Shown in pieces: positions 1-64,000 of a DNA stretch of 64,000 nucleotides. This DNA comes from Bacteroidales bacterium. Its GTDB lineage: Bacteria; Bacteroidota; Bacteroidia; Bacteroidales; UBA932. Made by a program: the position numbers and the translations under genes. The stretch spans positions 1 through 64,000 of the forward strand of contig JAFSPG010000015.1 of assembly GCA_017443025.1 (NCBI GenBank), written 5' to 3'. How positions within the stretch are numbered: position 1 is the stretch's first letter; each line of letters opens with the position of its first letter. Below the pieces are notes generated by a model. That model did no database searches, was not told where the DNA came from, and saw nothing but the letters and a program-made list of their open reading frames with translations.

Positions 1-118
1 CTGCAGAGAGGCTGAGTGTTGATGCGTTCTGGGTGAGGCGGGCATTGAGTGTCTTGTTGCCGCCAGCGACCGCGCTTACGAATTCAGTGAAGGTTGCGTT
101 GTCGTAAATCTGCTTCAA
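1..118 (-). CDS. Partial CDS of unknown function (N-terminus only)
   Basis: An open frame runs from a TTG codon at 118 to the window edge (39 residues, starting LKQIYDNATFTEF). A TAA lies in frame just upstream and no ATG is available, so TTG is the only plausible start; an AAGGAAAA-like ribosome site precedes it. The visible piece is Ser/Thr/Ala/Asn rich and has no signal peptide. No family is recognised. It could equally be the remnant of a broken gene. The call rests only on frame openness and codon use resembling the neighbours. Confidence 0.35.
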   Translation of the reverse strand, partial: MKQIYDNATFTEFVSAVAGGNKTLNARLTQNASTLSLSA

Positions 119-159
119 ATTGTTTTCCTTAGCAGGAATATTAGTGATATAATTAAATG

Positions 160-191
160 TTTGGAGATTTCCGGTATAATTTGCATATTTG
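160..191 (+). promoter_or_regulatory. Bacteroidota-type promoter for the EEP lipoprotein operon
   Basis: A -33 box TTTG at 160-163, a 20-base spacer and a -7 box CATATTTG at 184-191, one mismatch from TAnnTTTG. The predicted transcript start is a few bases before the ATG at 212, giving a very short leader. A second TATATTTG at 198-205 lacks a well-spaced -33 box. Confidence 0.5.
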
Positions 192-211
192 CATGATTAT
201 ATTTGTCTTTT

Positions 212-1297
212 ATGACGGCTTTGCGGAAATATCCGGCGCTGCTTTTGGCGGCGATGATGCTGCTCCTGGCGGGGGCGTGCGGCAAGGGCGACAGCACTCC
301 GGTGACGCCCGGTGGCGGCGGAGAGCAGCAGGAGCAGGAAGGTGAAGGTGAAGGCGAAGGCGGGGAAGGCGGTGGCGGTGAGGATACTCCTCCGACGCCT
401 CCGGAGCCGAATCCTCCCAGCGATCCGATTACCATCCAGGTGGCTACATATAATCTGCTCAAGCCTTCCGGCCGCAGGTCGGAGATGTCTCTTGAACTCC
501 CGGAGGTCCGCACCGCGCTTGGCAATGCCATCAAGGCTACCTGCGCCGACCTTATCGCCTTTAACGAGGTGGATGAGAACTATATCCCGGGCGGGGCCTA
601 TTCCATCAAGGATATTTGCGGAGATTCCATGGAAGACTGGGTATGGAGGATGGAATGGCCTAACTCCATCGACAGTGACTATAATGTGACGTATTCCTAC
701 GCCAACGGCTATGCCTACAATCCGGCAGTACTTGAAGAGCTCAACAGCCGCTATGTGTGGATATCAAAGACTGAAATCAAATATTTTACATACCCACAGG
801 ACGCTTATAAGAAGGTCGGTTCTCCGCAAAGAACCTGCATAATGGTCCTGTTCCGGCACAGGGCGTCGAACAAAGTCTTCTGCGTCTTCATATCTCACCT
901 GCCTACGCAGAGCCAGGGCGGTGCTTCGATTATGGCGGGCGGAGTGAGCCTGTTTGCATACAATTCGGCTGGCAGCCTGCCTCAGATTCTTCTGGGCGAT
1001 ATGAATTCCGCGCCATCCGGCGACAATACAGGTCCTTACAAGACTCTGATGGCCTATTGGAAAGACGGCTGGTCAACGACCGAAGGAACCCAGAGCGGCT
1101 CTTCTGCCAAGTATTATTACACTTATTCGGTTTTTACAACCAATCATCCAGAGAGGCGCATAGACCATATTCTTACTCGTGGATGCGAGGCTTCCGAGTA
1201 TTATACTATAAAGGAAACATACTGGCATAGAAGCAGCGCCAAGTACTGGTGCCCTTCCGACCATCTCCCTGTAACGGCTACGATAACGATTCCTTAG
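212..1297 (+). CDS. Endonuclease/exonuclease/phosphatase (EEP) family lipoprotein
   Basis: Predicted exported metal-dependent phosphoesterase of the EEP (DNase I-like) superfamily, 361 residues. A signal peptide ends in lipobox LAGAC, followed by a Gly/Glu-rich and then Pro-rich linker (about residues 28-70). EEP motifs are visible: YNLL near 76, NEVDENY near 118, GDMNS near 262, RIDHI near 315 and the catalytic SDHLP near 348. The substrate (nucleic acid, phospholipid or sugar phosphate) cannot be told. The ATG at 212 is preferred over an in-frame TTG at 203 that falls inside a possible -7 box. Only four bases separate it from the GH28-esterase gene downstream, so the two are probably co-transcribed. 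The glycine/glutamate tract is coded by a simple GAAGG-rich repeat and may vary between strains. Confidence 0.85.
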   Translation: MTALRKYPALLLAAMMLLLAGACGKGDSTPVTPGGGGEQQEQEGEGEGEGGEGGGGEDTPPTPPEPNPPSDPITIQVATYNLLKPSGRRSEMSLELPEVRTALGNAIKATCADLIAFNEVDENYIPGGAYSIKDICGDSMEDWVWRMEWPNSIDSDYNVTYSYANGYAYNPAVLEELNSRYVWISKTEIKYFTYPQDAYKKVGSPQRTCIMVLFRHRASNKVFCVFISHLPTQSQGGASIMAGGVSLFAYNSAGSLPQILLGDMNSAPSGDNTGPYKTLMAYWKDGWSTTEGTQSGSSAKYYYTYSVFTTNHPERRIDHILTRGCEASEYYTIKETYWHRSSAKYWCPSDHLPVTATITIP

Positions 1298-1301
1298 CCC
1301 C

Positions 1302-3662
1302 GTGAGACGCCTTTTTACAATATTGCTCATTTGTTCGCTTCCTCTTTTCCTCTACGGCAAGGAGGAGCCAGCCAGCTGGCCTGATGGGAGCAAGATTGAC
1401 AAGTGGTTCCGCAGTGAGCCCAAGGCCCCGAAGGGCAAAAAATTCCTTATCACCGATTTTGGTGCCGTGGCCGACAGTACCATCCTTCAGACGGCCGCAA
1501 TCCAGAAAGCCATCGACGCTGCTGCCGTAAAAGGGGGCATAGTGGTGATTCCCGAGGGCACCTGGCTGTCAGGCGCGCTTTTCTTCAAGCCAGGGACGCA
1601 TCTGTATCTTGCGAGCGGCGCGGTGCTTAAGGGAAGTACGGCAACGGAGGATTTCCCGGACGTGCCGGTGCATATCGAGGGCGTACTCCAGCCCTATGCG
1701 GCGGCCCTTGTCAACGCAGACTCCTGCGATGGCTTTTCCATTCGCGGCGAGGGAACCCTCGACGGCAACGGACTACCTTACTGGAAGGCCTTCTGGGCGC
1801 GCAGGAAGGAGAATCGTAATTGTACCAATCTGGAAGTACGCCGCCCGAGGATGGTATCCATCAGCAACAGTTCCGATATCTCCATCGTTGGCGTAAAACT
1901 TCGCAATTCGGCCTTCTGGAATATCCACCTTTATAAATGCTCAAGGATATTCGTTAGCGGAGTGAACATTTATGCCCCGATTAAGCCGGTAAAGGCCCCG
2001 TCGTCCGACGGTATCGACCTTGATGCCTGTTCAGACGTACATATCTGCTCCTCGTTCTTCGCTACCGGCGACGACCTCATCGCCCTGAAGGGCGGGAAAG
2101 GCCCCTGGGCTGATACAGATCCGGATAACGGAGTTAATGCCAACGTCCTCGTCGAGAATTGCGAGTTCGGCCACGGGCCAGGAGTTCTGGTCTTCGGCAG
2201 CGAGTGCGTAGGGGCGAAAAACATCATCCTCCGAAACGGCAAAGTCTCCGAAACCGACCGCCTCCTCTGGCTGAAGATGCGACCTGATACGCCTCAGGTC
2301 TATTCGGATATCCTGATAGAAGGGATGGAGGGATACGTCCGAAATGTCATATATGTAAAGCCCTGGACCCAGTTCTTTGACCTCAGAGGCCGCAAGGACA
2401 TTCCCAAATCCTTCGCCCGGAATATCACCATCCGCGACTGCAAACTGACTTGCAAGCGCCGCCGCAACATAGAAGAGGCCCCTGAGCAGTATGAAATCGA
2501 GGGCCTGGTAATAAAGGGCAATAAGTTCAAATGGAAGTACAACAAGAAGGAAGAGAAGGTTAAGCCGTACACCCTCCCTGACGTCCTTTCATTTGCCAAT
2601 GGCGTTAGAGTCGAGAGACCGGAAGAGTGGCCTGCGCGCAAGGCCGAGATTCTCGAGCTTTTCCAGAAGGAGATGTACGGACAGATGCCTCCGGCAAGCC
2701 CCATCTTCCTCGAGACAACAGGCGAAGAAGAGGTTTTAGGCGGGACGGGTCTGCGCCGTAATATAAGGATGACTTTCCGCGAAGATGGCAGCGGTCCGCA
2801 CATTGACTGGATGATTGTTTCTCCGGCCTCGAAAAAGGAACCTGTTCCGGCCGTCCTGATGATGAATTATGACGCTAATCAGGCTATTCTTGACGATAAG
2901 GGGCATAATTCCAAGTCGGTTTTCCCGCTGTATGGCATCATTGCGAAGGGTTATGCCTACGTAACTGCCTGTTATGAAGATGTTTCCCCCGATCCTGATG
3001 AGGTCGAGGATCCCGCCGAGCAGCTTGCGATTGCACGTACCGGCGTATATGAACTTTGGGATAAGGATATCACAACGGGCTCTCTGATGGCCTGGGCCTG
3101 GGCCCTCTGCCGAGGAATGGATATGCTCTCGATGGATAAGCATATCGATGCATCCAAGGTGCTTCTTACCGGCAGTTCCCGCCTTGGGAAGGCGGCCCTC
3201 CTGGCTGCCGCCTTCGACGAGCGCTTCGCGGTAGTATGCCTTAACCAGACGGGCGGCGGGGGAGTGCCGCTTTCGAAGCGCAATTTCGGCGAGAACATAG
3301 GCACTGAAGTAGATAGCTACTGCTACTGGTGGTGCAAGGAGTTCCGCAAATGGGCAGGTAAAGAGGACAAGATGCCTTTTGACCAGCATATGATTCTTGC
3401 CTGCATAGCTCCACGGCCGCTTCTCGTGGAGGGATTTACCAATCCTTGGTTCGATGCGAGGGGCGAATTCCTCGCCCTCAAGGCGGCTTCGCCGGTGTGG
3501 GAAATGCTTGGAGCTGAAGGTCTTCCGGATGTGGACTTCCCTCATTCCTTTGAAACCGGAGCCATCGGAAGCAAGCTTGGATATGTCAAGCGCCGCGACC
3601 CTCACGGCTTCTCGTATGAGGACTGGAAATGGATGCTCGATTTCGCTGCTCTCGCCCCTTGA
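1302..3662 (+). CDS. GH28 polygalacturonase-like / CE15-like esterase fusion, exported
   Basis: A 786-residue protein with GTG start and signal peptide, carrying two predicted catalytic modules. Residues about 45-420 are a GH28 right-handed beta-helix (polygalacturonase/rhamnogalacturonase superfamily) with SSDGIDLD near 235, TGDDLIALK near 255, GHGPG near 290 and LKMRPD near 325. Residues about 430-786 are an alpha/beta hydrolase resembling the CE15 glucuronoyl methylesterase group, with nucleophile motif TGSSRLGKAA near 622 and candidate His residues in FPHSFE and DPHGF near the end. Family knowledge suggests de-esterification coupled to cleavage of uronic-acid pectins, possibly rhamnogalacturonan; this is inference. 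It follows the EEP gene by four bases, and its stop codon overlaps the next gene's -33 box. No SusC/SusD pair is present in the window. Confidence 0.85.
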   Translation: MRRLFTILLICSLPLFLYGKEEPASWPDGSKIDKWFRSEPKAPKGKKFLITDFGAVADSTILQTAAIQKAIDAAAVKGGIVVIPEGTWLSGALFFKPGTHLYLASGAVLKGSTATEDFPDVPVHIEGVLQPYAAALVNADSCDGFSIRGEGTLDGNGLPYWKAFWARRKENRNCTNLEVRRPRMVSISNSSDISIVGVKLRNSAFWNIHLYKCSRIFVSGVNIYAPIKPVKAPSSDGIDLDACSDVHICSSFFATGDDLIALKGGKGPWADTDPDNGVNANVLVENCEFGHGPGVLVFGSECVGAKNIILRNGKVSETDRLLWLKMRPDTPQVYSDILIEGMEGYVRNVIYVKPWTQFFDLRGRKDIPKSFARNITIRDCKLTCKRRRNIEEAPEQYEIEGLVIKGNKFKWKYNKKEEKVKPYTLPDVLSFANGVRVERPEEWPARKAEILELFQKEMYGQMPPASPIFLETTGEEEVLGGTGLRRNIRMTFREDGSGPHIDWMIVSPASKKEPVPAVLMMNYDANQAILDDKGHNSKSVFPLYGIIAKGYAYVTACYEDVSPDPDEVEDPAEQLAIARTGVYELWDKDITTGSLMAWAWALCRGMDMLSMDKHIDASKVLLTGSSRLGKAALLAAAFDERFAVVCLNQTGGGGVPLSKRNFGENIGTEVDSYCYWWCKEFRKWAGKEDKMPFDQHMILACIAPRPLLVEGFTNPWFDARGEFLALKAASPVWEMLGAEGLPDVDFPHSFETGAIGSKLGYVKRRDPHGFSYEDWKWMLDFAALAP

Positions 3663-3689
3663 TTTGTCTTTGAGATTTTAGTATATTTG
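3658..3689 (+). promoter_or_regulatory. Promoter of the phosphohexomutase gene
   Basis: CTTG at 3658-3661, a 20-base spacer and a perfect -7 box TATATTTG at 3682-3689, leaving a leader of about 19 bases before the ATG at 3715. The -33 box overlaps the stop codon of the preceding gene. Confidence 0.65.
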
Positions 3690-3714
3690 CGTCTGTATCG
3701 TAAAATTAATTGAT

Positions 3715-5079
3715 ATGGGCGCTTTTCATGCATACGACATCCGCGGAATCTACGGCAAGGACTGGGACCGCGAGACAGCTTATAAGGTGGGATATTTCAT
3801 CCCCCGTTTACTCAAATCCGACAAAGTCCTGGTAGGCCGCGACTGCCGCGTTTCTTCCGACGAAATCCATGATGCCGTGCTCAAGGGCATCAACGATGCC
3901 GGAGCCGATGTATATGATATCGGCCTGAGCTCAACTCCGATGGTATATTTTGCCACGGCCAACTATGGCTTCGACGCCTCGGTGCAGATTACCGCATCGC
4001 ACAATCCCGCAGAGTATAACGGCATGAAGGTGTCTACCACCGACGCCCAGGCAGTGGGATTCGATGCCGGTCTCGGGCAGATCAAGGCCTGGATTGAGGA
4101 AGGCGTCCCTACGCCTGTAGCAGAAAAGCGAGGCCAGGTATTCAAGAAGGAGATTCTCGAAGACTATATCTCCTTTATGTCTAAATTCAAGAAGGATATC
4201 AGCAACCTCACCGTGGCTATGGACCTTTCCAACGGAATGGCCAACCTCTTTGCCAAGAGAATCTTCGGCGAGGGTGAGAATATGCACTATCTCTTCGATA
4301 CCCTTGACGGCCGCTTCCCCAACCACGAGCCTAATCCCCTGGTGGAGAAGAACTGCCTGCCCCTCGAAGAACTCGTGTGCAAGGTCAAGGCCGACTGTGG
4401 AGTTATCTACGACGGTGACGCCGACCGCGTGATGTTCATCGACGAGCGCGGCAAATTCATTTCCCCCGACCTTATGATTGCCCTTATGGGCAAGTATTTC
4501 GTGGGTGAGCGCGGTCTGAAAGGCATAGTCCTTCAGGATATACGTTCTTCGAAGGCAGTGGGAGAGTATCTCGAGCCGATGGGATGCAAGATGCAGACCT
4601 GGAAGGTGGGCCGCGCCTTCGCCGCCAAGAAACTCCGCGAAATCGACGGAGTTTGGGGCGGGGAACTCGCAGGCCACTATTACTTCCGCGACTTCTTCTA
4701 CAGCGATTCCGGCCTGCTGGCCTCGATGATAATCCTCAATATCGTATCCGCCCTCAAGAAAGAGGGCAGGACTCTCAGCCAGGCCATAGCGGAGATAGTC
4801 CGCTACGAGAATTCCGGCGAGATTAATTTCCGCGTGGAGGATAAGAAGGGTGCGATGGATGCCGTAAAGGATTTCTTCATGGCGCAGGAGAAGGCCACGG
4901 CCTTCATGGACTTCGACGGATACCGCATCGAATTCCCCGAATGGTGGCTTAATATCCGTCCTTCCAATACGGAGCCCTATCTTCGTTTCCTCTGCGAAGC
5001 TACTTCACAGAGCCTTCTGCAGGAGAAGATAGCGGCTACAGACAAGATTCTGCGCGAGCAGTTCGGCGCAAGCAGGTAA
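3715..5079 (+). CDS. Phosphomannomutase/phosphoglucomutase
   Basis: Cytoplasmic alpha-D-phosphohexomutase that interconverts hexose-1- and hexose-6-phosphates (mannose and/or glucose) for nucleotide-sugar synthesis. At 454 residues it has the normal length for the PMM/PGM family. The N-terminal YDIRG motif, the phosphoserine loop TASHNP near 92, the metal-binding DGDADR near 232, a sugar-binding GGELAGHY segment near 317 and the phosphate-binding RPSNTEPYLR near 413 are all present. It has its own promoter and is followed after 12 bases by the NUDIX gene, so it may lead into that operon. The sequence does not decide which hexose is preferred; GlmM is less likely because of the four-domain PMM/PGM-type motifs. 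Confidence 0.92.
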   Translation: MGAFHAYDIRGIYGKDWDRETAYKVGYFIPRLLKSDKVLVGRDCRVSSDEIHDAVLKGINDAGADVYDIGLSSTPMVYFATANYGFDASVQITASHNPAEYNGMKVSTTDAQAVGFDAGLGQIKAWIEEGVPTPVAEKRGQVFKKEILEDYISFMSKFKKDISNLTVAMDLSNGMANLFAKRIFGEGENMHYLFDTLDGRFPNHEPNPLVEKNCLPLEELVCKVKADCGVIYDGDADRVMFIDERGKFISPDLMIALMGKYFVGERGLKGIVLQDIRSSKAVGEYLEPMGCKMQTWKVGRAFAAKKLREIDGVWGGELAGHYYFRDFFYSDSGLLASMIILNIVSALKKEGRTLSQAIAEIVRYENSGEINFRVEDKKGAMDAVKDFFMAQEKATAFMDFDGYRIEFPEWWLNIRPSNTEPYLRFLCEATSQSLLQEKIAATDKILREQFGASR

Positions 5080-5091
5080 GAATCTCAGGCT

Positions 5092-5685
5092 GTGGCTGAA
5101 TTGTTCTACCCCACATACGAGGTCCAGCTTTATCCTCTGCCTACGGCTGACCGTCCTTCGGATACGATTGTCCGGAAGGACGATGAGATGCTGCCCGTAG
5201 TGGATGAGAACGGACTTGTGTTCGGTATGGCCCGCCGCAGCTATGTCCACTCCGGTTCCAAGCTGCTGCATCCGGTAGTTCATATCCACATCCTGAATCA
5301 TATGGGGGAATTTTACCTCCAGAAGAGGGCTGCCGGTAAGGACTCCTATCCAGGCTACTGGGATTCGTCCGTGGGCGGGCACGTCGGCTTCGGCGAGTCT
5401 GTGGCCGAAGCCCTTCTGCGCGAAGCGCAGGAGGAACTGCGCCTCTCGCGCATCAATCCGGTGGATTTGGGCACATATGTCTGGGAGGATGATTCGGCCA
5501 GGGAGCTCGTTTATGTATTTGGTCTGATTCACGATGCATTGCCTCAGCCGAACCCCGAAGAAGTGTCGGAGGGGCGCTTCTGGAGCCCCGACGAAATCGT
5601 CAGCAATATAGGGAAGGGGATTTTTACCCCTGATTTGGAAAATGAGTTCCTTTCCTACCGCGAAAAGCTCGAAGCCCTGATATAG
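5092..5685 (+). CDS. NUDIX hydrolase (YfcD/IPP-isomerase-like)
   Basis: Cytoplasmic NUDIX-fold enzyme of 197 residues, expected to cleave a nucleoside diphosphate linked to another moiety, or to be IPP-isomerase-like as in the YfcD group. The NUDIX box is complete: GHVGFGE near residue 96 followed by REAQEEL near 110. The upstream GSKLLHPVVHIHI segment is typical of this subgroup. The start is a GTG; an internal ATG at 5188 would also give an intact domain, so the first 32 residues are less certain. It lies three bases before the HIT-SpoIID gene and appears to begin a four-gene operon ending at NamZ. A link to cell-wall nucleotide sugars is inference from context only. Confidence 0.85.
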   Translation: MAELFYPTYEVQLYPLPTADRPSDTIVRKDDEMLPVVDENGLVFGMARRSYVHSGSKLLHPVVHIHILNHMGEFYLQKRAAGKDSYPGYWDSSVGGHVGFGESVAEALLREAQEELRLSRINPVDLGTYVWEDDSARELVYVFGLIHDALPQPNPEEVSEGRFWSPDEIVSNIGKGIFTPDLENEFLSYREKLEALI

Positions 5686-5688
5686 ACT

Positions 5689-7983
5689 ATGACTGAATCG
5701 AATGTACTTCATAAGCTTTTGGGCGACCAGCTTTCCGTGTGGCCGCTTGCTGCTGCCAATTATCGTGCAGTGAAGACTGCGCAGCTGCGGAAGATGCAGG
5801 TCGGCGGGCTTGAGGTTACGGTTCAGCATAATCCCGGAAGGGTGAATTCCGTCCTGGCATCATCTGAAAAACCGTCGCGTGAGCAGTGCGTCCTCTGCGA
5901 GAAGAATCGCCCGAAGGCGCAGCAGATAATCCGCTTCGAGGCCCGCAAAGGCCGCAAATATGAGATTCTCGTCAATCCTTATCCGATTTTCCACGAGCAT
6001 TTTACCATACCGGCCTGCGAACATACGCCCCAGACCATCTTCAACAGGTTTGTGGATATGACGGACCTCGCCCATCATTATACCGATTTCACCTTCCTGT
6101 ACAATGGCCCCGAGAGCGGAGCTTCCGCCAGGGAGCATATGCATTTCCAGGCCTGTCCGAGGGAGATGATGCCTCTTGAAGTGGCGGTTGAGGCCCTGCT
6201 CGATGCCAAGGACACCAAGACTCTTCATTATATCTCTTCCGTCAAGGAGGCGTCGCTGTACCATTGCGCGCTTCTTACCAGCGGAGTGTTCGTGATTCAG
6301 GCCAGGACGTCCAAATCTCTGGCAAAACTCTTCTACAGACTTCTCGACTGCATTCCCATCACCAAGGAGCATCCCGAACCGATGTTCAATCTGATGATGT
6401 GGTACAAGCCTCTCTCGGATGCTTCCCGCCCTAAAGGCAATACCCACGGTCTGGCTGATTTCGAGTACAGGGCGATAGTTACCCTTAGGCAGGCGCATCG
6501 TCCGGAGTGTTTCTATGCTTCCGGAGATGAGCATATAGCCGTAAGCCCCGGCTGCGTGGAGATGGCAGGAATGATGGTGGTGCCTTCGGCTGAGGATTTT
6601 GAGAAGATTACGCCTGAAGTGGTTGAAAAGATATACTCCGACGTTTCCATATCTCCGGAGCTTGAAGCTCGGTTGATACGCCGCCTAACCCGTACTCAGG
6701 AGTGTGTGCACGTGGGCGTGCTCTCTGCCGACACCATAGTATTTGAGATTATATCCGACGGCGCCGGCCCTCAGACTGTCAGTTATCAGGAGGGAAAAAT
6801 CAGCTATAACGGGGTGCTGTACGACGAACTTTTCTTCGAGGCCCAGACGCCCTCCAAGATGTTCGCCGAACCGACCTTTATCCTCCACGACGTAGTGATT
6901 GGCGTGGATTTCCACTGGCAGAGAAAGATGGCCTGCACTTTCGGCGGCTCACTGAAGTTCATAGTCGAGAAGGGAAAGGTAGTGGCTGTAAATATTATCG
7001 GGGTTGAGGATTACCTGCTGAGCGTGATTTCTTCCGAGATGAAGTCGTCGGCTTCGCTGGAATTCCTCAAGGCGCACGCCGTAATATCCCGTTCCTGGGT
7101 TCTTGCCCAGATGGCGGCACGGCGGGCGCGGCGCTTCAGCGCCCCGGAAGGCCTTCTCGGCCTTCCGGCGGTCGTTACCGACCTCGACGCCCGCCTGTGC
7201 CGCGAGGGCCAGGCAGCATCCGACGAACTCATCAAGTGGTTCGACCACGACGACCATCGCGGCTTCGATGTCTGCGCCGACGACCATTGCCAGCGCTACC
7301 AGGGTCTCACGATGGCTGTGGGCGAGAAGGTCCGCGAAGCAATAGACCTTACCTGGGGAGAAGTCCTTATGGACGGCGATACTCTCTGCGACTGTCGCTT
7401 CCACAAGTGCTGCGGCGGCCGCACGGAGCTTTTCAGCTCCTGCTGGGCCGACAAGGATTATTCCTATCTGCCTTCGCTACCCGATACTCCGGGGCACGCC
7501 GTGGGCGGAAAATGCTTCTGCAACACTTCCGATTCGGAAATTCTTTCGCAGGTACTCAACGACTACGACCTAGAAACCAAAGATTTCTTCCACTGGAAGC
7601 AGTCTTATTCGCGCGAGGAAATTTCCGCGCTCTTTGCCCGTCGAAGTGGTATTGATGTTGGGATGATACTCGAGTTGGTGCCTCTTGAAAAAGGCCCCTC
7701 GGGAGTTATCAAAAAGCTCAAGGTGGTAGGCTCCAAACGCACTGTCGTGATTGGCAAGGAGCTGATAATCAGGAAATTCCTCTCCGAGTCGCATCTCAAG
7801 AGCGCCCGTTTCGAGGCCTCCTGGGAGGGGGATACTCTCCATCTTGAGGGATACGGCTGGGGGCACGGCGTAGGATTGTGCCAGATCGGCGCTGCCGTAA
7901 TGGCCTGCGAGGGCTATCGCTACCGCGATATCCTCGCGCACTATTATCCCGGCGCCTCCCTTAAAATCATCGATTCCTTATGA
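5689..7983 (+). CDS. DUF4922/HIT-like phosphorylase fused to SpoIID/LytB amidase-enhancer domain
   Basis: A 764-residue protein with two unlike halves. Residues about 1-330 resemble DUF4922 and the GALT/Ap4A-phosphorylase branch of the HIT superfamily: a CVLC pair at 67-70 and the HxHxQ signature HMHFQ at 150-154, suggesting nucleotidyl transfer or phosphorolysis of a nucleotide sugar or dinucleotide. Residues about 400-764 are a SpoIID/LytB domain: EDYLLSVISSEM near 443, an AHAVISRSW segment near 463 and GWGHGVGLCQIGA near 723. In sporulators SpoIID is a lytic transglycosylase acting on denuded glycan. No signal peptide or membrane segment is visible, which fits a HIT enzyme but is puzzling for a wall-acting domain. 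The stop overlaps the next start (ATGA). The neighbours AmpG-like permease and NamZ strongly suggest peptidoglycan recycling. Confidence 0.85.
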   Translation: MTESNVLHKLLGDQLSVWPLAAANYRAVKTAQLRKMQVGGLEVTVQHNPGRVNSVLASSEKPSREQCVLCEKNRPKAQQIIRFEARKGRKYEILVNPYPIFHEHFTIPACEHTPQTIFNRFVDMTDLAHHYTDFTFLYNGPESGASAREHMHFQACPREMMPLEVAVEALLDAKDTKTLHYISSVKEASLYHCALLTSGVFVIQARTSKSLAKLFYRLLDCIPITKEHPEPMFNLMMWYKPLSDASRPKGNTHGLADFEYRAIVTLRQAHRPECFYASGDEHIAVSPGCVEMAGMMVVPSAEDFEKITPEVVEKIYSDVSISPELEARLIRRLTRTQECVHVGVLSADTIVFEIISDGAGPQTVSYQEGKISYNGVLYDELFFEAQTPSKMFAEPTFILHDVVIGVDFHWQRKMACTFGGSLKFIVEKGKVVAVNIIGVEDYLLSVISSEMKSSASLEFLKAHAVISRSWVLAQMAARRARRFSAPEGLLGLPAVVTDLDARLCREGQAASDELIKWFDHDDHRGFDVCADDHCQRYQGLTMAVGEKVREAIDLTWGEVLMDGDTLCDCRFHKCCGGRTELFSSCWADKDYSYLPSLPDTPGHAVGGKCFCNTSDSEILSQVLNDYDLETKDFFHWKQSYSREEISALFARRSGIDVGMILELVPLEKGPSGVIKKLKVVGSKRTVVIGKELIIRKFLSESHLKSARFEASWEGDTLHLEGYGWGHGVGLCQIGAAVMACEGYRYRDILAHYYPGASLKIIDSL

Positions 7984-9272
7984 AGCCTTCTGTGAAACGT
8001 CATTCCCCCTGGAAGTGGATTCCTACTGTATATGCCGCAGAAGGTCTTCCCAACGTCATAGTTACCGTAGTGTCGGTGACGATTTTCCTGCAAATGGGCT
8101 TGTCCAACACCGAAATCGGCGTATATACCAGCCTTCTACAGCTTCCGTGGATAATTAAGCCTCTCTGGAGCCCTTTTATCGATATTTTCAAGACCAAAAG
8201 ATGGTGGGTAATCACGATGCAGGCCTTCCTCGGGGCGGCTTTTGCGGGTGTGGCATTTACCATAGGTACAGGCTGGTGGTTCCAGTTTATGCTCTTCTTT
8301 CTCTTCCTGATGGGCTTTGCCAGCGCAACTCACGATATCGCCGCCGACGGATACTATATGATTGAGCTCGACGACCATCAGCAGTCGGTGTTTGTCGGTG
8401 TCCGTAATACAGTTTACCGCCTTGCCGTGATATTCGGCAACGGTGTGCTCGTGCTTGTGGCCGGTTTGATTCAGAGGGCTACTGAAGGCAAGATTGCTTT
8501 AAGCTGGTCGCTGGTTTTCTTTGCCCTTGCGGGAATGTTCATTGCCTTTGCCCTGTATCATCGTCGCGGGCTGCCTGTGAGCGCACAGGATGCTCCGCGC
8601 GGGATTTCCGGCAGGGATACCTGGAAGATGGTGGGCACTTCTCTTTCGACCTTCTTTACAAAGTATCCCTGGAAGCAGACCTTCGTGGCCCTGCTGTTCC
8701 TGCTGCTGTTCCGCTTCCCTGAGGCTATGCTCTCGAAAATGGCTCCTACCTTCCTGCAGAGGCCTTTCTCTGAAGGCGGCCTTGGGCTTTCGCCTGAAGA
8801 ATACGGCATCGTGAACGGTACTATCGGGGTTATCGGCCTGCTCGCCGGAGGAATCATTGGAGGTATCCTGGCCGGACGTCACGGCCTGAAGAAGTGGCTA
8901 TGGCCCATGGTTCTGGCGCTTACCTTGCCGGATGTAGTGTACGTCTATATGAGCTCGGCCTTCCCGACGAATCTGGCCGTAATCGCCGGCTGCATCTTTA
9001 TTGAGCAGATGGGTTATGGCTTTGGATTCACGGCGCTTACCCTGTATATGCTTTACTACAGCGCAGGCGAGTTCAAGACCTCACATTATTCAATTTGTAC
9101 AGGAATTACCTATCTGGGATTGATGATTCCCGGTTTCTTCTCGGGCCTTATGGCCGACGGCATGGGCTACTACAAGTTTTTCCTCGCGGTTATGGCCCTC
9201 TGCCTTATTACCTTCGCCGTTACGGCCTTGATCAAGATTGACCCTTCCTTCGGTAAAGCCAAAAAACAATGA
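7980..9272 (+). CDS. MFS transporter, AmpG-like muropeptide permease
   Basis: Inner-membrane major facilitator with about 12 predicted helices over 430 residues. The N-terminus (YAAEGLPNVIVTVVSV, then LPWIIKPLWSPFID) resembles AmpG-family permeases that import GlcNAc-anhydroMurNAc muropeptides or MurNAc sugars. It overlaps the stop of the HIT-SpoIID gene and the start of namZ by ATGA, so translation of all three is probably coupled. Substrate assignment depends on family resemblance plus this context; another sugar or peptide is possible. Confidence 0.8.
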   Translation: MKPSVKRHSPWKWIPTVYAAEGLPNVIVTVVSVTIFLQMGLSNTEIGVYTSLLQLPWIIKPLWSPFIDIFKTKRWWVITMQAFLGAAFAGVAFTIGTGWWFQFMLFFLFLMGFASATHDIAADGYYMIELDDHQQSVFVGVRNTVYRLAVIFGNGVLVLVAGLIQRATEGKIALSWSLVFFALAGMFIAFALYHRRGLPVSAQDAPRGISGRDTWKMVGTSLSTFFTKYPWKQTFVALLFLLLFRFPEAMLSKMAPTFLQRPFSEGGLGLSPEEYGIVNGTIGVIGLLAGGIIGGILAGRHGLKKWLWPMVLALTLPDVVYVYMSSAFPTNLAVIAGCIFIEQMGYGFGFTALTLYMLYYSAGEFKTSHYSICTGITYLGLMIPGFFSGLMADGMGYYKFFLAVMALCLITFAVTALIKIDPSFGKAKKQ

Positions 9273-10651
9273 AACGCCTCCTGTCCGTCATACTGACCGC
9301 TACCGTATTGTTAATCGGCATTGATTGTCATGCATCTGTTTCTTCGGCTGGAGAATCCGGGGATGGCTACTCCGGTCAGCCGGTCCTCCCCACTGAAGCG
9401 GGTCCCCTCCCTTTTCGGGAGCCAATGCCGGCTCGACCGGACAGCCATCCCCGGATGCAGGTCAAGCCGGGTATCGAGGTGCTTCGCGACGGAGGCTTTG
9501 CACAGCTGAAAGGCAAACGCGTCGGCCTCGTTACCAATCCAAGCGGCGTCGACCGCCATCTTAAATCCACCATCGACATCCTTTTTGAGGCCCCTGAGGT
9601 GCAGCTCGTGGCGCTCTTCGGCCCTGAGCACGGCGTCCGCGGCGACGCCTATGCCGGAGCCAAGGTCGAGGACGCGAAAGATGCCGCCACCGGCCTTCCG
9701 GTATATTCCCTCTACGGAAAAACCCGTGAGCCCTCCGACGAAATGCTTCGCGGCCTTGACGCTGTGGTATACGACATACAGGATATCGGTGTGCGCTCCT
9801 ATACCTTTATCAGCACGCTCGGCCTCATGATGCGTGCCTGCGCCCGCCTCGGAATCGAGGTGGTGGTGCTCGACCGCCCCAATCCCCTCGGAGGCCTCAA
9901 GGTTGAAGGCGCGTTAGTGGCGGATGGATGGCACTCATTCGTGAGCTATTACTCCATACCTTATATCTATGGTCTTACTGTAGGGGAGCTCGCGAATCTT
10001 GTCAATGAAGAGGGGCTGAATCTTGGCGTGAAAGGCTCCGAGAAGCACCTCAAGTGCAAGCTGACCGTAGTGCCGATGGAAGGCTGGCACCGCTGGATGC
10101 TGTACTCCGACACGAAACTGCCCTGGATTCTGCCCTCGCCGAACATCCCGTCGCCCAGGGCGGCTATGGCCAACCCGGCCTCCGGCATCTGCGGCGAGTT
10201 CGGTTCGGCGGGCTACCTCAATATCGGCGTGGGTTACACCCTGCCTTTTGAACTTTTCGCCGCCGAATGGATTGACGCAGCCCTCCTGAAAGAGCGCCTC
10301 GACAGCTACAATATTCCCGGAACTGATTTCCGCACCATCCACTTCAAGCCCACGTCCGGGCCCCTGCAGGGTAAACTCCTGCACGGAGTGCAGTTCTTCT
10401 TCTCGGATTACGAGGCCGCGACCATAACCCTTACTCAGTTCTACGTTATTCAGGCTATAAAGGAATTGTACGGGAAGAACCCTTACGACCTCGTCCAGGG
10501 CCGTACACGAATGCTGGACCTGGTCTGTGGCTCAGATTATGTGCGCGAGAAATTCGGCGCCACTCTCCGCGTAGCCGACATCGCTCCCTACTGGAACTCA
10601 GCCGCCGAGGCCTTCAAAGCGCTCTCTTCCAAGTACTATCTCTACCACTAA
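9269..10651 (+). CDS. namZ: Exo-beta-N-acetylmuramidase NamZ-like (DUF1343, GH171)
   Basis: Exported enzyme of the DUF1343/YbbC family (460 residues). Characterised members release non-reducing-end MurNAc from peptidoglycan fragments. Signal peptide at residues 1-23; the conserved core begins near 68 and contains GLVTNPSG, FGPEHGVRG, YDIQDIGVRSYTF, DRPNPLGG and LPWILPSPNIPSP. Residues about 30-62 are an unusual Gly/Pro/Arg-rich segment whose DNA forms a long inverted repeat (see the repeat feature), so this part looks inserted between signal peptide and enzyme. It is the last gene of the NUDIX / HIT-SpoIID / permease / NamZ operon, and a double-hairpin repeat begins directly after its stop codon. 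The operon resembles MurNAc-salvage loci of Bacteroidota such as Tannerella. Confidence 0.88.
   Translation: MKRLLSVILTATVLLIGIDCHASVSSAGESGDGYSGQPVLPTEAGPLPFREPMPARPDSHPRMQVKPGIEVLRDGGFAQLKGKRVGLVTNPSGVDRHLKSTIDILFEAPEVQLVALFGPEHGVRGDAYAGAKVEDAKDAATGLPVYSLYGKTREPSDEMLRGLDAVVYDIQDIGVRSYTFISTLGLMMRACARLGIEVVVLDRPNPLGGLKVEGALVADGWHSFVSYYSIPYIYGLTVGELANLVNEEGLNLGVKGSEKHLKCKLTVVPMEGWHRWMLYSDTKLPWILPSPNIPSPRAAMANPASGICGEFGSAGYLNIGVGYTLPFELFAAEWIDAALLKERLDSYNIPGTDFRTIHFKPTSGPLQGKLLHGVQFFFSDYEAATITLTQFYVIQAIKELYGKNPYDLVQGRTRMLDLVCGSDYVREKFGATLRVADIAPYWNSAAEAFKALSSKYYLYH
9356..9455. repeat. Palindromic element inside the namZ coding region
   Basis: A 100-base inverted repeat. The arm at 9356-9383 pairs with 9428-9455: 13 bases pair perfectly (TCCGGGGATGGCT with AGCCATCCCCGGA), followed by CCGGT/ACCGG and AGCCGG/CCGGCT blocks separated by short mismatches. 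The 44-base loop holds a smaller GC-rich stretch. The reading frame stays open through the element. Confidence 0.75.
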
Positions 10652-10740
10652 CCGGCGCAGACGTCCCAAAAACTGGGACGTCTGCACCAAATTCGGCCTA
10701 AAACAGCGCAGTCGTCCCAAAAACTGGGACGACTGCACCG
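10652..10740 (+). repeat. Double-hairpin repeat family I, copy A
   Basis: Begins at the base after the namZ stop. Hairpin H1 (GCAGACGTCCCA, AAAAC loop, TGGGACGTCTGC) is followed by an 18-base linker with GGCCTAAAACA, then hairpin H2 (GCAGTCGTCCCA, AAAAC loop, TGGGACGACTGC). It lies between the convergent namZ and ferredoxin genes and could serve both as a 3'-end structure, although no U-tract follows either stem. Confidence 0.9.
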
Positions 10741-10761
10741 ATACGTCGATAGTGCGAACTA

Positions 10762-10935
10762 TTACTCGCCGGGCTCGATTGCACCGCTGGGGCATACGCC
10801 TGCGCAGGTGCCGCAGTCAAGGCAGAGGTTAGGGTCGATGCTGTAAACATCGCCGGCATTGATGGCGCCGACGGGGCACTCGCCCTGGCAAGTTCCGCAA
10901 GCTACGCAAAGGTCGGGGTTGATTTTGTAAGCCAT
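10762..10935 (-). CDS. Small 2[4Fe-4S] ferredoxin
   Basis: A 57-residue clostridial-type ferredoxin with two CxxCxxCxxxCP cluster motifs: CVACGTCQGECP at residues 10-21 and CLDCGTCAGVCP at 38-49. The two halves are related by internal duplication, as is usual for the family. It is a low-potential cytoplasmic electron carrier and the natural partner of the pyruvate:ferredoxin oxidoreductase encoded at 26175-29705. It is transcribed alone from its own promoter, divergent from the DUF1573 gene, with interleaved -33 boxes. The start ATG is unambiguous. Confidence 0.95.
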   Translation of the reverse strand: MAYKINPDLCVACGTCQGECPVGAINAGDVYSIDPNLCLDCGTCAGVCPSGAIEPGE

Positions 10936-10979
10936 AATATTAGTTGAATTAAATAATGATATTCCCTTTTAAGGCTTTG

Positions 10980-11011
10980 CAAAAATATGGTATTTAATTT
11001 GAATAATCAAG
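10980..11011 (-). promoter_or_regulatory. Ferredoxin promoter
   Basis: Reading the minus strand: CTTG (11011-11008), a 20-base spacer and TATTTTTG (10987-10980), matching TAnnTTTG. The leader to the ATG at 10935 is about 38 bases. It overlaps the divergent DUF1573 promoter. Confidence 0.65.
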
Positions 11012-11028
11012 AATAATCGGTAACTTTA
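10998..11028 (+). promoter_or_regulatory. Promoter of the DUF1573-rhamnosidase gene run
   Basis: TTTG at 10998-11001, a 19-base spacer and TAACTTTA at 11021-11028 (one mismatch from TAnnTTTG), 23 bases before the ATG. It is interleaved with the ferredoxin promoter, so the two may compete. Confidence 0.6.
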
Positions 11029-11051
11029 TTGACCGAAAGAAGACAGAAAGA

Positions 11052-12197
11052 ATGACTGTTTACGCTAAACTCCTGACAGCCTTGATTTCGGGGCTGTTCT
11101 TTTGGACTCAGGTACAGGCCCGGGCTCAGGTTCGCACTGACGGGGGTGTGACTATCGTGGACGGAGTAGTGGAGTTCGACAAAACAATTCACGATTTCGG
11201 CGACTTTCTTCTCAGCAGCGGTCCTAAGGAGTGCTCCTTCAATGTAAAGAATGTGTCGCAGCGAGCAATGGCAATTCTTACCGTGACCTCATCCTGCGGA
11301 TGCACGAATGTCACCTGGACCAAAGCTCCGGTCAAGCCCGGGGAGTCGGGGACCATCAATGCCACATACTCCAATGACCAAGGTGCGTTTCCCTTCGAAA
11401 AAACGCTTACCGTTTATGTGTCCAGCCTGTCAAAGCCGGTAATTCTGCGGCTTCGCGGCAATGTGCTCGAAAAGAAAAAGCCGCTTGCGGAACTTTATCC
11501 TTTGCACCTTGGCCCGCTGGCCCTGAAGGATTCCGTTTTTAAGGCCGGAAACCTCAGTCAGGGCGGGCAGAAGAGCGATTTTGCCAAGGTCGGCAATATA
11601 GGGCGCAGCAAAATTCTCGTTGAATTCGTGAATGTATCAGACGGCCTTGAAGTCAGGCTAGAACCCTCTGTAATCGCGCCCGACGAATCGGCTCGCCTGG
11701 TCTACACGGTTACTGCATCCCGGGAGCGCTGGGGGAAGAATTGGTACTTCGCCACCCCTGTTGTAAACGGTAAGAAGCAGAGTCCAATAAAGATTTGGGC
11801 CTTTACCAAGGAAGATTTCTCCGGATGGAGCAAGGAGCAGAAGGATAATGGTTCGCAGCCTATGTTCGAGAGCAGTACCTATGAATTCGGACTTGTTGAG
11901 TGCGGAACCGTCGTTGAGGCTGTTTTCAACCTGACCAACAAGGGTAAGGGCGAATTGGTAGTTTATAAGATTGACTGCGACACCCCGGGAATCATCTCTA
12001 CCATTATGAAAGGCTGCGCCAAGGCCAGTCCGGAGTCAACATACCCTGTGGTTCCGGCCGGCGGCAAAGCCGAGCTTAGAGTCAAACTGGATACATCATC
12101 CCTGCCAAATGGCGAACTTGACGCAATTATTACGCTGACTACCAACGCTCCGCTGCGGCCAATAGTCAATCTTTTCCTCGCCGGAGGCATCAAGTAG
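11052..12197 (+). CDS. Exported DUF1573-domain protein
   Basis: A 381-residue secreted or periplasmic protein with N-terminal signal peptide (residues 1-24) and two immunoglobulin-like DUF1573 modules. The first (about 45-145) has the hallmark TIHDFGDF and SSCGCTNV; the second (about 270-375) has TYEFGLVECGTV and VYKIDCDTPG. DUF1573 proteins are very common in Bacteroidota and mostly of unknown function; Cys-Gly-Cys next to the beta strand is typical. It is followed after 14 bases by the GH78 rhamnosidase and probably leads that operon. Confidence 0.85.
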   Translation: MTVYAKLLTALISGLFFWTQVQARAQVRTDGGVTIVDGVVEFDKTIHDFGDFLLSSGPKECSFNVKNVSQRAMAILTVTSSCGCTNVTWTKAPVKPGESGTINATYSNDQGAFPFEKTLTVYVSSLSKPVILRLRGNVLEKKKPLAELYPLHLGPLALKDSVFKAGNLSQGGQKSDFAKVGNIGRSKILVEFVNVSDGLEVRLEPSVIAPDESARLVYTVTASRERWGKNWYFATPVVNGKKQSPIKIWAFTKEDFSGWSKEQKDNGSQPMFESSTYEFGLVECGTVVEAVFNLTNKGKGELVVYKIDCDTPGIISTIMKGCAKASPESTYPVVPAGGKAELRVKLDTSSLPNGELDAIITLTTNAPLRPIVNLFLAGGIK

Positions 12198-12211
12198 AAA
12201 CCCACATATTT

Positions 12212-14896
12212 ATGCTGAGATACCTAACCTTAACCGCAATTATCTTTGCCCTCGCCGGATGCTCGGGAAGCAATATTCAGCCTGCGCATCTCCGCGCGGA
12301 TTACCTAATAAATCCGGTCGTCGTTGAAGCCGGTGGCCTGAATCCCGGAGAGAGCCATGAACCAAGATTGTCCTGGATCAACGAACCGAACTGCCGAAAC
12401 TGGAATGAAGAGCGCCAGACTGCCTGGCAGGTACTCGTGGCAACATCTCCCGAAAAACTGACCGAAGAACTTGCGGATGTCTGGAATTCCGGAAAGCAGG
12501 ACAGCCCGGAGTCTCACCTTGTGCAGTACGAAGGCCCTGCTCCGGAGCCTATGACCACATATTATTGGAAGGTTCGCACCTGGGATGCAGCAGGTTCCCC
12601 GTCAAAGTGGAGCGAGATTGCAAGCTGGGGCACAGGCCCGTCTCGCGTAGACGGTGCCCCCGGATGCTGGGAGGCTAGATGGATAGGCGCGCCCTGGCAG
12701 GAAGACAAGCGCGGTAACTGGTATAAGCATTATCCTATGTTCCGCAAGGAATTCACCATCGGCCCCGGGCTCAAGGAGGCAAAGGCATATATCAGCGGCC
12801 TCGGATGGTTCAAGATGAGCCTTAACGGCGCAAAGGTCGGCGACGATTTCTTCGGCCCCGGCTTTACAGATTATACTTTAAGGCCCTTCCTTTGGGAGAA
12901 TCCACGCATTCCGCTCGATCCTGCCGTCACGGCCTACCGTACGCTCTATAACGGATACGATATCACAGCCAATCTTAAGGAAGGATCCAATGCGGTATCA
13001 GTTGTCCTCGGCAACGGTTACTTCCACACTGCCCCTACCGAGCATAAGCGTCAGGGTGAGGATTACGGAACGCCCCGGCTTATATGCCATATCGAGCTAA
13101 TTTACGAAGATGGACATCGAGAGAGCGTTGTCTCGGACGAGAGTTGGAAGGCCGCCCCGTCGCCTTATGTTTTCGGCGACCTCTGGGAGGGTGAAATTTA
13201 TGACGCCCGCGAGGAAGTCGCCGGATGGCAGTATCCGGGACTGGATGACAGCAGCTTTGACAATGCGGTGCTTAGAAAGGCTCCTGACGGCCCCTTGACA
13301 GCCAATCCGGGCCCCGCCGACAAAGTCACTCTCGAGCTAGAGCCCATTTCCTTTGAAAAGCAGGAAGACGGTTCTTTCAAAGTGGATTTCGGCAAGGTCA
13401 TATCAGGGCGAATCCTTTTTAAAGATATCCAAGGTCAGAGGGGCGATACGCTCAGCGTCAATTATCAGGGAGAATATCCCAGCCCCGAATGCAAATATAT
13501 TTTCTCAGGCAGCGAGCCCGTTACCTGGGGCACGGACTTTACCTGGTATGTATTCCGCGAGGCCATTATTTTAGGAATTGATAATCTGAACTCCGGTCAG
13601 CTGATTGCCCAGGCCATAAACGCCGATGTCCCGGTGAATTCTGAATTCTCCTGTTCCGAGGAGATGTTCGGACAGATTCTGGAGATTTTCCGTCGTGCCC
13701 AGATGGACAATATGCACAGCGGCATCGCCACCGACTGCCCGCACCGCGAGCGGCTTCCTTATACCGGCGACGGCCAGATAGCAATGAATGCCGTTATGGC
13801 CAGCTTTGCTGCAGATGCCTTTTACGCCAAGTGGATTGGGGATATCCTCGGCAGCCAGAATCCCACCACAGGTCACGTCCCTAACGGGGCGCCGTGGGAG
13901 CCGATGTGTGGCGGCGGCATTCCCTGGGGGGCGGCAGTGTGCGTGATGCCCTGGGAGTTCTATCGCCAGTACGGAGACTATAAGCTTCTTGAGACCAGCT
14001 ATGAAGGAATGAAGAGCTACGTCAGATATCTTGGTTCGTGGGAGAGGCCCGACGGCACCGTTTTCGTGCAGAAAACCGGCCCCGACGGCAAGCCTTTCTA
14101 TTGGTATAATCTCGGCGAATGGGCCCCTGCCTACGGCCTCCCGGAGAATTCTCTGGTACATACTTTCTACTACTGGCTTTGTACTCACAATGTTGCTGAT
14201 GCCGCCAGAATCCTGGGTAAATCTGAAGAAGCACAGTATTATTCAAAACTTGAAGAGAAGATTCGCACGGGTTTCAATTCCCGCTTCTATAATCGCGAGG
14301 CCAAGTCTTTCGGCGACTTCGGAAGCAATGTCTTTGCCCTTTATCTTGGCGTCTCGCCTGAAAATGAGGCTGATGTCTGTGCATCACTCCGCGAGGAGCT
14401 TGAGGTTAAGTATAAAGGGCATCTTAATACCGGTTTTATAGCTCTCCGTTTCCTCTTCGAAACTCTTTCACAGCACGGAATGGGTGACCTGGCTTTCAAG
14501 ATAATGTCGCAGAAGGATTTCCCGAGCTTCGGATGGTGGCTTGAACAGGGAGCAACTACCAGCTGGGAGTACTGGGACGGTACGCAGTCGCGTTGCCACC
14601 CGATGTTCGGCGGCGGGCTCACGTGGCTCTCAGGAACTCTTGCCGGAGTCTGCACCGACCCTGAAGAACCCGGATTCAGGCACGTGATAATCAAGCCTTT
14701 ACTCCCTCCTCAGCTTGACTGTGCGAGCTACAGCACGATGTCTCCTTACGGGAAGGTCTCGTCACAGGTATCCCGAAAAGATGGTAAGCTTACGGTCAAG
14801 GCGGAGATTCCTGTGGGATGCCACGGCACCGTGATTCTTCCCGACGGCTCGGCCTGTGAGATATCTTCAGGAAAATATACTGTGTCGGAAAAATAG
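12212..14896 (+). CDS. GH78 alpha-L-rhamnosidase, lipoprotein
   Basis: An 894-residue exported glycoside hydrolase that removes terminal alpha-L-rhamnose from pectic side chains or plant glycosides. The signal peptide ends in lipobox ALAGC. N-terminal beta-sandwich domains run to about residue 440 (including the LNGAKVGDDFFGPGFTDY carbohydrate-binding type segment). An (alpha/alpha)6 barrel follows with DCPHRER near 508, TGDGQ near 516, and GATTSWEYWDG near 779, all characteristic of GH78. A C-terminal beta domain closes the protein. The position 14 bases after the DUF1573 gene suggests co-transcription. Together with the GH28-esterase fusion it points to pectin/rhamnogalacturonan use. Confidence 0.92.
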   Translation: MLRYLTLTAIIFALAGCSGSNIQPAHLRADYLINPVVVEAGGLNPGESHEPRLSWINEPNCRNWNEERQTAWQVLVATSPEKLTEELADVWNSGKQDSPESHLVQYEGPAPEPMTTYYWKVRTWDAAGSPSKWSEIASWGTGPSRVDGAPGCWEARWIGAPWQEDKRGNWYKHYPMFRKEFTIGPGLKEAKAYISGLGWFKMSLNGAKVGDDFFGPGFTDYTLRPFLWENPRIPLDPAVTAYRTLYNGYDITANLKEGSNAVSVVLGNGYFHTAPTEHKRQGEDYGTPRLICHIELIYEDGHRESVVSDESWKAAPSPYVFGDLWEGEIYDAREEVAGWQYPGLDDSSFDNAVLRKAPDGPLTANPGPADKVTLELEPISFEKQEDGSFKVDFGKVISGRILFKDIQGQRGDTLSVNYQGEYPSPECKYIFSGSEPVTWGTDFTWYVFREAIILGIDNLNSGQLIAQAINADVPVNSEFSCSEEMFGQILEIFRRAQMDNMHSGIATDCPHRERLPYTGDGQIAMNAVMASFAADAFYAKWIGDILGSQNPTTGHVPNGAPWEPMCGGGIPWGAAVCVMPWEFYRQYGDYKLLETSYEGMKSYVRYLGSWERPDGTVFVQKTGPDGKPFYWYNLGEWAPAYGLPENSLVHTFYYWLCTHNVADAARILGKSEEAQYYSKLEEKIRTGFNSRFYNREAKSFGDFGSNVFALYLGVSPENEADVCASLREELEVKYKGHLNTGFIALRFLFETLSQHGMGDLAFKIMSQKDFPSFGWWLEQGATTSWEYWDGTQSRCHPMFGGGLTWLSGTLAGVCTDPEEPGFRHVIIKPLLPPQLDCASYSTMSPYGKVSSQVSRKDGKLTVKAEIPVGCHGTVILPDGSACEISSGKYTVSEK

Positions 14897-14919
14897 AAAT
14901 CAATTTAACTGTTCAAAAT

Positions 14920-15555
14920 ATGAAACGCATCATTTCAGTTTTCGCAGCAGCATCGCTTCTTGCAGGTGCTGCATCAGCTCAGTCACTCGGCAATCTCGTA
15001 AGCTCGCTTGCAGGCTCATCGAACGCCGCCAATACCATCTCCAATGTTATCTATGCCTTTACCGGCAACACCCAGGCCGTGTCCCTCCCGGGCACATGGA
15101 ACTATACCGGCCCGGCTATTTCCGTCGGCGGCGAGAATGCACTCGCCAATGTAACAGGAACAGTAGCTTCTTCTTCGGTTGAGTCAAAAGTCGGCGGATA
15201 TCTTGAGAAAGTCGGCATCCGCAGCGGCGCAGTTACCTTCGTCTTCAACGAAGACCTGTCCTTTACCTGCACTATCAAGAGTATTCCTCTTCAGGGCACC
15301 TGGCGCACCATCTCCGACGGAAACAAAGTTCAGCTTCAGTTCGGAAAGACCATGAAGTATCTATCCATGACAGGCACTCTTACCAGCACTGCAACCGGAT
15401 GCAAGATGCTCTTCGACGGCAAGAGGTTCCTCGACTTCGTGAAGAAAGCCATGACCTATGTCGGCAAGGCCGACGGCACCGCCAGCGCCATCACCTCCCT
15501 CTCCGGCAGCTACGACAAGCTCCAGATCGGCTTCAACCTCTCCCGCAAGAAATAA
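14920..15555 (+). CDS. Exported DUF4923-like protein
   Basis: A 211-residue protein with signal peptide (cleavage near ASAQ, residue 21) and a lipocalin-like mature domain: GTWNYTGPAI near 58, FVFNEDLSFTCTIKS near 107, GTWRTISDGNKVQL near 127, and a C-terminal SGSYDKLQIGFNLSR. This matches the DUF4923 family of Bacteroidales, whose function is unknown. It is 23 bases after the rhamnosidase and eight bases before the FISUMP lipoprotein. Confidence 0.75.
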   Translation: MKRIISVFAAASLLAGAASAQSLGNLVSSLAGSSNAANTISNVIYAFTGNTQAVSLPGTWNYTGPAISVGGENALANVTGTVASSSVESKVGGYLEKVGIRSGAVTFVFNEDLSFTCTIKSIPLQGTWRTISDGNKVQLQFGKTMKYLSMTGTLTSTATGCKMLFDGKRFLDFVKKAMTYVGKADGTASAITSLSGSYDKLQIGFNLSRKK

Positions 15556-15563
15556 GCAGGAAT

Positions 15564-16841
15564 ATGAAAAAACTTATTCTATTAATCGCAGTTGTCTTAT
15601 TGTATTCCTGCGACGACTACGGCCCGGACAATAAATATATCGGCCACATTCCCGGAATTCAAAATGCCGAAGGCGAGGCTTATGTAAAATGGAAAAGCCA
15701 CGCAAAAGAAGGTGCTTTTGACAACAAAAAATACAAAGAGCAGGTCAGTAAGGAAGAAGCAAAGCTTGAAGGAGTAAAGATGCCCTGCGTCTCAGGCCAT
15801 CCCGAAGTTTTTTCTGTAGTCGGAGATGTTGCAGAATTCAAAGATGGTTGGTATCATGTTCAGTTGATATTCAACAAGGCTATCAGTATTAAGAGCTCTT
15901 CAACGCTGAATGTTTGCTTCTTTAATATGGATGAGCAACAGATGTTGGGCGCGGAGACTCAGATGTACTCAATTGGCATAGGTATTAGTAATTATTGGAA
16001 AGGAGATTATACCAGATGGAGGTTTTCTTTAAATTCCATTAGGTACAATGATTATGTGGAGCTTCAGCAAAAGGCTAATATCGCTGTTCTTTATTTTGGC
16101 AAAGATAGCTTTTCTCCTAACCGCGTGAGGCGTTATGGCGAATCTTCATCTAATAAGAATATACAATCATATCAGTTTGATGAGGCTGTCCGGCAGAAAA
16201 TTGACAGTTTCAAAGCAGCAGTTACTCCTGTTGCAGATCCTCCCAAGAAGTCTGCGAATGTCGTAAACGGATACGAATTCGTTGATCTTGGACTTTCCGT
16301 AAAATGGGCAGTATGCAATGTCGGGGCAGAATTACCAGAAGAATACGGCGACACTTTCGCCTGGGGAGAAACCGAACCTAAAGATAAGACATATGAGGGC
16401 GTAATGTGGTCGGAAGAGAAATGCTGGGAGAATTACAAACTCGTCAGCCATATCCATAAGGAATTCCCCTACAAGATTCATTTCTCAAAGTATAATGAAT
16501 CAGACAGGAAAACTGTTCTTGAGCCTGATGATGACGCTGCTACGATTGCAATGGGCGCGCCTTGGAGAGTGCCTACCAGAGAAGAATGGCAGGAGCTACT
16601 TAACAAGTGTAGCCGTAAAGACAGCAGAGGAAGTGATATCTCTTTTGTCGCCCCCAATGGCAATTCCATTTCTTTCCCAATAATCGGATTCAGATGCAGC
16701 TACTTGACTTCATCACTTGAAGGCAGCTCTTATCCCGATGTCTTGAATGCCAACTATGCTGCCGTGAAGGACGATGGTATTAATATTTATTCTCAAAGTC
16801 GGTATAATCTCTGCCTTGTCAGGGCCGTTCTGGATAAATAA
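15564..16841 (+). CDS. FISUMP-type lipoprotein
   Basis: A 425-residue predicted lipoprotein. The ATG at 15564 gives a clean signal peptide with lipobox VLLYSC; longer in-frame extensions overlap the DUF4923 gene and are rejected. Residues about 20-230 are lysine- and glutamate-rich with no recognised domain. Residues about 235-425 match the major paralogous (FISUMP-like) domain: YEFVDLGLSVKWAVCNVGA, EEYGDTFAWGET, WRVPTREEWQELL and a terminal LCLVRAV. Function is unknown; such proteins are usually surface-exposed. The gene is noticeably more AT-rich than its upstream neighbours. A double-hairpin repeat follows its stop. Confidence 0.8.
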   Translation: MKKLILLIAVVLLYSCDDYGPDNKYIGHIPGIQNAEGEAYVKWKSHAKEGAFDNKKYKEQVSKEEAKLEGVKMPCVSGHPEVFSVVGDVAEFKDGWYHVQLIFNKAISIKSSSTLNVCFFNMDEQQMLGAETQMYSIGIGISNYWKGDYTRWRFSLNSIRYNDYVELQQKANIAVLYFGKDSFSPNRVRRYGESSSNKNIQSYQFDEAVRQKIDSFKAAVTPVADPPKKSANVVNGYEFVDLGLSVKWAVCNVGAELPEEYGDTFAWGETEPKDKTYEGVMWSEEKCWENYKLVSHIHKEFPYKIHFSKYNESDRKTVLEPDDDAATIAMGAPWRVPTREEWQELLNKCSRKDSRGSDISFVAPNGNSISFPIIGFRCSYLTSSLEGSSYPDVLNANYAAVKDDGINIYSQSRYNLCLVRAVLDK

Positions 16842-16881
16842 TCCTTCCAGCGAAGCAGATATCTCGTTCGCGAACTCTTAT

Positions 16882-16983
16882 CGGTGCAGTCGTCCTATTT
16901 TTTTGGACGACTGCACTGTTTTAGGCCGATTTCGGTGCGGACGTCCCAGTTTTTGGGACGTCTGCGCCGGTAGCCATGCCGGC
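16882..16983 (-). repeat. Double-hairpin repeat family I, copy B (reverse orientation)
   Basis: The same element as copy A on the other strand: H2 (GTCGTCC...GGACGAC) comes first on the plus strand and H1 (ACGTCCC...GGGACGT) second. H2 has a longer loop and a shortened stem. The 17-base flank CCGGTAGCCATGCCGGC at 16967-16983 recurs in copy C. It lies between convergent genes. Confidence 0.88.
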
Positions 16984-17011
16984 ATCAGTATTTGCAGTAG
17001 CACTAAAAGCA

Positions 17012-17043
17012 AAGAAGTCGTAGAGTTTTCTACGACTTCTTGT
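17012..17043 (-). terminator. Hairpin at the 3' end of the acyl-CoA synthetase gene
   Basis: A perfect stem AAGAAGTCGTAGA / TCTACGACTTCTT with a four-base loop overlaps the stop codon at 17030-17032. On the minus strand it is followed by a modestly T-rich tract, consistent with intrinsic termination of that operon. Confidence 0.7.
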
Positions 17044-18679
17044 TGTATTTGAAACGGCGGATTTTGTGGGTGGCGGTTTTCTCGAATTCTTCCTGCATCG
17101 CTTCGACGTCGCCGATCTTGCTCTGCTTCCCGACGTGCTTGTTGACGTACTCGAGCAGGGCTTTCTTCTTTTCTTCGAGATTGTTGAAGAAGGAATCCTC
17201 CTTGGCCTGATTCCAGTCGATGAAATTGTCGTCGAACTTCACGAGGGCCACAAGGCGGCCGTCGCGCTCGACGACCAGAGACTCATCTACTCCTTCGGCG
17301 CTGTTAATCACCTCTTCGATTTCTTCGGGATAGATATTCTCGCCGGAAGGGCCGAGTATCATGTTTCCGAGACGGCCCTTGATGAAGTACCGGCCCTTTG
17401 AATCGACGGAGGCCAGATCGTGGGTGCGGAACCATCCGTCGTCCGTCAGGACACTCATCGTGCGCTCGGGGTCTTTGTAGTAGCCGAGCATCACATTGTC
17501 GCCGCGGACTATGATTTCGCCTTCGCCGGTTTCGGGGTTGACATTCTGGAGCTTGACTTCTATGCCCCAGGCCGGCACGCCGATGGAGCCGACTACAGTC
17601 TTGCCTACGCAGGCATTGGTGATAAGCGGAGCGGTTTCAGTCAGGCCGTAGCCGATGGCATAAGGGAAATGTGCTTTTTTCAGGAAAGCTTCGACCGTAG
17701 AATCGAGTTTGCTTCCGCCCACGCCGAAGAACTTGAGGTGGCCGCCGAAACTCTTGCGGAGCCTGTGCCCGACCAGCCTGTAAAGCAGCCAGGGCATATG
17801 TTTCTCCATCCAGGTGAGGATGCGGCTTCTGGCAATGGTCGGGACAACGCTTGAGCGGTAAACCTTCTCAATAATCAGAGGCACCGAGCACATTATGGTG
17901 GGGCGCACTTTCTTCATCGCGGCCATCAGGACCGTCGGGGTGGGAGCTTTCTTGAGATAGTACACGCAGGCACCCACGAAGAGCGGATAAAGTACCGCAA
18001 GGGTGAGCTCATAGGTGTGCGACATCGGCAGTATCGACAGCCAGCGGTCGCGCTTGCCAGCCGGCTGGGCGTGTACGGCCTCTATGATATTCTGGCAGAA
18101 GTTGCGGTGGCTGAGCATTACGCCTTTGGCGTTGCCGGAAGTGCCGGAAGTGTAAATGATAGCGGCGAGGTCGTCCGGCTGCGGTTCTTTGGTCCATCCC
18201 TCGCAAGTAAAGGCGCTCTCGTCTTTCTTTATCAGAGTAAGAGTTTCAATATCGTATATCAGCTTCAGCTTTGCGCGAACTTCCTCTGAAATCTTGGAAA
18301 GGTAACGCTGCGATACGAATAGAACCTGAGTATCCGAATGTGTAAGGATGTTTGTAACCTCGCTCTCGGATGAATCAGGGAGAATGGGTACGGCCACGCG
18401 GCCGAAGGCCACGGCTGAGAAAAACGCGACCGTCCAGTTGGGCATGTTCTGCGAGAGAATCGCAACCTTGTTTCCGGCCCTGATTCCAAAGCGGGACATC
18501 TGATGCGACACGGCTGTACACCTGATTCTGAACGAGTCGTAGGTATATCCGTCAGAGCCGTCGACATACATCGACAACTGCCTGTTGGCATATGCCGACG
18601 TCGAGAAGTCAATCAACTTTGCAAGAGTAGTGATTGTCGTTCTGGGCCAGCGCTTCAATATTCTTTTGTAAAGATCCAT
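17030..18679 (-). CDS. AMP-dependent acyl-CoA synthetase/ligase
   Basis: Adenylate-forming enzyme of 549 residues, probably activating fatty acids to acyl-CoA (or acyl-AMP for transfer). The AMP-binding signature IIYTSGTSGNAKGVMLSH lies near 172, followed by GYGLTET near 341, GYYKDPERT near 403, GWFRTHD near 418 and the hinge KGRLGNMI near 435. An N-terminal extension to 18850 would overlap the acyltransferase gene; MDLYKRIL at 18679, one base after that gene's stop, is taken as the start. Coupling to a PlsC-like acyltransferase suggests a lipid acylation pair. The natural acyl chain cannot be read from the sequence. Confidence 0.88.
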   Translation of the reverse strand: MDLYKRILKRWPRTTITTLAKLIDFSTSAYANRQLSMYVDGSDGYTYDSFRIRCTAVSHQMSRFGIRAGNKVAILSQNMPNWTVAFFSAVAFGRVAVPILPDSSESEVTNILTHSDTQVLFVSQRYLSKISEEVRAKLKLIYDIETLTLIKKDESAFTCEGWTKEPQPDDLAAIIYTSGTSGNAKGVMLSHRNFCQNIIEAVHAQPAGKRDRWLSILPMSHTYELTLAVLYPLFVGACVYYLKKAPTPTVLMAAMKKVRPTIMCSVPLIIEKVYRSSVVPTIARSRILTWMEKHMPWLLYRLVGHRLRKSFGGHLKFFGVGGSKLDSTVEAFLKKAHFPYAIGYGLTETAPLITNACVGKTVVGSIGVPAWGIEVKLQNVNPETGEGEIIVRGDNVMLGYYKDPERTMSVLTDDGWFRTHDLASVDSKGRYFIKGRLGNMILGPSGENIYPEEIEEVINSAEGVDESLVVERDGRLVALVKFDDNFIDWNQAKEDSFFNNLEEKKKALLEYVNKHVGKQSKIGDVEAMQEEFEKTATHKIRRFKYNKKS

Positions 18680-18680
18680 T

Positions 18681-19241
18681 CTAGTGAGTAACGTAGCCTT
18701 TAGGATGCTTTCCGACCAGGCCCATCTTTTCGTATTCGGCCTGGATGCGTTCGGTGTCGGCGCGGGCGTCGTCGGTGAGTTCAATCTTTTCGCCGCAACC
18801 AACCTGCTTCTTGCCCCAGTCAAAGAATCCCAGATAAACAGGGCAGCCAACGGCCTTGGCTATGGTATGATAGCCTGTTTTCCATCTCTTGTTGGCTTTG
18901 CGGGTGCCCTCCGGGGCTATGGCGAGAATAAAGTAATCTTCCTTCTCCATTATGTCAATCAGGCCTTTGACCATGGCTGCGGCATTGCTCCTGTCGGTGG
19001 GAACACCGCCAAGACGGCGCAGCAGTATGCCGAAAGGCCAGACGAAGAAACTCTTCTTGATCATTACCCGGGCTTTACCGGCGTTGAATTGCGTATAGAA
19101 GAGGTATGAAATGACGAAATCCATTGCGGAAGTGTGAGGGACTCCGAGGATGATGGCCTTTTTGTCGGGGCAGGGACCGCCGATGGTGGTCCATCCCATT
19201 TTCCTCAAAACGAAGCCGCAGAATTTAGCCCATGCTGCCAT
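18681..19241 (-). CDS. PlsC-like lysophospholipid acyltransferase
   Basis: A 186-residue membrane-associated 1-acyl-glycerol-3-phosphate acyltransferase-family protein. The HX4D catalytic motif (HTSAMD, residues 36-41), the FVWPFG...GGVPTDR region and APEGTRK near 109 are all present. It is short for PlsC but normal for the compact Bacteroidota type. It lies between parE (11 bases downstream of the parE stop) and the acyl-CoA synthetase (one-base gap), and could use acyl groups activated by that enzyme. Acceptor lipid unknown. Confidence 0.82.
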   Translation of the reverse strand: MAAWAKFCGFVLRKMGWTTIGGPCPDKKAIILGVPHTSAMDFVISYLFYTQFNAGKARVMIKKSFFVWPFGILLRRLGGVPTDRSNAAAMVKGLIDIMEKEDYFILAIAPEGTRKANKRWKTGYHTIAKAVGCPVYLGFFDWGKKQVGCGEKIELTDDARADTERIQAEYEKMGLVGKHPKGYVTH

Positions 19242-19252
19242 AAAGCTGAATT

Positions 19253-21127
19253 TTAAATGTTGACATCTTCAAGTTCTTCCTCGCTGCGGAGGTTCTGGCG
19301 GATGAAATTCTGCCTGTCGATGGTATTAGCGCCCATGTAGAATTCCATAATATCCTGAATGGATTCTTCGTCGGACAATTTTACGCGGTCGAGCCGCATA
19401 TTATCCCCGATGAAATCCACGAATTCGTGAGGAGAAATTTCTCCCAAGCCTTTGAATCGTGTGATTTCGACTCCGGTCTTGAGCTCCTCGACCGCCTTTT
19501 CCTTTTCTTCTATGCTGTAGCAGTAGCGGGTCTCCTTCTTGTTGTGTACCCTGAAAAGAGGAGTCTGCAGGATATGGACGTGCCCGCGGCGAATCAGGTC
19601 GGGGTAGTATTTCATGAAGAAGGTCAGGACCAGCATCCTGATATGCATTCCGTCGTCATCGGCATCTGTCGCGACTATGATATTGTTATAGCGGAGTTCG
19701 TCGAGGTCGTCCTCTACGCCAAGAGCGGAAATAAGGAGATTGAGTTCTTCGTTCTCTGCCACCTTGCGACGGCTTTCCTTGTAGCAGTTGATGGGCTTGC
19801 CGCGCAGGCTGAAAACGGCCTGGGTGTTGGCGTCGCGCACCTTTGTGATGGTTCCGCTTGCAGAATCACCCTCTGTGATGAATACGCTCGAAGCCTCGCG
19901 GAGCTCCTCTTTGTCTTTGGCGACTTTGTCGCTGAGATGAAAGCGGCAGTCGCGGAGCTTTTTGTTATAGACGCTGGCTCTCTTGTTCTTCTCTCGGGTC
20001 TTTTTCTGGATGCCGGCGATTTCTTCGCGCTCCTTCTGGGAAGATTTTATCTTTTCCTCGATTACCGGGACAATCTCCTTGTGGATTCGAAGGTAATTGT
20101 CGAGGTTCTTGGCTACGAAGTCATTGACGAAAGAACGGATGGAAGGGCCGATGTCGCCGTTTTTCTCCCACATATAGATGGAGCCGAGCTTGATTTTGGT
20201 CTGGCTCTCGAACTTGGGCTCCTGAATCTTTATACTGATGGCGCCGACAACGCCCTGACGGCAGTCCGACGGATCGTAATTCTTTTTGTAGAACTCCTTG
20301 AGGGTTTTGGCAATAGCTTCGCGGTAGGCGGCGAGATGCGTTCCTCCGTCGCGGGTGTTCTGTCCGTTAACGAATGAGGATATATTTTCGCCGTAGGCAT
20401 TGCCGTGCGTAAGGACTATCTCGATATCGTCGTCTTCAAGATGGATGGGCGGATAGAGCGGAGATTCGGTCAGGTTTTCGTTAACGAGGTCAAGCAGACC
20501 GTTTTCGCTCTTGTACGATGCTCCGTTCAGGACAAAGGTCAAGCCCTTGTTCAGGAAGGAGTAGTTCTTTATCATCGTCTCCACGAAATCCATGTTGTAG
20601 CTGTACTGTCCGAACATCGTCGTATCCGGGTCGAATTCAACCAGGGTGCCGTTCTTCTCACGGGTGTCTTCCTTGCCCTCTCCGGTCAGTTTGCCGGCCT
20701 CGAAGGTGGCCCAGGAGCAGATGCCGTCGCGGTGCGAACGCACCATAAAGCGGCTTGACAGCGCATTGACAGCCTTGGTACCGACACCGTTCAAACCGAC
20801 AGATTTCTTGAAAGCTTTGTCGTCGAACTTGCCGCCGGTGTTCAGGATGCTGACGGCCTTGACGACGGAATCAAGCGGAATGCCGCGGCCGAAGTCACGC
20901 ACCTTGACATGCCCGTCGGCGATATCCACGAGAACCTGCTTGCCGTGGCCCATGGCGTATTCATCTATACAGTTATCAATGACTTCCTTGAGCAGGACAT
21001 AAATGCCGTCGCTCTCGTTAGAGCCGTTACCGAGGCGTCCGATATACATGCCCGGACGCATCCGGATGTGCTCGACGCCTTCCAGGGTGCGTATGTTATC
21101 GTCGGTGTATCTGATTTCTTCTGCCAT
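19253..21127 (-). CDS. parE: DNA topoisomerase IV subunit B (ParE/GyrB family)
   Basis: A 624-residue type II topoisomerase ATPase subunit. GHKL ATPase motifs (EVIDNCIDEY, DFGRGIP, VGLNGVGTKAVNALS), the transducer, a TOPRIM domain with FITEGDSASG and DADDDGMHIR, and the C-terminal TRFKGLGEI are present. The length and the lack of the GyrB insertion favour ParE. The start is set at the ATG (21127): a GTG at 21154 would lie upstream of the predicted transcription start. parC, often next to parE in this phylum, is not in the window; instead two lipid genes follow. Confidence 0.9.
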   Translation of the reverse strand: MAEEIRYTDDNIRTLEGVEHIRMRPGMYIGRLGNGSNESDGIYVLLKEVIDNCIDEYAMGHGKQVLVDIADGHVKVRDFGRGIPLDSVVKAVSILNTGGKFDDKAFKKSVGLNGVGTKAVNALSSRFMVRSHRDGICSWATFEAGKLTGEGKEDTREKNGTLVEFDPDTTMFGQYSYNMDFVETMIKNYSFLNKGLTFVLNGASYKSENGLLDLVNENLTESPLYPPIHLEDDDIEIVLTHGNAYGENISSFVNGQNTRDGGTHLAAYREAIAKTLKEFYKKNYDPSDCRQGVVGAISIKIQEPKFESQTKIKLGSIYMWEKNGDIGPSIRSFVNDFVAKNLDNYLRIHKEIVPVIEEKIKSSQKEREEIAGIQKKTREKNKRASVYNKKLRDCRFHLSDKVAKDKEELREASSVFITEGDSASGTITKVRDANTQAVFSLRGKPINCYKESRRKVAENEELNLLISALGVEDDLDELRYNNIIVATDADDDGMHIRMLVLTFFMKYYPDLIRRGHVHILQTPLFRVHNKKETRYCYSIEEKEKAVEELKTGVEITRFKGLGEISPHEFVDFIGDNMRLDRVKLSDEESIQDIMEFYMGANTIDRQNFIRQNLRSEEELEDVNI

Positions 21128-21155
21128 ATCCAGCTTAGGTTTTCTCCAAATCACG

Positions 21156-21187
21156 CAAATTTAAAAAAAATCCCCGCCATCTGCAAA
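21156..21187 (-). promoter_or_regulatory. parE promoter
   Basis: Minus strand: TTTG (21187-21184), a 20-base spacer ending in a T8 run and TAAATTTG (21163-21156), an exact match to the Bacteroidota consensus. It fixes the parE start downstream at 21127. Confidence 0.75.
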
Positions 21188-21233
21188 CCCGAATTCAGTT
21201 GCCGGGTAATAAAACGTCTGCTACGGTATAGCA

Positions 21234-21336
21234 GCCGGCATGGCTACCGGTGCAGACGTCCCAAAAACTGGGACGTCCGCGCCAAAAACAGCCTAAAACA
21301 GCGCAGTCGTCCCAAAAAATGGGACGACCGCACCGG
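21234..21336 (+). repeat. Double-hairpin repeat family I, copy C
   Basis: H1 (GCAGACGTCCCA...TGGGACGTCCGC) then H2 (GCAGTCGTCCCA...TGGGACGACCGC), with linker CAGCCTAAAACA. The stem of H1 extends to about 15 pairs with one mismatch. The flank GCCGGCATGGCTACCGG (21234-21250) is the same 17 bases seen beside copy B. It lies about 30 bases beyond the 3' end of the M16 protease gene. Confidence 0.88.
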
Positions 21337-21366
21337 TTAAGTATTCCGGACCGAGTCCGGGAAGGG

Positions 21367-24183
21367 TTATTCTGCCTCTTTGGTTGTGGCCGGGCGGAGG
21401 ATACCCTCGGCTTTGTTGCCTGCAGAGAGAATTTCGGTGAGGACTGCCTTGACGGCCTCAGGAGTGAGGGCTGCGACAGCGGCCTCGTGGTCGGCGTCGC
21501 GGTTGAAGCCGTAGCGGTGATACTGGCGAACTACATTGTCCCAGTACCTGATGGTCTCACGCTGCTCGGGAATGTTCTTCTCGAGGTTTTTCTTGGCCAT
21601 GTCGAACTCTTCGGCGGTGGGGCCTTCGGAGGCAAGAGCCTTGAGATCCTTCTCGGCGATTTCGCGGAGATTGTCGGCGAGGGCGGGCTTGCAGTCGAAG
21701 TAGACTCTCAACTGTGCCTGTGACTTGGGCTCCCAATCCCAGTTGGCCATGGTCTGTGCACCATAGGTGCCGCCTTCCTCCTCGCGGAGAGAAGTAACGT
21801 AGCGCATGTTGAGGATGTAGCGGGCGGCGTCAAGGGCGACATGCTTCTTGCGGTCGTACTTGATGGGGGCGCTGTAAGTTACGTATACAGTTGACTTGGG
21901 AGTCTCCATATCTACGGCGAAGTCGTCGGTGCGGACTCCGGGGAGAATCTCGGTGTTCCAGTCAACATACTTCAGGGCTTTCTTGCCTGCAGGGATGGAG
22001 CCGATATATTTGTCGACGAGAGGTTTCAGGGCCTCGATGTCGATATCACCGGAGATAACTACGAGAAGTCCGGCGGCATCGGCGAAGAGCTTGCGGTAGT
22101 TCTTGCCTACAGTCTCTACGTTAGCCTTGGCGAGGGTCTCGGGGCTGATGAAGCCAACGCGAGGATTGTCGCCGTAGAAGAGCTTGAAGATATGCTGCTG
22201 GAATTTGTAGTCGGGCTGGTTGACGATGTTGTCAATCATAGCGGAAATCTGCTTTACACCCTGGTTGTATTCTTCTGCATCGAAGCGGGGCTGGGTGTAG
22301 AAGAGATAGCAGAGCTGGAGGGCGGTCTCGATATCCTTGGGAGTGCTGTTGCCGCTGATTCCGTGGCGAAGCTCCTGAACGAAAGGAGTAACCTTAACCT
22401 CTTTTCCTGCAAGCATCTTTGTGACGGTCTTGCCGGAGAATGAAGCCACGCCGGTATTGCGCAGGAACATTCCGAAGATGGTTTCGTCGAAGCTGTCGAG
22501 GTCCTCGGTGGGGATGAGGCTCTCGCCGCCTTCTTTGCTGAGGTTGATCAGCACGCGGTCTTTCTGGACGTCATCGCGGTAGAGGACAACCTTTGCTCCG
22601 TTCTTGAGAGTGTAAACGGTTGCGCCGAAGGGGTCGGTCGAAGGCTTTCCGGCCTTGCTGCCCTTGAGGGCGGCAGGATCGAGGAAGGCTGTAGGGATAT
22701 CTTCCTTCTCGTTAGGCTTGATTTCGGTGTTACGGACCTCTGCGAGGAGTTCGTTGACCTGCTCTGCAGTAGGATGTACGAGACCTTCCTTCTCAGGGGC
22801 CTTGTAAACTACTACGAGGCTGTTGTGAGCCTTGATGAGCTCAGGAATGACCTGATTGACCACATCTGCAGTAATGCCCATAGAGAAGATCTGATTTGCA
22901 AGCATATGCTCGGTCTTGGGCTCCATGAAAGGAACATTGTCGAAGAAGTGGTTGATGAGAGGATAGACCAGCTGGCTGTTCTGGCGGGTGTCGGCCTTCT
23001 TCTCGGCGGATTCATATTTGGAGAGGATGTCGTCCTTGGCCCTGTTGAATTCGTCGTCGGTGATGCCGAAGCGGCGGAGTTTCTCAATCTCGATCATGAA
23101 GGCCTTGAGGGCGGGAAGGGCCTCGCCTTCCTTGGCGGATACCTGGCTCATTACAACCTCAATGAACTCGCTGAGGTCGCCTACGCCAAGACCGGCGTTG
23201 AGGAAAGGAGAATCATCGCGGCTGGCGATATCGTCAAGACGCTCATTGGCTACGTGAGAGATGACATCCTTGACAAGGTTCATTACGAATACCTGAGGAC
23301 TGCTGTTCATCGATTCAGGAGTGGGCTCCATCTCCCAGAGAACCTCCCAGTTGATACCGGTGGCCTCGGGGTCGGTGATTATACCGATGCGGGGATCCTT
23401 GAATTCGTCGAAGGGGAAGCTGTCTTTTGCCTTGGGATTCTCCTCCTTGGGAATGTCGCTGAATATCTCAGCAATCTTGGCCTCTACGTATGCTACGTCG
23501 ACGTCACCGACAACAATCATTGCCTGCATGTCGGGGTGATACCAGGTCTTGTAGAAGTTGACGATGCTCTCGGGCTTGAAGTTGAGAAGATTCTCCTGGC
23601 TGCCGATGAGGGTGCACTCGCCATACTTGTTGTTGCCATAGTAGTAGGGGAGAGACTTCTCGTGCATTCTCCATGCAGCGTTGCGGCGGGCGCGGCGCTC
23701 CTCTACGATGACTCCGCGCTCCTTGTCAATCTCGGCGGGATCGTTGAGGACGAAGTGCGCATAGTCGTGCATGATGAGGAGGCAGGTGTCGATTACGGTA
23801 GGGCGGACCAGAGGAATGTTGTTAAGCATATAGATGGTCTGCTCTACGCCGGTAGAAGCATTGACGTTGCCGCCGAAGGAGGCACCGATGCTCTGGAGAT
23901 AATCGAGGATGCCCTTGCCGGGGAAGTTCTTGGTGCCGTTGAAGCACATATGCTCGAGGAAGTGGGCGAGACCGTCCTGGTCGGGGGTCTCCTGAATGGC
24001 ACCGACGTTGGTAGCGAGATAGAACTCGGCCCTGCCGGCAGGTTTTTCATTGTGCCTGATGTAATAGGTCAGGCCGTTTTCCAGTTTGCCAACCTTGACT
24101 GCCGGATCATTGGGCAGGCTTTGGGCTGTCATCGCAAGGGCTCCAAAAGCCATTGCGGCAATGCTGAGAATAAACTTTTTCAT
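21367..24183 (-). CDS. M16-family zinc metallopeptidase (pitrilysin-like), exported
   Basis: A 938-residue insulinase-family protease with two M16 halves. A signal peptide (MKKFILSIAAMAFG...) precedes the catalytic domain with the inverted zinc motif HFLEH at residues 74-78 and a downstream ERGVIVEE containing the third ligand. The C-terminal half lacks an HxxEH, as expected. It is probably periplasmic and degrades peptides. The start is the ATG at 24183; the longer open frame upstream is untranslated leader containing the promoter. It is transcribed divergently from the LysR gene. Confidence 0.9.
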   Translation of the reverse strand: MKKFILSIAAMAFGALAMTAQSLPNDPAVKVGKLENGLTYYIRHNEKPAGRAEFYLATNVGAIQETPDQDGLAHFLEHMCFNGTKNFPGKGILDYLQSIGASFGGNVNASTGVEQTIYMLNNIPLVRPTVIDTCLLIMHDYAHFVLNDPAEIDKERGVIVEERRARRNAAWRMHEKSLPYYYGNNKYGECTLIGSQENLLNFKPESIVNFYKTWYHPDMQAMIVVGDVDVAYVEAKIAEIFSDIPKEENPKAKDSFPFDEFKDPRIGIITDPEATGINWEVLWEMEPTPESMNSSPQVFVMNLVKDVISHVANERLDDIASRDDSPFLNAGLGVGDLSEFIEVVMSQVSAKEGEALPALKAFMIEIEKLRRFGITDDEFNRAKDDILSKYESAEKKADTRQNSQLVYPLINHFFDNVPFMEPKTEHMLANQIFSMGITADVVNQVIPELIKAHNSLVVVYKAPEKEGLVHPTAEQVNELLAEVRNTEIKPNEKEDIPTAFLDPAALKGSKAGKPSTDPFGATVYTLKNGAKVVLYRDDVQKDRVLINLSKEGGESLIPTEDLDSFDETIFGMFLRNTGVASFSGKTVTKMLAGKEVKVTPFVQELRHGISGNSTPKDIETALQLCYLFYTQPRFDAEEYNQGVKQISAMIDNIVNQPDYKFQQHIFKLFYGDNPRVGFISPETLAKANVETVGKNYRKLFADAAGLLVVISGDIDIEALKPLVDKYIGSIPAGKKALKYVDWNTEILPGVRTDDFAVDMETPKSTVYVTYSAPIKYDRKKHVALDAARYILNMRYVTSLREEEGGTYGAQTMANWDWEPKSQAQLRVYFDCKPALADNLREIAEKDLKALASEGPTAEEFDMAKKNLEKNIPEQRETIRYWDNVVRQYHRYGFNRDADHEAAVAALTPEAVKAVLTEILSAGNKAEGILRPATTKEAE

Positions 24184-24258
24184 TTGCGTATAATTAAATG
24201 AATGATAATTTGTCGTTAAACGGGGTGTTTCACTCGCGGGAAAACCGCCCCTGTCCCG

Positions 24259-24266
24259 CAAATGTA
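24259..24266 (-). promoter_or_regulatory. -7 box of the M16 protease gene
   Basis: TACATTTG on the minus strand exactly matches TAnnTTTG. No convincing -33 box is seen. The leader would be about 70 bases long. Confidence 0.45.
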
Positions 24267-24327
24267 AAAATTTCTGCCCTAACTTGTTTAATATTTCTTT
24301 AAAATAACGATTTACCCCATAAAATAC

Positions 24328-24335
24328 TATCTTTG
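24328..24335 (+). promoter_or_regulatory. -7 box of the LysR gene
   Basis: TATCTTTG matches TAnnTTTG, 21 bases before the ATG at 24357. The -33 region is weak, which is compatible with activator-dependent or autoregulated expression. Confidence 0.5.
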
Positions 24336-24356
24336 CATAAGGAAAACTTATGTGAT

Positions 24357-25250
24357 ATGGCGGATAATTTCGAAGATTTTAGGCTGAAAGTATTCATAAC
24401 AGTGTCGGAACTGGGCAGTTTTACGCTGGCGGCGCAGCGTCTCGGTGTCTCGCAGCCGGCTGTTAGCCAGAATGTTACGGCTCTCGAGAAGAGCCTCGGC
24501 GTTCAGCTTCTCGAACGCCGCCGTGGCGACATCTTCCTTACCGAGGCTGGAAAAGCTTTCCGGGATTACGCCTTACATATAATATATTGGTATGATGCGG
24601 CCGAGAAAATGTTCGGCGAGGCGGGGCGGGCGACGGTCGGAAGACCTGTCGTCATAGCCGCCGATGCCGTATCGGCAGGATTCGTGCTCCCGGGAGCGCT
24701 CTCAATCCTGCACGCATCGCGTCCGGATATCGGCTTTATTATTAATCCTTATGGAACAGAAGGGGCGGATGTCGAAATTACAGTGGACCCCAGCCCCGAG
24801 ACTATGGATTTCGAGGGCGAGAGTCGCCTTGTAGGAGTACTGGATGCTGCCGTAGTCTGCTCGCCCGAGAACCGTTCCGTGGCCTCGGCAGCGGCCCCCG
24901 GCGAGGGCCGGGCCCTGCCCTTCTCCACCATCGCCGGTATCCACGTCTCGAACCAGTTGGTTATCTGGGGCCGCTACGAGTCCCTTATGACGCCCGACAT
25001 CCTGTCGCGAGTGGCGGTCAAGTCTTCTTCAGAGCAACTTATTAAATCGCTCGTCAGGGAATCCGGAAACCTGGTGGGAATCCTGCCATATCTGGCCGTC
25101 AAAAAAGAGCTCTCCGAAGGTACTTTGGTCCGCCTTCCCGTAACTCTTCCGGATTTCTCCTTCGATATCCACCTGAATCCCGCCCCGGAGTTCGGCGGCC
25201 GCGAGGCCTGCCTCCTCCTCCGCTCCGCCCTCGAAAACTCCCTGCAATAG
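24357..25250 (+). CDS. LysR-family transcriptional regulator
   Basis: A 297-residue cytoplasmic DNA-binding regulator. The winged helix-turn-helix (residues about 10-65) carries the typical LGSFTLAAQRLGVSQPAVSQ block, followed by the linker helix and an effector-binding domain (about 85-297). The effector is unknown. The start is set at ATG 24357, because an in-frame TTG at 24333 lies within the -7 box. The gene is divergent from the M16 protease and could regulate it. It is followed after nine bases by the TPR gene. Confidence 0.88.
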   Translation: MADNFEDFRLKVFITVSELGSFTLAAQRLGVSQPAVSQNVTALEKSLGVQLLERRRGDIFLTEAGKAFRDYALHIIYWYDAAEKMFGEAGRATVGRPVVIAADAVSAGFVLPGALSILHASRPDIGFIINPYGTEGADVEITVDPSPETMDFEGESRLVGVLDAAVVCSPENRSVASAAAPGEGRALPFSTIAGIHVSNQLVIWGRYESLMTPDILSRVAVKSSSEQLIKSLVRESGNLVGILPYLAVKKELSEGTLVRLPVTLPDFSFDIHLNPAPEFGGREACLLLRSALENSLQ

Positions 25251-25259
25251 CATTGAAAT

Positions 25260-26090
25260 ATGAATCGAACTATTATTTATCTGGTATTTTCATTATTGTT
25301 TTTCTCCCAGCCTGTTTTTTCCCAGACGCAGCGGGAGGATGAGATTGAGGCTTTGCGGGTGTCGCAGCAACAGAGGGATAGTCTATTACGAGTACTTTTC
25401 CAGCAGAGATATGCCATTCAAGATAGTGTCGCCGCTTACTCCAAGGCATTGGAGTATTTAGAAAGAACTCTGGCCATCGAGGAGAAAGTCCTTGGACCGG
25501 AGCATCCTGATGTTGCCGCATCCTACAACAACATCGGCTTTGTGAGCGCCAGTCAGGGTGATTACGTCAAGGCAGTGGAGTATTTCAAAAGAGCGCTGTC
25601 TATTTTGGAGAAAGTTCTTGGCCCGGAGCATCCCGATGTTGTCACGAACTATATCAACATTGGCAGTGCGTACGATGAGTATGGCGATTACGTCAAGGCA
25701 TTGGAGTATTACGAAAGAGCCCTGGTTATTAGGGAGAAGATTCTTGGCCCGGAGCATCCTGATGTTGCCACGTCCTACAACAACATTGGCTTTGTGTACG
25801 ATGAGCAGGGCGAATATGTCAAGGCATTGGAGTATTACGAAAGAGCTCTGGCTATTTTTGAGAAGGTTCTTGGCCCGGAGCATCCTAATGTTGCCACCAT
25901 CTACAACAACATTGGCTTTGCATACGATAATCTGGGCGATTACGTCAAGGCATTGGAGTACTATGAAAAGGCGCTGACTATTCGTGAGAAAGTTTTTGGG
26001 CCCGAGCATCCCAATACGATATCTGTAAAGAACAATATACTGGCTGTGGACTTAAAGATTTTTAAGGACAGTGGTGCTGAAAGACAATAA
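25260..26090 (+). CDS. Exported tetratricopeptide-repeat protein
   Basis: A 276-residue protein with signal peptide (1-22) and consecutive 42-residue kinesin-light-chain-type TPRs, each with a core like YNNIGFVYDEQGEYVKALEY followed by KVLGPEHP. Protein-protein interaction is the only safe prediction. The repeats are nearly identical at DNA level with a strict 126-base period (CTTGG landmarks at 25491, 25617, 25743, 25869; degenerate at 25995). The region is more AT-rich than the neighbouring genes. It probably forms a unit with the LysR gene nine bases upstream and ends at a strong terminator. Confidence 0.88.
   Translation: MNRTIIYLVFSLLFFSQPVFSQTQREDEIEALRVSQQQRDSLLRVLFQQRYAIQDSVAAYSKALEYLERTLAIEEKVLGPEHPDVAASYNNIGFVSASQGDYVKAVEYFKRALSILEKVLGPEHPDVVTNYINIGSAYDEYGDYVKALEYYERALVIREKILGPEHPDVATSYNNIGFVYDEQGEYVKALEYYERALAIFEKVLGPEHPNVATIYNNIGFAYDNLGDYVKALEYYEKALTIREKVFGPEHPNTISVKNNILAVDLKIFKDSGAERQ
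25491..26020 (+). repeat. Tandem 126-base TPR-coding repeats
   Basis: Four well conserved units and a fifth decaying one, each coding 42 residues. Exact periodicity and low divergence suggest recent unequal recombination; copy number may vary between strains. Confidence 0.85.
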
Positions 26091-26124
26091 TCTTGTCTTT
26101 ATCTGATATTGTAAGTAGCACAAG

Positions 26125-26154
26125 TAAAGGCTGGTCCGGAGGGGCCAGCCTTTA
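26125..26154. terminator. Bidirectional terminator between the TPR gene and PFOR
   Basis: TAAAGGCTGGTCC, loop GGAG, GGGCCAGCCTTTA: a 13-base-pair stem with A/T ends on both sides, lying between convergent genes. Confidence 0.85.
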
Positions 26155-26174
26155 ACTATTGCGATTCGTGAAGA

Positions 26175-29100
26175 TTACTCTTTTCCTGCGAGTTTCTTGT
26201 AGGTGTTGTAACGCACCTTTGCGAATTCTTCGGTCTTGGCGAGGAGTTCGTCGGCGTGCTCGGGGAAGAGCTTCTGCAGGGATGCGAAGCGGACCTCACC
26301 CTTGAGGAAGTCCTGGAACTTGCTCCAGTCGGGCTCCTTGCTGTCGAGGCTGAAAGGATTCTTGCCCTGCTCCTCGAGAGCCGGGTTGAAGCGGTACAGA
26401 TGCCAGTATCCGCAGTCGACGGCAAGTTTCTCTTCCTTCTGGCTCAGACCCATGCCGGCCTTGAGACCGTGGTTGATACAAGGAGCATAAGCGATGATCA
26501 GTGAAGGACCATCATAAGCCTCAGCCTCCTTGATGGCATTGAGGTACTGAACGGGGCTTGAACCCATAGCTACCTGAGCTACATATACATAACCATAGCT
26601 CATGGCCATCATTCCGAGATCCTTCTTGCGAATCTTCTTGCCGGAAGCGGCAAACTTGGCGATGGCGCCGGCAGGGGTGGATTTGGAGCTCTGTCCGCCG
26701 GTGTTGGAGTAAACCTCGGTATCGAGTACGAGCACATTTACGTTCTCGCCGGAAGCCAGCACGTGGTCGAGGCCGCCGTAACCGATATCATAGGCCCATC
26801 CGTCGCCGCCGAAGATCCACTGGCTGCGTGAAGGAATGAACTGCTTGTATTCGAGAAGCTTCTTGCATACATCGCACTTGCACTTCTTGATAAGCGGAAC
26901 GAGTTTGTCGGCTACCTCGCGGGTAACTGCATAATCGTTGCGGTTGTCGAGCCACTGCTGATAGAGGACCTTCATTTCGTCGGAGCAGCACTCGCACTGG
27001 AGGCCTTTCTCCATCCAGAAGGCGACGGTCTCGCGGGCGCGGTCGCTGCCGAGCTTCATGCCGAGGCCGAACTCTGCATTATCCTCGAAGAGGGAGTTCT
27101 GCCAAGCCGGTCCGTGACCCTGGGCGTTGGTGCAGTAAGGCGAAGCAGGGAAGGAAGCACCGTAAATCGAAGAACAGCCGGTAGCGTTGGCAATCATCAT
27201 GCGGTCTCCGAAGAGCTGGGTGATATTCTTGATGTAAGGAGTCTCGCCGCAGCCTGCGCAGGCACCGGAGAACTCGAACAGAGGCTGGGCGAACTGGGCG
27301 TTCTTGACAGATGCAGCCATGTTGAGGACGGTATCCTTGTATCCGACCTTGCTGTGGAGATAGTTGTAGTTGTCCTGCTCGGCCTGCTGACCGTCGAATG
27401 GAACCATTACGAGAGCCTTCTCCTTGGCGGGGCAGACATCCACGCAGTTGCCGCAACCGGTACAGTCATCGACCGAAGTGGCGAGGGCGAACTTGTAGTC
27501 CTTGAGGTTGGCCTTGCCGTCGGAAACCTTCACCGAAGCGGGAGCCGCTGCAGCCTCCTCGGGAGTGAGAAGGAAGGGACGGATAGCGCTATGAGGGCAG
27601 ACGAAGGCGCAGGTGTTGCACTGGATACAGTTTTCGGGAATCCAGGAAGGAACGGTAACTGCGACGCCGCGTTTCTCGTAAGCGGAAGTGCCTGAAGGCA
27701 TCGTGCCGTCGGCGTAAGGAACGAAGGTGCTCACCGGGAGGGTGTCTCCTGCCTGTGCGTTGACTACATCGGCGATTTCCTTGACGAAAGCGGGAGCAAG
27801 ACGGTCTTTGTTAGGATTTTCGAACTTGGCTGTAATATCGGCCCACTCTGCAGGAACGTTAACCTTGGTGTATTCACCGCCACGGTCGACGGCAGCGTAG
27901 TTCATGTTGACTACATTCTCGCCCTTCTTGCCGTAGCTCTTGACGATGGCGTCCTTCATATACTTGACGGCCTCCTCGTAAGGCAGGATGCCGGTAATCT
28001 TGAAGAAGGCGCTCTGGAGGATGGTATTGGTCCTTCCGCCCAGGCCGATTTCAGCGGCAATCTTGGTGGCGTTGATGATGTAGAGGTTGATATGCTTGCG
28101 GCCGATGATGGCTTTAACATTGTCGGGGATGCGCTTGATGGTCTCTTCTTCGTCCCAGAGGCTGTTGAGGAGGAGGCTGCCGCCTTCCTTGATGCCCTTC
28201 AGAACGTCATATTTCTGGAGATATGAAGGGACGTGGCAGGCCACGAAGTCGGGGGTCGACACCAGATAAGGAGCCTTGATGGGCAGGTCGCCGAAGCGGA
28301 GGTGAGAGCAGGTGTAACCGCCGGACTTCTTGGAGTCGTAGTCGAAGTAGGCCTGGCAGTACTTGGGAGTATGGCTGCCGATAATCTTGATGGTGTTCTT
28401 GTTCGCACCGACGGTGCCGTCGCTGCCGAGTCCGTAGAACTTGCACTCCGTGGTGCCGGGCTTAACGATGGAAACTTCTTCCTTGACGGGGAGGGACTTG
28501 AAGGTTACGTCATCAACGATGCCGATGGTGAAGTCGGTCTTGGGCTCCTTCATCGCGAGATTGTCGTAAACGGCGATAATCTGTGCAGGAGTGGTGTCCT
28601 TTGAAGAAAGGCCGTAGCGTCCGCCAATCACGAGCGGCTGCTTGTCCTTACCCTGGAAGAGGGCCTTGACGTCGAGGAAGAGAGGCTCGCCGAGAGCTCC
28701 GGGCTCCTTGGTGCGGTCGAGCACGGCAATGCGCTTGACGCTCTTGGGAAGCACTTTGAGGAAGTATTTCTCGGAGAACGGACGGTAGAGATGGCAGGTG
28801 ATGAGACCGACCTTGCGTCCCTGTCCGGCGAGATAGTCGATGGTCTCGCGGATGGTCTCGGTGACGGAACCCATAGCTACGATGATGTTCTCTGCGTCTT
28901 TGGCGCCGTAGTAGGTAAACGGACGGTATTCGCGGCCGGTTACCTCGCTGATTTCACCCATATAGCGGGCTACGATGTCGGGGATGGCGTCGTAGTACTG
29001 GTTGCGGCTTTCAACGGCCTGGAAGTAAACGTCGCCGTTCTGGGCTGTACCCCTTGTGACGGGAGCCTCGGGGGTGAGAGCACGGGCGCGGAAGTTCTCC

Positions 29101-29705
29101 AGGGCCTTGGTGCTTACCATCTTGCGGAGGTCATCCTCGTCGAGGGCCTCGATTTTCTGTATTTCGTGAGAGGTGCGGAAACCGTCGAAGAAATGCAGGA
29201 AAGGAAGGCTGGATTTGATTGCTGCGAGGTGGGCTACTGCTGCGAGGTCGTGGGCCTCCTGGACGGAGCCCGAAGCAATCATTGCGAAGCCGGTCTGGCG
29301 GCAGGCCATTACATCCTGATGGTCACCGAAGATGGAGAGGGCGTGGCTGGCCAGAGCACGTGCGGACACGTGGAAAACTCCGGGAAGCATCTCGCCGGCA
29401 ATCTTGTACATGTTCGGAATCATCAGGAGGAGTCCCTGTGATGCGGTATAGGTCGTCGTGAGCACACCGGCCTGGAGAGAGCCGTGAACTGTTCCGGATG
29501 CTCCGGCTTCGCTTTGCATCTCGGTTACTTTCACTGTTTCGCCCCAGAGGTTCTTCTTTCCGTGAGCGGCCCATTCGTCGATGTTCTCGGCCATGGGGGA
29601 AGAAGGTGTGATAGGGTAGATAGCCGCGTGCTCACTGAAGAGATAGGCGATGTTCGCCACAGCGGTATTACCGTCACAGGTAATGAATTTCTTTTCTTTT
29701 GCCAT
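26175..29705 (-). CDS. nifJ: Pyruvate:ferredoxin (flavodoxin) oxidoreductase
   Basis: A single-chain PFOR of 1176 residues that oxidises pyruvate with CoA to acetyl-CoA, CO2 and reduced ferredoxin; central to anaerobic energy metabolism. The N-terminal TPP-pyrimidine domains are followed by the transketolase-C-like and EKR regions, then two ferredoxin-type motifs (CIQCNTCAFVCPHS near 688, CTGCGNCVDVCP near 745), the third-cluster cysteines (CAGCGETPY near 813) and the TPP-binding GDGWAYDIGYGG near 965. The length is normal. It sits 23 bases downstream of fabD in the same direction, linking pyruvate oxidation to fatty-acid initiation. The likely electron acceptor is the ferredoxin at 10762. 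Confidence 0.96.
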   Translation of the reverse strand: MAKEKKFITCDGNTAVANIAYLFSEHAAIYPITPSSPMAENIDEWAAHGKKNLWGETVKVTEMQSEAGASGTVHGSLQAGVLTTTYTASQGLLLMIPNMYKIAGEMLPGVFHVSARALASHALSIFGDHQDVMACRQTGFAMIASGSVQEAHDLAAVAHLAAIKSSLPFLHFFDGFRTSHEIQKIEALDEDDLRKMVSTKALENFRARALTPEAPVTRGTAQNGDVYFQAVESRNQYYDAIPDIVARYMGEISEVTGREYRPFTYYGAKDAENIIVAMGSVTETIRETIDYLAGQGRKVGLITCHLYRPFSEKYFLKVLPKSVKRIAVLDRTKEPGALGEPLFLDVKALFQGKDKQPLVIGGRYGLSSKDTTPAQIIAVYDNLAMKEPKTDFTIGIVDDVTFKSLPVKEEVSIVKPGTTECKFYGLGSDGTVGANKNTIKIIGSHTPKYCQAYFDYDSKKSGGYTCSHLRFGDLPIKAPYLVSTPDFVACHVPSYLQKYDVLKGIKEGGSLLLNSLWDEEETIKRIPDNVKAIIGRKHINLYIINATKIAAEIGLGGRTNTILQSAFFKITGILPYEEAVKYMKDAIVKSYGKKGENVVNMNYAAVDRGGEYTKVNVPAEWADITAKFENPNKDRLAPAFVKEIADVVNAQAGDTLPVSTFVPYADGTMPSGTSAYEKRGVAVTVPSWIPENCIQCNTCAFVCPHSAIRPFLLTPEEAAAAPASVKVSDGKANLKDYKFALATSVDDCTGCGNCVDVCPAKEKALVMVPFDGQQAEQDNYNYLHSKVGYKDTVLNMAASVKNAQFAQPLFEFSGACAGCGETPYIKNITQLFGDRMMIANATGCSSIYGASFPASPYCTNAQGHGPAWQNSLFEDNAEFGLGMKLGSDRARETVAFWMEKGLQCECCSDEMKVLYQQWLDNRNDYAVTREVADKLVPLIKKCKCDVCKKLLEYKQFIPSRSQWIFGGDGWAYDIGYGGLDHVLASGENVNVLVLDTEVYSNTGGQSSKSTPAGAIAKFAASGKKIRKKDLGMMAMSYGYVYVAQVAMGSSPVQYLNAIKEAEAYDGPSLIIAYAPCINHGLKAGMGLSQKEEKLAVDCGYWHLYRFNPALEEQGKNPFSLDSKEPDWSKFQDFLKGEVRFASLQKLFPEHADELLAKTEEFAKVRYNTYKKLAGKE

Positions 29706-29728
29706 ATTGGATATGATTTTTGTTGTTT

Positions 29729-30616
29729 TTACAGATTCTGGATGCCTTCGATGGTGACTTCGGGGCTGGCTGTACGCTTGATGAGGCCCTGAAGTACGGC
29801 GCCGGGGCCGATTTCCATGAAGTAATCGGCGCCGTCAGCGGCCATTGCGAGCACGGACTGGGTCCAGCGGACCGGGGAGGTGAGCTGGGCGAGCAGATTG
29901 GCCTTGATGGCTTCGGGCTCGGTTTCGGCCTTGGCCGTTACGTTCTGGTAAACGGGGCAGACGGGCTTGTGGAACGGCGTAGCGTCGATGGCGTTAGCCA
30001 GTTCGGCGCGGGCAGGCTCCATGAGAGGGGAGTGGAAGGCGCCGCTTACTGGCAGAGGAAGGGCGCGCTTTGCGCCGGCTTCCTTAGCCTTCTCGCAGGC
30101 GGCCTCGACGGCTTCTTTCTCGCCGGAGATGACAATCTGTCCGTTGGAGTTGTAATTGGCGGCTACTACCGTGCCGGCGACTGACTTGCAGATTTCTTCT
30201 ACGGTTTCATTGGGGAGGCCGATGATGGCGGCCATGCCGCCGGGAACAGCCTCGCAGCACTTCTGCATGGCGGTTGCACGTGCGGCTACCAGCTTGAGTG
30301 CGTCTTCGAATTCAAGTACGCCGGCGGCGGTGAGTGCCGAGAACTCGCCGAGAGAGTGGCCGGCCACCATGTCGGGGACGAAGCCGTCGTAGCATTTGGC
30401 GAGAATTACCGAGTGCAGGAAAACGGCCGGCTGAGTAACTTTCGTGGCCTTCAGGTCGTCGGCCGTGCCGTTAAACATTATGTCAGTTATTTTGAATCCG
30501 AGAATGTCGTCCGCTTTATCGGAAAGCTCTTTGGCGACGGGATTTGATTCGTAGAGTTCTTTTCCCATACCCGGGAACTGGGACCCCTGTCCGGGGAAAA
30601 CGTATGCTTTTTTCAT
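29729..30616 (-). CDS. fabD: Malonyl-CoA:ACP transacylase
   Basis: A 295-residue cytoplasmic enzyme that loads malonyl groups onto acyl carrier protein for fatty-acid synthesis. N-terminal PGQGSQFPGMG and the nucleophile motif GHSLGE near 89 are intact, and a catalytic His lies in SGAFHSPLM. The start MKKAYVFPGQG at 30616 is chosen over a longer frame without ribosome site. It precedes PFOR. Other fab genes are not adjacent. Confidence 0.93.
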   Translation of the reverse strand: MKKAYVFPGQGSQFPGMGKELYESNPVAKELSDKADDILGFKITDIMFNGTADDLKATKVTQPAVFLHSVILAKCYDGFVPDMVAGHSLGEFSALTAAGVLEFEDALKLVAARATAMQKCCEAVPGGMAAIIGLPNETVEEICKSVAGTVVAANYNSNGQIVISGEKEAVEAACEKAKEAGAKRALPLPVSGAFHSPLMEPARAELANAIDATPFHKPVCPVYQNVTAKAETEPEAIKANLLAQLTSPVRWTQSVLAMAADGADYFMEIGPGAVLQGLIKRTASPEVTIEGIQNL

Positions 30617-30678
30617 TATCCTGAAATTTCGGATTGTGTTATGGTTGAGGGACTTGGCGCAAACCACCCCTATATTTG

Positions 30679-30686
30679 GCAAAAAT
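30679..30686 (-). promoter_or_regulatory. -7 box of the fabD-PFOR operon
   Basis: TATTTTTG on the minus strand matches the consensus. The nearest TTTG upstream is 23 bases away, slightly long for a -33 box. Confidence 0.4.
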
Positions 30687-30731
30687 AGTCAAAATATCCG
30701 ACAAAAGCACCAAATATTTTAGGATTTTCCC

Positions 30732-30739
30732 TACATTTG
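30732..30739 (+). promoter_or_regulatory. -7 box of the first NSS symporter gene
   Basis: TACATTTG matches TAnnTTTG, 20 bases before the ATG at 30760; no clear -33 box. Confidence 0.45.
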
Positions 30740-30759
30740 CCGAACTTGTCTGAAAATTT

Positions 30760-32106
30760 ATGAGCAGAGATTCCTTCGGCGGCCGTGCAACGGCCATTAT
30801 GGCTCTTGCAGGGTCGGCTATCGGCCTTGGAAATATATGGCGCTTTCCATACATCGTCGGACAGAACGGCGGGGCGGCGTTCATCTTCGTATATATCCTC
30901 GCCACCGTAATTCTGTCGATGCCCATATTTTTTGCCGAATCCATCATCGGAAGGCGCAGCGGCGCTAACGGAAGAGGGGCCTTCGCCCGTCTTGCTCCCG
31001 GCACCAAGTGGCACATCTTCGGCCTCCTGAGCGTCTTGATTCCTACGCTGATAGTGGCATATTACAGTGTCGTAGGAGGCTGGTCGCTGGATTACCTTTT
31101 CAAGGCGATGACGCTTTCGTTTACTTCCGGCGAGGGTGTCCCGGCCTTCAGTTCCTTCGTATCCTCGGCCAGCGAGCCCGTTCTTGCCCACACCGTCTTC
31201 CTTCTCTTCTGCGTCATTATCCTTCTGGGAGGTGTGCGCAAGGGCATCGGCCTGGTAAGCAAATACGGAATGCCGCTGCTGTTCCTTATCATAGTAGCCA
31301 TAACCGTTTATTCCCTCACCCTGCCCGGCGCCGGGAAAGGCGTGGCATATCTCCTCGCCCCTGATTTTTCAAAAATTACACCTCAAACCTGCCTTGAGGC
31401 CGTGGGACAGTCGTTCTACTCGCTGTCGCTCGGAATGGGCATCATAATTACTTACTCGTCATACGTCAACAAGTCTGAAAACCTTCTGGTGATAGGCGGA
31501 GGAACGGCTATCTCCGACATGCTCTTTGCAATGCTCGCCGGACTTGCTATAATGCCGGCAGTGTTTGCCGCAGGAATTGAGCCCGGAAGCGGTGCGGGCC
31601 TTATTTTCGATACTCTTCCCTATATCTTCAACTCGATGTCGCAGAGTCTTCCTCTCCTGACTCCCATCGTGGCCATACTCTTCTTCCTTACGGTCCTTTT
31701 TGCCGCCGTAACGTCAGCGGTTTCGCTGCTGGAGGTGGGCGTGGCGTATCTTTGCCAGGAGTTCTCGATGCACCGCAGGAATGCCGTAGCTATCGTGGCA
31801 ACGTTCGTTTGGATTGTCGGCGTGCTCTGCTCGCTGTCATTCGGCCCCTTGTCGGGGGTTACGATTTTCGGATACAGCATCTTTGATGTGATGGACAAGT
31901 TCTGCTCCAATATCCTTCTGATTATCGGTGGACTGCTGTTCGTCATATTCGTCGGATGGCAGATGAAGCGTCCGGATGTGTGGGACGAATTCACCAACAG
32001 CGGCGCAAAGAAGGCCAATGTGAGGATTTTCGGAGTCGTCTATTTCCTTATAAGGTATGTGGCTCCGGTTACGGTAGTTCTGGTATTTTTAAGCAATATT
32101 CTTTAG
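30760..32106 (+). CDS. Sodium-dependent amino-acid symporter (NSS/LeuT family), copy 1
   Basis: Inner-membrane sodium-coupled transporter of 448 residues, LeuT fold with about 11-12 helices. Helix 1 carries the unwound substrate/sodium site: LAGSAIGLGNIWRFPY. Conserved PIFFAESIIGRR and YYSVVGGWSL follow. Amino acids are the usual bacterial substrates; the specific one is unknown. It is followed after 12 bases by a paralogue with the same organisation. It is divergent from fabD. Confidence 0.92.
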   Translation: MSRDSFGGRATAIMALAGSAIGLGNIWRFPYIVGQNGGAAFIFVYILATVILSMPIFFAESIIGRRSGANGRGAFARLAPGTKWHIFGLLSVLIPTLIVAYYSVVGGWSLDYLFKAMTLSFTSGEGVPAFSSFVSSASEPVLAHTVFLLFCVIILLGGVRKGIGLVSKYGMPLLFLIIVAITVYSLTLPGAGKGVAYLLAPDFSKITPQTCLEAVGQSFYSLSLGMGIIITYSSYVNKSENLLVIGGGTAISDMLFAMLAGLAIMPAVFAAGIEPGSGAGLIFDTLPYIFNSMSQSLPLLTPIVAILFFLTVLFAAVTSAVSLLEVGVAYLCQEFSMHRRNAVAIVATFVWIVGVLCSLSFGPLSGVTIFGYSIFDVMDKFCSNILLIIGGLLFVIFVGWQMKRPDVWDEFTNSGAKKANVRIFGVVYFLIRYVAPVTVVLVFLSNIL

Positions 32107-32118
32107 TATTTTCGGGCG

Positions 32119-33474
32119 ATGGATTTAAAGCAGAGAGAGGAATTCAGCAACAATATTGTGGTGATTCTTGCCATGGCCGGCTCGGCTATCGGCCTCGGCA
32201 ATATCTGGCGATTCCCTTATATGACAGGGGAGTACGGCGGTGCGGCATTTATCGTGGTTTATATCCTCGCCTGCTTTTTCATAGCCCTTCCTATCTTCTT
32301 TGCCGAGACTATCATCGGCCGACGGGGCCGTTCCGACACCTTCGGTTCAATTAAAAAGCTTGCACCTGGTTCGCGCTGGCATCATCTCGGCTTGCTGACG
32401 ATTATAACTCCAATTGTAGTACTCAGTTACTACAGTGTGGTCGGAGGATGGTCCATCCATTATTTCTTCCGCTCGTTCGGACCGCTTTTCTCCCTCCCGG
32501 CAGCGGGCTCGTTTTCCGAATTCATATCTTCGGCAGAGGCCCCGATTCTGTCGCACTCGATATTCATAATCCTGGTGGCTGCGGTGGTTCTGGCCGGCAT
32601 ACGCAAGGGCATAGAAAAGTTCAACAAACTGACTATGCCTATGCTTTTCGTGCTGATTCTGGTGATAGTGGTGTATTCTTTTACGCTCCCGGGGGCGATG
32701 AAGGGCGTTGAGTATTTGGTAAACCCGGATTTTTCGAAAATTACCCCGGATGTGGTTGCGGCGGCTCTTGGACAGGCATTCTTCTCGCTCTCATTGGGCG
32801 TGGGGACCGTCCTGACTTATGCCTCTTATATGCGCAAGAGGGATAATATCCTTGTTCTGGGCCTTGGTACTGCGGGATTCGACCTCTTTTTCGCACTGCT
32901 GGCCGGCTTCGCCGTGATGCCGGCAGTCTTCGCCGCCGGCATCTCTCCCGCCGCCGGCCCCGGCGTGGTCTTCGAAACCCTCCCTTTCGTATTTTCCAAA
33001 ATGGGAGGAGCGGCCATATGGCTTACCGTCACGATTTCCGCGATATTCTTCCTCTCCGTGCTTTTCGCCGCCCTGACTTCCGCTATTTCCATGATGGAGG
33101 TCGGCGTGGCTTATCTTGTCGAGGAGAAAGGGATGAAGCGCTCCAGGGCCGTGATTGCGATTTCGATTTTTGCCTGGATCGTGGGCATGCTCTGCTCGCT
33201 ATCCTTCGGCCCGCTCGCCGGAGTGCAGCTCTTCGGGAATTCCATCTTTGATTTCCTCGACAAGCTTTGCTCCAACTGGATGATGCCCCTGGGCGGCCTT
33301 CTGTTCACGCTTTTCGTGGGCTGGAAGATGCCTCCGGCAGAGGTGCTCGACGAATTCTCGAACGGCGGCAAGAAGAAGCTCAATGCAGCCATGTATCCTG
33401 CCGTGCGCTTCCTGCTCCGCTACGTCGCGCCAGTCGGCATCGTGGTGATTTTCGCCACTGCCATTTTGGGATAA
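32119..33474 (+). CDS. Sodium-dependent amino-acid symporter (NSS/LeuT family), copy 2
   Basis: Tandem paralogue of the preceding gene, 451 residues. It shares MAGSAIGLGNIWRFPY, FFAETIIGRRGRSDTF and YYSVVGGWSIHYFF, and the second half aligns throughout (AFFSLSLGVGTVLTYASY, AVMPAVFAAGI). Divergence is substantial, so the pair is old and may differ in substrate. The gene ends directly before the tRNA-Arg promoter, whose -33 box overlaps its 3' end. Confidence 0.92.
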   Translation: MDLKQREEFSNNIVVILAMAGSAIGLGNIWRFPYMTGEYGGAAFIVVYILACFFIALPIFFAETIIGRRGRSDTFGSIKKLAPGSRWHHLGLLTIITPIVVLSYYSVVGGWSIHYFFRSFGPLFSLPAAGSFSEFISSAEAPILSHSIFIILVAAVVLAGIRKGIEKFNKLTMPMLFVLILVIVVYSFTLPGAMKGVEYLVNPDFSKITPDVVAAALGQAFFSLSLGVGTVLTYASYMRKRDNILVLGLGTAGFDLFFALLAGFAVMPAVFAAGISPAAGPGVVFETLPFVFSKMGGAAIWLTVTISAIFFLSVLFAALTSAISMMEVGVAYLVEEKGMKRSRAVIAISIFAWIVGMLCSLSFGPLAGVQLFGNSIFDFLDKLCSNWMMPLGGLLFTLFVGWKMPPAEVLDEFSNGGKKKLNAAMYPAVRFLLRYVAPVGIVVIFATAILG

Positions 33475-33495
33475 TTGCTACTTTTTGTAACTTTG
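33465..33495 (+). promoter_or_regulatory. tRNA-Arg promoter
   Basis: TTTG at 33465-33468 (inside the end of the symporter gene), a 19-base spacer and TAACTTTG at 33488-33495, 15 bases before the tRNA. Confidence 0.7.
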
Positions 33496-33509
33496 CGTCC
33501 CGGTAAACT

Positions 33510-33581
33510 GCTCCCGTAGTTTAAAGGATAGAATAACGGATTCCGGTTCCGTTGGTCCCGGTTCGATTCCGAGCGGGAGTA
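33510..33581 (+). tRNA. tRNA-Arg (anticodon CCG)
   Basis: A cloverleaf folds by hand: acceptor GCTCCCG (33510-33516) with CGGGAGT (33574-33580), D arm at 33519-33534, anticodon stem ACGGA/TCCGT with loop TTCCGGT and anticodon CCG at 33543-33545, T stem CCCGG/CCGAG with loop TTCGATT. It reads CGG codons. The first acceptor pair is G-U and one T-stem pair is a C-A mismatch. CCA is not encoded. Confidence 0.93.
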
Positions 33582-33584
33582 CTA

Positions 33585-33620
33585 AAAAAACAGGTTGGCA
33601 GCAATGCCAGCCTGTTTTTT
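33585..33620. terminator. Bidirectional terminator after tRNA-Arg
   Basis: CAGGTTGGCA, loop GCAA, TGCCAGCCTG, flanked by A7 on the left and T6 on the right. It terminates both the tRNA and the convergent Spy-like gene. Confidence 0.9.
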
Positions 33621-33633
33621 GTTTAATTTCGGC

Positions 33634-34089
33634 TTAGTCCTTGGGGTGAGGGCGGTGGCCGTCGCCTTTGAGATGTCCTTTGCGCTCTTTAAGCTTGTCC
33701 TGGATTTCCTTTTCGACCTTGTAGAGCTTGTTGAGTTGCTTGCCGTTGAGGATTTTGGCAAACTTGTCGACGTAGGCCAGGCGAACGTTCTGGGCTTTCT
33801 GCTGACGCTCGATGCGGGCTTTGACTCTTTCTGCGACTTCTTCAACTGTGGCGTCCTTGACTTTGAAACCGTCTATTTTCTTGTCGCCTACAGCTGCGTG
33901 CATGTCTTCGCTGTACTGCTTGTAGAGAACGACGAACTGGTCTTCCTGCTCGCGGGTGAGTTCAAGCCTGTACACGAACTCGCGGATCTTGGTGTCGAAG
34001 AAGCAGCCGTTTGCGCCTTCGTCAGGCTTCTGTGCGAGGGCGGTGATTACTGCCAGCATTGCGGAAATAGTTAACAGAATCTTTTTCAT
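33634..34089 (-). CDS. Small periplasmic Spy/CpxP-like protein
   Basis: A 151-residue protein with a clear signal peptide (1-19, ending ALAQ) and an all-helical, charged mature part. The segment ELTREQEDQFVVLYKQY resembles the LTxxQ helices of Spy/CpxP-type periplasmic stress chaperones; further Lys/Arg/Glu-rich helices and a His-rich tail follow. It is the last gene of a three-gene unit with an ECF sigma factor and a small membrane protein, which suggests an envelope-stress output or feedback component. The family assignment is by pattern only. Confidence 0.6.
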   Translation of the reverse strand: MKKILLTISAMLAVITALAQKPDEGANGCFFDTKIREFVYRLELTREQEDQFVVLYKQYSEDMHAAVGDKKIDGFKVKDATVEEVAERVKARIERQQKAQNVRLAYVDKFAKILNGKQLNKLYKVEKEIQDKLKERKGHLKGDGHRPHPKD

Positions 34090-34109
34090 ACTCTTTGATT
34101 TTTAGCGGT

Positions 34110-34427
34110 TTATTCGTAGAAATTCTCAGGGATTTCCTCAATCTGGAAATCATCTATCATAGTGATAATATCATCGTCGGCGTCGGCAAGGAAGCTGTCC
34201 AGAGGACTGACTGAGGTCCAGCTGTGTATCCCGATAAGAAGGGCGACTGCTGCTACTCCTGCGGCCAAGGCGTAGATAAGGCCACGGGATTTTGCTGAGC
34301 CCTTTGCTTCTGCTTTAGGGGAGGCTCCTTCCAGAGCCTTGTTCTTGCAGCGCTCCACGAGGGCGTCCACATAAAGTGGACTCTCCGAGTAGGGCAGTTG
34401 CTTTCCTATTTCCTCAAGCTGTTTCAT
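34110..34427 (-). CDS. Small single-pass membrane protein, putative anti-sigma factor
   Basis: A 105-residue protein with a cytoplasmic N-terminal helical region (1-48, including ESPLYVDALVERCKNKAL), one transmembrane helix (about 51-68) and an acidic exterior tail ending in DDFQIEEIPENFYE. Its start overlaps the stop of the ECF sigma gene by four bases, the classic position of an anti-sigma factor. It lacks a recognisable zinc-binding (HxxxCxxC) anti-sigma domain, so the role is inferred from context and topology. Confidence 0.6.
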   Translation of the reverse strand: MKQLEEIGKQLPYSESPLYVDALVERCKNKALEGASPKAEAKGSAKSRGLIYALAAGVAAVALLIGIHSWTSVSPLDSFLADADDDIITMIDDFQIEEIPENFYE

Positions 34428-34936
34428 ATAGCGTGTTCCTTTAAATATTCTTTAACTTTTTCTGTGGCGTAGTGATAATTCGTTCTCAGCGTTCCTTCGC
34501 TCTTTCCTGTAATCTCGGCGATTTGCTCGTAGGAGAGCTCGTCGTAGTAGCGGAGGTTGAATACTATCCTTTGCTGGGTGCTCAGAGATAGGATTGCCTT
34601 CTGGAGCAATATGGCCGAGCGGTCTGCGTTGGACGGGCTTTCTGCCGCCATCTGCTCTGCGAGCTCTCCGCCTACGGAATCAAGGCTCTGGAAGATGTGC
34701 TTCCGTCGTCTGAGGAGCTGCAGCGCTTCCCGCGTGGCTATGCTGTAAACCCAGGCGCGGAATGAGCTCTCTTCGCCGCTGAAGGATGATGCTTTTGTAT
34801 ATATCTTCATAAAGGTTTCCTGGAGGGCATCCTCGGCATCGTCGTGCCCGACAACCAGCCTGCGGATGTGCCAGTACAGGGCGTTGCCGTACTGTTCGAC
34901 TGCCTTTTCCAGTATTTCCTTCGGATCCTTAAGCAT
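34424..34936 (-). CDS. ECF-family RNA polymerase sigma factor
   Basis: An extracytoplasmic-function sigma factor of 170 residues. Region 2 (about 10-80) contains DDAEDALQETFMKIYTKA and FRAWVYSIATREAL; region 4 (about 110-165) contains LSTQQRIVFNLRYYDELSYE and the helix-turn-helix IAEITGKSEGTLRTNYHYA. The ATG at 34936 has a GGAG-type site; a GTG at 34951 is the alternative. The gene leads an operon with the small membrane protein and the Spy-like protein. Confidence 0.9.
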   Translation of the reverse strand: MLKDPKEILEKAVEQYGNALYWHIRRLVVGHDDAEDALQETFMKIYTKASSFSGEESSFRAWVYSIATREALQLLRRRKHIFQSLDSVGGELAEQMAAESPSNADRSAILLQKAILSLSTQQRIVFNLRYYDELSYEQIAEITGKSEGTLRTNYHYATEKVKEYLKEHAI

Positions 34937-34954
34937 TATCACTCCGTTCACACT

Positions 34955-34976
34955 GCACGGCTTTTCGAAGCCGCAC
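34955..34976 (-). promoter_or_regulatory. Leader hairpin before the ECF sigma gene
   Basis: CGGCTT, loop CGAA (minus strand), AAGCCG, extended by partial outer pairs. It lies between the predicted transcript start and the ribosome site and could affect translation. There is no direct evidence of function. Confidence 0.35.
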
Positions 34977-34990
34977 GCTTATTAGATACA

Positions 34991-35023
34991 CAAACCTTGC
35001 CGATGTTAAAAAAATAGGTCAAA
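34991..35023 (-). promoter_or_regulatory. Promoter of the ECF sigma operon
   Basis: Minus strand: TTTG (35023-35020), a 21-base spacer and AAGGTTTG (34998-34991), one mismatch from TAnnTTTG. This implies housekeeping transcription; an ECF-specific site was not recognised. Confidence 0.5.
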
Positions 35024-35031
35024 AAAATGCG

Positions 35032-35134
35032 TGGAGCGTAAAACTCTGATTAATAGTGATTTAATGATTTCTGATGTCCTAAAAACCGACACCAGAAATG
35101 CTTATATATCTCGCTATCAATAAGTTACGCTCCA
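35032..35134. repeat. Structured palindromic intergenic element
   Basis: Outer perfect inverted repeat TGGAGCGTAA (35032-35041) / TTACGCTCCA (35125-35134), partly continued inward, enclosing an inner hairpin ATTTCTGATGTC (35067-35078) / GACACCAGAAAT (35088-35099) with one mismatch and a nine-base loop. It could be a small non-coding RNA, a miniature mobile element or a 3'-end structure of the FNT gene. Confidence 0.55.
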
Positions 35135-35178
35135 TGAGCGATTTTAGCCTAGTTCACGTGAGGGGCTTACCGGTGCCT

Positions 35179-35754
35179 TTAGCGGGGGATTTGGCCGCCG
35201 GGGAGGACGATGCGGCGGATGTTGCAGCCCACGTAGTTACCGATGACGATGATGGGATAGTAGGCGAGTATGGCGGGCTCCCAGTGCCATGCGGCGACGA
35301 GGTACACTACGTCGGCGATGGAGTGGTAGAAGCCGCAGAGGATGAAGAGGGGCACTCCGAAGACTACCGGCAGGATGTTTTTGGTCTCGCGGTAGAGCCA
35401 TACGGCGATGTCGATGATGAGTCCGCAGCCGACAGCCCTGAGGAAGGCCCTCCAGGGGCCTTGGGCGAGGCGGCCTGCGACGATATCCTGGGCCCTTTGG
35501 GCCGGCTCGCCGTCGAGCGACATCATAAGGAGGCCGAGCAGCACGCAGGCGAGGATGTTGAAGAGCCAGATGCGTGTGAGGGCGGGAATGTCGTTCATAA
35601 TTCCCGCGCGGCCGGTGTAGAGTGCCGCGCCGGAAAGGACGACGCTAATGAGCCCGAAGGCGAATATGACGGCGCCGGGGATGCCGCCGAGGGCGAGGTA
35701 CCCGCAGGAACCTAGCCCAATCAATATTCCGGCAAAAAACGATGATCTGTTCAT
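35179..35754 (-). CDS. Formate/nitrite transporter (FNT)-like membrane protein
   Basis: A 191-residue hydrophobic protein with about six predicted helices. The GLISVVLSGAALYTGRAG segment and GLIIDIAVWLYRETKN resemble the FNT family (FocA/NirC/YfdC). It is short: characterised FNT channels have about 260-280 residues, so loops or a terminal helix are reduced. Possible substrates are formate, nitrite or hydrosulfide; none can be assigned. It lies seven bases downstream of the S9 peptidase gene, same strand. Confidence 0.6.
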   Translation of the reverse strand: MNRSSFFAGILIGLGSCGYLALGGIPGAVIFAFGLISVVLSGAALYTGRAGIMNDIPALTRIWLFNILACVLLGLLMMSLDGEPAQRAQDIVAGRLAQGPWRAFLRAVGCGLIIDIAVWLYRETKNILPVVFGVPLFILCGFYHSIADVVYLVAAWHWEPAILAYYPIIVIGNYVGCNIRRIVLPGGQIPR

Positions 35755-35761
35755 AACAACA

Positions 35762-37960
35762 TTATTTGCACCAACGGTCTAGCCAGTCGAAGTAGCTGCG
35801 ATGCCAGAAGAGAGCGTTCTGGGGCTTGAGAATCCAGTGATTCTCTTCTGGGAAAACGATGAGTTTTGACGGAACGCCCATCATCTGAGCAGCATTGAAG
35901 GCCGCCATGCCCTGGTCGTAGGGGATGCGGAAGTCCATCATGCCGTGGATGCACAGAATCGGAGTGTTCCATTTCTGGATGTTGGAAGCGGGGGAGTTGG
36001 CGTAGTGCCTGCGTGCCTTGGGATTGTCGCTCCAGGGCGAGCCGGCCTGCTGCATTCCGCCGAAGGTCTTTCCGTCGCCCTTATGTCCCATCTGGCCATC
36101 CTCGAAAGCATATTCCGTGAGGCCGCCGTTATCCCAGTTGGGGAACCACATCTCTTCGGTCTCGTAATACATATACTTTTCGTCGAAGATACCGGCGTGT
36201 GCGATGAAGCAGTCGTATAAGCCATTGTTGATGCCGGCCATATAATATACGGAGTATCCGCCGTAGGACGCGCCGCATGCGGCAAGCTTGCCGATATAAG
36301 GCTCAGCCTTGATCATCTTGCCGGCTGAGATGTAATCCTGCATGTTGAGGCCGATATAGTCGCCTGAAATCTGCTCGCACCATTCCTGGCCGAAGGCAGT
36401 CGTTCCGCGCCTGTTGGGAAGCACTACGACATAGCCCTGATTGCACATCAGATAATAGTTCCAGCGGTAAGACCACTCCTGGCTCAAGGTGCCCTGAGGG
36501 CCTCCGAGAAGGATTTCAATGGCCGGATAAGTCTTGGTCTCGTCGAACTCGGGAGGGAAGAGAACCCAGGTCACCATCTCCTTTCCATCGACAGTCTTGA
36601 CCATCCTCTTTTCCGTCCTGTGAGGAGTCAGCTGGCCGAGGAGATGTTCATTTTCGTTGGTGATGCTCTTGGCTAATCCATCCTTGACGGCAACCAGTTC
36701 CGTAGGGAAGTCCATGCTTGCCCAGGTGGCAAGAAGGGTTCCGTCTTCGAGTATGCCGAAGGGGCTGCCGAAGTCGTACCAGACTCCTTTTGCGGTAAGG
36801 AGCTCAGGAGTTTCAAGAGACTTCGCGCACACGCGGAAGATGCCCTGGACGGCGTCGCTGTAAAGGGCGTTGAAGTAGATGGACTTGCTGTCGGCGCTCC
36901 AGACAGGGCCGGCGACATTGCAGTCGAAGCCTTTGAGGTAACGGATTCCGGCGGCTGAAGGATTCTCGCCTTCAGGGAAATCAAGATCTGCTAAGGCAAG
37001 GCGGCTCTGGTCGGCCTCATAGCCGTCGCGGGCCATGCTGAGCCAGGCCAGACGGCTGCCGTCGGGGCTCCATACAGGGTCGGTGTCGTATCCTCCGCTG
37101 CAGGTGATGGCTGTAGTCTTGCCGGTCTCGGGGCAGAAGATGTAGATATTGGTATTGGTCGAGAAAGCGTACTGCTTTCCGGAGAGTTTCTTGCAGGAAT
37201 AGGCGATGAAGCGGCCGTCGGGGCTCCAGCAGAGCTGCTCGGCGCCGCCGAAAGGCTCGATGGGGAGTTCGAACTTCACGTCAGGGCCTCCGAGGATATC
37301 GATGGAATTATCTTTAGTAATGATTTCGCTGCCGAGGGTGGCTACGTATGAATGCGGAAGTTCAGTCACCCAATGGTCCCAGTGGCGGTACATGAGGTCT
37401 TCGGCTACGAAGGCATTGGCTTTGTCGAGCGCAGGGTCGGAGTCGGCTGGAGTCTTTACGTTCGAAGGAACGGTGCTTACGAAAATCACCTTGCTCTGGT
37501 CAGGCGAAAGGAGATAGTCGCCGATTCCTTCAGCTACGTCCGAGAGTTTCGTCCTCTTGCCGAGCTTGCCATCCTTGTATGGGGCTTTCCATAACTGGCC
37601 GCCCTGGAGGAAGAAGATGGCTTTCCCGTCAAGGGCCCAGCGGGCTGCCGAGATGCTCTTTCCGTCTTTGGTGAGCTGGGTTTTCCCGGAGCCGTCGACA
37701 TTGCAGATGAATAGATTGCGGCAGCTGCGGTTCTCGGCAATGGAGGTGTAGCTGACGCCATAGAGGATGGTTTTCCCGTCGGGGGAGAGCTGCGGATCGG
37801 AAAGGCGGCCGAGCGAAAGCAGAAGCTCGGGTGTCATCTTTCCGTCTGCGACTTTGAGGTCGGCCGGGCCGATGTAGCTACCGGCTGTTTCAGATTCTGA
37901 ACAACGCATAAATGTCATCAGTGATAGGGCGGCAAAGGCCGCCAGTGCAATACGGTTCAT
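35762..37960 (-). CDS. S9-family prolyl oligopeptidase-like peptidase, lipoprotein
   Basis: A 732-residue exported serine peptidase of the S9 (DPP/acylaminoacyl-peptidase) type. The N-terminus resembles a lipoprotein signal ending MTFMRC. A beta-propeller with SPDG repeats (LSPDGKT, SPDGRF, SPDGSR) precedes an alpha/beta hydrolase domain with nucleophile motif GASYGGY near 563, Asp in MDFRIP near 675 and His in ENHW near 706. It probably trims dipeptides or oligopeptides in the periplasm, similar to DPP5-type enzymes. It is seven bases downstream of recG, an apparent operon without functional link. Confidence 0.9.
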   Translation of the reverse strand: MNRIALAAFAALSLMTFMRCSESETAGSYIGPADLKVADGKMTPELLLSLGRLSDPQLSPDGKTILYGVSYTSIAENRSCRNLFICNVDGSGKTQLTKDGKSISAARWALDGKAIFFLQGGQLWKAPYKDGKLGKRTKLSDVAEGIGDYLLSPDQSKVIFVSTVPSNVKTPADSDPALDKANAFVAEDLMYRHWDHWVTELPHSYVATLGSEIITKDNSIDILGGPDVKFELPIEPFGGAEQLCWSPDGRFIAYSCKKLSGKQYAFSTNTNIYIFCPETGKTTAITCSGGYDTDPVWSPDGSRLAWLSMARDGYEADQSRLALADLDFPEGENPSAAGIRYLKGFDCNVAGPVWSADSKSIYFNALYSDAVQGIFRVCAKSLETPELLTAKGVWYDFGSPFGILEDGTLLATWASMDFPTELVAVKDGLAKSITNENEHLLGQLTPHRTEKRMVKTVDGKEMVTWVLFPPEFDETKTYPAIEILLGGPQGTLSQEWSYRWNYYLMCNQGYVVVLPNRRGTTAFGQEWCEQISGDYIGLNMQDYISAGKMIKAEPYIGKLAACGASYGGYSVYYMAGINNGLYDCFIAHAGIFDEKYMYYETEEMWFPNWDNGGLTEYAFEDGQMGHKGDGKTFGGMQQAGSPWSDNPKARRHYANSPASNIQKWNTPILCIHGMMDFRIPYDQGMAAFNAAQMMGVPSKLIVFPEENHWILKPQNALFWHRSYFDWLDRWCK

Positions 37961-37966
37961 ATTATT

Positions 37967-40063
37967 TTAACTAATTTTACTATAATCCTTTATGTCGTAT
38001 TTTCCCTTGGAAAGTTCAATCCTCAGCTGGCGGTTTACGGGGAGCTCCAGACCGGGGTCGAATTTCAGCACGCGCTCGGCATAGGTGCGAGCCGTCATCA
38101 GTATCTGTCCGTCCCTGGCGAGGGAGGCTATGTGGAGGTTGATGGGCATTCCGCTCTGCTGAGTGCCTTCCAGGTCTCCGGGCCCGCGCATCCTCATGTC
38201 GGCCTCTGCGAGGTCGAAGCCATTCTCGGTATTGCAGAGGAGCTCCAGGCGTTCCTTGCTCTCCTTGCTCACTTTATCGCCCTTGACGAGAATGCAGAAA
38301 GATTCGTCGCTTCCGCGCCCTACTCGCCCGCGAAGTTGGTGAAGCTGGCTCAGGCCGAACCTTTCGGCGCTTTCGATGACCATCACTGAGGCGTTGGGAA
38401 CATCTACGCCAACTTCTATTACCGTAGTGGATACCAAGATGTTGGCCCGGCCTGCGGCGAAGGCGTCCATATTGAAGGCTTTGACATCGTTAGCCTGCTG
38501 TCCGTGGACGATGGCAACTTTATAAGGAGGGAAGGGAAAGGCTTCGACCACCTTTTCGTATCCCTGCTCAAGGTTTTGATAATCAAGCTTTTCGCTCTCG
38601 AAGATAAGCGGATAGACGATAAAGGCCTGACGCCCGTGGGCAATCTGTTCGCGGATGAAACGCCACAGCCTCTGACGCTGCTTCTCGGTTATCAGAAGAG
38701 TTTGTATGGGTTTGCGGCCCGGGGGCATTTCGTCGATGATGGAAGTGTCGAGGTCGCCGTAATAAGTCATGGCGAGGGTGCGGGGGATGGGCGTAGCCGT
38801 CATCACCAGCACGTGCGGTGGAGTGCCGATGCCGGTCTTGCTCCAGAGCTTTGACCTCTGGTCGACTCCGAAGCGATGCTGCTCGTCGATTACAGCAAGG
38901 CCGAGATTCTTGAAAACTACAGTGTCTTCTATCAAGGCGTGGGTGCCTACGATGATGCCTATGCTGCCATCCTCGAGGCCCTGATGGGCCTCCCGCCGTT
39001 CGGCGGTCCGGCTGCTGCCGGTAAGGATGGCAGCTTTCACGCCGGTTGGGGCCAGATACTTTGATATATTTGCGAAATGCTGCCTTGCGAGCACTTCGGT
39101 CGGGGCCATTATACAGGCCTGGAAACCGTTTCCTACGGCGATAAGTGCGGTGAGCACAGCTACCATCGTCTTGCCCGAACCGACGTCTCCCTGGAGGAGG
39201 CGGTTCATCTGGTGCCCGCTCATCATATCGTCGCGGATTTCCTTGATGACTCGCTTCTGGGCGCCGGTCAGCTCGTATGGAAGGGCGTCGTAGCATTTAT
39301 GGAAGGCTTCGCCGACCTTGTTCATTACAAAGCCTTGGCTGCCGTGGCTGCGGATATATTTCTGCTTGACCAGCGAGAGTTGGAGAAGGAAGAGTTCCTC
39401 GAATTTCAGCCTGAACTGGGCTTTCCTCAGCGCCTCCGCATCCTTGGGAAAATGAATGTTGCGAATTGCGAACTGCAGCGATACAAGTCCATTCTCTTCC
39501 AGTACGTACTGGGGCAGGGTTTCGGCGATTTCAGGAAGGGCGAGCCTCAGTGCGGCGGCCATCAGTTTGTTCATTACCTTGCCGGTGATTCCGGCATTCT
39601 TGAGCCTTTCTGTCGAGGGATAGACTCCGGTCATAACACCTTTCTGCCCTTCGCCCGGAGTGGCGGGGTCGATTTCGGGATGAACCATATTGATTCGTCC
39701 GTTGAAGGATACCGGCTTACCGAAAAAGGTGAAGCGGCTGCCTGGTACGAGCCTTTCGGAGGTGTATTTAATGCCTTTGAAAAAGACGAGCTCCATCTCG
39801 CCGGAGCCGTCGCGGACTATTACGCTGAGCTTTTTGGGCTGGGCGTTCTGGCTTACGACTTCTGCCAGAATCTGGATGTTGGCTGAATCCGGGACAATTT
39901 CAGCAATGGGTACTACAGTGCTCCGGTCAATGTGCCTGAAGGGGTAGAGATGCAGAAGATCATCAACCGTATGGATATCCAGTTCCTTGCCAAGGAGGGC
40001 GGCTCTTTTGGGGCCGACTCCCGGCAGAAACTGAATTTCTGATTCCAGGGCACTGCGTATCAT
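37967..40063 (-). CDS. recG: ATP-dependent DNA helicase RecG
   Basis: A 698-residue superfamily-2 helicase that reverses stalled forks and branch-migrates junctions. N-terminal wedge with an OB fold (VVPIAEIVPDSANIQILAEV region), Walker A LLQGDVGSGKTM near 287, DEQHRFG near 395, TATPIPRTLAM near 423, and C-terminal QLRGRVGRG and GPGDLEGTQQSGMP motifs. Length is normal. It lies between rmuC (nine-base gap) and the S9 peptidase gene. Confidence 0.96.
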   Translation of the reverse strand: MIRSALESEIQFLPGVGPKRAALLGKELDIHTVDDLLHLYPFRHIDRSTVVPIAEIVPDSANIQILAEVVSQNAQPKKLSVIVRDGSGEMELVFFKGIKYTSERLVPGSRFTFFGKPVSFNGRINMVHPEIDPATPGEGQKGVMTGVYPSTERLKNAGITGKVMNKLMAAALRLALPEIAETLPQYVLEENGLVSLQFAIRNIHFPKDAEALRKAQFRLKFEELFLLQLSLVKQKYIRSHGSQGFVMNKVGEAFHKCYDALPYELTGAQKRVIKEIRDDMMSGHQMNRLLQGDVGSGKTMVAVLTALIAVGNGFQACIMAPTEVLARQHFANISKYLAPTGVKAAILTGSSRTAERREAHQGLEDGSIGIIVGTHALIEDTVVFKNLGLAVIDEQHRFGVDQRSKLWSKTGIGTPPHVLVMTATPIPRTLAMTYYGDLDTSIIDEMPPGRKPIQTLLITEKQRQRLWRFIREQIAHGRQAFIVYPLIFESEKLDYQNLEQGYEKVVEAFPFPPYKVAIVHGQQANDVKAFNMDAFAAGRANILVSTTVIEVGVDVPNASVMVIESAERFGLSQLHQLRGRVGRGSDESFCILVKGDKVSKESKERLELLCNTENGFDLAEADMRMRGPGDLEGTQQSGMPINLHIASLARDGQILMTARTYAERVLKFDPGLELPVNRQLRIELSKGKYDIKDYSKIS

Positions 40064-40072
40064 TCTCGGGCG

Positions 40073-41491
40073 CTATTCTATATCGAGTGATGAATCTTCT
40101 CCTTCCGCTTCGTTTCGGGCATCCTCGTAGTCGGGCTCAGGAAGGGCGTCCGACCTTAGCGATGAGGGAATGACGGAAGGCTCGGCGGTGAGCCTCGAGC
40201 CGGTTTTCAGCTTGGCCGTGCTCCGCTTTGGTGCAAGTCCGAGCTTTTCGAGCTTGTCAATCTTCTTGACCACGCTCTGGTTGGAGTCGCTGAGCTTTTT
40301 CTTGGCGTCAGAGAATGCAGCTGCGGCTTTGTCGAGATAACTTCCTGTCTTTTCGAAGGCCTCCAGCCAGGATTTTATCTGGCTCATGAGTTCTTCGGCG
40401 GTCTTGTAAACGTCGGCTATGTTCTTTTCCTGCTCGTGCTGCTTCCAGGCCATCTTTATCATGTTGAGGACGATGATAAGGGTCATTTGGCTTACAATCA
40501 GCACTTTGTTGTCCTTGGCAAGTTGCCAGAGCATCGGGTCTTCCTCGAGCATCAGGCGGAAGGCCCCTTCGATGGGGATGAACATTATGTTGAAATCTAC
40601 CTTGCGGCGGCCTTCGTCGATGTATCCTGCGTAATCCTTGTTTCGGAGTTCCTCGACGTGGCTCTTTACGCTCGACACGTGGGCCTTCGCCAAGCGGATG
40701 CGGTCTTCGACCGTCGTGGCGGCCATATATTCATTGTATGCCTTGAGGCTGACTTTCGAATCGACGATGACAGCGGTGTCGTCGGGGTAGAAGACGATGA
40801 CGTCGGGGATAAGCGTGCGTCCGGCTTCGGATTTGACTTCATGGCCTGTGGCGTCGGTAATCACGCTCTGCGTGCGGAAGTGGACGCCTTCGGTGAGGCC
40901 GGCGTTCTTCAGGACATCCACGAGGAGCATCTCGCCGAAGTCGCCCTGTACCTTCGAGTAGCCAGTCAGGGCGTTTGCGAGGTTGCGGGCTTCGTCTCCG
41001 ACGGCCTGGGATCGGCCTTCGAGGTCGGTGATTTTCTGCTCGAGGCGTACGTGGCGTTCGGCGTTTTCTTTCTGCGACTCTTTGACTACGCCTGCGAATT
41101 CAGTGAATTTTTCATTGACGGGTTTGAGGAGTTCGGCTATGGCCAGTGCGCTTTTGGTCTTGAATTCGTCGGAGTTGCGGTTGCTCAGGTTCTGGAATAC
41201 TTCCTTCATCTGCTCGAGCTCTTTCTTGTGCTGCTCGGCGAAATCTTTCTGGGCTTCGAGCCGGGCTTCGAGCTGGCTGCGCAGCGCGGCGCTTTTCGCC
41301 TGCTCCGCGGCGAGCGCCTGCTGCAGCCCCGCCTTCTCCTGCTCAGTCTCCTTCCGCATCTGGTCTTTTTCTGCGCCGAATGCGGCCTGCATGTCGAACT
41401 TCTCCTTGGCGGCTCTTTCCTTGGCTCGGAGCAGCACGAATCCCAGTGCCGCCACCGCCAGAGCCAGTATGATAATCACTGCAATTTCCAT
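40073..41491 (-). CDS. rmuC: DNA recombination protein RmuC
   Basis: A 472-residue RmuC-family protein. One N-terminal transmembrane helix (4-21), a long coiled coil rich in Ala/Glu/Lys/Gln (25-190) and the RmuC nuclease-like domain (about 195-400) with FGEMLLVDVLKNAGL, LIPDVIVFYPD and VDSKVSLKAYNEY, the last holding a PD-(D/E)xK-like core. RmuC proteins limit inversions at short inverted repeats, which is notable in a genome segment rich in such repeats. It is first in the rmuC-recG-S9 gene run and has its own strong promoter. Confidence 0.93.
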   Translation of the reverse strand: MEIAVIIILALAVAALGFVLLRAKERAAKEKFDMQAAFGAEKDQMRKETEQEKAGLQQALAAEQAKSAALRSQLEARLEAQKDFAEQHKKELEQMKEVFQNLSNRNSDEFKTKSALAIAELLKPVNEKFTEFAGVVKESQKENAERHVRLEQKITDLEGRSQAVGDEARNLANALTGYSKVQGDFGEMLLVDVLKNAGLTEGVHFRTQSVITDATGHEVKSEAGRTLIPDVIVFYPDDTAVIVDSKVSLKAYNEYMAATTVEDRIRLAKAHVSSVKSHVEELRNKDYAGYIDEGRRKVDFNIMFIPIEGAFRLMLEEDPMLWQLAKDNKVLIVSQMTLIIVLNMIKMAWKQHEQEKNIADVYKTAEELMSQIKSWLEAFEKTGSYLDKAAAAFSDAKKKLSDSNQSVVKKIDKLEKLGLAPKRSTAKLKTGSRLTAEPSVIPSSLRSDALPEPDYEDARNEAEGEDSSLDIE

Positions 41492-41519
41492 GGTATCTTC
41501 ATATATTTCGTCAATCTCT

Positions 41520-41551
41520 CAAAGATACACCCTCCGCCCCGAAATTCCAAA
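41520..41551 (-). promoter_or_regulatory. Promoter of the rmuC-recG operon
   Basis: Minus strand: TTTG (41551-41548), a 20-base spacer and TATCTTTG (41527-41520), an exact consensus match 28 bases before the rmuC ATG. Confidence 0.75.
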
Positions 41552-41605
41552 AATTTCTTCTGCTTTTGCATCTGCGGTGAGGCATGGAGGGAAGGATGCC
41601 ATCGC

Positions 41606-41664
41606 GAAGAGGGAAAAAGTTTTCTCGGGCAGAAAAATGCCCTCGAAAATCTTTTCCCCTCTTC
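41606..41664. repeat. Long near-perfect hairpin 3' of the DUF486 gene
   Basis: Arms 41606-41630 and 41639-41664 (starting GAAGAGGG and ending CCCTCTTC) pair over about 25 bases with a few mismatches around an eight-base A-rich loop. It is part of the 407-base non-coding stretch 41492-41898, which otherwise holds the rmuC promoter and two double-hairpin repeats. Confidence 0.7.
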
Positions 41665-41711
41665 TCCACCATCCCCTCGCGCCTACTGTCAATGCATGCA
41701 TGACGCTTCTC

Positions 41712-41799
41712 CCTGTCAGGTGGCGCATTTTTTGGCACACCTGTCGAGAAATCTGGCATTTCCCCGGCAGGTGGAACATTCTCAGGCGCACCTGACAGG
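41712..41799. repeat. Double-hairpin repeat family II
   Basis: An 88-base unit bounded by a perfect 11-base inverted repeat (CCTGTCAGGTG / CACCTGACAGG). Inside are two 27-base hairpins with the same plan: CAGGTGG, two bases, CATT, four bases, GGC, one base, CACCTG. It directly abuts copy D of family I and has the same overall architecture but a different sequence. Confidence 0.75.
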
Positions 41800-41805
41800 C
41801 TTCAA

Positions 41806-41877
41806 CCAGTGCAGACGTCCCAGAAAATGGGACGTCTGCACCGAAAAACGCCAAAATCAGCGCGGTCGTCCCAAAAA
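41806..41877 (+). repeat. Double-hairpin repeat family I, copy D (truncated)
   Basis: H1 is complete (GCAGACGTCCCA, loop GAAAA, TGGGACGTCTGC). The linker is diverged (CGCCAAAATCA), and H2 stops after its first arm (GGTCGTCCCAAAAA), 22 bases short of the DUF486 stop codon. Confidence 0.82.
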
Positions 41878-41898
41878 TTACCTCCGAGATTCTTCTGA

Positions 41899-42267
41899 TT
41901 ACTTCAGGAAGGCGAAGAAGACTGCGAGGACGATGCAGGCGAAGGACGCAATGTGATTCCAGTGAAAGGCCTCGCCCTTGAAGATGAACATGACAATAAT
42001 CGTGAAGACGCTGAGCGAAATCACCTCTTGAATTACCTTCAGCTGAACGAGACTGAACGGCCCGCCGTTAGCCTGATAGCCTATTCTGTTGGCGGGGACG
42101 ACGATGCAATACTCGAAAAAGGCGATTCCCCAGGAAAACAGGATTACCAAAATCAGCGGCCAACTTGTGGATATTTTCATCTCCGCCAGCTTGAGGTGTC
42201 CGTACCATGCGAATGTCATCAGGATGTTCGATAATACGAGCATCAATATTGTCCAAAGTCCGTTCAT
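41899..42267 (-). CDS. DUF486 small membrane protein (DMT superfamily)
   Basis: A 122-residue protein with four predicted transmembrane helices and the DUF486 hallmarks WYGHLK, WGIAFFEYCIVVPANRIGY and FSLVQLKVIQEVISLSVF. Members are small relatives of drug/metabolite transporters; function unknown. It is monocistronic, with a promoter interleaved with that of polA and a dispersed repeat in its 5' leader. Confidence 0.9.
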   Translation of the reverse strand: MNGLWTILMLVLSNILMTFAWYGHLKLAEMKISTSWPLILVILFSWGIAFFEYCIVVPANRIGYQANGGPFSLVQLKVIQEVISLSVFTIIVMFIFKGEAFHWNHIASFACIVLAVFFAFLK

Positions 42268-42285
42268 TGTAATCGTTCCTTTTAA

Positions 42286-42313
42286 GATTTCTCGACTCCG
42301 CTCGAAATGACAG
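42286..42313. repeat. Dispersed repeat (intergenic copy)
   Basis: A 28-base sequence beginning GATTTCTCGACT and ending GCTCGAAATGACAG. Both halves recur in the mtaB coding sequence at 60072-60111. It lies in the predicted 5' leader of the DUF486 mRNA. Confidence 0.8.
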
Positions 42314-42367
42314 AAGGTAGTTAACTTCCGCTGTTATTTTTAAAGGCGGTTCTCGAAAAAAAGCGCG

Positions 42368-42375
42368 CAAAATTA
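42368..42375 (-). promoter_or_regulatory. -7 box of the DUF486 gene
   Basis: TAATTTTG on the minus strand (TAnnTTTG), with TTTC 19 bases upstream as a weak -33 box. The leader is about 95 bases and contains the dispersed repeat. Confidence 0.5.
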
Positions 42376-42387
42376 CGAAACTTTTCG

Positions 42388-42395
42388 TATATTTG
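42388..42395 (+). promoter_or_regulatory. -7 box of polA
   Basis: TATATTTG, an exact match, 27 bases before the chosen ATG at 42422. No good -33 box; the site faces the DUF486 promoter 13 bases away. Confidence 0.5.
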
Positions 42396-42421
42396 AAAGA
42401 TTGAACCTTTATGCGAGGATT

Positions 42422-45136
42422 ATGCCTGCAAAACTCTATATAATCGACGGACACGCCCTTATTTTCAGGATGTATTATGCCTTTGCCAAGAGGCCGATGA
42501 TTAACTCCAAGGGGGCCGACATGTCGATACTTTACGGCTTTACCAAGTATCTTATGGAGATGATTTCCCGGGAGCAGCCAACTCATCTTGCCGTGGCCTT
42601 CGACCCTCCCGGAGGAACGTTCCGCAACGAGATGTATCCGGAGTATAAAGCCAACAGGGCCGAGACTCCGCAGCTCGTGATAGATGCCCTCGAACCCCTT
42701 ACCGAGCTTTGCAGGGCCATGGAAATTCCCGTGCTGATGCTGCCTGGCTTCGAGGCCGATGACGTTGTGGGAACAGTCGCCAAAAAACTTGCCGGCCCGG
42801 AAACCGAAGTGTATATGGTAACCCCCGACAAGGATTACGGCCAGCTCGTGGCAGAACATATCTTCCAGGTCAAGCCCGGAAAGGCCGGCGGCCCGGACGA
42901 AGTCTACGGCCCGGCCGAGGTCTGCGCCAAGTACGGAATATCGCGCCCTGAGCAGGTGATAGAAATGCTCACTCTCTGCGGAGACTCCGCCGACAATGTG
43001 CCGGGAGTCAAGGGCGTCGGTGAAGTCGGAGCTGCCAAGCTCATCGCGAAATACGGCTCCGTAAAGGAAGTGTATGAGCATCTGGGCGAGTTGTCCGAGC
43101 GCCAGCAGGCAATGTTCGAGGATGCTCGCGGGCACATCGCCTTGAGCCACGAACTCGTGACCATAAAGACAGACGTGCCGATTGAAGTGAGTCTTGACGA
43201 AATGGCCGTTGCGGAGAAATACTCCCCGGCCGTTGCCGATCTCTTCGCAAAATACGAATTCAATTCGCTGAAAAAGTTCCTCTCCGGCCGCGTTGCCGCG
43301 GCGCCGGCAAGGGGTTCGGTTGCCCCCGGGGTTGTGCCGGGCAACCAGCCAGGCCTTGCTAATTCTGGCCTGTCCGCTGAGTCCACTGAGCCTTCAGCCG
43401 CCGCGCTTGAATTCAGCCCGGTCCCTCCCGCGGCCCTGGCTGCAGCCGCTCGCGCGGCCGGCGCAGTGGCCATCGCCGAAGGCGCCGCTGCAGCACTGAA
43501 AGACGGCAAGATTCTGGTCTGCGACGCTCCCTGCCCCGCAGAGATATTGCACGACCAAGCCATAGTCAAATACGGATTTGACCTCAAAAAACTGATGCGC
43601 GGGCTCCCGGGAGGCGCTGCCGGCACGGCAGGCGCCACAGCGTCAGCCGCCCTTGCCGGCCGGCTGTTTGACATTGAGCTGATGCACTATCTGATTAGCC
43701 CGGAGCTGAGCCACGCGCCGGAAGTGCTGGCGGCAAGCTACCTCGGCATTACCCTTGAGGACGCTGAGGAAGAAGAGCAGCCAGCAGGGCTCTTCGACCT
43801 GGCGCCGGAAGAAGACGGCGCCGCGAAGGCGGAGGCCCAGCGCCTCGCCGCGCTCGGCGCCATCCTCGGCCCGGCCGTGCGGGCGGACCTCGATGCCAAA
43901 GGCCTCGACAAACTCTATGACAGCATCGAAGAACCCCTCATCCGGGTGCTCGCAAAAATGGAAAATGCCGGAGTCAAGGTCGACTTGGAAGGCCTCAAGG
44001 ACTTTACCGCCCAACTTCAGGCCGAAATCTCCAGTCACGAGGCCGCGGTGCGCTCCCTGACCGGCGAGCCCAATCTCAACGTATCTTCACCAAAGCAAAT
44101 CGGCGACGTCCTCTTCCTTAAACTCAAACTCGACCCCAAGGCAAAGAAGGGCGCAAAGGGGAGTTTTACCACCGACGAAGCCACGCTTACGGCGCTTTAT
44201 GACCGCCACCCGGTAATTGGCGAGATACTGGAATACCGCGCAGCGAAAAAGCTCTTGTCAACTTATATAGAGCCACTTCCGACATACATTTCAAGAGAAG
44301 ACGGACGCATACATACCACATTCAACCAGGCCCTGACGGCTACCGGCCGGCTCTCGTCATCATCCCCCAACCTCCAGAACATTCCGGTCCGCAGCGAGAG
44401 GGGAATGACGATTCGCAAGGCCTTCGTTCCGGCCACCCCGGACGGCTTCATCCTCTCGGCCGACTATTCCCAGATAGAGCTCCGAATAATGGCCCATCTG
44501 AGCGGCGACGAGCATATGACCGATGCCTTCCGCAAGGGCATTGACGTCCACGCCGCCACGGCCGCAAAAATATTCGGCGTCAGCCCCGCGGAAGTAAGCC
44601 AGGAGCAGCGCCGCATCGCCAAAACCGCCAACTTCGGCATCATCTACGGCATATCCGCCTTCGGCCTTGCCCAGCGGCTTCATACGTCAGTATCCCAGGC
44701 CAAAGGCATAATCACCGACTACTTCGCCGCCTTCCCGGCCGTAGCCGAATTCATAGAAAAATGTAAGCAGAATGCCCGTCAGAAAGGCTATGTCGAGACG
44801 GTTTTCGGCCGCCGGCGATATCTGCCGATGATTAACTCGGCCAACAAGACCATGCGCGAGCTTTCGGAACGAAACGCCGTCAACGCCCCCATTCAGGGCA
44901 CTTCCGCCGACATCATCAAACTGGCAATGATATCCATCGACCGCCGGATGGCGGAGGAAGGATTCCGCAGCCGGATGATACTCCAGATACACGACGAACT
45001 TCTCTTCGACACCCTCCCGGAGGAATGCGAAGCCCTCAAGGCCCTCGTAAAAGAGGAGATGGAGAACGTTACCACCCTATCAGTACCACTCACAGTAGAA
45101 TGCAACTATGGAAAGAACTGGCTTGAAGCTCACTGA
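42422..45136 (+). CDS. polA: DNA polymerase I, proofreading domain apparently inactive
   Basis: A 904-residue family A polymerase. Residues 1-290 are the 5'-3' flap nuclease (YIIDGHALIFRMYYAF, AFDPPGGTFR, GFEADDVVGT, CGDSADNVPGVKGVG). Residues about 300-360 form an Ala/Pro/Gly-rich linker. Residues about 340-520 occupy the place of the 3'-5' exonuclease, but the DxE motif of Exo I is not found and the YxxxD of Exo III is missing; only remnants such as KYGFDLKKL and FDIELMHYL remain. The polymerase domain is intact: DYSQIELRIMAHLSGD, RRIAKTANFGIIYGIS and QIHDELLFD. An in-frame TTG at 42401 is rejected in favour of MPAKLYIIDG. It is followed one base later by an ECF sigma gene. Confidence 0.95.
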   Translation: MPAKLYIIDGHALIFRMYYAFAKRPMINSKGADMSILYGFTKYLMEMISREQPTHLAVAFDPPGGTFRNEMYPEYKANRAETPQLVIDALEPLTELCRAMEIPVLMLPGFEADDVVGTVAKKLAGPETEVYMVTPDKDYGQLVAEHIFQVKPGKAGGPDEVYGPAEVCAKYGISRPEQVIEMLTLCGDSADNVPGVKGVGEVGAAKLIAKYGSVKEVYEHLGELSERQQAMFEDARGHIALSHELVTIKTDVPIEVSLDEMAVAEKYSPAVADLFAKYEFNSLKKFLSGRVAAAPARGSVAPGVVPGNQPGLANSGLSAESTEPSAAALEFSPVPPAALAAAARAAGAVAIAEGAAAALKDGKILVCDAPCPAEILHDQAIVKYGFDLKKLMRGLPGGAAGTAGATASAALAGRLFDIELMHYLISPELSHAPEVLAASYLGITLEDAEEEEQPAGLFDLAPEEDGAAKAEAQRLAALGAILGPAVRADLDAKGLDKLYDSIEEPLIRVLAKMENAGVKVDLEGLKDFTAQLQAEISSHEAAVRSLTGEPNLNVSSPKQIGDVLFLKLKLDPKAKKGAKGSFTTDEATLTALYDRHPVIGEILEYRAAKKLLSTYIEPLPTYISREDGRIHTTFNQALTATGRLSSSSPNLQNIPVRSERGMTIRKAFVPATPDGFILSADYSQIELRIMAHLSGDEHMTDAFRKGIDVHAATAAKIFGVSPAEVSQEQRRIAKTANFGIIYGISAFGLAQRLHTSVSQAKGIITDYFAAFPAVAEFIEKCKQNARQKGYVETVFGRRRYLPMINSANKTMRELSERNAVNAPIQGTSADIIKLAMISIDRRMAEEGFRSRMILQIHDELLFDTLPEECEALKALVKEEMENVTTLSVPLTVECNYGKNWLEAH

Positions 45137-45137
45137 T

Positions 45138-45716
45138 ATGACTGACACTCAGGTTATTGCCGCTGCGCTGGGGGAGGATTCCGCCCTGTCGCAGGCTGCA
45201 TTCTATGTACTCTACTCGCGCTACAGCAAGGGTGTGAAAAGCCATATTTCGAGGTATATCACCGACGCCACCGAAGTGGAAGATATCTGCATGGAAACCT
45301 TTGCCAAGGCTTTCAAGCAGCTGTCCACTTACAGCGCCGAGAATAAGTTTGCCACCTGGATTTTCAGGATTGCCCGCAACACTGCCTTCGACCATCTGAG
45401 CCACGACAAGGCCAGCATCCGCAAGGCCGTCCATCTGACCATAGATTATTCGGCCCTCGAACATATCGACCTTCCCTCCGACGATGAAGGCCCCGAAGAG
45501 GAAGTTATCGGCGGCCAGGACCACGAGCAGTTCCTCCTCTGCGTAGAATCTCTCCCGGAGCTCTATCGCGAGGCGGCCAGCCTCTGTTTCGTGGAGAATC
45601 TCGGCTACAAGGAAATCGCCGCCCGCACCGGCCTCCCCATCAACACGGTCAAAACCCGTATCAGCAGGGCCAGGGCAATGATAACAAAGAAGCTCGCGGA
45701 ACTTGAAGATGAATGA
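45138..45716 (+). CDS. ECF-type RNA polymerase sigma factor (orphan)
   Basis: A 192-residue sigma-70-family protein. Region 2 shows ATEVEDICMETFAKAFKQL and FATWIFRIARNTAFDHL; region 4 shows LPELYREAASLCFVENLGYK and IAARTGLPINTVKTRISRAR. No anti-sigma gene is adjacent: it lies between polA (one-base gap) and rsmG (overlap). An upstream ATG at 45108 inside polA would add ten residues and cannot be excluded. Bacteroidota often carry such housekeeping-linked ECF factors; its regulon is unknown. Confidence 0.88.
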   Translation: MTDTQVIAAALGEDSALSQAAFYVLYSRYSKGVKSHISRYITDATEVEDICMETFAKAFKQLSTYSAENKFATWIFRIARNTAFDHLSHDKASIRKAVHLTIDYSALEHIDLPSDDEGPEEEVIGGQDHEQFLLCVESLPELYREAASLCFVENLGYKEIAARTGLPINTVKTRISRARAMITKKLAELEDE

Positions 45717-46389
45717 CACTGAAATGACATACGCTCTCTTCGAGCAGACGGTAAGCTCCCTCTTGGGCCCGCTGACGCAGGCGCAGCAGGATGCTTTCAA
45801 GGCCCTGGCGCCCCTGTATGAAGACTGGAACGCCAAAATCAACGTTATCTCCCGAAAGGATATCGGAAGCCTGTACAGCCATCACGTCCTCCACTCCCTG
45901 GCCATAGCGGTTTACCTTAAGCAGCAGCGCCCGGAACTGTGGCAAAGGTGGATTAATGGCGGAGTCAGCGTCATAGACGTAGGCACGGGAGGCGGTTTCC
46001 CCGGCATCCCTCTGGCCATACTTTTCCCGGAAACGAAATTCACCCTCTGCGACTCCGTAGGCAAGAAAATCACGGTAGCCGGCGGTGTAGCCGAGGCCCT
46101 CGGCCTGAAGAACGTAAGGACGGTGAATGCCAGGGCTGAGTCCCTTGGCGGAAGATTCGACTTCGTGGTGTCGCGGGCAGTGGCATCGCTGACGGATTTC
46201 TGGCCATGGGTGAAGAATCTTTTTGACGGTAGTATCCTCTACCTCCGTGGCGGCGACGTTGCCTCAGAATGCTCGGCCTTGTGTACCCGCTATGGCGTCA
46301 AGGCCGGGAACATCAACCCCTGGCCCGTTTTCGGAAGCCTTCCCGGGTATTATTTTGACGAAAAATGGTTGATAGACATATCCAGATAA
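45709..46389 (+). CDS. rsmG: 16S rRNA (guanine-527-N7)-methyltransferase RsmG
   Basis: A SAM-dependent methyltransferase of 226 residues. NVISRKDIGSLYSHHVLHSL and the SAM-binding VIDVGTGGGFPGIPLAI, then LCDSVGKK and FDFVVSRAVA, are characteristic of RsmG/GidB. The start overlaps the end of the sigma gene by eight bases; ATG 45709 is preferred over the TTG at 45703. Four bases separate it from the AddB-like gene. Confidence 0.93.
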   Translation: MNDTEMTYALFEQTVSSLLGPLTQAQQDAFKALAPLYEDWNAKINVISRKDIGSLYSHHVLHSLAIAVYLKQQRPELWQRWINGGVSVIDVGTGGGFPGIPLAILFPETKFTLCDSVGKKITVAGGVAEALGLKNVRTVNARAESLGGRFDFVVSRAVASLTDFWPWVKNLFDGSILYLRGGDVASECSALCTRYGVKAGNINPWPVFGSLPGYYFDEKWLIDISR

Positions 46390-46393
46390 GACG

Positions 46394-49219
46394 ATGACTC
46401 CTTTCCTTCGGCAAGCAGCCGCGCATTACATATCCTTAGGTCAGCTCGACCGTACCTGCCTGATATTCCCATCCAGGCGGGCGGCGGTATTCTTTACAAA
46501 ATACCTAAGGGAGCTTTTGCAGGGGAGAGGCAAGCCCGTGATTCTGCCGAAGATGATGACGGAAAGCGAGTTCTTCGAAGCTGCTTACGGACATCCCGTC
46601 TCCGACAAGCTGTCGCTTCTGCTCGAATTGTATTCAGTATATAAGGAATACAGCCCACGTGCCGAGAGCCTCGATGAATTTGTATTCTGGGGGGATGTGA
46701 TTCTGTCAGATTTTTCCGACGTAGATAAATATATCGTCGACCCGAAGCAGCTTTTTACCAATGTCGCTGACCTTAAGAATCTTCAGGATACTTTCTCCTA
46801 TCTGTCCGATGAGCAGAGAAAAGCCATAAACTCCTTCCTTTCGCATTTCCGCGACGGCGGGGAGATTCTACCGGAAGGCAAGGCCGTTTACAAAGACCGT
46901 TTCCTCGGCCTCTGGAACCTTCTTCTTCCGATATATGAGCGTTTCCGCGAGCGGCTTGCCGAAAAGGGGATGGCCTACGACGGAATGATTTACCGCAGCG
47001 TCGCCGAGCGCTTTGCCTCCGAGTCGGCCGCCGATATCCTCGCCGGGCCTTTCAATGGCGTGGAACTCTTTGGCTTTATCGGCCTGAATGCCCTCAGCAA
47101 ATGCGAGAAGGAAGTGCTAGGAGCCCTGCGCGACGCGCATATGGCTGATTTCAGCTGGGATTACTGCGGCAAGATGATCCGCGACCGCCACAACCGTTCC
47201 TCCTTCTTTATGGAGGGCAACGTGTCAGAATTCCCCATGACCTGGACTCCGGAGAATGTCCCCGAAGCTCCTGCCGCAATCAAGGTCGTGAGCGTACCTT
47301 CGGCCGTCGGTCAGGCTAAGATGCTGCCGATCATGGCCGGCGGCAACGCCGACGCCACGGCCATCGTCCTCCCCGACGAATCCCTGCTTGAGCCTGTCCT
47401 GAATTCCATTCCTCCCGAGATAGAAAAAATCAACGTCACCATGGGCCTGCCCTTGTCGGGCAGCCGTTTCCACAGCCTGATGAGCGAGGTGGCAAATCTC
47501 CAGCTTCGCCAAAGAGTAATAAAAGGAGAGACATATTTCTATCATAATAATGTATGGTCGATTCTCACCGGAGGCATAGCCGGGCAGCTCCTCTCGGAGG
47601 AGGAAGCTACTGCCGTGAAGGAGCTTAAGGCCGCCGGGAAGTATTATATTCCGGCTTCCGACCTTGTTGAAATCGGCCCGCTTGCCACGGCAATATTCCG
47701 GCCTCTGGCCCTCGACCTCAAATCTTCCGACGAAGAGCAGGTGAAAAAGTTCGGGGAGTATCTCTCTGAAATAATCAGGCTGACGGCCTCTAAAATCGTC
47801 GCCGTCGCATCCCTCGCCACCGAGGCGGAGTTTGCCATGCGCTGGTATGGCTGCGTAAGGAATCTCCTCGAAAAAGAGCTTCCGGTTACTCCATCTACCT
47901 ATGTCAAGCTTCTGCTGAACCTGCTTTCCATGCAGTCGGTGCCCTTCGAGGGCGAGCCTATCGGCGGCCTCCAGATAATGGGCCCCCTTGAAACAAGGGC
48001 CCTGGATTTCGACAATGTGATTATCCTTTCCTGCAACGAGGGGAGTTTCCCGAGGAGAAGCATCAGCTCATCCTTCATTCCTCCGGCCCTCAGAACGGCC
48101 TTCGGCCTGCCCACTTATGAGTACCAGGATGCCATCTGGGCCTATTATTTCTACAGGATGATCTGCAGGGCCTCCACGGTCTGGCTCCTCTACGATTCCC
48201 GCTCCGAAGGCGGCCGCAGCGGCGAGGAGAGCCGTTACATCAAGCAGTTGCAGTACCATTTCCGCGTGCCGCTGGAGCGTATGGTTACAGGCGGCGGAAT
48301 GAAAATCGCCGCCGGGCAGGATTCGATTCCCAAGCCGGATGATATAGCCGAGCGCTTGAGAGCCATGGATCTTTCGGCAAGTTCGCTGAATAATTACCTG
48401 ACCTGCCCTGCGATGTTTTATTATGGTTCCGTCGAAAAACTCAAACCGGAAGGTGAGGTCTCGGAATCGCTTGATGCAAGTATGCTGGGCAGTGTTTTTC
48501 ACGGTACGATGGAAGCCCTGTACAGAGGCATCAAAAAGCCTATAAACATAATTACCGCCGAGTATATCGATTATCTTCTGAGCCGTGAAGGCCGGGGAAT
48601 AATAAAGGAAATAATTGAAAAGAAGATAAAGGAAGCCATTCATTCGCCGGTTATATCCGGAAGGAATCTTGTGTTTGCCGACATAATATTCTCCTATGTC
48701 GAAAATACCCTTATCGCCGACAAGGGACTTACCCCCATCGAGATTCTAGGCCTGGAACTCCGAAAGGATTGGATGTTCGACGGCTACAGATTCAAGGGCT
48801 TCATCGACCGACTGGATAAAGTTGGCGGGCGCATCAGAGTCGTAGATTACAAGACCGGCCGCGACGATCCCAAAAACATCCAGGTTGATAAGGCAAGCCT
48901 TGTAGTCCAAAAACTCTTCGAGAGATGCAAGAGGGAAAGGCCCAAGATAGCCCTGCAACTCTTCCTATACGATATGTTTGTACTCTCCGGCCAGAATGCT
49001 CCGCAGATTGAGAATCTTTTCAACTGCATGTACTCCCTTCCTAGAATGAAATCCGGAGGAATAGCGGAGGCTATTGTAAATCCGGAGTTCTGCGATTTAG
49101 TCAAGGATAGTCTCCGCGACGTGCTCGCTGAAATATCCAATCCACAGCTTCCTTTTAGCCGCACTGACGACATGAAGACCTGTGAGCACTGCGACTTTAA
49201 AACAATTTGCGGGAGATAA
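46394..49219 (+). CDS. AddB-like PD-(D/E)XK nuclease subunit
   Basis: A 941-residue subunit of a Bacteroidota AddAB/RexAB-like double-strand-break resection complex. The N-terminal part resembles an inactive helicase fold (LIFPSRRAAVFFTKYL near 23, FIGLNALSKCEKEVL near 236, RALDFDNVIILSCNEGSFP near 534). The C-terminal nuclease contains GFIDRLDKV and VVDYKTG near 815. Cysteines at TCPAMFYYG near 671 and in CEHCDFKTIC near 930 fit the iron-sulfur staple of AddB. Its end is five bases before the AddA-like ATG. Confidence 0.85.
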   Translation: MTPFLRQAAAHYISLGQLDRTCLIFPSRRAAVFFTKYLRELLQGRGKPVILPKMMTESEFFEAAYGHPVSDKLSLLLELYSVYKEYSPRAESLDEFVFWGDVILSDFSDVDKYIVDPKQLFTNVADLKNLQDTFSYLSDEQRKAINSFLSHFRDGGEILPEGKAVYKDRFLGLWNLLLPIYERFRERLAEKGMAYDGMIYRSVAERFASESAADILAGPFNGVELFGFIGLNALSKCEKEVLGALRDAHMADFSWDYCGKMIRDRHNRSSFFMEGNVSEFPMTWTPENVPEAPAAIKVVSVPSAVGQAKMLPIMAGGNADATAIVLPDESLLEPVLNSIPPEIEKINVTMGLPLSGSRFHSLMSEVANLQLRQRVIKGETYFYHNNVWSILTGGIAGQLLSEEEATAVKELKAAGKYYIPASDLVEIGPLATAIFRPLALDLKSSDEEQVKKFGEYLSEIIRLTASKIVAVASLATEAEFAMRWYGCVRNLLEKELPVTPSTYVKLLLNLLSMQSVPFEGEPIGGLQIMGPLETRALDFDNVIILSCNEGSFPRRSISSSFIPPALRTAFGLPTYEYQDAIWAYYFYRMICRASTVWLLYDSRSEGGRSGEESRYIKQLQYHFRVPLERMVTGGGMKIAAGQDSIPKPDDIAERLRAMDLSASSLNNYLTCPAMFYYGSVEKLKPEGEVSESLDASMLGSVFHGTMEALYRGIKKPINIITAEYIDYLLSREGRGIIKEIIEKKIKEAIHSPVISGRNLVFADIIFSYVENTLIADKGLTPIEILGLELRKDWMFDGYRFKGFIDRLDKVGGRIRVVDYKTGRDDPKNIQVDKASLVVQKLFERCKRERPKIALQLFLYDMFVLSGQNAPQIENLFNCMYSLPRMKSGGIAEAIVNPEFCDLVKDSLRDVLAEISNPQLPFSRTDDMKTCEHCDFKTICGR

Positions 49220-49223
49220 GGTC

Positions 49224-52200
49224 ATGAGTATCAGAATTCTTAAATCTTCCGCCGGAGCAGGCAAGACCTTCAATCTCGCCAAAACCTATATCCGCCTTCT
49301 GCTCGAAGGAGAGGATAACTTCGCCTACCGCCATATCCTCGCCGTGACCTTTACCAACAAGGCTACAGCCGAGATGAAAAACCGAATTCTCAAGGAACTT
49401 GACATCCTCGCCCGTACACCAGATAAATCCCCGTATATCAAGGAGTTCGCGAAAGATTTCGGGGGAGTGGAGGCCGTGGGTCGACGCGCCGCGATTGCGC
49501 TGCGGCTGATTCTGCACGATTACAGTGCATTTTCGGTAAGCACCATAGACCGTTTCTTTCAGAATGTGCTGCGCTCTTTTGCCCGCGAGATGGGCCGCTT
49601 TCCTGACTATCAGATTGAACTCGACCGAAAAACTCTGGTCCACGAAAGCGTAGACAGGCTACTGGATTCCCTTGGCAGCGACTCCGATAAAGATTTGAGG
49701 GCCTGGATTCTGTCCGGAGCACTCGAACGCATCGACGAAAAGGGCAGTCTCAGCCTGGAGAAAAGCCTGTACGATATGGCAGAGCGGGTCGGCAACGATA
49801 ATTACAGGTCTGTGATTGAAGAACACAGGATTAATCCGGATGAAAGTTACTCCCGCGAGCGCCTCGGCGAGATAAGGACCGTATGCCGCAAGGTCAGGGA
49901 TGAATTTGAGAAGAAAGTCTCTGCCGCTGCGGGAAATATTCTCGAGATTATTGCCCGCTTAGGCCTTTCCATAGGTGACTTTGCTTATTCTTTCCCGCGT
50001 CCGCTCGAGAATTATGCTTCGGGCAAGTGGAAAGAAAAGCCTACTTCCTCCTTTAAAGACAGAAGCTTGGATCCTGAAAAATGGTTCTCGAAGACGGGTA
50101 GAAAGATGGAGCCGGAAGCTGCATCCGCTTCCCTTTTAAAGCCATTCGAGAACTTTAACAAACTGTTTGCTGGAAAGGAATTCGCGGAATATCTTACCGC
50201 AAAAAGCGTCCAGCGACAGTTGTATAACCTTGGCCTTGCCGGAGAATTCGCCGGGAGCCTCAAGGCTCTTATGGCTGAGAAAAACATAATAGGTATCGAC
50301 GAATCGAACCTTACCCTCCGGGATATAATCGCCGGCAGCGATGCTCCTTTCGTCTATGAGAAGACAGGTACAAGATATGAGCATTTCCTCCTCGACGAAT
50401 TCCAGGACACATCTCTGATTCAATGGGAAAACTTCAAGCCGCTCCTTGCGGAAAGTTCGTCGGCGGGCAATTATAATCTCATTGTAGGCGATGTCAAGCA
50501 GAGCATATACCGCTGGAGAGGCGGCGACTGGCGGCTTCTGGATTCCGGAGTCAAGGACGCCTTCCCACTCTCGGATGATTCTTCCCCGCTGAAAGAGAAT
50601 TGGCGTAGCCTCAGGGCGATTGTCGATTACAATAATGCATTTTTTGATTATGCCGCCGGGGTGATGGACAACCTTTATGCGGCGGAAGCCTCTTTACCGC
50701 CAGCTTCCCTTGCACGCAATATATACGCATCTGCATCACAGATCCCTATGTCGAAGGACCCTGAGCCGGGCTATGTGAACATTTCATTCTGCGACGAGGA
50801 AGAAGAACTTGATATCATGCTTGCCTCTGTACGGGAAGCCGTTGAGGCAGGTGCGCGATACGGACAGATTGCAGTACTCGTACGTAGGAACGAGGACGGA
50901 GCATCGGCTGCAGCATGGCTTTCCGAAAATGGGATACCGGTCATTTCGGACGATTCGATGAAGGTTAAGTCCTCGGCTTTTGTCCACAGACTGGTGTCTC
51001 TTCTCGCCTATGCTGCAAACACGGCTGATCCTGTCGGCAAGTTCATGGCGGAGGACCTTGGGGTTGAGGTGCCTGAGCAGTATGACTCCGTGTACGGCCT
51101 TGCCGAACTTTTGCTGCGCCGCCTAATGGAAAAGGCGCCCGCTGCGGGAGAAATCCTTTACGTGCAGGCTTTCATGGATGTCCTTCTGACTTGGACTGCA
51201 TCAAATGGCAATTCCCTCCAGGCGTTCCTGGAGTATTGGGATGGCCTTGATCCAGTCATATCTTCGCCAGGCGAAGCTGATGCCGTTCGAGTACTTACCA
51301 TCCACAAAGCTAAAGGCTTGGAGTTCCCTTATGTAATTTTTCCCTTCGCCGAGCAGGTCGATCTGTTCAAGGACGGGAATGTATGGTGCTGTCCCAAGGT
51401 GGAAGGCTCTTCGCTGGAGACTCTCGGCGGGAATGCATACGACATCAGGGTTTCGGGGAAACTCAAGGATACCCTGTTCGGAGATGAGTATCTCCGTGAA
51501 CTGCAACTTCAGTATATCGATAACCTCAATACCTTCTACGTGGCTATGACGAGGGCCGTAAATGTACTTCACGTCATCGCTTCACCAAGGGAGTCCGAAA
51601 AGATTAAGTCCATGGCCGCTATCCTGCGCGATTTTGAGGCTTCAGGCAAGAGAGTCGACCACGGGAGGATGTACGATTTTACGAAGGGCGATTGCAATGA
51701 AGAGGCAGCCGTGGCTGTCGAGCCTGGCTTCCCTTCCTATCCGCTCAATTATTCTGAGGGCGGGGAAGAGGAGGATGTGCGCATCCGCGGGCGGCTTAAG
51801 TTCCGCAGCGATGCGGTTGACTTCTTCTCGCCGGAGGGCGAGGCCGGTATCGTGGCCTCGGCCCGCCTCAAGGGCATAGTACTTCACAAGGTTCTTTCGA
51901 TGTGCCGTGTGGCCGCGGATCTGCCGCGCGCCCTCGACAGCGCCTGCGCCTCCGGCCTTCTGGAAAAGGGCATGCGCGCAGAATACGGCGACTTCCTCGC
52001 GAAGGCTCTTGACGGCGAGGCGGTAAAGGCCTGGTTCGCTCCCGGCCTTCGCGTACTCGACGAAACGGCCGTCCTCGACACCGATGGCAATCTGTACCGC
52101 CCCGACCGCGTGGTGATAGATTTCGCGTCCGGCCGAGTCGTTATCATCGATTACAAGTTCGGCGGCCGCAAGGCGTCCTACGCCCGGCAGGTCGCGACCT

Positions 52201-52289
52201 ACTGCCGCCTGTACCGCGACATGGGCTACAAGAACGTCGAGGGCTGGCTATGGTACCTCGCCGAGGGCGTCACCGAAAAAATCATTTGA
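49224..52289 (+). CDS. AddA-like UvrD-family helicase-nuclease
   Basis: A 1021-residue superfamily-1 helicase with C-terminal PD-(D/E)XK nuclease. Walker A KSSAGAGKTF at 7-16, VTFTNKATAEMKNR near 43, Walker B LLDEFQDTS near 390, GDVKQSIYRWRGGD near 420, DAVRVLTIHKAKGLEFP near 690 and FYVAMTRAVNVL near 770 define the motor; DYKFGG near 975 with upstream PDRVVIDF marks the nuclease. The frame could start at 49182 inside the AddB-like gene, but MSIRILKSSAG at 49224 fits the family. It partners the preceding gene in recombinational repair. Confidence 0.9.
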   Translation: MSIRILKSSAGAGKTFNLAKTYIRLLLEGEDNFAYRHILAVTFTNKATAEMKNRILKELDILARTPDKSPYIKEFAKDFGGVEAVGRRAAIALRLILHDYSAFSVSTIDRFFQNVLRSFAREMGRFPDYQIELDRKTLVHESVDRLLDSLGSDSDKDLRAWILSGALERIDEKGSLSLEKSLYDMAERVGNDNYRSVIEEHRINPDESYSRERLGEIRTVCRKVRDEFEKKVSAAAGNILEIIARLGLSIGDFAYSFPRPLENYASGKWKEKPTSSFKDRSLDPEKWFSKTGRKMEPEAASASLLKPFENFNKLFAGKEFAEYLTAKSVQRQLYNLGLAGEFAGSLKALMAEKNIIGIDESNLTLRDIIAGSDAPFVYEKTGTRYEHFLLDEFQDTSLIQWENFKPLLAESSSAGNYNLIVGDVKQSIYRWRGGDWRLLDSGVKDAFPLSDDSSPLKENWRSLRAIVDYNNAFFDYAAGVMDNLYAAEASLPPASLARNIYASASQIPMSKDPEPGYVNISFCDEEEELDIMLASVREAVEAGARYGQIAVLVRRNEDGASAAAWLSENGIPVISDDSMKVKSSAFVHRLVSLLAYAANTADPVGKFMAEDLGVEVPEQYDSVYGLAELLLRRLMEKAPAAGEILYVQAFMDVLLTWTASNGNSLQAFLEYWDGLDPVISSPGEADAVRVLTIHKAKGLEFPYVIFPFAEQVDLFKDGNVWCCPKVEGSSLETLGGNAYDIRVSGKLKDTLFGDEYLRELQLQYIDNLNTFYVAMTRAVNVLHVIASPRESEKIKSMAAILRDFEASGKRVDHGRMYDFTKGDCNEEAAVAVEPGFPSYPLNYSEGGEEEDVRIRGRLKFRSDAVDFFSPEGEAGIVASARLKGIVLHKVLSMCRVAADLPRALDSACASGLLEKGMRAEYGDFLAKALDGEAVKAWFAPGLRVLDETAVLDTDGNLYRPDRVVIDFASGRVVIIDYKFGGRKASYARQVATYCRLYRDMGYKNVEGWLWYLAEGVTEKII

Positions 52290-52315
52290 TATAAAATCAT
52301 TATTTGTTATATTCG
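52285..52315 (+). promoter_or_regulatory. Candidate promoter of the DUF4290-FtsK operon
   Basis: TTTG at 52285-52288 (overlapping the AddA-like stop), a 19-base spacer and TATATTCG at 52308-52315, one mismatch from consensus and 21 bases before the ATG. Confidence 0.5.
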
Positions 52316-52335
52316 CAGGTTAAGTTTATTTGTAT

Positions 52336-52998
52336 ATGATCAGGAATTTGGAATACAATACCGAAAGGGAAAAACTGGAGATGCCGGAGTATGGGCGAAA
52401 TGTCTTGAAGATGGTAGAGGACGTGAAGCGCATCGAAGACCGCGCTGAGCGCTCCCGCCAGGCAAAGGCAGTCGTCCGCGTAATGGAACTGCTCAATCCC
52501 CAGGTCCATCAGCAGGAAGACTGGGAACATAAGCTCTGGGACCATCTGTATATCATCGCCGGCTATGACCTCGATGTGGATTCTCCTTTCCCCGCTCCAG
52601 CGCCCGAATCCCGCCAGGAGCCGCCCATGCGTATTCCCCTGAAGACCAAACCAGTAAAGGCAACCCACTACGGCCGCAACATAGAAAGCATCATCGACCT
52701 TATCGCCTCCGAGGAGGACGGCGAAGAGAAGACCGTGATGCTCCGCCGTCTGGCAGTTTATATGCGTCAGCAGTATCTCATCTGGAACAAGGACAGCGTC
52801 GAGGATTCGACCATCTTCCACGATATCGAAGTCCTTTCGGATTATAGAATAAAGATTCCCGAGGGCCTTAACCTTACCAAGGTTTCTCAGGAAATGAATT
52901 TCGCCAAGCCGGGAATGAACATGAATGATTTCCAGTTCCGCAAGGGTGGCCGCAAGAAGAACAATTTCCGGAATAAGAATAACCAGAAAGGAAGATGA
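52336..52998 (+). CDS. DUF4290-family protein
   Basis: A 220-residue cytoplasmic protein typical of Bacteroidota. The N-terminus LEYNTEREKLEMPEYGRNV, the central LKTKPVKATHYGRNIESI and the block KTVMLRRLAVYMRQQYLIWNKD match the family; the C-terminal 25 residues are a basic Lys/Arg/Asn tail suggestive of nucleic-acid or membrane contact. Function unknown. Its stop overlaps the FtsK start by four bases. The TTG at 52330 is rejected in favour of MIRNLEYN. Confidence 0.85.
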   Translation: MIRNLEYNTEREKLEMPEYGRNVLKMVEDVKRIEDRAERSRQAKAVVRVMELLNPQVHQQEDWEHKLWDHLYIIAGYDLDVDSPFPAPAPESRQEPPMRIPLKTKPVKATHYGRNIESIIDLIASEEDGEEKTVMLRRLAVYMRQQYLIWNKDSVEDSTIFHDIEVLSDYRIKIPEGLNLTKVSQEMNFAKPGMNMNDFQFRKGGRKKNNFRNKNNQKGR

Positions 52999-55421
52999 AA
53001 CGTAAGAAGTTCAAATTCAGGCCGTTTGGCTTTTGGGAAAGGATTCCCGAGGAGCGCCGCCGCAGGATGGAAGTGGTGGCAGGCCTTATCTTCGGGGTAT
53101 TCGCCGTTTTTACCCTTATAGCCATCGTTTCCTATCTGTTTAACTGGAAGACGGACCAGAGCCTCGACGGATACGCCAGGGCTCTCGATCCTGATGTGGC
53201 AGTGGCCAATTCCGGAGGCAAGCTCGGTTATCGCTGGGCCAGCCTGCTGGTATCCAGGTGGTTCGGTCTCGGCTCCCTGGCCTTAGTTGTTATTTTCGGA
53301 GTCGTGTCTTGGAAACTGTTCCGCAAGACCAGCCATATATCAGTACTGAAAGTTCTGCTCCTTTCTGTAACTGGAGCCTTCCTGTCGTCTTTCGCCCTGG
53401 CTTATGTCTCTGCCGAAACCGGCCTGGATTATGCCTTTGGCAATGGTCTGGGCGGCGCCGACGGTGCTATAGTTAACAGATTCCTGCAAAATCTCATAGG
53501 GGCCGTTCCCACGCTTTGCGTATTGGGAGTACTGCTCGTTCTCTGGCTTATTTTTGCCAGCCGCAAGTTCTCCGACAAACTCGGCAAGGCTCCATCAGCC
53601 CCGGAAGAACACAATGGGAATACCTTCACCTGGGTAGAGACACCCGCTCCTTCACAGGACGATGTTGAAGAGGATTATCAGGGAGAGGAGGACGATGAGC
53701 TTTCTCAGGATGATATCGAAACCATCGATGTCGTTGACGGGCCTGCGGCTGCGCCGGAAGCTGATTCAGAAGAGGAAAAAGACGAAAATATCATTGTCGA
53801 GGACGCCGCTGAGCTCTCGACCGACGTTCAGGAAGAACTTCCCCGAATCGACGTCCGTTCCGAACTCGACAAGTACGAATTTCCTCCGCTTGACCTCCTT
53901 AAAGATTACGAAGGCTCCCATCAGACCGTAAGCCAGGAGGAACTTCAGCGCAACAATTTCAAGATCAGGGCTACCCTCAAGACCTTCCGTATCGAGGTCG
54001 AGAATGTAAAAGCTGTGGTCGGCCCGACCGTCACCCTGTATAAGGTTTATCCGGCTCCAGGAGTGAAAATCGCCTCCATCAAGGTGCTTCAGGACGACAT
54101 CGCCATGGCCCTTAAAGTCACTGGCGTCCGTGTAGTCACGCTTGAGGACTCAGTAGGAATTGAGGTGGCCAACGACAATCCTTCAATCGTGCCGCTCAAG
54201 GCCATGCTCAACAACGATGCCTTCCGTAATACCAAGGCCAAGCTTCCCGTGGCCATAGGCTTCACGGTGCAGACGCAGTCGGTCAAGGTCTTCGACCTCG
54301 CTTCGGCTCCTCACTTGCTCGTGGCAGGAGCTACCAAGCAGGGTAAGTCAGTCGGCCTCAACGTCCTGATCACCTCGCTCCTTTACTCCAAGCATCCTTC
54401 CGAGCTGAAATTTGTCTTCATAGACCCGAAGATGGTTGAATTCTCGGCCTATTCCGGCTTGCTTAAGCATTATCTTGCCGTGCTCCCTGATGCCGCCAGC
54501 GAACAGGAAGAGCGTAACAATGCCATCGTAAAGTTCCCGAAAGACGCCGAAAGGACTCTCCGTTCGCTCGTTGTCGAGATGGAGGAGAGATATAAACTCA
54601 TCTCGGCCGCCCAGGTCAATGATGTCGCCCTTTACAACGAGAAATACAAAGACCGCAAACTCAAACCCACCGAAGGTCATAAATACCTTCCTTATATAGT
54701 GACAGTTGTCGATGAGTACGCCGACCTTACAATGTCAGAGGGCTCATCGTCCGACGCCAAGGCAATGTCGCGCAGTATCGCAACATCAGTAGTGCGCCTC
54801 GCCCAGAAGGGCCGTGCGGCCGGTATCCATATCGTACTTGCCACCCAGCGTCCTTCGGTTGACGTGATTACAGGTCTTATCAAGGCTAACTTCCCTACCC
54901 GAATCGCTTTCAGGGTATTCTCCAATACCGATTCAAGGACGATTCTCGATACTCCGGGAGCTGAAAAGCTGATTGGTAACGGCGATATGATTTACTTCTC
55001 CGGCGCCGACAGGGAAAGGGTTCAGTGCGCCTACATAAGCAGTGGTGAAATTGAGGCAATCAACAACTTCATCAGTTCACAGGACCGTTACAAGCAGTGC
55101 TATTCTACGCCTCATTATCTGCCCGAACCTCCTTCTGCTCCCGGTGAGGAATCCGGCGACGGAATGGTGGACATGAAGAATCTCGATTCCCGCTTCGAGG
55201 AGGCCGCCCGTCTTGTCGTTACTTCGCAGAGGGGCTCAACTTCAGATCTGCAGAGGCGTCTCGGTATGGGATTCGCCCGTTCCGGAAAGGTAATGGACCA
55301 GCTGCAGGCTGCCGGTATTGTCGGCCCGCCGGATGGTTCCAAGCCCCGTCAGGTGCTCGTGGGAGACCTCGCAGAACTTGAGAAAATCATTGAAGCTTAC
55401 AGAAACAGTCAGAATGAATAG
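52995..55421 (+). CDS. ftsK: DNA translocase FtsK
   Basis: An 808-residue septal DNA pump for chromosome segregation and dimer resolution. N-terminal four-helix membrane domain (about 28-205), an acidic linker (210-300; Glu/Asp rich, short compared with E. coli FtsK), then the alpha/beta motor with Walker A GATKQGKS near 445, Walker B VTVVDEYADL near 569 and ATQRPSVDVITG near 615. The C-terminal winged-helix gamma domain (about 725-795) has RGSTSDLQRRLGMGF and would read KOPS-like sites. It overlaps the LolA gene by eight bases; the FtsK-LolA pair is common in this phylum. Confidence 0.95.
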   Translation: MKRKKFKFRPFGFWERIPEERRRRMEVVAGLIFGVFAVFTLIAIVSYLFNWKTDQSLDGYARALDPDVAVANSGGKLGYRWASLLVSRWFGLGSLALVVIFGVVSWKLFRKTSHISVLKVLLLSVTGAFLSSFALAYVSAETGLDYAFGNGLGGADGAIVNRFLQNLIGAVPTLCVLGVLLVLWLIFASRKFSDKLGKAPSAPEEHNGNTFTWVETPAPSQDDVEEDYQGEEDDELSQDDIETIDVVDGPAAAPEADSEEEKDENIIVEDAAELSTDVQEELPRIDVRSELDKYEFPPLDLLKDYEGSHQTVSQEELQRNNFKIRATLKTFRIEVENVKAVVGPTVTLYKVYPAPGVKIASIKVLQDDIAMALKVTGVRVVTLEDSVGIEVANDNPSIVPLKAMLNNDAFRNTKAKLPVAIGFTVQTQSVKVFDLASAPHLLVAGATKQGKSVGLNVLITSLLYSKHPSELKFVFIDPKMVEFSAYSGLLKHYLAVLPDAASEQEERNNAIVKFPKDAERTLRSLVVEMEERYKLISAAQVNDVALYNEKYKDRKLKPTEGHKYLPYIVTVVDEYADLTMSEGSSSDAKAMSRSIATSVVRLAQKGRAAGIHIVLATQRPSVDVITGLIKANFPTRIAFRVFSNTDSRTILDTPGAEKLIGNGDMIYFSGADRERVQCAYISSGEIEAINNFISSQDRYKQCYSTPHYLPEPPSAPGEESGDGMVDMKNLDSRFEEAARLVVTSQRGSTSDLQRRLGMGFARSGKVMDQLQAAGIVGPPDGSKPRQVLVGDLAELEKIIEAYRNSQNE

Positions 55422-56010
55422 ACGCCTGATACTTTCAGCGATTGTGCTGGTGCTCGCGGCGGCCGGAGCTGCCGCCCAGGACGCTCTCCACGTTTTCGTG
55501 GAGCGCCTGGGCAGCGCGCCCGCGGCTTTCGAATATTCATTCGCAAGCCACGGCGGCAATGCTCCGCTTGCCGGCTCCGGCCGCGCCTCCATCGCCGGCG
55601 ACTGCTACCGCATCGTCGGCGACGGGCTCGACATCCGCTGCGACGGCTCTGCACGCTGGACGGCAGATCCCGCCGCCGGAGAAATGGTGATTGAGCCTGT
55701 TGACAGTCACACTCTGGATTTCGTATCGAATCCCGTTATGATTTTCAGGGATTTGGACACCTGCTTCTCCTCTGAAGAGGTCTCACGTGGCGTATTTGTC
55801 CTTACACCCCACTGCTCCGACAATGGAATAGACAAGCTTTCCATATCTTTCTCATCAAACGGAGCACCCTGCGCCGCAAAACTCTCTATGAGCGACGGCT
55901 CAGTGGCTGATTTTACTATTTCAGGATTTGTGTTCGGGGCTACGGAGGAACCCTATTCTTTCAGCAAGACAGATTTGAAAGCTTACCGGAACGTTACTGA
56001 CTTACGTTAA
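55414..56010 (+). CDS. lolA: LolA-like outer-membrane lipoprotein carrier
   Basis: A 198-residue periplasmic protein with signal peptide (1-21, ending AAAQ). The unclosed beta-barrel fold of LolA is suggested by FEYSFAS, GRASIAGDCYRIVGDGLDIR, SARWTADPAAGEMVIEP and the C-terminal FTISGFVFG. It is predicted to carry lipoproteins from the inner to the outer membrane. The ATG lies inside the last codons of ftsK. It ends convergently with apbE, the two coding regions overlapping by 17 bases. Confidence 0.78.
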   Translation: MNRRLILSAIVLVLAAAGAAAQDALHVFVERLGSAPAAFEYSFASHGGNAPLAGSGRASIAGDCYRIVGDGLDIRCDGSARWTADPAAGEMVIEPVDSHTLDFVSNPVMIFRDLDTCFSSEEVSRGVFVLTPHCSDNGIDKLSISFSSNGAPCAAKLSMSDGSVADFTISGFVFGATEEPYSFSKTDLKAYRNVTDLR

Positions 56011-56995
56011 GACCTTCGGTATTCCAGGACTTCATGAGGCCTTCTTCGTCGCTGTAGATGAGGAAGGCTTCATAGCCTTTGCGTACCACGAATTCCTTAG
56101 CCTTCTCCAGCCCCATCACCATGCAGGCAGTAGCTGCCGCATCCGCCGTACAGGAATCATCCGCTATGACGGTAGCGCTCAGAAGATTATGGCTGACGCT
56201 GCGCCCCGTGCGAGGGTCTATGGTATGCGAAATCTTTTGTCCGTCGGGGCTGAGATAATACTTCCTGTAATTGCCGGATGTCACGATTCCTTTGGGTGAG
56301 CCGTCGGCTTCCCATACTGCGCTGGTCTCGGCGCCCGGAGTCATGTTGCCATCGAAGGGAGTGTCGATGGCGATTCTCCAGCCCCTTCCCGCCGGGCTCT
56401 TCCCGCAGCAGAATATCTCGCCGATGTCAACGAGCATGTCCTTCACTCCGGCTTTCTGCAGATATTCGGCTACTTTATCGGCCGAATATCCCTGAGCGAT
56501 GGCGTTATAATTAAGTTTCTGCCCGGGTGAGGCCTGAGTCAGATCTCCGCTGAACAACTCCATGCCGCACCGTGCCATAACGCCTGCAACCAGAGAGTCG
56601 GACGGAGCTTTGTCCTCGGTAAAACCGAAGCCCCAGAGGTCGAACAGGGGAGCGGCGGCTACATCTACCGTGCTGTCGGTCTGGGTGAAGACATCTTTTG
56701 CAATTGCAAAAATCTCCTCGAACATCGGGCTGGGTGCGATGATTTCGCCGCGATTATACCTGCTCAGCATCGAACCGGGATTGTATCCGGAAAGGGTAGT
56801 GTCAATGCAGGTCAGAATGGAATCGATTCCCTCTGCAAGCTGTTTAACCGGAACCGTAGCGCCCGCCTTGTTGAACGTCACCGCATAAGTTCCCCCCTGC
56901 GCATACCCCGTCAAACTGACATAATGACCTCTGGTAGAACACGAAGTTATAATGCCCACCACGGAGATTATAATTGATAATAACCTGATTTTCAT
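55994..56995 (-). CDS. apbE: FAD:protein FMN transferase ApbE, lipoprotein
   Basis: A 333-residue exported flavin transferase that attaches FMN covalently to Thr/Ser of target proteins such as Rnf/Nqr subunits. The lipobox is GIITSC at residues 14-19. Motifs: TTLSGYNPGSMLSRYN near 66, DVAAAPLFDLWGFG near 111, LNYNAIAQGYSADKVAEYL near 160, DIGEIFCCG near 191 and HTIDPRTG near 252. The final residues overlap the end of the LolA gene. Its target operon is not in the window. Confidence 0.93.
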   Translation of the reverse strand: MKIRLLSIIISVVGIITSCSTRGHYVSLTGYAQGGTYAVTFNKAGATVPVKQLAEGIDSILTCIDTTLSGYNPGSMLSRYNRGEIIAPSPMFEEIFAIAKDVFTQTDSTVDVAAAPLFDLWGFGFTEDKAPSDSLVAGVMARCGMELFSGDLTQASPGQKLNYNAIAQGYSADKVAEYLQKAGVKDMLVDIGEIFCCGKSPAGRGWRIAIDTPFDGNMTPGAETSAVWEADGSPKGIVTSGNYRKYYLSPDGQKISHTIDPRTGRSVSHNLLSATVIADDSCTADAAATACMVMGLEKAKEFVVRKGYEAFLIYSDEEGLMKSWNTEGLNVSQ

Positions 56996-57019
56996 AAAAT
57001 TATATAACTATAAAATAGG

Positions 57020-57126
57020 TTGGTTGACTTTATGACTATGGTCGCCCGTGACCATATGAACGGGAGGGGCCCAACTTTTGTTGGGAGGGATAGGACCGAA
57101 GGTCCGTAGTCGATAAAGTCGACTAA
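57020..57126 (+). ncRNA. Candidate cloverleaf-like structured RNA or element
   Basis: A 14-pair stem (57020-57033 with 57113-57126, including two G-U pairs) continues through 57034-57038 with 57107-57111 and encloses three hairpins: TGGTC/GACCA (57039-57054), CCCAAC/GTTGGG (57070-57085) and GGACC/GGTCC (57093-57105). The loop CCCGT at 57045-57049 can pair with ACGGG at 57060-57064 as a pseudoknot. G-U pairs favour the plus-strand RNA. It lies in the divergent region between apbE and a FISUMP gene. No known riboswitch class is recognised. Confidence 0.5.
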
Positions 57127-57209
57127 ACTATTTTTATTACAAATATGGCGGTTTTTTATTTCAAAAACACGATATTTGTGAGTTGGATATATAATTTATT
57201 GTAATTCGG

Positions 57210-58238
57210 ATGAAAGAAGCAACCCTTTTTGCCAAGATTCTCGTCATCGCACTTATGGCAAGCCTTCTTGCCTTCTCCTGCCGCAAAAGTGGCAGCAGCG
57301 ATGATGATGATACCGAATATGTAGGCGGCACCATCACTTATGTGCTCCCCGCTTATACCGCTCCCGGAGATTCCTATGAACTTGTTCCCACAGGCGCATA
57401 TACCTCTGACGGCAGCGACATCGGATTCTGCTGGACACTTTCCACAGACACATCCATCCGCGACACTACACGTCACATAGGCGATCCGCCCGAGGTTACC
57501 GGTGCTTACACTCTGAATATCCCTGAGGATTTCGTGGGCGACCTTACAGTTACCTGCTACGCTTTCGCAGATGGTTATTATACCCGCACCCAGTCTTCCA
57601 CCACCACCGTCGTGGATTCCGAAAAGTCCCTGGTCATTTCAAAGCCCTTAGAGCCGGCCGAGTCTCTTTTTTACGACGAGCGCGACGGCCGCCTTTATAC
57701 TTACCTGGCAATCGGCGACCTCGACTGGTTCACCCAGAATCTTGCTTACGAAAGCGGGAAGCCTTTTTATAATGTAGAGGCTATGCGCGATATCTTCGGC
57801 GCTTTCTATACCTGGAACGAAGCCAAGACTGCCTGCCCAGAAGGATGGCGCCTTCCCGATTCCGAAGACTGGCTCTCGCTTGCAACGGCTCTCGGCTGCG
57901 AAGCTCCCGAGGCTCTCGAACCTTGTTCCGGCATAGCCGGCGCGATGATGGCCAAGGCCTTCTTCAATGACAATGAGATGTGGGAGTTCAACGCCAATGT
58001 CAAGCTGACCAACTCCAGCGTTTTCTCTGCCCTTCCTGTTGGCTACGCAAACGTCGTGGACGAAAAATTCGTATTTGCTGGATTCTATAATTATTCAGTA
58101 TTCTGGACGGCTTCGGAGTTTAGCGACAACAAGGCACTCTATCGCTTCCTTTACAAGACAAGCCCTGACGTTATGGTCGATGCCGGCTATAAAGAGTACT
58201 TCGCCGCGCAGGTCCGCTGCGTAAGGAACGCAGAGTAA
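57210..58238 (+). CDS. FISUMP-type lipoprotein
   Basis: A 342-residue predicted surface lipoprotein: signal with lipobox LLAFSC at residues 19-24, an acidic linker (SSDDDDTE), Ig-like segments (about 40-140), then a FISUMP domain (about 150-342) with LDWFTQNLAY, FGAFYTWNEAKTACPEGWRLPDSEDW, SALPVGYA, FWTASE and terminal AAQVRCVRN. It is the second such protein in the window, of a different subtype from the one at 15564. Role unknown. It ends 18 bases from the convergent MBL-hydrolase gene. Confidence 0.82.
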   Translation: MKEATLFAKILVIALMASLLAFSCRKSGSSDDDDTEYVGGTITYVLPAYTAPGDSYELVPTGAYTSDGSDIGFCWTLSTDTSIRDTTRHIGDPPEVTGAYTLNIPEDFVGDLTVTCYAFADGYYTRTQSSTTTVVDSEKSLVISKPLEPAESLFYDERDGRLYTYLAIGDLDWFTQNLAYESGKPFYNVEAMRDIFGAFYTWNEAKTACPEGWRLPDSEDWLSLATALGCEAPEALEPCSGIAGAMMAKAFFNDNEMWEFNANVKLTNSSVFSALPVGYANVVDEKFVFAGFYNYSVFWTASEFSDNKALYRFLYKTSPDVMVDAGYKEYFAAQVRCVRNAE

Positions 58239-58256
58239 TTTATTATTTCCTAAAGA

Positions 58257-59210
58257 TTATTCCAGGATGAGTCCGTCGTATGCGGGAAGCACGACGGAAG
58301 GAATCCTGCGCTCCTTGCAGAGGGATTTCAGCTCCTTGCTGAACTCCTCGTGAGGAGGGAAAGAGTGGCTAAGATGTGTGAGCCATGTGTGACCTGCACC
58401 TATTCGGGCGGCTACTTCAAGGGCTTCATCCAGAGAAAAATGTGAATGATGGTGCCTGTAGCTGACGGTGTTTATCGTGACGTGATCGAGATTCTTCAGC
58501 TTCTCATATTCCTTTTCCGGGATGGCGCTCATATCTGTGATATAGGCTATGTTGCCGAAGCGGAAGCCCAGGACAGGCAACTGGCCGTGAATTCCACGAA
58601 TGGGGATTATTTCAACGCCGTTGCCACGGATTCCCCGGCAATTCCCTTCAAACAATGGGTCGTCGGCCCTTTCGGCCTTGTCGAGAGGATTCCCTACGGG
58701 AACGAGCTCTCCTGAAGGAAGAAGGTAGCGATAGCCGGTGTTGCGTTCCCATTCGAGACGCCTGCTGCGGTCGAGGGGATATACGATGAAGGGGTTCTCG
58801 TCGATAAGATGGATTGACACTTCCGATACGCCGGGATATTTGTCATCGGCAAAGATATAGCTGTAGGCCTGCTTGAGGGATTGCAGGACGATGTCTTCGC
58901 ACCATATCTCTGCCACCTGTCGGCCGACATAGTTGATAGCCCGGAGGTCATCGAAACCTCCCGTATGGTCCTTGTGGTCGTGGGTGAAGAGGATGGCATC
59001 TATCGAGCATAGGCCGGCAGAAAGCATCTGGGTACGGTAATCCGGCCCGACGTCAACGAGAATCTTCAGCCCTCCGTATTCGACGAAGGCAGAGGCACGA
59101 AGACGCTTGTCACGGGGGTCCGTGGACGAGCAGGTGCGGCAGTCGCATCCTACTATCGGGACTCCGAGAGAGGTCCCCGTACCGAGAAATGTAAGCCGGG
59201 CTTTCATCAT
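58257..59210 (-). CDS. MBL-fold metallo-hydrolase (PhnP-like)
   Basis: A 317-residue metallo-beta-lactamase-fold phosphodiesterase. The N-terminal LTFLGTGTSLGVP and Cys cluster GCDCRTC (17-23) match the PhnP/ElaC-like subgroup. The zinc motif THDHKDH is at about 75-81, further ligands lie in IRGIHGQ, YITDMSAIP and WLTHLSH. A 50-residue insertion (about 140-190) is unusual. Likely substrates are cyclic nucleotide-sugar phosphates or a related phosphodiester. It starts with ATGATG overlapping the mtaB stop, so translation is coupled. Confidence 0.87.
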   Translation of the reverse strand: MMKARLTFLGTGTSLGVPIVGCDCRTCSSTDPRDKRLRASAFVEYGGLKILVDVGPDYRTQMLSAGLCSIDAILFTHDHKDHTGGFDDLRAINYVGRQVAEIWCEDIVLQSLKQAYSYIFADDKYPGVSEVSIHLIDENPFIVYPLDRSRRLEWERNTGYRYLLPSGELVPVGNPLDKAERADDPLFEGNCRGIRGNGVEIIPIRGIHGQLPVLGFRFGNIAYITDMSAIPEKEYEKLKNLDHVTINTVSYRHHHSHFSLDEALEVAARIGAGHTWLTHLSHSFPPHEEFSKELKSLCKERRIPSVVLPAYDGLILE

Positions 59211-60466
59211 AGTGTAACAGAATCTATCTTGCCTATTTTATTTGCGTCGAAGGGGGCTTCCACCCTGATATAATTTTCGGAGTATCCTTCCATCTTTCCG
59301 GAGCTGTTCTTTCCTTCCCACAGTACCTTGGATTCAATGCTTGCGCAGGAACGCCGGAAGTCTGCGCTCAGCTCGTTGCAGAGCTCTTCTAGCCGGGCGA
59401 CTCTTTCTGTCTTCACGCCCTCGCGCACCTGCCCGGGCATAGCCGCCGCGCGGGTTCCGGGCCTTGGGGAATAGGGGAAGATATGAATGAATGCCGGGCG
59501 AATGCGGTCTTTCAGGAAGTCATAGGTCTTGCCGAATTCTTCGTCGCTTTCTCCCGGCAGGCCGACAATTACGTCGATTCCAAGGAAAACACTTTCTCCC
59601 ATGGCCTTGCGGATATAATCTATGCGCGAAGCGAAGAGGGCAGTGTCGTACTTGCGCCCCATTGCCTTCAGAAGGATGTCGCTGCCGCTTTGAAGCGGGA
59701 TGTGGAAGTGGGGCAGGAATTTGGTTCCGGAGGCTATCCAGTCGATAATTTCTTCGGTAAGAAGGTTCGGCTCTATGGATGAAATCCTGTACCGTTCTAT
59801 GCCTTCGACTTCGTCCAGAGCTTTCAAAAGGTCGAGGAAGGATTCTCCGGTACTGCGGCCGAAGTCGCCGGTGTTAACTCCGGTAAGGACTATTTCCTTT
59901 ATGCCCTTGGCTGCGATTTCGCGGGCCTGACGGACAAGTTCGCAGATAGGGATGTTCCGGCTGCGTCCGCGGGCAAAGGGGACGGTGCAGTATGCGCAGA
60001 AGTTGTCGCAGCCATCCTGGACCTTAAGGAATGAGCGGGTCCTCTCGCCTGAGGAGTATGCGGGGAGGAAAGATTTCTCGACTACGCCTGCAGCTTCGCT
60101 CGAAATGACAGGTTCTGTTTCCAGCCCGAGCATTTTCAGGGTGTCGGGTACTACTTTGGCCTTTTCGCCGGCTCCGAAGACGAGGCGTACGCCCTCGAGG
60201 GCTTCAACCTCGGAGCGGCGCAGCTCGGCGTAGCAGCCTGTTACTATGATGGCGGCATCGGGGCTGGTCCTGTGGCACTTTCGTATGATGTTACGGCACT
60301 TGTTCTCGGCGTGAGTGGTTACGCTGCAGGTGTTGATGAGATAGACGTCGGCCGAAGAATCCCTCCACTGTGTAAGCTCGAAGCCCGCGGCCAGGAACCC
60401 CCGCTCGTAAGTGGAGGTCTCGGCGTAATTCAGCTTGCAGCCCAATGTGAGGAAAGCTATCTTCAT
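59207..60466 (-). CDS. mtaB: tRNA t6A37 methylthiotransferase MtaB
   Basis: A 419-residue radical-SAM enzyme that converts t6A37 to ms2t6A37 in tRNAs reading ANN codons. The N-terminal MTTase domain has TLGCKLNYAET and NTCSVTTHAENKCR and TGCYAEL (cluster cysteines); the radical-SAM motif CDNFCAYC lies near 150; the TRAM domain is C-terminal. Start ATG 60466 overlaps the upstream methyltransferase stop by ATGA. Residues about 119-132 (PVISSEAAGVVEKS) are coded by a dispersed repeat also found at 42286, placed in the variable linker between domains, apparently without disrupting the frame. Confidence 0.93.
   Translation of the reverse strand: MKIAFLTLGCKLNYAETSTYERGFLAAGFELTQWRDSSADVYLINTCSVTTHAENKCRNIIRKCHRTSPDAAIIVTGCYAELRRSEVEALEGVRLVFGAGEKAKVVPDTLKMLGLETEPVISSEAAGVVEKSFLPAYSSGERTRSFLKVQDGCDNFCAYCTVPFARGRSRNIPICELVRQAREIAAKGIKEIVLTGVNTGDFGRSTGESFLDLLKALDEVEGIERYRISSIEPNLLTEEIIDWIASGTKFLPHFHIPLQSGSDILLKAMGRKYDTALFASRIDYIRKAMGESVFLGIDVIVGLPGESDEEFGKTYDFLKDRIRPAFIHIFPYSPRPGTRAAAMPGQVREGVKTERVARLEELCNELSADFRRSCASIESKVLWEGKNSSGKMEGYSENYIRVEAPFDANKIGKIDSVTL
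60072..60111. repeat. Dispersed repeat inside mtaB
   Basis: Forty bases sharing both ends (GATTTCTCGACT and GCTCGAAATGACAG) with the intergenic copy at 42286-42313, but with 12 extra bases in the middle. The length change is a multiple of three and the element is read in frame. Confidence 0.78.
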
Positions 60467-61182
60467 ACTCTTCCGGCAAGGATTACAAATACGCAGGGAC
60501 GCTTGCCGATTACCGGCACCTTTTTCTTCCACACCCTTATCGTAGCGGTACGTATGAAAGCATCCGGAAGGGTTATGTCTGCCGCGATGCACATGCGGGT
60601 TCCTTCGTCGAGAGTCCCGAGCATGTCTGCGAGCAGGGAGTCGTTGCGGTAAGGAGTCTCGATTATAATCTGGCTCTGGCAGAGCGAGGCAGAGCGCTTT
60701 TCAATGCTGCGAAGGGCGATTTTACGCTCTTCCGGCTTGACCGGAAGATAGCCTGTAAAAGCGAAGCACTGTCCGTTGAGCCCCGATGCCATAAGGGCCA
60801 TCATCAGCGAAGACGGACCTGTGAGAGGCACGACCTCGATTCCATTCTTGTGGCACAGGGCTACGAGTTTCGCGCCCGGGTCGGCCACCGCGGGTAGGCC
60901 GGCCTCGGAGAGCAGGCCCACGTTGTTGCTGCCTTCGAACAAGGCCCCGAGGGCTTCGACTTCGGCGGGCGTCGTATGTTCGTTCAGCTCGTGCAGGTCG
61001 AGGTCCTGGATATGTCCCTTGTGCCCCGCCGCCGAAAGAAAACGCCGGCCTGAGCGCAGCTCTTCGACGACGAAAGTGCGCAGGCTGTTTACCCTTTCCA
61101 AGACGGGGGCGGGAAGCACCTCGGCCGGGGAGTAATCTCCGAGGGGAGTAGGTATCAGGTACAGTTTTCCTTTATTGTCCAT
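60463..61182 (-). CDS. SAM-dependent methyltransferase, tetrapyrrole methylase/RsmI-like family
   Basis: A 239-residue protein related to RsmI. KLYLIPTPLGDYSPAEVLP, VGLLSEAGLPAVADPGAKLV and PLTGPSSLMMALMASGLNGQ are typical of this fold, and FTGYLPVKPEERK follows. RsmI proper ribose-methylates C1402 of 16S rRNA; this compact Bacteroidota paralogue may have another target. The start is MDNKGKLYL at 61182. It sits between tamB (one-base gap) and mtaB (ATGA overlap). Confidence 0.85.
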   Translation of the reverse strand: MDNKGKLYLIPTPLGDYSPAEVLPAPVLERVNSLRTFVVEELRSGRRFLSAAGHKGHIQDLDLHELNEHTTPAEVEALGALFEGSNNVGLLSEAGLPAVADPGAKLVALCHKNGIEVVPLTGPSSLMMALMASGLNGQCFAFTGYLPVKPEERKIALRSIEKRSASLCQSQIIIETPYRNDSLLADMLGTLDEGTRMCIAADITLPDAFIRTATIRVWKKKVPVIGKRPCVFVILAGRV

Positions 61183-61183
61183 C

Positions 61184-64000
61184 TTAATCTTCCTCCTCAA
61201 TCATAACCACTATCTTCGGCTCGTCAGCGACGGCAGGAAGCTTTTGCGAAGCCTTCTTGAATGCAAAGGGGAAGAGGCTCCGGAACAGTTCCCTGAAGGT
61301 GTCGAATTCGCGCTGGTAGGCTATACCTATACCGCTGCGCTGCAGGTTGTCGAGGTAGTTGGTGTATTGGTCGGCCGAGTGCAGGAATACTGAGCCGCGG
61401 AGAGTTCCTGCGCGGTCGATCTTTATTTCTATGTCGATATCGCCCACAACTTCCTGGCTGGATGTGGTGCCGTATTGCCTGTTGCCTATGCTGCCGTTCA
61501 CAATCAGGCGGTTGTTGAACAGCTGCGTAGATACGGCCACGTCGAATATGTCCGCTCCTCCCGAATTCTGCTGGTAATCGAGACCGAGGTCTATCGGGAT
61601 GTTTAGTTTCTGCAGAATGTTCGACAGCTGGCTGGCCATCATTTCGGAAACGGTGGAGCCGAGCATTGAGGAGTTGTTCACGATGCTCGACTGCTCGTCG
61701 GGCAGGAAGCCTCCGGAAATCAGCAGCGACAGGAATTGCTTCTGCAACTTGTCTTCCGTGTTGATGGCACTCTCCACGCGTCCGCGTGTGGTAGGATCGA
61801 TATCCGGGACGTTGATTGAGAAGGTCATCCGTGGATTCTTCAGACGTCCGGTCATGTTGATTCCACACTCCACGATACGGCGTGATGTGATGGCGGTAGT
61901 ATCCGCCAGGAGCGTAGCCAGGGATGTCTTTGTCTTATAAACGGCATTGATATCCAGTTCGGTTTCCATAATGTCGCCGTTGAACTGGACCTTGCTGCCG
62001 GTCTGGATGGTGAAATCACGCTTGGCGATACCCAGAGCTACGAAATGGTAGGTTCCGTCGGTTATTCCATAGCCTCCGCTCATGGTGAAGGCACCGTCAA
62101 TAGGATTGATGTTCAGCTCGATATTTCCGTTTCCGCGGCCGGAGATGATATTGCCTTCGTCCTTGTCGATTTCTATGACGGCTTCAATTCCGGGATGGGC
62201 GCTTATGTTGAGACGGGTGCCGAAGCGGCTTTCCTTCTTTTCCTTACGCTGCAGGGAGGAAACGAGAATCTCGTAAGGGTCCACGTGGTCGACGGATACC
62301 GCTTCCTTGAAGGTCAGCAGGTCTTTCCTGCCTGAGCCACCCGAAGAGTTCAGGGGGACGAAGAGCTGGCCGTCGCCGAAGGTTGTGGCATTGACATCAA
62401 GTTGCAGGGCTGAGAACGGCCCGGTGAGTTTTACATTACCTCCGGCTTTTATGTGGCCGTAGAATGGCCCTGGCGTGCCTTCCTCGAGGTTGACTGCTTC
62501 CATCTTCTCGAAGGTCATCCCGAGGTCCATATAGAAATCCTTGAGATGGTTCCAGCGTATGCCACCGTTCAGGTTGCCCTTCGCTCCGTTCCGGTCGCTT
62601 ACGGAAACTTCGTCGAAGAAGGCACCGTAGGTTGTCAGGTTCACCCTGCCGTCAACCTTGTAAGGAACGTTGGTGTAATCGATACGAAGCACTCCGTCTT
62701 GGATGGCCAGTTCCTTCGAAGATAAGGTTAGGTTATCAATGGTGCCTCCGAGCAGTACCTCGCCTGAAAGTTTTCCCTCCATTTCGCTGAATACGGAGGT
62801 AAGCAGAGGGGCGGCATATGAGATATCCAGGCCGTCAAAGCGCGCATTTCCGGATACCTTTTTGCCCGAAGGGACATAAGAGCCGCTGAAGTCGATATTT
62901 CTTAATCCGCCGAGGTCGTTGCGACAGAGCGCCCTGTATCCCTTCAGTTCGCCATCCCAGCGGGATAAAACCTTAAGTTGCCCGAGAGGGGAGTCGGCTA
63001 TATAGGCGTCGCTGACAGTAAGGTCTGCGAGCAGAGGGGGAAGTCCTTCGCTTGGGGGCGAAGGTATGATGACGGCTCCGTTGGCTATACCTTTGATATT
63101 CAGCCCCTTCGGCACGAAGTCGTTGGTTGCCGAAAGGTCGAAGTTCTCCATTGTTATGCGGAGGGTGTCGGTATCGGCCTTGGCCCATCCTCCGGAAATG
63201 CCTATTCGCTGCTGCTCGTTTTCGATGAGCAGCGAGCCTGTCTTGACGCGTCCCGAGCGTATCTCTATGGGAGAAGAGCCTATTCTCCAGGTTTCACCGG
63301 AGATGCTTACGCTGGAAGGCAGTATGCCGGCCGAGAAGAGAAGTTCCTTGTTCGCATCCCGGCTGAGCGTGCCCCGGATGAACAGTTCGCCCCTGCCGGC
63401 CGGCTCAGTTTCGTTGTCAAAGGAGAAGCCGAGGCCGAGGCTGTTGTCTTTGGCGTAAAGCAGGATACGGTTGCCCAGCATGCGGATAGGCTGAATCTTA
63501 ATCTCTTCAGAGTCGAGTTCGCCGCCGAGGAATCCATCTGCATTGCCGAAGGTTAAATCCGCCTCCTTGATATATTTGTTTCCGAGGGCAAGACGCTGGG
63601 ATTTGAGACGTCCGCTGATGATGCCTTCTCCGTTGACGCTGACATTCAGCGTAGTGCCGCTGGCCAGGTACAGCCCCGGTGCCACGAAGGAGAGAAGGTC
63701 CTGGGAATCGAAGGTCTTCAGGGTGACGTCGTAGGTGTTGCCGCTCCATCTGGCCGGAGTGCCGGGATAGAGCGCCGGGAGTTCGCGGCCCGCCGAAAGG
63801 GCGGCAATGTCCGAAACGAAGGTGTTGCAGAAAGCCGAACCACTGTAACTGAGATTCGCGAATTGCGACGAGATGTTGATGCGGTTGACGTTGTCCTTGT
63901 TGTACGAGTCTATGAAGATGGAACCGAGGTCCCGTTTCCCCTGTGCGTCGGTGAGCTTTATGTCGGAGATTTTTATGCTGCCGAGGATGTCTCCTCCCCG
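61184..64000 (-). CDS. tamB: TamB-like translocation/assembly module protein (partial, C-terminal part)
   Basis: The open frame runs to the window edge, giving 938 residues of a large envelope protein; the N-terminus with its membrane anchor is missing. The long repetitive beta-strand pattern and the C-terminal DUF490/TamB domain are visible (about the last 400 residues): LDINAVYKTKTSLATLL, MTGRLKNPRMTFSINVPDIDP, SLLISGGFLPDEQ, LGLDYQQN and the final NLQRSGIGIAYQREFDTF. TamB-like proteins bridge the periplasm and aid outer-membrane lipid transport or protein assembly. It is first of the tamB / methyltransferase / mtaB / MBL gene run on the minus strand. Confidence 0.92.
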   Translation of the reverse strand, partial: RGGDILGSIKISDIKLTDAQGKRDLGSIFIDSYNKDNVNRINISSQFANLSYSGSAFCNTFVSDIAALSAGRELPALYPGTPARWSGNTYDVTLKTFDSQDLLSFVAPGLYLASGTTLNVSVNGEGIISGRLKSQRLALGNKYIKEADLTFGNADGFLGGELDSEEIKIQPIRMLGNRILLYAKDNSLGLGFSFDNETEPAGRGELFIRGTLSRDANKELLFSAGILPSSVSISGETWRIGSSPIEIRSGRVKTGSLLIENEQQRIGISGGWAKADTDTLRITMENFDLSATNDFVPKGLNIKGIANGAVIIPSPPSEGLPPLLADLTVSDAYIADSPLGQLKVLSRWDGELKGYRALCRNDLGGLRNIDFSGSYVPSGKKVSGNARFDGLDISYAAPLLTSVFSEMEGKLSGEVLLGGTIDNLTLSSKELAIQDGVLRIDYTNVPYKVDGRVNLTTYGAFFDEVSVSDRNGAKGNLNGGIRWNHLKDFYMDLGMTFEKMEAVNLEEGTPGPFYGHIKAGGNVKLTGPFSALQLDVNATTFGDGQLFVPLNSSGGSGRKDLLTFKEAVSVDHVDPYEILVSSLQRKEKKESRFGTRLNISAHPGIEAVIEIDKDEGNIISGRGNGNIELNINPIDGAFTMSGGYGITDGTYHFVALGIAKRDFTIQTGSKVQFNGDIMETELDINAVYKTKTSLATLLADTTAITSRRIVECGINMTGRLKNPRMTFSINVPDIDPTTRGRVESAINTEDKLQKQFLSLLISGGFLPDEQSSIVNNSSMLGSTVSEMMASQLSNILQKLNIPIDLGLDYQQNSGGADIFDVAVSTQLFNNRLIVNGSIGNRQYGTTSSQEVVGDIDIEIKIDRAGTLRGSVFLHSADQYTNYLDNLQRSGIGIAYQREFDTFRELFRSLFPFAFKKASQKLPAVADEPKIVVMIEEED

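Follow-up and report, generated by a model that had tools for sequence, protein, structure and literature searches.

A two-hairpin, REP-like repeat at gene 3' ends in a Bacteroidales genome, associated in relatives with RAYT-related transposase genes

Features of the window

The window, i.e. the whole 64-kb stretch of DNA that was analysed, contains four copies of a repeat of about 90 bases, each facing the 3' end of at least one gene. The repeats and their neighbors are listed below. The strand given for the element is the one that carries its A-rich linker. Genes were assigned by Pfam, and for copies 1 to 3 the extent of the model match is given as well.

9269..10651, plus strand, NamZ gene, with a stop codon that ends 1 nt short of the match of copy 1 to the model
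10652..10741, plus strand, element copy 1 (model match 10653-10740): hairpin 10653-10689, linker AATTCGGCCTAAAA 10690-10703, hairpin 10704-10740
10762..10935, minus strand, 4Fe-4S ferredoxin gene, convergent with NamZ on copy 1
16881..16970, minus strand, element copy 2, two hairpins (model match 16882-16969)
17030..18850, minus strand, AMP-binding enzyme; 3' end faces copy 2
21247..21336, plus strand, element copy 3, two hairpins (model match 21248-21335)
21367..24261, minus strand, M16 peptidase; 3' end faces copy 3
41717..41794, no strand assigned, double copy of a second double-hairpin family (CAGGTG...CACCTG) with the 51-nt pitch of the first family, immediately left of copy 4
41806..41877, plus strand, element copy 4, truncated: hairpin 1 and linker whole, hairpin 2 without its 3' arm
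41899..42267, minus strand, DUF486 gene; 3' end faces copy 4

On their far sides, copy 3 adjoins the 5' end of a GyrB/ParE-like gene and copy 4 that of an RmuC gene (both Pfam). A preliminary description of this DNA had listed four double-hairpin copies of about 90 bases. All four are present; the third starts at 21247 and not at 21234, and two hairpins are found in copies 1-3 but not in copy 4, which retains the 5' arm alone of its second hairpin. A stop codon had been placed within about 50 bases of each copy, in agreement with the distances of 1, about 41-60, 31 and 21 nt for copies 1-4. Among the neighbors named there, NamZ, ferredoxin, the acyl-CoA synthetase (as an AMP-binding enzyme), M16 and DUF486 were recovered by Pfam, but FISUMP was not, as the 480-aa ORF at 15399-16841 gave no match in Pfam or NCBIfam.

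The linker decamer GCCTAAAACA, described as conserved, is exact in three of the four copies and reads GCCAAAATCA in copy 4; the window contains it three times, against 0.10 occurrences expected from shuffles. The heptamer CGTCCCA alone is weak evidence, with 16 occurrences in the window compared to a shuffle mean of 7.8 and a largest shuffle count of 17. The single-stranded DNA (ssDNA) folds of copies 1-4 gave z values of -9.4, -11.6, -8.5 and -6.8 (200 shuffles each, none as good). Each half folds separately in copies 1, 2 and 4, and in copy 3 the best fold joins the outer ends as well. Identity to copy 1 is 92% for copy 2, 91% for copy 3 and at most 85% over most of the unit for the remaining genomic places; copies 1-3 thus look like a local subfamily. 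A search of 72,556 plasmid records with copy 1 gave no match.

Copies in the genome and their placement

Model R1 was built from ten copies and searched against the 1.66-Mb assembly at E < 0.01. This whole-genome search, which the preliminary description had proposed, revealed further copies: the assembly contains 12 element loci, 10 of them complete (a three-hairpin array among them) and 2 truncated, and the window holds 4 of the 12. The pattern GTCCCA-N(3-8)-TGGGAC has 14 matches per strand in the genome and none when reversed.

According to a codon-usage gene caller, which is crude and misses the ORF at 15399-16841, 11 of the 12 loci are intergenic and the 12th, on contig C2, overlaps a called ORF by 48 nt. 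The 11 intergenic loci comprise six between convergent genes, four between co-directional genes, one with a gene on one side only and none between divergent genes. With the C2 locus left out and the one-sided locus kept, all 11 are nearer to a gene 3' end than to a 5' end (null 0.52; p = 7e-4), and nine have a gene 3' end within 50 nt (null 0.37; p = 3e-3). Among 55 elements examined in relatives, four lie between divergent genes and seven overlap a called ORF; the latter and five with a gene on at most one side were left out of the count, in which 33 of 43 elements are nearer to a 3' end and 32 of 43 have one no more than 50 nt away (nulls of 0.52 and 0.37, with the reservation that some of these elements flank transposases and that null gaps outside the window may contain elements). 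The placement just 3' of genes that had been noted in the window extends to the genome and to its relatives. Two outcomes had been named in advance as speaking against it, namely the lack of further copies and copies equally common inside genes and at 5' ends; instead, more copies are present and they favor 3' ends. With its 12 loci, the element is dispersed, extragenic, palindromic and multi-copy, the properties by which REP/BIME sequences are recognized.

Architecture of the element in related genomes

Model R1 matches 29 of 101 genomes of the genus, which we take to be Cryptobacteroides. The elements found there keep one plan and differ in their stem letters: a 37-nt hairpin (15+7+15), an A-rich linker of 14-15 nt and a further 37-nt hairpin, with the loops about 51-52 nt apart. 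Elements that flank transposase genes align with a single gap column; in these the linker is typically AAAAnnGGCCnAAAA and is conserved while the stem varies. Models R2 and R3 were derived from 32 of 34 candidate flanking elements, L159 and L161 having been dropped as near-duplicates; R2 additionally includes window copy 1, and R3 is free of any window sequence. R3 recovers all four window copies (E 6e-15, 9.4e-15, 7.7e-14 and 1.2e-4). Changes on both sides were seen in 28 of 30 pairs and in 282 of 990 cells, where shuffles gave 90 and slid versions 38-73; this count is partly built in, since a hairpin detector had picked the elements, a selection that shuffles and slides offset only in part, and the percentage paired is inflated. 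In an order-wide sample of 295 genomes (183 genera by tally), R3 matched the own genome and gave one weak match (E 1e-4), and with this near-absence the element looks largely genus-bound.

Tandem hairpin arrays with a pitch of about 52 nt occur beside transposases (loci L208, L199 and L187) and in the own genome at C6:9794-9936. The C6 array has three hairpins and that of L208, in a relative, has six.

Transposase genes flanked by elements

In the relatives, pairs of R1 elements 1.05-1.36 kb apart enclose a RAYT-like gene of about 290 aa in four of four cases. The four founding proteins have an SNHVH motif; all match NF047646 and three match Y1_Tnp, mostly near or below the cut-off. Profile A2, the alignment of these four, matches 88 of the 101 genus genomes at E <= 0.001, with up to 14 matches each. 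The set analysed consists of the best 80 of 217 relatives in named genomes, nearly all records being Bacteroidales MAGs, mostly ruminant. An element at E <= 0.001, no farther away than 500 bp upstream or 300 bp downstream, lies beside the transposase gene at 75 of these 80 loci, on both sides in 37, downstream at 63 and upstream at 49, at a median distance of 121 bp upstream and 26 bp downstream. The hairpin detector alone gave 34 flanked loci of the 80, which the model search raised to 75; this number leaves out two cut or partial matches and all weaker ones, and would become 77 with the weak near-gene matches of L181 and L188. Loci that supplied no training sequence were flanked in 43 of 48 cases, and 19 control loci of the genus scanned with the same model contained no element. 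A transposase gene flanked by its own repeat family, the arrangement that defines a REPtron, is thus present in the relatives.

The HuH motif M-S-N-H-[VLI]-H was found in 79 and Y---N in all of the best 80 of 217 proteins, and H, H, Y and N are invariant in 26 transposases. The Y motif reads NC (49), NS (25), NP (5) or NA (1), i.e. Y---N[CS] in 74 of the 80, and the Y---NP motif given for class 2 in PMC6006769 is absent from 75. Six proteins scanned with the curated NF047646 all match at 22.8-42.6 bits, below the cut-off of 80. Y1_Tnp (PF01797) matches 25 of the 26 transposases at E <= 1 and exceeds its cut-off in four of six scanned. A sequence profile searched against solved structures gave weak transposase matches (best E 0.028). 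Pfam did not confirm a C-terminal HTH in the relatives' transposases, with a single member matching HTH_IclR at E 0.18.

R3 elements occur in 45 of the 48 genus genomes that have a close transposase and in 17 of the other 53 (Fisher p = 4e-11), where close means E <= 1e-90, a split set after the scores had been seen, and some training elements came from sampled genomes. The window's genome is one of these 17, out of 62 element-bearing genomes in total. Stem arms were compared in elements of 88-89 nt, 53 lying downstream and 30 upstream, chosen from the 63 and 49 loci (the set also used for the wobble, foot and Mantel tests). Their identity is 0.83 inside a single element, 0.90 for the two elements on either side of the same transposase (20 pairs) and 0.54 from locus to locus. 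Stem similarity tracks transposase identity, with a Mantel r of 0.39, and 0.26 for pairs less than 75% identical (p = 5e-4 for both). In the relatives the stem sequence is particular to each transposase, and members of its stem family are scattered over other parts of the genomes.

The own genome has three RAYT-like genes, on C6, C15 and C16, with scores, in falling order, of 97.6, 88.3 and 25.6 bits compared to more than 500 for the founding four, from which the profile was built; the C16 gene was found by A2 and missed by PF01797. They were rejected as partners, with no R2 element in the flanks examined and other repeats beside them. One of three PF01797 matches in the own genome, at C17:212968, was set aside as false, its ORF looking cytidylate-kinase-like. 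The preliminary description had suggested as one possibility that a RAYT-type transposase encoded outside the window spreads a REP/BIME-like element and had advised a search for a REP-associated Y1 transposase gene. The relatives support this well, with a RAYT-like partner flanked at 75 of the best 80 of 217 loci, but the own genome does not, none of its three RAYT-like genes being flanked. The own assembly yielded no partner transposase that has elements beside it; as it is 93.5% complete, absence of the gene is not proven.

Evidence on movement

Flank comparison of 115 elements revealed one site that is filled in RUG352 (L164) and RUG13040 (L178) and empty in RUG253 (L182) and RGIG3197 (L177). 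The genes on both sides are kept in all four MAGs. In the filled site the element directly follows a TAG stop, and in the empty site the stop is followed after about 8 nt (RUG253) or 2 nt (RGIG3197) by the next ATG. The flanks are 86-91% identical for RUG253 and 76-77% for RGIG3197. The site fits gain and loss of the element alike and could serve to examine movement. Neither excision nor copying was seen, and no target-site signature could be recognized. A second apparently empty pair, L187/L127, represents repeat-array variation and was left uncounted.

Comparison with known systems

REP sequences are common in bacteria, and the RAYTs that spread them may read a fixed tag or the shape of the hairpin. 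A grouping of RAYTs was reportedly made by Bertels and colleagues in 2017. REP, BIME and REPIN sequences with TnpA_REP/RAYT transposases are described for E. coli, Pseudomonas and Stenotrophomonas (PMC8266576, PMC3116915, PMC3733652). The present element is similar in being a short extragenic palindrome that is paired, dispersed and biased to gene 3' ends, and it resembles a REPtron in that each family goes with a single HuH/Y1 transposase gene, on whose flanks its copies lie. Unlike classical REPs it has no GT[AG]G tag, and it conserves the A-rich linker but tolerates change in the stem. The unit consists of two complete 37-nt hairpins with a 51-52-nt pitch and may differ from inverse REP pairs, its halves leaning to direct repeats with 37 of 83 elements tied; in contrast to a REPIN, an inverted doublet that pairs into one long hairpin, it is the two-hairpin structure that covaries.

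The TnpA_Y1 subclass 2.6 of Quentin et al. (2018, PMC6006769) is mostly from Bacteroidetes and has 'atypical secondary structures'. Common features are the phylum, the HuH motif NH[LIV]H, flanking structures without GT[AG]G and copies elsewhere in the genome; subclass 2.6 differs by a median length of 179 aa and the motif YIH[QN]NP, as against about 290 aa and Y---N[CS] in 74 of 80 here. The long proteins with a C-terminal extension recall subclass 2.1/TIRYT (long, with a C-terminal helix-turn-helix), for which that report gives no REP-like sequences near the genes, whereas 75 of the best 80 of 217 are flanked here (PMC6006769). The CGTC-tagged REPs of Di Nocera et al. (2013, PMC3733652) share CGTC in the stems and include Bacteroidetes among five phyla; their CGTC is an unpaired tag, the stems are of 8-9 bp and no transposase is associated, while here CGTC forms part of a paired 15-bp arm and transposase genes are flanked by relatives of the element. 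No description of this element was found in the literature searched (open-licence papers).

Interpretation

The 90-bp unit is very probably a non-autonomous, REP-like mobile element that is moved by a RAYT-related HuH/Y1 transposase. The link between element and transposase was observed in the relatives, and from these we infer it for the window's genome. The transposase, probably a dimer with one subunit per hairpin, would bind the element as folded ssDNA, for instance on the lagging-strand template, would cut at the hairpin feet and would copy or move the element in trans to new intergenic sites; the insertions that survive may be those just 3' of genes, where harm to promoters and reading frames is least. 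As no cognate gene was found in the assembly, the family in the own genome appears to be a remnant or a trans-mobilised population. Against a REP reading, 12 loci per genome are few for a REP family.

An alternative is a host-selected RNA device, i.e. 3'-UTR hairpins that act against 3' exonucleases, in processing or in termination without a U-tract, the copies of which were merely duplicated; protection or processing of mRNA 3' ends had also been considered in the preliminary description. Such a role is consistent with the strong gene-3' placement, the very stable folds and the excess of G-T over A-C pairs on the transposase-sense strand (148 vs 80; 99 vs 59 downstream and 49 vs 21 upstream), which is expected of a folding transcript, although a DNA-strand preference gives the same. 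It is unlikely, however, in view of the dispersed copies, in which G-T and A-C pairs number 39 and 36 on the gene-sense strand and orientation relative to the adjacent gene is 17 to 17 (9 of the 12 own loci and 26 of the 55 elements in relatives, one of the latter without a gene strand). Moreover, orthologues of the two neighbors of copy 3 have no element in 20 loci from ten relatives, and in an Rfam scan of the window only tRNA reached the gathering threshold, with no family for the element. The stems had been described as lacking the U-tract of a terminator; this applies to copies 1-3, which have no terminator-like site, but two weak sites overlap copy 4, in a stretch that is at background (3 sites vs 2.3 in shuffles).

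The palindromic, extragenic and multi-copy nature of the element, its position beside genes with RAYT HuH and Y motifs and the NF047646 matches of all six proteins scanned would also suit an ordinary GTAG-class REP/BIME with a decayed tag and a standard RAYT as mover. We consider this quite unlikely, as the foot reads GTG[C/T/A], with no G in the fourth position and no GT[AG]G tag at the 5' foot in any of 166 flanking and 50 dispersed ends (the 18 own-genome ends read CGG[TC]GC), as Y---NP is missing from 75 of the best 80 of 217 transposases, and as the NF047646 scores are all under the cut-off. Tandem duplication of a 51-52-nt unit by slippage or unequal recombination, with no need of a transposase, agrees with the arrays of the same pitch and with the orientation of the hairpin pair, which in 83 non-redundant elements is closer to direct repeats in 35, to inverted repeats in 11 and tied in 37, although array members swell the direct count. 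It accounts for arrays but not for dispersal to 12 loci, and leaves the 75 flanked transposases among the best 80 of 217 and the clean filled/empty site unexplained; this reading is highly improbable.

With mobilisation by a transposase as the preferred reading, there is about an even chance that one Bacteroidales genus has a REP/RAYT lineage of its own, whose divergent Y1 clade (Y---N[CS], about 290 aa) mobilises an obligate two-hairpin unit. Its enzyme would read geometry (matching hairpins, the 51-52-nt pitch and the A-tract/GGCC-like linker) more than a fixed tag, so that transposase and stem would drift together like lock and key, with several families per genome, here CGTCCC and CAGGTG. 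Dozens of transposase-element pairs in one genus, with differing stems and constant geometry, constitute a natural mutational series for the recognition code. With Y---N[CS] and without a GT[AG]G tag, the family reaches beyond the definition published in PMC6006769.

Other repeats in the genome

The CAGGTG family has eight pairs in the own genome, with a pitch of exactly 51 nt as in the first family. Besides the pair in the window, these are:

C15:149948-150025
C12:67855-67932
C16:31802-31879
C17:3642-3719
C17:101107-101184
C7:45097-45174
C11:20214-20291

Two of the pairs directly adjoin members of the first family, namely window copy 4 and the one at C15:149848, as though both families shared landing places, and R3 weakly matches two CAGGTG pairs. 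A third repeat (GAAGAGGGAAAAAG...CTCTTTTTCCCTCTTC) occurs beside both families and forms mosaic intergenic clusters with them (own loci L005, L013, L018, L289, L291 and L295). The C15 RAYT-like gene has a different palindrome of about 105 nt on both sides (L036:3717-3821 and 5423-5529), and a repeat with GC-rich stems follows the C6 gene (L038:5110-5260). The upstream sequence AAGAATCGTAAAA... is alike before the C16 and C6 RAYT-like genes and recurs after the C16 gene (L219:1280-1430 and 2490-2570; L038:4040-4080).
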